Below, in pieces: positions 1 through 20,369 of a stretch of 20,369 nucleotides of DNA. How positions within the stretch are numbered: position 1 is the stretch's first letter; each line of letters begins with the position of its first letter. Under the pieces are notes generated by a model, which ran no database searches, was not told the DNA's origin, and saw only the letters and a program-made list of their open reading frames with translations. Origin of the DNA: a virus; IMG/VR virus record IMGVR_UViG_3300013126_000313, positions 1 through 20,369 of that record, one strand, 5' to 3'. The translations under genes were made by a program, and so were the position numbers.

Positions 1-124
1 CACTCGAGCCAGACGTTCCACTTGAACCTGATGAACCACTAGTTCCTGAACTACCTGAAGTGCCTGATGAACCACTCGAGCCAGACGTTCCACTTGAACC
101 TGATGAACCACTAGTTCCTGAACC
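1..124 (-). repeat. 72-bp-period DNA repeat encoding collagen-like Gly-X-Y triplets
   Basis: Bases 1-51 and 73-123 are identical, giving a 72-bp unit, which is 24 codons or eight Gly-X-Y triplets. Read on the minus strand, the codons alternate Gly with Ser/Ser or Thr/Ser. Shorter internal repeats share a CTGATGAACCACT core. The array begins right after a GGG stretch (bases 122-130) and continues off the window, so the number of copies is unknown. Perfect copies this long allow in-frame slippage or recombination that changes shaft length. Confidence 0.9.
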
Positions 125-868
125 ACCACCTGATGATGTAATTCCCGTTATTTCAACAGTTTGACCTAAATTGTTTGTAAGTTCTAAAGTTGAAGAACCT
201 GAGTAATACGTACCACCTGTAATTTCTGTAAAACCTGTAATAGTTACAGAGGTTCCTGAATTAGAATTTAAAGTTAATTCACCTAATGAATTATAATTTA
301 TAGTACCACCCGTAACTTGCCAATCAGCACCGTGGAAAACTCTCCATCTTGCATTATCAGCAGTTACACCACCAACACCCTCAATCGTTGAACCTGTCCA
401 AGCACTTATAAAGTCTCTGCCTTGTGGCGAGAAAGAATTAATTACTGTAGAATATTCTGTTGTAGTTTTTGCTGAGCTTCCCGTCAAACCAGATAAACTG
501 TTCCATAAATTATCGTAATTTGGAATATAATATTGGTATACTGTGTTAGTCTCATATACATAAACTAACATACCGAGTCTTCTTCTACCTGAAGATATTT
601 GGTCAGAATTCAACGATATACTATCAGGTGAAAATGGAGTATCATTTCCTTTCGTAAAATTTATGGGAATTGTATTCGCACTCAATTGAATTTGTGTAGG
701 GTATGTATTAGCAGTTAAGATTAACTCTAAGTCTGAAAGCAAATAAACTTCCATATAACCACCCGTTTGAAGAACAGAAAAATTAGTACCAAAAACCATA
801 GTTCTGGTAACACTATTAGGATTACGTATAATCGTTGAGCTGATTGGATTTTTGTACGGTAGTGCCAT
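1..868 (-). CDS. Fibre-like protein with collagen-like Gly-X-Y tail, C-terminus cut off by window edge
   Basis: The reading frame opens at ATG 868 (MALPYKNPISSTII...) and stays open to base 1, so at least 289 residues are present and the C-terminus is missing. The first ~245 residues are a beta-rich, Ser/Thr/Gly/Asn-rich domain with no family I recognise. From about residue 248 the protein becomes Gly-X-Y triplets in which X and Y are only Ser or Thr (GSS, GTS), like collagen-like stalks in phage tail fibres. It starts 21 bp after the stop of the 338-aa gene, with an A-run just before the ATG and no Shine-Dalgarno sequence. Known: Gly-X-Y repeats in phage proteins usually form trimeric fibre shafts. 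Inferred: a side or tail fibre whose receptor-binding tip lies beyond the left edge. A minor capsid decoration protein is possible, but the position after the baseplate genes argues for a fibre. Confidence 0.7.
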   Translation of the reverse strand, partial: MALPYKNPISSTIIRNPNSVTRTMVFGTNFSVLQTGGYMEVYLLSDLELILTANTYPTQIQLSANTIPINFTKGNDTPFSPDSISLNSDQISSGRRRLGMLVYVYETNTVYQYYIPNYDNLWNSLSGLTGSSAKTTTEYSTVINSFSPQGRDFISAWTGSTIEGVGGVTADNARWRVFHGADWQVTGGTINYNSLGELTLNSNSGTSVTITGFTEITGGTYYSGSSTLELTNNLGQTVEITGITSSGGGSGTSGSSGSSGTSGSSGSSGTSGSSGTSGSSGSSGTSGSS

Positions 869-889
869 TTTTTTGCGTAACTGAGTATT

Positions 890-1906
890 TTAGGATTTAG
901 TATTTCCTTTGATAAATATTGAAGAGTTTATTGGTAGACTCGAGAGTGCGGGATAACCTAAAATTGGTGGTGTCCACAACACTCTGTAAGTACCTGATGG
1001 TATTGCACATCCTGAAGGTACTGTTATATTTGTTGAGGCGTTTGCTACGTCAGGTATTTCACCATTCCCGATTTCTACACCACACGCAGCTCCTTGAGCA
1101 ATATCTACAGTCATGTTAGTCATTGAGCCACCTACACCCGCCAAAGGTATCCATATTGTGTAACTATATTGGATATCTGGGTCTATATCGGAAACAGCTA
1201 TTTCAATAGTTCCGAACACATATTGACTTTGGATACATCCAAATGAATCTGTACCTGTTCCTGATGTTTGTTTTATTGTTGAAGATAGTGTAGAGACATT
1301 TGATACGAAATTTCCAACACTTCCTGTCCAACCTGAAAATTGAACGTAAGTATTCATATCTGATGTGTAGTCAACACCTGACGGGTATCCACCACTATTA
1401 CCATATCCATACCACGTAGCACCATTATCATAAAGATATTGACCCAATTCATCTTGAGATACCGAATCTAACGGTTCGGGGAATATGTATGCATAATACA
1501 AACCAGTGGATGGTGAAGGTGTATTTGTTTGTGTTGGAGTATTTGTTTGAGTTGGTGTTTGAGTTCTTGTATTCGTCGGTGTATTAGTATTAGTTGGTGT
1601 TTGTGTCGGTGTTTGTGTCGGTGTAGGAGTATATGTTGGTGTAGGTGTAGGTGTAGGAGTTCCTGTTGAGTAGACAATTACCGTTTTACTAACAGTATTG
1701 TCGTCACAACCTGGCTGATTATTTTGTATTATAAGTGTATATGATGTACCTGAAGTTGAACCTTCCAATTGAATAGTGTATCCCACAATTAATTGTGAAC
1801 GAGTAACACCACTATATAAAGCGGTAGTAGATGTTGACCCTGTATATATACTAAACGGACCTACGGCATTTGTGTCTAAAGTAAGTCTTAATATTAAATC
1901 CGTCAT
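890..1906 (-). CDS. Structural protein with Pro-Thr linker joining two domains (putative receptor-binding or fibre protein)
   Basis: This 338-aa protein has three parts. Residues 1-82 form a small beta-rich domain (motifs GPFSIY, GVTRSQLIVGY, one Cys at about 67). Residues 83-133 are a Pro-Thr-rich linker with TPTP, TQTP and TNTP units. Residues 135-338 form a larger domain rich in Tyr, Gly, Ser and Thr (starting LYYAYIFPEPLDS), with Cys near 217, 267 and 288. There is no signal peptide or membrane segment. The ATG at 1906 is preceded by AT-rich sequence with no Shine-Dalgarno. It lies between the SprB-like protein, which has the same kind of Pro-Thr linkers, and the collagen-like fibre, so a surface-exposed virion protein is likely. 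I do not recognise the C-terminal domain; a receptor-binding role is inferred from position and architecture only. Confidence 0.65.
   Translation of the reverse strand: MTDLILRLTLDTNAVGPFSIYTGSTSTTALYSGVTRSQLIVGYTIQLEGSTSGTSYTLIIQNNQPGCDDNTVSKTVIVYSTGTPTPTPTPTYTPTPTQTPTQTPTNTNTPTNTRTQTPTQTNTPTQTNTPSPSTGLYYAYIFPEPLDSVSQDELGQYLYDNGATWYGYGNSGGYPSGVDYTSDMNTYVQFSGWTGSVGNFVSNVSTLSSTIKQTSGTGTDSFGCIQSQYVFGTIEIAVSDIDPDIQYSYTIWIPLAGVGGSMTNMTVDIAQGAACGVEIGNGEIPDVANASTNITVPSGCAIPSGTYRVLWTPPILGYPALSSLPINSSIFIKGNTKS
1508..1660 (-). repeat. Pro-Thr linker tract of the 338-aa protein
   Basis: About 51 codons alternate Thr with Pro, Gln or Asn (residues 83-133). On the plus strand this reads as a GT-rich imperfect repeat of GGTGT(T/A) units. 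It is low complexity and matches the composition of the three tracts in the neighbouring 1071-aa gene. Such linkers are extended and flexible, and Thr-rich ones are often O-glycosylated in Bacteroidota; glycosylation here is inference. Confidence 0.85.
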
Positions 1907-2025
1907 TATGTGATTTTTAATAATAAATACTTTAATCGCAGTAAATCTTTAACAGATTTTAACTTTGGCCTTCATTTTAATTTTAGACCTATATTTTCAC
2001 ACCAAAAAAAAAATTATTTTTTTTA
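1907..2025 (-). other. 119-bp intergenic gap with an A10-TTA-T8 tract
   Basis: This is the longest gap within the baseplate-to-fibre operon. Just after the stop of the 1071-aa gene, bases 2004-2024 read A10-TTA-T8, an AT-only inverted repeat that could fold with an eight-pair stem and three-base loop. It could be a weak terminator or attenuator. With no G-C pairs it may equally be a plain A-tract. No convincing promoter (T4-late TATAAATA or Bacteroidota TAnnTTTG) precedes the 338-aa gene on the minus strand. Confidence 0.3.
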
Positions 2026-5000
2026 TTAGATACAGTCACAATTGTTATGAACTGCTAAGATATTTGTCGCCCCAGGACCCGTAGTTGTTGCAATTACTTC
2101 CCAACATCCAACATATCCACTACCACCCAATGTCACATAGTCACCAACATTTACATTAATTAATGTTACAGGGTTTAAGAATACTGTGTAAATTGGTCCC
2201 GTTGTTGAACATGTTGGTTCACCTACGTTGATTTCCTGTACTTGGAAATATTGAGTAGTACGAGTAGGTGTTGGAGTTGGTGTTTTGGTATTTGTGGGTG
2301 TTATAGTTGGAGTCGGTGAAGGACATGGATATGATGACTGACAGGCAGTACAGTTGGCATAGTTTACATACATTCCCCCACTACCATCAATAGTAGGCCC
2401 ACCTCCAGATGTATTTATTATCGAATAACAACCATTAGGTAGGGTTGTTGAGGTAATATAATACGACTGTCCGACCACCAAATTACCCTGAACAACCGGC
2501 ACATTTATTAATGTATATAAAGTTCCATCACAACATCCACTTATACCATATGTGTTTGTAGTATCAGTAGGTGTTTGAGTTGGTGTAATAGTCGGTGTTG
2601 AAGTTTTAGTTGGTGTAACTGTTGGGGTTTTAGTTGGTGTTGGAGTTTGTGTGGACGTGTTTGTCGGTGTTGGAGTTGGTGAGGAACTAGGTGAACAGTC
2701 AACGTCATAATCGATATATAATCCCAAAACAAATTTTGTGTTTCTCAATGGGTCTTCATCTCCATTACAATCAGATACTAAATTTACCGTATTGTTTACA
2801 AGATTAATATTATACGATTGGAGTGGTGTTGGTGTAAGTCCACTTAAAACACTATCAATAGTACTAACCCAAAGATTATCAGAAGGATATTCATTTAAGG
2901 TGGTTGCAGTAAAGAAAGGACCTTCATATGTAACACCACTCAATTCAATTTGATAATTGAATACCGCAGTGTTTAAAGTACACGCAGTTGCACCCGTACC
3001 AACAATATCAATATATCCTTCATTTAACATCTCATACATTCCACGTTTTGTCCCAAATGTCGTTATAAATTCTCTTTCACAGATAGTGGAAAGTTGGTAT
3101 CCACTAACAATCTCAGCACCACACACAACAGTTGTAGTTGTAGTTGCAGAACATCCGTTAGCATCCGTTACTGTCAAACTGTAAGAACCACCAGTAAGTC
3201 CTGTTATTGTTGTACCTGTTTGTCCATACGGAACATTGTCAGACCAATCTAACGTGAACGGTGCAGTACCTTGTAGTATGGTGGTTGTTATAATTCCATC
3301 ATTACCGTACACACAACTTGTTGGTGTCAACACAAATTGTACACCAGTTGAACCCGTAATATTGAAATAATCAATAATTGAACATCCATCAGCATCGGTT
3401 ACGGTAACATTATATGTTCCAATTGATAAATTATTGAATGTGTATGCTGTATTTGGGTAGTTGAGAATCTGTTGACCGTTACTCAACACATAATCAAGAA
3501 CTCCAGTATAACCCGTACCAACTTGGACCAATACAGACCCGATGTTAGAACCACAAGTTGCACCTGTAGTAGAAAGAGTCAAATCAAACTTAGGAACCGC
3601 ATTTATAATTACAGTTTCAAAATAAGAACAACCATTTGATGTTGTAACTCCAACCAAATACGTATCGGCACTTAAACTTGAAAATAAATAAGATGAGCTA
3701 TTTGTTGTAGCACTTACAGAAGCACCACTTGTTTGGGCTGAATATGAATATGTGTATGGTGGCGCAGTACCAACAACATTGATTGAAATTTGTCCGTAAC
3801 TTCCACAAGAATTTAGTGATGATGAAATGTTAGCTGAAATAAGTCCACCTTCACTAATCATTTCGACAGAACCTGTAACAATACACAAGTTAGTATCTCT
3901 TAAATAGAAACCAAAGTCACCAGCTGAAACCCCTGTAAATGTGAATGAAGTTGCCGACACACCTGAAAGTGATTGACCCGTACTTCCTGAATAATAAAAA
4001 GGTCCCGTACCTCCAGACACAGTCACAGTTACTTCTCCGTTACTTGACAAACATCCAGGTTGGACCGTAGAAATCGAGTTTACTGCAAAATTTGATACAT
4101 TTGTAACAACTGCGTTTTTAGTAGTTTCACAACCATCACCATCAGTCACTACAACTGAATATGTAGATGCTGATAATCCTGTAATAGTATCGGTAGTTTC
4201 TCCATTTGACCAAAGGTATGTGTAAGGAGCAGGTCCTGTAATACCCGTAACTTGAATTGCACCGTTATTTAAACCACCACAATTAGGATTACCCGAAATC
4301 GAGAACCCAAAATCAAGAGCAGTAGACGCACTTACCGTGACAGTTGCTGTCGTGGCACTACTTCCTCCAAAATCAACAACCTCAGCATAATAATCACCAC
4401 TACCTAAATTTATAAATTCTGCAGGGTTTGTATAATTTGCGCCTTGATAAATTTGTACTGATTCTTGGAATAGTGTAATTGTGTACGGTAACGAACTTGA
4501 ACTACCACTGACATAGAATATTCCATTACTATCACCACAAGTCGTATCCGTGATATTAATTATCTCAGCAGACATACATCCGTCTAAAACAACGTTGATG
4601 TATTCTTCACTGTTTATACCACCTGATGAATCATTTAATCTGAAAACATATGTTCCACCACTCAATCCTGTATAACTTACAGTACCCGTGAAACCAACGT
4701 AGGGTGACAATGTACCCGGAACATCATTATCTAAAGTGTATGGAGGTGCACCACCTGACGGTGTTATTTCAATTACACCACCATTTGGGTCGGCACATGT
4801 TCCAGTAATTACAAAAGTATAACTTAGTGGATTACCTAATTCTGTTGAAGAAGGTGTAATTGTTGGAGTAACACTACTAGTTATTGTTGGTGTTGGGGTA
4901 ACCGTACTAGTAATCGTTGGTGTGGGTGTATATGTTGGGGTATATGTCGGTGTCGGTGTCGGTGATGGAGAAACCGCAACACAAGTACTAGTACCTGTAA

Positions 5001-5241
5001 TAACCCCGTTTATATCTGTAACAAATATCGTATCAGTACCTCCGGTTGATGGGTCACTTACACTCAAGTAAACTTCAAAATTTACGGCAGTAACACATCC
5101 ACCTCCTAGATATATTTGGTCCCCAATATTAAGAGGTAAACCAGGGTCCGATGAAAATCCATCATACCCTGGGTCAACACACATGCCAGCAGCACCATTT
5201 AACGATACCGCCCAATACAAATTATAATTTTGACAAGCCAT
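2026..5241 (-). CDS. Modular phage surface protein with seven SprB-like repeats, Pro-Thr linkers and Cys-rich terminal modules
   Basis: This 1071-aa protein has clear modules. Residues 1-88 form a Cys-containing N-terminal domain and 91-131 a Pro-Thr linker. Residues 144-705 hold about seven tandem SprB-like repeats (approximately 144-222, 228-303, 313-377, 392-460, 470-545, 553-625, 636-705). The repeat signature is an early Cys then NG/GxI, a PPYTY-type motif, WSNG or similar, a TITGL-x-xGTY step and an ending like VTDANGC. Residues 711-850 resemble the C-terminus of the upstream 990-aa protein. Then come a second Pro-Thr linker (853-893), a Cys module (899-967), a third linker (973-995) and a second Cys module (998-1070). 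Known: SprB repeats occur in Bacteroidota gliding adhesins. The ATG overlaps the upstream stop (TAATG), which suggests translational coupling. There is no signal peptide. Inferred role: a baseplate-attached adhesin or fibre that contacts the host. Confidence 0.75.
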   Translation of the reverse strand: MACQNYNLYWAVSLNGAAGMCVDPGYDGFSSDPGLPLNIGDQIYLGGGCVTAVNFEVYLSVSDPSTGGTDTIFVTDINGVITGTSTCVAVSPSPTPTPTYTPTYTPTPTITSTVTPTPTITSSVTPTITPSSTELGNPLSYTFVITGTCADPNGGVIEITPSGGAPPYTLDNDVPGTLSPYVGFTGTVSYTGLSGGTYVFRLNDSSGGINSEEYINVVLDGCMSAEIINITDTTCGDSNGIFYVSGSSSSLPYTITLFQESVQIYQGANYTNPAEFINLGSGDYYAEVVDFGGSSATTATVTVSASTALDFGFSISGNPNCGGLNNGAIQVTGITGPAPYTYLWSNGETTDTITGLSASTYSVVVTDGDGCETTKNAVVTNVSNFAVNSISTVQPGCLSSNGEVTVTVSGGTGPFYYSGSTGQSLSGVSATSFTFTGVSAGDFGFYLRDTNLCIVTGSVEMISEGGLISANISSSLNSCGSYGQISINVVGTAPPYTYSYSAQTSGASVSATTNSSSYLFSSLSADTYLVGVTTSNGCSYFETVIINAVPKFDLTLSTTGATCGSNIGSVLVQVGTGYTGVLDYVLSNGQQILNYPNTAYTFNNLSIGTYNVTVTDADGCSIIDYFNITGSTGVQFVLTPTSCVYGNDGIITTTILQGTAPFTLDWSDNVPYGQTGTTITGLTGGSYSLTVTDANGCSATTTTTVVCGAEIVSGYQLSTICEREFITTFGTKRGMYEMLNEGYIDIVGTGATACTLNTAVFNYQIELSGVTYEGPFFTATTLNEYPSDNLWVSTIDSVLSGLTPTPLQSYNINLVNNTVNLVSDCNGDEDPLRNTKFVLGLYIDYDVDCSPSSSPTPTPTNTSTQTPTPTKTPTVTPTKTSTPTITPTQTPTDTTNTYGISGCCDGTLYTLINVPVVQGNLVVGQSYYITSTTLPNGCYSIINTSGGGPTIDGSGGMYVNYANCTACQSSYPCPSPTPTITPTNTKTPTPTPTRTTQYFQVQEINVGEPTCSTTGPIYTVFLNPVTLINVNVGDYVTLGGSGYVGCWEVIATTTGPGATNILAVHNNCDCI
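2032..2547 (-). repeat. Two related Cys-rich C-terminal modules separated by a Pro-Thr linker
   Basis: Module A is residues 899-967 (bases 2341-2547) and module B is residues 998-1070 (bases 2032-2250) of the 1071-aa protein. Both have VG[QD] followed by aromatic/beta residues, then GC[YW]x[IV]I, then a T-x-GxG turn, and both end in NC-x(1-2)-C (NCTAC and NCDC). A third, weaker relative may be the N-terminal 88 residues (NIGDQIYLGGGC...). The linker between them is bases 2257-2325. The function is unknown; the conserved Cys suggest disulfides or metal binding. Confidence 0.6.
2563..2685 (-). repeat. Pro-Thr linker tract 2 of the 1071-aa protein
   Basis: Residues 853-893 alternate Pro and Thr with Lys, Gln, Ser, Ile and Val. 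The plus strand is a run of GT-rich GGTGTT/GGAGTT-like hexamers. It separates the domain at 711-850 from Cys module A. Confidence 0.85.
3151..4812 (-). repeat. Tandem array of about seven SprB-like repeats
   Basis: Seven protein-level repeats of about 60-80 residues lie between residues 144 and 705. The best copy spans residues 314-371 (bases 4129-4299), with NNGAIQVTGITGPAPYTYLW, then a TDTITGL step and a DGDGC end. Paired Cys recur in the copies: C149/C222, C321/C371, C397/C453, C479/C538, C563/C620, C643/C697. The copies have diverged strongly, so this is an old array rather than a recent DNA duplication. Confidence 0.75.
4849..4971 (-). repeat. Pro-Thr linker tract 1 of the 1071-aa protein
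   Basis: Residues 91-131 read as SPTPTPTYTP-type units grading into TPTITSSVTP-type units. The tract joins the N-terminal Cys domain to the SprB-like array. Confidence 0.85.
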
Positions 5242-8213
5242 TAACTACAATATATTGTTATATCAACCCCCACGTTTAATTGTAGAGTTTTATCAGTAAA
5301 GTCTGCCATACATCCCGTGTTACTTACAGTAATTACTCCGTTAGTAATAGAATAGTTCAATCCCCACACATATAAATCAGAAAAATTAGAATTTAACCCA
5401 TCAATCCATTGTTGATTGGTTGGTGCGTCGGTTGCCGTGTATCCTGTAAAGAAAGGTTCTTGAACTAATATGTCGTTATCTAATCTCAAATCTGTATACC
5501 AAATAGATGTTACAGAATTTAAATCACATTGGCTCGTAGTAAAACCACTCAATTCAATCAAACTATTAATTTGATTATACAATACTTGTTGGAATGTGGT
5601 TCCCGATGTTTCAGATGTAGATTCTGTCCATGGATAAATACCACATTGAAGTGTTTGGTCGATACAATCGTAACCAAAAAGTTGACCTTCTAATGTACAA
5701 GGAATACATGGGACAGGAACAATCTCACAACCTCTTTGTCTTCTCCAAACGACTTTTTGTCTATGAAACTGTGAGTTTTCAAAACGAGTACCAGTATTCC
5801 AAAGTGTAGATGCCGGAATCATTTGTTCAACCAAACGAACCCAATAGTTTCCAAGACCCAAAGTGAAGTCAATCATCTTTTGGTATGTGTATTGGTTAGA
5901 AGGAATGTTTACGGTTTGGTCAGACTGAAGATAGTTCCAATAAATTTGTTGTAATGTTGGATATCCACCACCTTTACCATCATTGATTGTCTGTCTGTTT
6001 CTAACATTAATCATGTTCTTCCAAAACGTCTGAGCAAATTCAAAGAATGTCTTTTGTTTTGGGTTTGGTTGGATAACCGTGTTATCAATACCTCCCTGAC
6101 CTGTAGTCAATCCAGACGCAGGAATTGGGTAGTTGTATTTTCTACTCATATCCCAAACATCGTATTCAAGACCTTGTCCCATGTTCATGAACAGGTCTAC
6201 GTTTTTGGCATTTAAAACTAACTTCTCGTTGGATACTGCATAATATGCGTTGAATCCACCTTGTGTTTTTCTAAGACCAATCTCATCGTCGGTCCATGAT
6301 TTCTTATTATCTATGGTTTGAGTTAAATCAAAACCAAGTGTCATGTAAGGGAAACTTCTAAACCTATCAAAATATTTTTGTCCGTAAGTATATGGTTGTA
6401 ATACCGTTTGAACATCTGGATTCTGACCAGTGAATGTTGATTCAGTTACTATAGTATCCTGTTCGGCTCTATGTTTTGGTGTTTGTTCAAACCAACCTGA
6501 ACCTTTTTCGAAGAAGTAATTATCACCATTTATTGGTGCCTTTGGATATCCTTGTTCATCGACAGGATAGTTTTCTCTTTCAAAATCAACATCTTCAATT
6601 TCGTAATCAATTGTGAAACCAGTATAAGTTACACCTTGAATTTTGTAAGTATCTTCAGGGTCTAAGATTGGTACAACCTGACTATAGGTTCCACCTGTCA
6701 ACTGAACAAACTGTTCAGCGAACTGAGTCATATTAATTTTTGAATCGGCTAAATAAATTGTTTCATTAAATTCTACAAGAGCTTGTGGTGCTCCAACCAT
6801 TCTCATAATAAACTCAACAGATTTTCTTGTACCTTTTGACCTGAATAACCAACCTGAATTTATAATAAGTTTTCTGTAGTACTCATAGTTTAACTCACTC
6901 GGAGTCAAATCTCTTGTCATGCCAGGATATATCGATTGATTCTTTGTTCCAAAAACTGAAGTCAAGAAATCATCGTTCGTAATTGGCGAAATATTAACTT
7001 GATAACCTAAAGTGTATGCCAAGTTTACAAGAAGCTGTGAAGGAATATCATCTTTGGGTACGTAATTTACTGAAGTGATATATGCCAAAGCATCGATGAA
7101 CTTTTTAGTCTCATCATATGCCCTACCATAAATCTGTATTACCTTTTCAACACGATGGTCTTCAGTGTCAAATTCTTTAAATGAACCAGTGATTAAAAAT
7201 CTACTAATAAGATTTGTCTTGAAACTATCTAAAGCAACCGCAACTTCATTAACCTGTTCAAGGTAACTATCAAATGCACGATTTCTAATATCTAAGTTCC
7301 AAGTACCGTCCAAAGGCCAAGTAACCGTCTGATTAGCAATGTAAGTTTGTCCATTGTCATTTTCTCTTGGGTACTTAAAGTATGCCGTGTACCTCGGAGT
7401 GACCATTCTATTGAGAAGGAACTTTTCAACTTCATCAAATGGTTCATCAAATGCAACTTCCGTTTCAAATAAATTTGGTCTCAACACAATCGGTAACGTT
7501 GATGATGAGTTACCCGAGAAAGGATTACCCTCAACGACAACTTGTATAGTACCAGCACTTAATGATGATGACGGTGTAAAATCTATTACTTTATATTCTG
7601 TTTCAAAGTCACCACTAATGAAAAGAGCGTATTTAAGATATTCTCTTGTAAAATTTCTAAGCGGTGAAAACTCAAAAGGTCTAACCGATAAATTTCTATC
7701 AGCATTTGTTGAGTAATCAATATCAAACGGATTCTTAAATCTTGTTACATCAATCTCAAAAGTAGTTTCATTTTCAACAACATCAAAAGAGATATTGTTT
7801 GCAGTGTTAGCCGTGGTATAATCATAGTAAATTTGGTCAACAACCAATCCCGCAGGAAAATAGTTAATAATTTTAATAATTGATATCTCTAATCTCTTTG
7901 CCAACGAACCATATAACGAAAAGTTCGTTACATTAGAAATGTCGTAATTAGGATAAACAGAATATTGTTTTGCTAATATCGCCCTTGATTGTTCGATATT
8001 ATCAATGTTTAATGTGTCTAAAGTAAAAGGGTCCGAAAATACACCAATATCAAATCTTCTATTAACTTTTTCAACAACAGAAGTCGTAAACTCAAAGTTA
8101 GCCTGAGTCAATCCACCTCCGTTAACAAGTTGAAAACCAACTAAATCGGGAGAGAATGTTTGGTCACCTGAGTTCGGTGCTGGTGGATACCTATATTTTA
8201 GAGAATTCGCCAT
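5241..8213 (-). CDS. Baseplate wedge protein with tail-protein-I-like (gp7-type) segment
   Basis: This 990-aa protein is likely a baseplate wedge subunit. The clearest evidence is residues 375-476. A helix ending PSQLLVNLAYTLGYQV is followed by the YYRKLIINSGWLFRSKGTRK segment (445-464) and then SVEFIMRMVGAP. This matches the pattern of P2 gpI-type tail proteins, in which a P-x-x-LL-x-x-LA-x-x-LG helix precedes a KGT-x-x-x-(I/V)-x-x-x-(L/M)-x-x-x-G motif. Known: P2 gpI corresponds to T4 gp7, which joins two gp6/gpJ copies to form the wedge core. The other ~890 residues are not recognised. Near the C-terminus there is a Cys cluster (C829, C836, C839, C850, C857), then a domain at about 866-990 that recurs in the next protein. 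Both ends overlap neighbours by TAATG junctions. Its size is close to T4 gp7 (1032 aa). The tail-protein-I call is good; strict gp7 orthology is less certain. Confidence 0.65.
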   Translation of the reverse strand: MANSLKYRYPPAPNSGDQTFSPDLVGFQLVNGGGLTQANFEFTTSVVEKVNRRFDIGVFSDPFTLDTLNIDNIEQSRAILAKQYSVYPNYDISNVTNFSLYGSLAKRLEISIIKIINYFPAGLVVDQIYYDYTTANTANNISFDVVENETTFEIDVTRFKNPFDIDYSTNADRNLSVRPFEFSPLRNFTREYLKYALFISGDFETEYKVIDFTPSSSLSAGTIQVVVEGNPFSGNSSSTLPIVLRPNLFETEVAFDEPFDEVEKFLLNRMVTPRYTAYFKYPRENDNGQTYIANQTVTWPLDGTWNLDIRNRAFDSYLEQVNEVAVALDSFKTNLISRFLITGSFKEFDTEDHRVEKVIQIYGRAYDETKKFIDALAYITSVNYVPKDDIPSQLLVNLAYTLGYQVNISPITNDDFLTSVFGTKNQSIYPGMTRDLTPSELNYEYYRKLIINSGWLFRSKGTRKSVEFIMRMVGAPQALVEFNETIYLADSKINMTQFAEQFVQLTGGTYSQVVPILDPEDTYKIQGVTYTGFTIDYEIEDVDFERENYPVDEQGYPKAPINGDNYFFEKGSGWFEQTPKHRAEQDTIVTESTFTGQNPDVQTVLQPYTYGQKYFDRFRSFPYMTLGFDLTQTIDNKKSWTDDEIGLRKTQGGFNAYYAVSNEKLVLNAKNVDLFMNMGQGLEYDVWDMSRKYNYPIPASGLTTGQGGIDNTVIQPNPKQKTFFEFAQTFWKNMINVRNRQTINDGKGGGYPTLQQIYWNYLQSDQTVNIPSNQYTYQKMIDFTLGLGNYWVRLVEQMIPASTLWNTGTRFENSQFHRQKVVWRRQRGCEIVPVPCIPCTLEGQLFGYDCIDQTLQCGIYPWTESTSETSGTTFQQVLYNQINSLIELSGFTTSQCDLNSVTSIWYTDLRLDNDILVQEPFFTGYTATDAPTNQQWIDGLNSNFSDLYVWGLNYSITNGVITVSNTGCMADFTDKTLQLNVGVDITIYCS

Positions 8214-9118
8214 TATTGAATAATACTATTGAAGTTTTTACTAAAGTCGATGTTATCACCTCTATTTTGACGAACTTCATAAAGAAGGTTGTTGAACTCA
8301 TCACGTACTTCAAACAAGTTGTACTGTTGGAAGATGTTGTTATTTGTATCGTAAAGAGTGTATATACCGTCTTCAATACTCTTAGTCTGATTACCGTAAA
8401 GAGCGATTGCAAGAGTATCAATGTCGTACTGAGCCATTTCAATCTCAACAGTAACAGGATTGAAGTATGTGTTTGTAATAATAATATTCTGATTCGGTTG
8501 ACCTATGAATGGAGTTGCCGATGGTTTGTTAGACGGAGCACTTGAAGGTGATAAAGTACAAAACAATAAATCACTTCCTGACTCAACATATCTATATCTA
8601 ATTTGTTTTTGTTGGGTGTTTACCAAGTTTGTTGTTACGGGTTCACAGTAGAATGAAGATGTAATAATTCTAAAAAAGTTTGGAATCTTAGAACCATCTT
8701 CATTAAGATATTCAACTCTGAAACCAACAAGACCTTGGTTCACAAATTTGTTTCTGTATTGTGGGTCAACATTATTCAAGTCAATGATGATACCTTTTAC
8801 GTTTGGTAACGCAGATAGAATACCACAGTCTGTAATGTTTGTTCTTATCTCAGCGGGTCTAATGTACAAGGTGTAAATTCCAAGTGCATTAAATTCAGAT
8901 GCCGGTAATTGTAGATTATATAGACCCCCTAAAATTTCATTTACGTTACCACCCGTTTCATTGTTATTGAAATATGGTGTTAGTAATGAGGCTGCGTCTA
9001 ATTTCTTTAAGACGAAATTTTGGGTCACATCTCTACTTGGTGTGTAATTCATGATTATCTCCACATCTTCGGGAGACATGTCAGCGGGTCTTGTAATTCC
9101 GTAGGTTCCGAGTGCCAT
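8213..9118 (-). CDS. Unrecognised baseplate-operon protein, 301 aa
   Basis: I choose the ATG at 9118 (MALGTYGITRPADMSPEDVE). It follows the upstream stop by four bases and has an A-rich lead (TAAGAAAATG). A longer frame from a TTG at 9169 would overlap the upstream gene by 47 bases and is less likely. The protein is soluble, with no signal peptide, membrane segment or low-complexity linker. It begins with an acidic helical stretch (PEDVEIIMNYTPSRD), then a beta-rich middle, and ends with YNLFEVRDEFNNLLYEVRQN. I recognise no family. Its stop overlaps the start of the tail-protein-I-like gene (TAATG), so the two products are probably made together. A baseplate-wedge accessory role, comparable to T4 gp8 or gp53, is a guess from position. 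Confidence 0.6.
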   Translation of the reverse strand: MALGTYGITRPADMSPEDVEIIMNYTPSRDVTQNFVLKKLDAASLLTPYFNNNETGGNVNEILGGLYNLQLPASEFNALGIYTLYIRPAEIRTNITDCGILSALPNVKGIIIDLNNVDPQYRNKFVNQGLVGFRVEYLNEDGSKIPNFFRIITSSFYCEPVTTNLVNTQQKQIRYRYVESGSDLLFCTLSPSSAPSNKPSATPFIGQPNQNIIITNTYFNPVTVEIEMAQYDIDTLAIALYGNQTKSIEDGIYTLYDTNNNIFQQYNLFEVRDEFNNLLYEVRQNRGDNIDFSKNFNSIIQ

Positions 9119-9122
9119 TTTC

Positions 9123-10208
9123 TTATATTGTTGTATTAATCTTGAAGAAGCCGTAGCCGTATCGAGCAAGGTCTCCTAAGTTATCGACCTCTCCAAGTCG
9201 TTGTAATCCTTCGAAAGCCGAAATCTTACCCCTATCAATAAATATTTCAGTTTGGATTTCTGGAGAAGAAACTATATCAAGTAAAACTTCTTGTTTTGTA
9301 ATTGCACTTGCAACGATATCATTAGAAGTCAAACCTGATGATTGGCTAAAGAATACTGTGGACCCATCAGGGTAATCATAATAGTCCACACCATTTATTG
9401 TGTATGCAGTATATGACGTACTCATTTCATTAATGACACCAAATACTTGCCCATTTTTGAATATAGGAACGTTAGTTGCATACTTTATTGAACCATAATT
9501 TTTTAGGTCCGTAATTTGTGACTTGGTAAATCCTGATACCGTAAATGGTACCGTAGTCCAAGTACTTGATACTTGAGCTTCAACAGTATTTTCAGAATCA
9601 CCCGTAAAAATAAAATTGGCATTAATTGGTATACCTGACCAGTTTCCACCACTCTGTGTGAAAGTACAAGTCCCTTGTGGGTTTGGAATTGTTGCTCCTG
9701 TTACCGGAACAGGTAATGTCTTTGTAACTTGAGTTGTCCCCCACGGATTGTTTTGAGTGAGGCTTATTTCAAAATCACCCGCATATGAATAAGTGTGTGA
9801 TAAAAACTGAGGTGCAGTTTCATTCAAGACCTGAACGGGTGAACCATCCCCCCAATTTAGAATGTAATTTGATAAAGATAGAAACTTTCTGAATTCAATA
9901 TCAGATGTATTATAAACTAAAACAGTGTACGGTGAACCTGTGGATGCTGAAAATATAAAATTATTAACAACCTCTTTCTGTAAAATAAATCCATCAAAAG
10001 GTGTGTAAAATCCTAAATCATTGAAACTGTTTTGAAATATCACATCTATTGTTAAACCCGTCAACAAACTACTTCCATTTGTACCCCCCGACAAAATACT
10101 TGTCATTGCAGAATAAACCCCAAAAGTATTTGTCTGATATGTTTCAGAAATGATATCAGTACTCAACACCTCAGGTGATATTCTTATCTTGTAAATTTCA
10201 CTATTCAT
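9123..10208 (-). CDS. PKD-domain baseplate-operon protein, 361 aa
   Basis: Residues about 110-166 carry a PKD-type Ig-like fold: YILNWGDGSP (WGDG at 119-122), then SHTYSYAGDFEISLTQ (HTY at 138-140) and a VTKTL strand. Known: PKD domains are common in surface and adhesion proteins, especially in Bacteroidota, and mediate protein or carbohydrate contacts. The N-terminal 100 residues and residues 170-310 are beta-rich and unrecognised. The C-terminus has a distinct charged helical motif, RGKISAFEGLQRLGEVDNL, followed by GDLARYGYGFFKI, which looks like an anchor or docking segment. Its start overlaps the upstream stop (TAATG) and the next gene starts within four bases. It is probably a baseplate-attached structural protein; the exact role is unknown. 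Confidence 0.65.
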   Translation of the reverse strand: MNSEIYKIRISPEVLSTDIISETYQTNTFGVYSAMTSILSGGTNGSSLLTGLTIDVIFQNSFNDLGFYTPFDGFILQKEVVNNFIFSASTGSPYTVLVYNTSDIEFRKFLSLSNYILNWGDGSPVQVLNETAPQFLSHTYSYAGDFEISLTQNNPWGTTQVTKTLPVPVTGATIPNPQGTCTFTQSGGNWSGIPINANFIFTGDSENTVEAQVSSTWTTVPFTVSGFTKSQITDLKNYGSIKYATNVPIFKNGQVFGVINEMSTSYTAYTINGVDYYDYPDGSTVFFSQSSGLTSNDIVASAITKQEVLLDIVSSPEIQTEIFIDRGKISAFEGLQRLGEVDNLGDLARYGYGFFKINTTI

Positions 10209-11011
10209 TAGGGGTTAATATATTCATACCATTTTATGGGGTTACCCTGTGTTCCAATTCTAACACCATTCTGTGTTGTTACTATATATTCATAATTAGC
10301 GTAATCTATATCAACCACGTAATAAAAATATTTAGATTTATCAAAGTTAAATGTCTGTGGAACATTACTCTGCGGTTCATTCATCATTCTTATAAATTCA
10401 CCGGTCTTGGCATTAAAGAATTTAGCTGACATATAAAATCTTGTCGTATCAACATATGTTGGGTTTTTCAACCAATAAACAAAATAACCTTCTTTATCAC
10501 CCACATAATCAAGTGTATAAGATGGTTTATTAATGTTGATGTTTTGTACTGTTAGACCCGTTCCTAATAAAGCACCTTGTTCATTACCCTGTTGTGTCGG
10601 TATGATAATAGTTGCCATAATTTTTTGGTCTTCACTACGAGGTGTATCATATAAATCAACCTTGAAGAAACTTCTTTGGAACGCCGCTGAAAAATAATAA
10701 ATTTCAGCAACAGTAAATGACTCACCAGTATAACTACAAACCCAATCAGTTGAAGTCGCTGCGGTTACTTGATATAGTGGAGGTAAAAAATAAAACTCAT
10801 AGTTGGTTGATGTAAGCCCACCACTATAAGGTACGTGTCCATATCTTGTGACTTCAAAATCCTCTGTCGGATTTATGATTTTTTCTAATACGTCAGCCTC
10901 GTATTCGTCCAATCCATCACTTCTACCAGCATTATCCCAAGTAAGTTCAATTGGAATGTTTACTTGTTTGTCTTTGATTATGCTCGGTAATCTAAATTTA
11001 TTCACATCCAT
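10208..11011 (-). CDS. Unrecognised baseplate-operon protein, 267 aa
   Basis: The ATG at 11011 (MDVNKFRLPSIIKDKQVNIP) lies 14 bases inside the 3' end of the 575-aa gene, in another frame. The stop overlaps the next start (TAATG). The sequence is beta-rich and aromatic (many Tyr/Phe), with no signal peptide, membrane segment or repeats. It begins with a short Lys/Ile-rich stretch and a helix (LDEYEADVLEKIINPTEDFE), then appears to be all beta, ending GTQGNPIKWYEYINP. I recognise no family. The overlaps show it is co-translated with its neighbours, so it is probably a virion or baseplate component. Confidence 0.6.
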   Translation of the reverse strand: MDVNKFRLPSIIKDKQVNIPIELTWDNAGRSDGLDEYEADVLEKIINPTEDFEVTRYGHVPYSGGLTSTNYEFYFLPPLYQVTAATSTDWVCSYTGESFTVAEIYYFSAAFQRSFFKVDLYDTPRSEDQKIMATIIIPTQQGNEQGALLGTGLTVQNININKPSYTLDYVGDKEGYFVYWLKNPTYVDTTRFYMSAKFFNAKTGEFIRMMNEPQSNVPQTFNFDKSKYFYYVVDIDYANYEYIVTTQNGVRIGTQGNPIKWYEYINP

Positions 11012-12725
11012 CGATGAAAGGGTCTACAATATAATCAACCAAAGGTCTGTTTATGTTTCTATAGAACGATGTTGGAACTTGTAGAAACAGTATATCACTA
11101 AATGGGTAGTGAGCATCATTTAAAAACGGCGAGTCAACACCGACTCCTTCAGTATCAATATACCCATAAGGATATAAGTCTCTCCATCTCCATTGTCTTT
11201 CAGTTTCCGAATAAAACGCCCAATCAGGAATAAAATCTACTGTGTCTTTGTCACCAACTTCAATATATGTTGAAAACGCTCTAATCGGTACCGAAAAATG
11301 TGGTTGATAATAATAACCTGACTCCAAATTTATTGGTGAAGAATTATTGAAAATTAAAGGATTGTATGAAAACTTGTGGGTCATTTTTGATAGGACCGTT
11401 TCTTCCATTGAAAAGTCGTTCCACTCACAAAAATCACCCGATATTATATCACCAATATTTAAAGACTGATTATAATAGAAAGTTTTACCTGAAAAATTAT
11501 AAAAGTCAGTTCTTAAACCTAAATCTTTATTTGTGGGACTAGAACTATCCCACCAAATATCGTCTTCACCGTCAAGGAAATTCATGTCCCAACCAATCAA
11601 TAAACCCGGATACCCATTAGCATATGGTTTATTGAAGTATCCCATATAACCTTTTTCGATTATTGTTATAAAAAGTTCAGATAATGGTCTTCCTTGGTTG
11701 TCTAATAGTAACGATGTATCAATATCTTTTGTTATTGTAAATCCACATGTTTGACTTCCATCTTTAACTGAAATACGTGAAACACCGTTAGGTGTTAAAG
11801 CAGAATATTCAAGTTGTTTTTTATTACTAAAGGCGTTATTCTCAAAACCAAGTTTTGTTAAATCATAATCCGACTCTGAAGATATTATTTTATGTCGTCT
11901 TACATAATATTGTGATGTGGTTTCACCAGTATTATTAATATCTAAAACTCTTTTAAATGTACCTGTAATGTTATTGGTTAAGGCAGTATATCCAATATTG
12001 TAGATTGAGAATATTTTTTCATCCGAACCAAAATATTGGTCACCTAAAGATTCAACTTGAAAATAGTTTGTACCGTTAGATGTTATAGATAATTCCACAA
12101 ACTCCCCAACTTGTAAGTTGTGAGGTACTCCACAATAAAAAGTAACCAATGACTTACCGTCGGGGTTTGTGTTCTGTATAACAAATGGAACACCATCACC
12201 CGCTTGGAAATATGTGACAGCAGAAAACTGAGTATTTTCATATCTCATTTGTTGTTGACTGTCCCCACTTACAGGATATGAAACATAAATGTTCCAATTG
12301 TATGTTGATGCACTTTTATTATAAAATGGTATGTGACCAGGAATTCCCGTAGTTCTGTAAAATGTAAACTCATCAAATTGAACGTATCCTTTCCACGCAT
12401 TTATTTGTGGTGGATTTTGATTCGCATTAATTGTTTTTGCCTCTACACCGTTGATGTAAAATAGATTATTTCCAAACGGAACATACGAAGTAAACCCACT
12501 AATACCATTATCAAAAATGTTAACAATTTTCCCTCCAATTCTAAAATTGTTGCTTGACTGTCTTTCTTCTTCAAACTGACTTGTTTGTGATAAATAAACA
12601 TTCCTATCACCTTCAATGATTTCCCTTTCTTGAGCTTCAAGTGGAACTTGAATCAAGTAATCTTGTTCAGGTGCACCTTTGAACCTATCTTGATTTCTTA
12701 AAATTCTAACTTCACCTAAACTCAT
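10998..12725 (-). CDS. Unrecognised large baseplate-operon protein, 575 aa
   Basis: The ATG at 12725 overlaps the stop of the 1652-aa gene (ATGA). It is one of the few genes here with a plausible Shine-Dalgarno: GAGGA lies about seven bases upstream. The protein starts with a charged segment (MSLGEVRILRNQDRFKGAPE), then a Glu/Arg-rich helix around residues 30-57, followed by a long beta-rich, Tyr/Phe/Asn/Gly-rich body. The C-terminus is acidic and ends FIDGCE. There is no signal peptide, membrane segment or recognised catalytic motif. Composition and position fit a structural protein of the baseplate periphery, but I recognise no family. The 14-base overlap with the next gene suggests coupled translation. 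Confidence 0.6.
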   Translation of the reverse strand: MSLGEVRILRNQDRFKGAPEQDYLIQVPLEAQEREIIEGDRNVYLSQTSQFEEERQSSNNFRIGGKIVNIFDNGISGFTSYVPFGNNLFYINGVEAKTINANQNPPQINAWKGYVQFDEFTFYRTTGIPGHIPFYNKSASTYNWNIYVSYPVSGDSQQQMRYENTQFSAVTYFQAGDGVPFVIQNTNPDGKSLVTFYCGVPHNLQVGEFVELSITSNGTNYFQVESLGDQYFGSDEKIFSIYNIGYTALTNNITGTFKRVLDINNTGETTSQYYVRRHKIISSESDYDLTKLGFENNAFSNKKQLEYSALTPNGVSRISVKDGSQTCGFTITKDIDTSLLLDNQGRPLSELFITIIEKGYMGYFNKPYANGYPGLLIGWDMNFLDGEDDIWWDSSSPTNKDLGLRTDFYNFSGKTFYYNQSLNIGDIISGDFCEWNDFSMEETVLSKMTHKFSYNPLIFNNSSPINLESGYYYQPHFSVPIRAFSTYIEVGDKDTVDFIPDWAFYSETERQWRWRDLYPYGYIDTEGVGVDSPFLNDAHYPFSDILFLQVPTSFYRNINRPLVDYIVDPFIDGCE

Positions 12726-15700
12726 AGTATTTCCTCATTGAATATATATTTGTTTATGTACTTATTCATTGCAGATTTACCGACTCTAAGACCAAAATAA
12801 AAATGATAAGGTGACCCAACCCCAACAATTGGTGGTGGTGGATTTATTGTACCGTTTGGTGTAATTGTGGGATTTATACCACCAGTTGATGACGAATTAT
12901 AGATATATCCAGGTCTTTCAAATGTTGGTGTAACCACACTCGAAGGGAATGTTGGTTGTCCTGATGCGGGATTACTACCAAGTAATCTATCTACCGATTG
13001 ATACTTGTAAGTGTAAATCTGTGACGGTACACTATTTTTTATCTGCCAATCATTTATTTGAGAACCGAAGATTAAGTTACCATTATTTTGAATCTGCCAT
13101 GGCCAATATGGTACTTGTTGGTCTTCAAAACCATAATAATTAGTCAAATAAATTATAGTATTATCTTCAAATGTTGTTCTACCTGGGGTAATTAAATCTC
13201 TATTTTGTGTATTTGCCGAAAAGAATACACCCAACACAGGACCTTGGCCTGTTTGATAATATTTTATCTGACTTTGTGAGTAGTTATCACCCAAATATGG
13301 TGTAACTCCAAATTCAGAATTTATACTTAATAATTGAGTAATGTCACCATCTAATCTTTGTTTAGGTCTTGAGAATAACTGACCAATAGATGAATCACCC
13401 GCATTTAAAACTTGTTCCCAAAAATTAGCATCCGCCAATCTACTAATAACAAACAACTGTAAAATATCTGAAGTGTCATTGTACGATGTTGTTGGAATTT
13501 TATTAATAATAAATCCTTCGTAATCTGGATTGAATGCAATCTCTCTAACAAATTGGTCTCTTGGCCCCAAATCAATTATAGTTGTTGGACTACCAAGTAA
13601 TCTTTTATTACTTGCATCGTACAATTCATCGTTAGCATTTAATGGTGGTAGTTTTCCTACAAAAGTACTTCCGTTGTACGGTGAACTACGATAGAAGAAT
13701 GAGTTATTAGTTTCTTTAAATACGATGGTATCTGTACAATATCTGTATGTTGTATCCGAATTAAATGTTGCCGCTGAAAAAGGTGCTAAATACAAAGTGT
13801 CTTTTTGGAATGAATACATGTACAGAGAACCGTTAATCCAGTTGTTAGTAAATGTTAATGAAATAACATTTCTACATAACGCAAACATCATTCTAAATCT
13901 TGTCCTCCATTCGAAGAAAGTTGTAATGTCTTTTCCGATAGTTGAGAATGCTGGTTTTTGTACTAAATAGTAACACCCACCATACATTTTTTTAATATCA
14001 TCTTGTTTATCAAAATAATAACAATCGTCCGTGTTTATTGCAACTCCAAAGTTTTCACCATCACCAGTATAACACTTAAGTGGTACCATCGACCCACAAC
14101 TAAATGTTTGAATGATGTTTGCAGCAACACTACCAGCATCTTCCAAGAAATCATCAGCAGCTTCATTAGAGTTATCACTACCAACATTATAAGTTGGTGT
14201 TACTTGTTCACTTAAACCACTATCTGTAATTGCATAAACCGCAAAGTTTTTATTTTGATGTAAAACAAATCTTCTATCATGAGTATCTGAAGTTGGTAAT
14301 CTATCAGACCTCATAATCATTCTTGTGGTGTTAGACATTGTAATTGTGTCTGTAGGGTATTGTGTGAAGTATGTTGGTGAGTAATAGAAATAATCGTTTC
14401 TACTTGGATTACCCGAACCACCATTACATAACATCATCGTACCACCTTCAATAATTTCATTGTTTTTATAACCATTTTTGAATCCTGTAGAGTTTGTAGA
14501 ATTGACCATCTTATTACCACTATTCTTTGTTGCCAAAGCACCACTTACAGTATTAAAATTACCGATTGAACCCGCAGTTCCTGAACCTACTTTAGGGTTA
14601 CTAGCGTCTAAACAGGAGTAATCCAAATGGTTTTTACTTATATATGATTGATAATTAGAACCAACAGTAAATGTGTAACTACCATAAAACAAATAACCAT
14701 TATTATTGGAACCGTTATTTGCCAATAAATTATGTCTTGTCAAAGTATAATTAACTGAATTATATTTTTGTACAGGAATATTCATTTTGTAATTTCCTCT
14801 GACTGTAGGACCCGTACCAAAAGATTTACCATATAGCGGTGATAAATCAAAAATAGTATCTTGTCTGTCAGTATACATGTCAACACCTCTAACTAAGAAA
14901 ACCACAATATGACTATTATATTCAGTATTCAGTTGGAAGTTTGGCACATTGTATTTGAACTTTTCCGTACCTGAAGAATCCGGGTAATCATCAGGATTGT
15001 CTCCACCACCTTTAGAAACTCTTTGATATCCAAATATGAAACGATTTATGAGTTTGTCGTTACCAAAACCATATGTTGACGGTATGTTTGACACACCAGC
15101 AATTTGGACATAATCTTGTATTGTAGATGCCGTAATTACTTGATAGTATTCTACGTCTGACGGATAAAGATATTTGTTCTTTAATTCATTTGTTGAACCT
15201 GTAATCTCATAAACAGTAGCACTATTAGTACTCAAGTTTGACGGATTCATATAATTTACAGTAGCATAATAAGTAGTACTGGTGATTGAAGTACCCGTTG
15301 TTCCACCACTTATGTTAGGGTCCGATGAGTTTGCTGTGTTTTGGAAAGAAATTACTCTACCCGCTTGAAGAGCATCTTGACTGTTAGGGTCACACAATAA
15401 AACCAAAACATTATCATAGTGAAATTTACCAGTGTTTAAAGATGACGATGGGTTAACACTTACTTTTACTTTGTTTTGTGCACTATCGGCGTGATATTTA
15501 GCCTTAACATTAAACAAGTTCATTCTTTCAGACAATGACAAATCCCACGACCATGTTTTGTAATTCGTGTAAGGATTACCATCATCATTGTTATCATCCA
15601 TAAACGGTGATTTAGTCCAAACTGAATTATCAACACCGTTGTCAAAACCAGACATTGTAGATTGGAATCCATAAACATATTTTGATTGCCAAGAAGTATC

Positions 15701-17680
15701 TACTTCATCACCATTCAATCCTATCACTTGTTCAAAAAACAAATAGTCAGTTGAGTTTACTAATAAACTATTATTTGGTGATGGTGTTGTATCATTTTGA
15801 GTTATTACGTCACGACTTTCACAGTTACACATATCACAGTCAGGATACGACATATTAGGTAATGGGATTGCCGTTAATGGACATGTTTCACTAATATTAA
15901 CTAACTGCCATTTTGGACAATTTAATTTTAATAACCCAAATGATAATGCCTTTACTACATTACAAATAATAATTAAAGCACTTAATATTACAGTACCTAC
16001 AACATTAATAACAACCCTTAAAATTGGCCAAAGAATACAGATAATATTTGATAAAAATATTAATGTTATAATTGTAGGAACTAAAGTGGTTAGTAAAATG
16101 TTGAATAGAAAGTATATTAAATCAAAATTTCTTACTCCATCGTTTACGGGAAACTTATTATTTTCAGACTCACAACTTCTGTCAAGAATTTCCTTTATAC
16201 CTAAAAATCTTGCCCTACCACTACCTTTTCTATAATCTTCAATAAATTGTGAAGTTGTATAAACTTTGTTATACTTCATTAAATAGAAAAAATCTTCACA
16301 ATTAATAGCGGCTTGTTTGTCCGAATAGTCATCCCAGTCTAAAGAGAATGCGTAGCTTTTTTGAAACTGTTGCCAATTTGTGTTACCCGTATAATTTGGG
16401 TCGTAGTATGGACTATTACTATCCGCATATTGTGCTGGGTCAACACCAGGGTTTGTTGTTGTTGTTCCCGTCCAACCATATTCTCTAATGTTTGGTACTA
16501 AAAAGTTCGCTCTCTGTATTTCACCTTGGATAGGTATAAGTGTCGTACCATCCCTTAGAGGACCATTTTGTTGTGATTGATATTTTATCTTAAATCTATA
16601 CTTACCTTTTGTTGGAATACCGATTCTTGGGTCTCGTGAATAAACAATTTCACCATATTCATTTGTGACTACATAATCTAAATTCATCGGTACGTCACAC
16701 ACAAATGTACCATCATCATCAATCACTTTACCTCCATTGGCCAATCTAAACTGTTCAAGGATTGGGTTGCCGTTTTCATCGGTACTTACAGTTTGTCTAA
16801 TAGCTAAAACTTCACCGGAACCTGTGACCATACCGCAGAGGTCACCTTGTTCTGTTTTTGGTTTACAATTTTTCTTCAACATTTGAGCGTCTTGTGAGCT
16901 CATTATTGAACCCATGAATACCGCTGTTGGTTGAATCTCAATACCCAATTCTCTTAAATCAAAATCCGCACGAGTAATTCCAATACTACATTGTGAACCA
17001 TCACCCCAAAAAGATGTTACATTGATATCTTTTTTTGCATTAATAATTTGAGGAAGCGAATCTAAATCTTCTGAGGCTCTAAATTGTACACCATCAAATT
17101 GTTCTGCAGTTGCAAGACCCATTCTAATCAAGTCTGCAGGTCTTAGAGAGAACTCACCTATGTTGGAAAGGTCCAAGTCCATTGTAAGTGTTTGTATACC
17201 CAAAGGAACCCCTACAATCATGAAGTCACCCGACTCGTTTGTCTTAACAGTATACTTGTAATATTTTTCGTATATTTCAAGTACCTCACTACGTGTTAAT
17301 AAGTCTTCACGTGTCGGGAAGGTACCCGTTGGAGTATGTCCCCCGTATTCTTGATTGTATGGTAATAAATTATATCTATACCCATCTTCATTCTTTTCGG
17401 CTGGGCTTTTATATGGGTAAAGAGCGGTTATTACAGGGTTTAATAAGTCCTCGTCATCAACAGGTACAAACACAGAAACCCTTACATTTGGTACACCAAA
17501 TCCACCGTTAGCAACAACACGACCAACAACCACACCATAGTCAGCACAAAAACGAGTATAGACATCACCCTGAGTAAGTTTCATTGATAAGATTTCCAAA
17601 AAGTCGAAATCTTGTTCTACATTCAGTTGCAAAGTTTGGTCTACTCCTAATTGTGTACGTAATCTGTATGATTTAGGCAT
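12722..17680 (-). CDS. Giant baseplate-operon protein with N-terminal Ig/transthyretin-like domain, internal hydrophobic block and Cys cluster, 1652 aa
   Basis: This is the largest gene, placed directly after gp6. Residues about 50-172 look like a carboxypeptidase-regulatory/transthyretin-like beta-sandwich: VVGRVVANGGFGVPNVRVSV opens it, and NESGDFMIVGVPLGIQTLTM closes it after an insertion. A long hydrophobic block follows at residues 519-588 (FDLIYFLFNILLTTLVPTII and onward), long enough for two or three membrane-spanning helices. Then come Cys at 588 and 600 and a CDMCNC motif at 615-620. The remaining ~1000 residues are Asn/Ser/Thr/Tyr-rich, beta-type and not recognised; the C-terminus is basic (GKSAMNKYINKYIFNEEIL). 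There is no N-terminal signal. T4 has gp7 in this position, so a wedge scaffold role is possible, but the tail-protein-I signature is in another gene here. It is too far from a tape-measure pattern (no long coiled coils). Function unknown, virion component likely. Confidence 0.65.
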   Translation of the reverse strand: MPKSYRLRTQLGVDQTLQLNVEQDFDFLEILSMKLTQGDVYTRFCADYGVVVGRVVANGGFGVPNVRVSVFVPVDDEDLLNPVITALYPYKSPAEKNEDGYRYNLLPYNQEYGGHTPTGTFPTREDLLTRSEVLEIYEKYYKYTVKTNESGDFMIVGVPLGIQTLTMDLDLSNIGEFSLRPADLIRMGLATAEQFDGVQFRASEDLDSLPQIINAKKDINVTSFWGDGSQCSIGITRADFDLRELGIEIQPTAVFMGSIMSSQDAQMLKKNCKPKTEQGDLCGMVTGSGEVLAIRQTVSTDENGNPILEQFRLANGGKVIDDDGTFVCDVPMNLDYVVTNEYGEIVYSRDPRIGIPTKGKYRFKIKYQSQQNGPLRDGTTLIPIQGEIQRANFLVPNIREYGWTGTTTTNPGVDPAQYADSNSPYYDPNYTGNTNWQQFQKSYAFSLDWDDYSDKQAAINCEDFFYLMKYNKVYTTSQFIEDYRKGSGRARFLGIKEILDRSCESENNKFPVNDGVRNFDLIYFLFNILLTTLVPTIITLIFLSNIICILWPILRVVINVVGTVILSALIIICNVVKALSFGLLKLNCPKWQLVNISETCPLTAIPLPNMSYPDCDMCNCESRDVITQNDTTPSPNNSLLVNSTDYLFFEQVIGLNGDEVDTSWQSKYVYGFQSTMSGFDNGVDNSVWTKSPFMDDNNDDGNPYTNYKTWSWDLSLSERMNLFNVKAKYHADSAQNKVKVSVNPSSSLNTGKFHYDNVLVLLCDPNSQDALQAGRVISFQNTANSSDPNISGGTTGTSITSTTYYATVNYMNPSNLSTNSATVYEITGSTNELKNKYLYPSDVEYYQVITASTIQDYVQIAGVSNIPSTYGFGNDKLINRFIFGYQRVSKGGGDNPDDYPDSSGTEKFKYNVPNFQLNTEYNSHIVVFLVRGVDMYTDRQDTIFDLSPLYGKSFGTGPTVRGNYKMNIPVQKYNSVNYTLTRHNLLANNGSNNNGYLFYGSYTFTVGSNYQSYISKNHLDYSCLDASNPKVGSGTAGSIGNFNTVSGALATKNSGNKMVNSTNSTGFKNGYKNNEIIEGGTMMLCNGGSGNPSRNDYFYYSPTYFTQYPTDTITMSNTTRMIMRSDRLPTSDTHDRRFVLHQNKNFAVYAITDSGLSEQVTPTYNVGSDNSNEAADDFLEDAGSVAANIIQTFSCGSMVPLKCYTGDGENFGVAINTDDCYYFDKQDDIKKMYGGCYYLVQKPAFSTIGKDITTFFEWRTRFRMMFALCRNVISLTFTNNWINGSLYMYSFQKDTLYLAPFSAATFNSDTTYRYCTDTIVFKETNNSFFYRSSPYNGSTFVGKLPPLNANDELYDASNKRLLGSPTTIIDLGPRDQFVREIAFNPDYEGFIINKIPTTSYNDTSDILQLFVISRLADANFWEQVLNAGDSSIGQLFSRPKQRLDGDITQLLSINSEFGVTPYLGDNYSQSQIKYYQTGQGPVLGVFFSANTQNRDLITPGRTTFEDNTIIYLTNYYGFEDQQVPYWPWQIQNNGNLIFGSQINDWQIKNSVPSQIYTYKYQSVDRLLGSNPASGQPTFPSSVVTPTFERPGYIYNSSSTGGINPTITPNGTINPPPPIVGVGSPYHFYFGLRVGKSAMNKYINKYIFNEEIL
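15821..16126 (-). other. Sequence encoding the hydrophobic block and Cys cluster of the 1652-aa protein
   Basis: Codons 519-588 (bases 15917-16126) are almost all Ile, Leu, Val and Phe, broken by few polar residues (Arg555, Lys577). Codons 588-620 contain five Cys, including CDMCNC at bases 15821-15838. The reading frame is intact through the block. The plus strand there is unusually rich in A and T even for this genome. Confidence 0.75.
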
Positions 17681-17751
17681 ATAATATCTTTTTAGATAAA
17701 TAGTTATTCATCTATTTTCATAATAACTTAGTAAAACTCTATGTAAATGAA
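17681..17751 (-). other. 71-bp gap between gp6-like and 1652-aa genes with a small AT hairpin
   Basis: Bases 17698-17717 form an inverted repeat (AAATAG, eight-base loop, CTATTT). It has too few G-C pairs and no following T-run, so it is not a convincing terminator. A five-codon open frame (Met-Lys-Ile-Asp-Glu-stop) also lies here on the minus strand. I see no clear T4-late or Bacteroidota promoter. This may simply be a spacer with weak mRNA structure. Confidence 0.2.
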
Positions 17752-19590
17752 TTACGAGAAATCGACAGTTTTAAGGTTCTTAATTCTAACCTTAATGTCT
17801 TTGTTAGGAAATCTAACTTGATAAATCTGTGAAGGTTCAGCAAAAATAGTGTCATCAACCAAAGCAATTTCTTTAGTCGCACTATTCACATATCTCTGTG
17901 AAGTTTCAGATGACGAGTATTGACCCCCCACTTTATTGAATACTTTTAAATCCGTTACAGAAATCACACCAGCAACGTCTTGAACTTGACTTCTAATCTC
18001 TGATATGAATACGTTACCACCCATCTCCCTAAAGACAGGACTCATCAATGTTTGTATTTTATCAATTACTCTTGTGATTACCTCACCTTGGTTCTGTGCC
18101 GCATCAACCACTACTGAAATATCGAATTCCAAATCAATAACTTGAGCAACATTGATAGAAATATAATCATTTATCATTCTATAATTTGATAAGTAATTAG
18201 CTAAGTTTGTTTTCAATGTGTTAGATACCGTCTGAGTTAATGAACCAGTGGAGTCGTATGAAACAATATTGATATTGATTTTGTTATCTTCTTCTGTGAT
18301 TGCAACTTTTGCAGGTGCTCCAAACTTACCAGGCATTTTTCTAATCAAAGCGTAGTAGTCATTTACAGTTACCGCTCTGTTTTGAGATGCGAAGTTAAAC
18401 GTAACCATGTTTCTAACTTCTTCTATGTTTGGTTGGTTAGCCCCACCAATCGCAGCTGTTACGTTGTTCACTCTAAGTGAATTTACAACTTGTTGGTTGA
18501 TATTTGCTGAAGGTCCGTTAACAAAGAAATTAACAGTACCCACTTGATTGATTGTATTAACACCGATGTTTGAAACTGTACCACCACCAATTCTGTACTG
18601 TACAAATAATGTGGTATTGGCTTTCACTGTTTTACCTAAACCAATATTGTTTTGGTAATCTTGAATTCTAAGAGGTACACCAGTTCTTGAGAATTGAGCT
18701 AATTGGTCGTCAGCCGTAACAGTAGCATTACCAAATTGAACTCTTAAGAATCCTTCAGGGGTATATTCACTAATGAATCTTAATTCAGTTTCAATATATC
18801 TACCAACTTTAATTCCTGGTCTGTCTGCGGGTTTTGTTGGGTCCTCAATGAAAACTCTACTTTCCGCCAATGAATCAACTTCAAACCATCTGTCAGGTGA
18901 ATTGATAAATTCAGAGTATGTTGGGATTGATTGAAACGATGTTCCGTCTTTTTGAATAACAGACGTAATTCCGATAATGTTTTTCTCAGGTAAGAAAAAT
19001 TCAAAGAATGGCTTAATATCTGCAGGTGTAATAACCTTCTTGTACACTTTTGTAATTCCATTAACCACAACCTCTCTTTTGGTGATTGTGTAATTTAATA
19101 GTTTACCGTTTGAATCAAAGTTAGGTATTTTTGTTTGGTTAGGATATCCTTCACTATTATACTGTGATGAGAAGTCAATATCGTTAACATTTTCAAATGT
19201 TTGTCCTGCACCAACTACTTGTGAACCAGCTCTTAGAATACCCAAATATCTTGTGTCTTCTTGGTCACCAAATGCTGGTACTGTAATTGCAAAATCACAA
19301 AGAGCAACTGATGGTCTGTTACCGGGTATTTTCAAACCGTAAGTTCTTGCAATGTTGAAAATTGAAGAACGTTGTTGTGCGTATTGAAGAACAGTCTCTT
19401 GAATACTTCTGTCCATGTGATAATGTAAGTTATCACCTATGGCTGCGTTTAAATCTAAGAATACTGAATATACTGAAGCGTCATTGAAGTTATCAATAAG
19501 TTCAGGATAATACTGTTGAGTATAATTGATGAGGTCCTGACGTAGTGATTCAAAATCCCTGTCTGCGTATGATATTCTTCTTTGTGCCAT
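17752..19590 (-). CDS. Baseplate wedge subunit, gp6 / baseplate J-like
   Basis: This 612-aa protein matches the gp6/gpJ wedge family in length (T4 gp6 is 660 aa) and in pattern. The N-terminus (FESLRQDLINYTQQYYPELI, then FNDASVYSVFLDLNAAIGDNL and a Gln/Arg-rich helix) is the typical baseplate-J start. A GGGTVSNIGVNTI segment near the middle is followed by the family's characteristic RNMVTFNFASQNRAVTVNDY, then YALIRKMPGKFGAPAKVAI. The C-terminal half has the usual alternating helix/strand dimerisation region (VFREMGGNVFISEIRSQVQD, GVISVTDLKVF). Known: gp6 forms the continuous inner ring of the baseplate and binds gp25 and gp7. It starts five bases after the gp25-like stop, so the two are in one operon. 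The start MAQRRISYADRDF is clear. No odd truncation is seen. Confidence 0.92.
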   Translation of the reverse strand: MAQRRISYADRDFESLRQDLINYTQQYYPELIDNFNDASVYSVFLDLNAAIGDNLHYHMDRSIQETVLQYAQQRSSIFNIARTYGLKIPGNRPSVALCDFAITVPAFGDQEDTRYLGILRAGSQVVGAGQTFENVNDIDFSSQYNSEGYPNQTKIPNFDSNGKLLNYTITKREVVVNGITKVYKKVITPADIKPFFEFFLPEKNIIGITSVIQKDGTSFQSIPTYSEFINSPDRWFEVDSLAESRVFIEDPTKPADRPGIKVGRYIETELRFISEYTPEGFLRVQFGNATVTADDQLAQFSRTGVPLRIQDYQNNIGLGKTVKANTTLFVQYRIGGGTVSNIGVNTINQVGTVNFFVNGPSANINQQVVNSLRVNNVTAAIGGANQPNIEEVRNMVTFNFASQNRAVTVNDYYALIRKMPGKFGAPAKVAITEEDNKININIVSYDSTGSLTQTVSNTLKTNLANYLSNYRMINDYISINVAQVIDLEFDISVVVDAAQNQGEVITRVIDKIQTLMSPVFREMGGNVFISEIRSQVQDVAGVISVTDLKVFNKVGGQYSSSETSQRYVNSATKEIALVDDTIFAEPSQIYQVRFPNKDIKVRIKNLKTVDFS

Positions 19591-19595
19591 TTACA

Positions 19596-20060
19596 TTAAA
19601 TATTGATAATAACGAAATCCTTACTATTAAAGGTGCTGTCTGTTATAGTATAATCAATTCTTATTTTTGCTGTATAGTCAGCAACACCAGTTCCTGGTAC
19701 TCTATAAATACCACTAACACCTATTTGACTCATATTCAAGTCTCCAATGAGTTCAAGTTCTTCGGTGTATGGCGTAATTGTAATATCATTCAAAACCAAG
19801 TTTGGTAAAAACTCATCTACAGATTGTCTGATATCAGCCTTAATAGCTTCAAACGATAAACCGTCCATTGGTTCAAAAATGAATTCATAAATTCTTGTAC
19901 CAAAATTTGGTAAATAATATCTACTACCCTTTCTTGTTAAAATCAAATGTAACAAGTCAGTTCGGATTTCTTCTTCGGGTGTTTGAGATAATGATAGATA
20001 CTTTCCGTCTTGACTCTGTCCGAACGGAAAATTAATACCATATGTTTTACCATCTGCCAT
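19596..20060 (-). CDS. Baseplate wedge / sheath initiator, gp25-like
   Basis: I choose ATG 20060 (MADGKTYGINFPFG), giving 154 aa. An upstream TTG at 20099 in the same frame would place the start within the terminator's T-run and is unlikely. Family evidence: EEEIRTDLLHLILTRKGSRY followed by YLPNFGTRIYEFIFEPMD, which lines up with T4 gp25 (TTRKGSRPFDPEFG, then LFENM), and then a VD-EFLPNLVLNDITITPY strand. Known: gp25 of T4 (132 aa) sits on the wedge core with gp6 and gp7/gp53 and nucleates the first sheath ring. The EPR motif conserved in T4 gp25 (NYEPRI) appears as FLPNL here, so Glu and Arg are not kept at that place. The first 15-20 residues are an extra N-terminal segment. It is the first gene after the terminator and likely heads the baseplate operon. 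Confidence 0.92.
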   Translation of the reverse strand: MADGKTYGINFPFGQSQDGKYLSLSQTPEEEIRTDLLHLILTRKGSRYYLPNFGTRIYEFIFEPMDGLSFEAIKADIRQSVDEFLPNLVLNDITITPYTEELELIGDLNMSQIGVSGIYRVPGTGVADYTAKIRIDYTITDSTFNSKDFVIINI

Positions 20061-20097
20061 ATTACATAAATATATTCCTATTATTTTTTTTAGAAAC

Positions 20098-20130
20098 AAA
20101 AAAACCCGACAAATTACTTGCCGGGTTTTT
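20098..20130 (-). terminator. Rho-independent terminator after nrdA (works in both directions)
   Basis: The hairpin AAAAACCCGGCAAG...TTTGTCGGGTTTTTTT on the minus strand pairs CCCG with CGGG (bases 20105-20108 and 20122-20125). The stem continues past one A-C mismatch with CAA/TTG and extends outward with five A-T pairs. A run of seven T follows on the minus strand, at bases 20098-20104. The opposite side also ends in T5. It lies 27 bases after the nrdA stop and should separate that transcript from the baseplate operon. Confidence 0.88.
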
Positions 20131-20156
20131 CATGCGTTATCGTCGTTTTTTAGGTG

Positions 20157-20369
20157 TTATGCTTCACAACTCGTGCAAACTAAATCATTTAGATTAAGTT
20201 TTTTTCTTGCGAATGCTTGAGCTGAGTTCATTGAGTGTTGGTAGTAAAGTGTTTTAACACCCAACTGCCATGCGTCGATAAGAAGTTTGTTAACATCTTT
20301 AGTCGGCATATCAGGTGAAACCATCAAGTTTAATGACTGTGATTGGTCAATAAAATCTTGTCTAACCGC
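20157..20369 (-). CDS. nrdA: Ribonucleoside-diphosphate reductase large (alpha) subunit, C-terminal 70 residues only
   Basis: The frame enters from the right edge and stops at TAA 20159-20157. The visible C-terminus contains LLIDAWQLGVKTLYYQHSMN, then SAQAFARKKLNLNDL, and ends LVCTSCEA. Known: class I NrdA ends with a helix of this AW-x-x-G-x-K-(S/T)-x-YY pattern and a mobile tail with a Cys pair that re-reduces the active site; here the pair is CTSC. This tail style resembles NrdA of T4-like and marine phages. The protein would supply deoxynucleotides for phage replication. The N-terminus, active site and allosteric domains are outside the window. A class II enzyme also carries C-terminal Cys, but the tail sequence fits class I better. 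Confidence 0.85.
   Translation of the reverse strand, partial: AVRQDFIDQSQSLNLMVSPDMPTKDVNKLLIDAWQLGVKTLYYQHSMNSAQAFARKKLNLNDLVCTSCEA

Follow-up and report, generated by a model that had tools for sequence, protein, structure and literature searches.

A tail-operon protein with a fixed array of seven SprB-type repeats: a probable virion arm with exchangeable tips in large phages of Bacteroidota

The window, by which we mean the whole stretch of DNA analysed, is the complete 20,369-bp record and consists almost entirely of a single minus-strand operon. The SprB-repeat gene (2026..5241) lies on the minus strand, as do all of its parts, and is an open reading frame encoding a protein of 1071 amino acids. 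The protein begins with a variable N-terminal module (residues 1 to ~95) and a Thr/Pro-rich linker (to ~136), which together occupy 4834..5241. Seven diverged repeats of ~80 amino acids then span residues 141-707 (window 3121-4821), namely R1 (residues 141-222, 4576..4821), R2 (223-306, 4324..4575), R3 (307-384, 4090..4323), R4 (385-467, 3841..4089), R5 (468-550, 3592..3840), R6 (551-631, 3349..3591), and R7 (632-707, 3121..3348). The original prediction had placed these seven repeats at 3151-4812, slightly short at both ends. The array is followed by a conserved alpha/beta domain (residues 712-852, 2686..3108) and by a C-terminal extension (2026..2685) composed of Thr/Pro linkers and two small Cys-containing modules.

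Directly upstream, the open reading frame of a 990-amino-acid tail-operon protein (5241..8213, minus strand) shares one base with the SprB-repeat gene, its stop codon and the following ATG being joined as TAATG; the translational coupling suggested earlier is thus borne out. Wedge-family genes in the same operon also confirm the expected setting in a phage structural operon. These are a gp6-like baseplate wedge gene (17752..19590, minus strand; phrog_219, E 1.5e-17) and a gp25-like baseplate wedge gene (19596..20099, minus strand; phrog_261, E 1.7e-16), both at the operon's upstream end and far from the SprB-repeat gene. The 990-amino-acid protein itself is not recognisable as a baseplate wedge: it has no Pfam or NCBIfam match, its PHROG matches are weak and concern only families of unknown function, and hhalign gave no match to T4 gp5-gp12, gp53, wac, or P2 W/J/I/H, the targets being single sequences of low sensitivity, against which even the gp6-like gene gave just a weak match to T4 gp6. 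Its structural model is poor (pLDDT 45.8), and an RGT-containing stretch may be reminiscent of P2 gpI-type proteins. As the protein belongs to no recognised family, its description as a baseplate wedge coupled to the repeat gene is half right, and the tail location proposed below is drawn from the operon. Three further genes accompany these: a downstream gene (890..1906, minus strand), which encodes 338 amino acids with a Thr/Pro-rich linker, possibly a further appendage protein; a gene at 2-868 that runs off the window and probably encodes another fibre, its collagen-like tail (GSSGTSGSS) matching Pfam Collagen below the cut-off (E 1.9e-4); and a gene at 9123-10208 for a 361-amino-acid tail-operon protein whose PKD match is likewise below threshold (E 2.5e-4).

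The repeats belong to the SprB-repeat family, as had been predicted. PF13573 matches the 1071-amino-acid protein at E 3.9e-12 and 46 bits, against a Pfam gathering cut-off of 28, with its best match in R3; it gives five separate matches on the window DNA and is present in 23 of 24 relatives at E <= 0.01. Local alignment of repeat against repeat exceeds that of shuffled copies (z >= 3.3) in 19 of 21 pairs, the exceptions being R2-R4 and R2-R5, which rules out chance as the source of their likeness. The PPYTY/WSNG-type motifs described earlier are seen most clearly in R3, R5, and R7. The paired cysteines hold for most repeats only: in the window phage R2 has no second Cys, and relatives do not conserve the first Cys of R7. 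A profile built from the phage repeats alone finds tandem arrays in bacterial loci fetched by motif, at a median spacing of 76 amino acids, so the full unit is common to both, beyond the Pfam core.

Structure prediction of the core yields consecutive beta-sandwiches and then an alpha/beta domain (pLDDT 81.6); with a pTM of 0.34, the inter-domain geometry of this model is not reliable. In agreement with the Ig-type fold anticipated for them, the repeats are predicted to adopt Ig-like beta-sandwiches. The solved structures closest to the core model are pieces of GhpA, at 16-19% identity. Structural realignment of the core returned mostly fibronectin/Ig-type chains together with one GhpA fragment (Z 9.7), which supports an Ig-like fold and not a special tie to GhpA.

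The alpha/beta domain that follows the repeats is homologous to the C-terminal domain of the coupled upstream protein (residues 864-990, 5244..5624, minus strand), with an hhalign probability of 97.7% and E 2e-12. Each of the two profiles retrieves the other protein, and the models of both proteins display the same order of helices and strands in this domain. From this paralogy with a tail-operon protein we infer that the domain attaches both proteins to the tail, and we refer to it as the probable docking domain. The arrangement invites comparison with T4 Hoc and Hoc-like proteins, in which a C-terminal attachment domain carries a string of Ig-like domains (PMC10385173). The window protein could accordingly be a head decoration, its C-terminal domain holding the Ig-like string on the capsid, with no part in the tail. 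This layout is the same, and the best-matching PHROG families are named Hoc-like head decoration, with matches that cover the Ig-like part only. We regard such a capsid role as quite improbable, however, since the attachment-like domain has its homologue in the baseplate operon, in the very protein whose gene is coupled to the SprB-repeat gene.

Genes related to the 990-amino-acid upstream gene occur in at least 80 viral contigs. Where the contig continues past this gene, a SprB-repeat-type gene follows in nearly all cases, a count that leaves aside the two most distant relatives (L069 and L075). A search with the core retrieved at least 481 confirmed stretches, and the longest contigs of the family reach 318-326 kb. 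No cultured relative of the window's upstream protein or of its core turned up among 50,697 phage records; the sole match is the 642-kb LR756502, by way of its repeats. Microcystis phage Mel-JY01 contains a stretch (L306:12001-12387) that weakly matches (E 1e-4, 27.9%) residues 364-485 of a homologue of the 990-amino-acid protein (L128), and may be a distant cultured relative of the upstream gene. A 318-kb relative carries 23 tRNA genes, nearly all in one cluster (G005:C1:65121-87996, L170-L171).

Across this family the array is constant. Exactly seven repeats are found in 86 of 88 distinct core proteins, and 64 of the 88 genes overlap the upstream gene by the same single nucleotide. When the 168 repeats of 24 phages are compared with those of other phages, every one finds its best match at its own position in the array. 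In a tree with 78 bacterial repeats, the phage repeats likewise cluster by position, in groups apart from the bacterial ones; the alignment has few columns, and many branches are unresolved. A single origin of the phage repeats is not rejected (p-AU 0.65, a weak result given the few columns). Orthology holds for each position of the array, which rules out a recently captured host adhesin. Their putative source is probably a Bacteroidota surface protein, acquired before this phage lineage diversified.

The ends of the protein behave differently. Comparison with relatives that share 80-90% identity in the upstream DNA shows similarity ending precisely at the start codon of the SprB-repeat gene and, where the contig reaches so far, returning in the linker or core. 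Five such phages possess three unrelated N-termini: that of the window, one found in L008 and L009, and one found in L007 and L011. Moreover, a module of the window's C-terminal extension (residues 899-972) has a homologue in the N-terminal extension of L011. The Thr/Pro linkers may act as the seams at which recombination occurs. The small modules carried on Thr/Pro-rich linkers would be what is exchanged and the likeliest tips for receptor binding; they precede the repeats in the window lineage and follow the docking domain in the window phage and many other relatives. Relatives consisting of the core alone (706-714 amino acids, without any extension) are common, and in these the tip must be elsewhere.

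Such core-only proteins are compatible with a second reading, in which the repeats themselves form the binding part through weak sticking to glycans of the host surface or the environment, and the tips are secondary. Weak glycan sticking has already been proposed for Hoc and other phage Ig-like proteins, whose fold the repeats are predicted to have, and R1-R7 evolve faster than the upstream gene (69-82% identity between the window and L011, compared with 91%). Nevertheless, their constant number and their conservation at each position point to a structural role for the repeats, and the part that is exchanged is the extension, so we consider binding by the repeats unlikely.

None of 134 tail-operon proteins has a signal-peptide-like start by a simple rule that does flag secreted phage homologues, and the window protein has no CHU_C or Por_Secre_tail match at E <= 1. 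Por_Secre_tail matches in 7 of 24 relatives lie inside the repeats, and we rejected them as T9SS domains, attributing them to cross-matching of Ig-like folds. Separate SprB-repeat proteins that are predicted to be secreted are encoded by some of these phages. In 290-kb relatives, one gene (L309:6374-8893, G006:C1; the frame is also present in G007 and G008) combines a signal peptide, SprB repeats, and a CHU_C T9SS sorting domain. A similar set is divided among three short genes adjoining tail genes in another relative (L311:3886-6322, G002), each with a signal-peptide-like start. LR756502 encodes a protein of 1670 amino acids with a signal peptide, 13 SprB repeats, a PKD domain, and a CHU_C domain (L183:10381-15393); this is a host-type secreted protein, unlike the tail-operon family. 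Two further phage genes (L310:4238-5848 and L312:4421-6532) have signal-peptide-like starts and end in a Por_Secre_tail T9SS sorting domain. Cryophage is a reported case of a phage that encodes T9SS cargo (PMC7468147); our literature search found no description of SprB-repeat T9SS cargo in phages.

Several observations bear on the host. In a 318-kb relative, Shine-Dalgarno sequences precede 4.1% of genes compared with 3.4% after shuffling, resembling the Polaribacter phage control (4.2 vs 4.2) and differing from T4 (45.6 vs 9.7). The Bacteroidota-type promoter motif is enriched in the same relative (103 vs 60 +- 8). The controls are mixed, as crAss001 is intermediate with some Shine-Dalgarno signal and the Polaribacter phage has no promoter enrichment. 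Searching bacterial genomes with the entire core gave no match; a DNA pattern of the repeat motif did match. Across 84,980 prokaryote genomes, 117 stretches contain the motif PYTYLWSNGET; of the 80 matches listed, 79 have titles naming Bacteroidota, and the title of the remaining one reads just 'bacterium'. Taken together with the T9SS sorting domains encoded by several of these phages, the lack of a Shine-Dalgarno signal, the promoter motif, and the distribution of the repeat motif make Bacteroidota very likely the hosts.

The original prediction also raised a special link to the gliding adhesin SprB, with the phage mimicking or binding the host's moving adhesin layer. The repeat family is the same, the hosts are likely Bacteroidota, and some such phages also encode the secreted SprB-repeat proteins with T9SS signals described above. 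Yet the SprB repeat is a general module of Bacteroidota surface proteins, the phage repeats form position-specific groups, and the putative virion protein carries neither the signal peptide nor the C-terminal T9SS domain that SprB-type adhesins have. A common repeat does not imply binding, and nothing here indicates gliding of the host. The special link is therefore not upheld, and we hold engagement of the gliding layer to be very improbable. A broader idea, to which we assign a low likelihood, is that these phages use the SprB-type vocabulary on both sides, with a virion arm for adsorption and, in some of these genomes, T9SS-secreted SprB-repeat proteins on the infected cell, the arm and the secreted proteins interacting with each other or with host surface adhesins. 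If this were true, the secreted proteins might, for example, exclude later phages or change adhesion.

We favour, as the probable reading, a virion arm, most likely of the tail, that has a fixed length and exchangeable tips and belongs to large phages infecting Bacteroidota. Its seven SprB-type Ig-like domains, whose number and order are fixed, would form a rod of defined length; the arm would be a structural part of the virion, most likely at the tail baseplate, to which the docking domain would fix it, with the tips presumably binding receptors. Among the options first considered for the repeats, that of a fibre module used as a spacer fits best, refined here to a fixed seven-domain arm with swapped tips. 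Such an arm would likely serve for host recognition in these large phages, a widespread and apparently uncultured group, and in it a host surface-protein module would have been turned into a virion component of fixed length. The docking domain common to the two proteins and the swapping of tips at the start codon lead to concrete predictions as to where host range is encoded.

A literature search found no paper on SprB repeats in phage virions. The UniProt entry A0A6J5LD72, 'SprB repeat' [uncultured Caudovirales phage], comprises 714 amino acids and is named by its domain alone, without a described function; it aligns over the whole core (33% identity, E 1.3e-55) and is probably a member of the seven-repeat tail-operon family. 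The best solved structural match to the phage repeat chain, GhpA, is the grappling hook of Aureispira sp. CCB-QB1, which is secreted by the T9SS and forms a heptamer on the predator cell (PMC11205867), whereas the phage protein lacks an export signal. Hoc resides on the capsid and bears three variable Ig-like domains; the phage protein has seven fixed ones and an attachment domain in common with a tail-operon protein. SprB of Flavobacterium johnsoniae is a 669-kDa adhesin secreted by the T9SS (PMC9127263). Together with many other Bacteroidota surface proteins it belongs to the same family (PF13573), with a unit of ~76-80 amino acids in tandem. Bacterial SprB arrays range from 1 to 36 repeats per frame, whereas the phage protein keeps to a fixed seven, bears a docking-type domain, and lacks an export signal.
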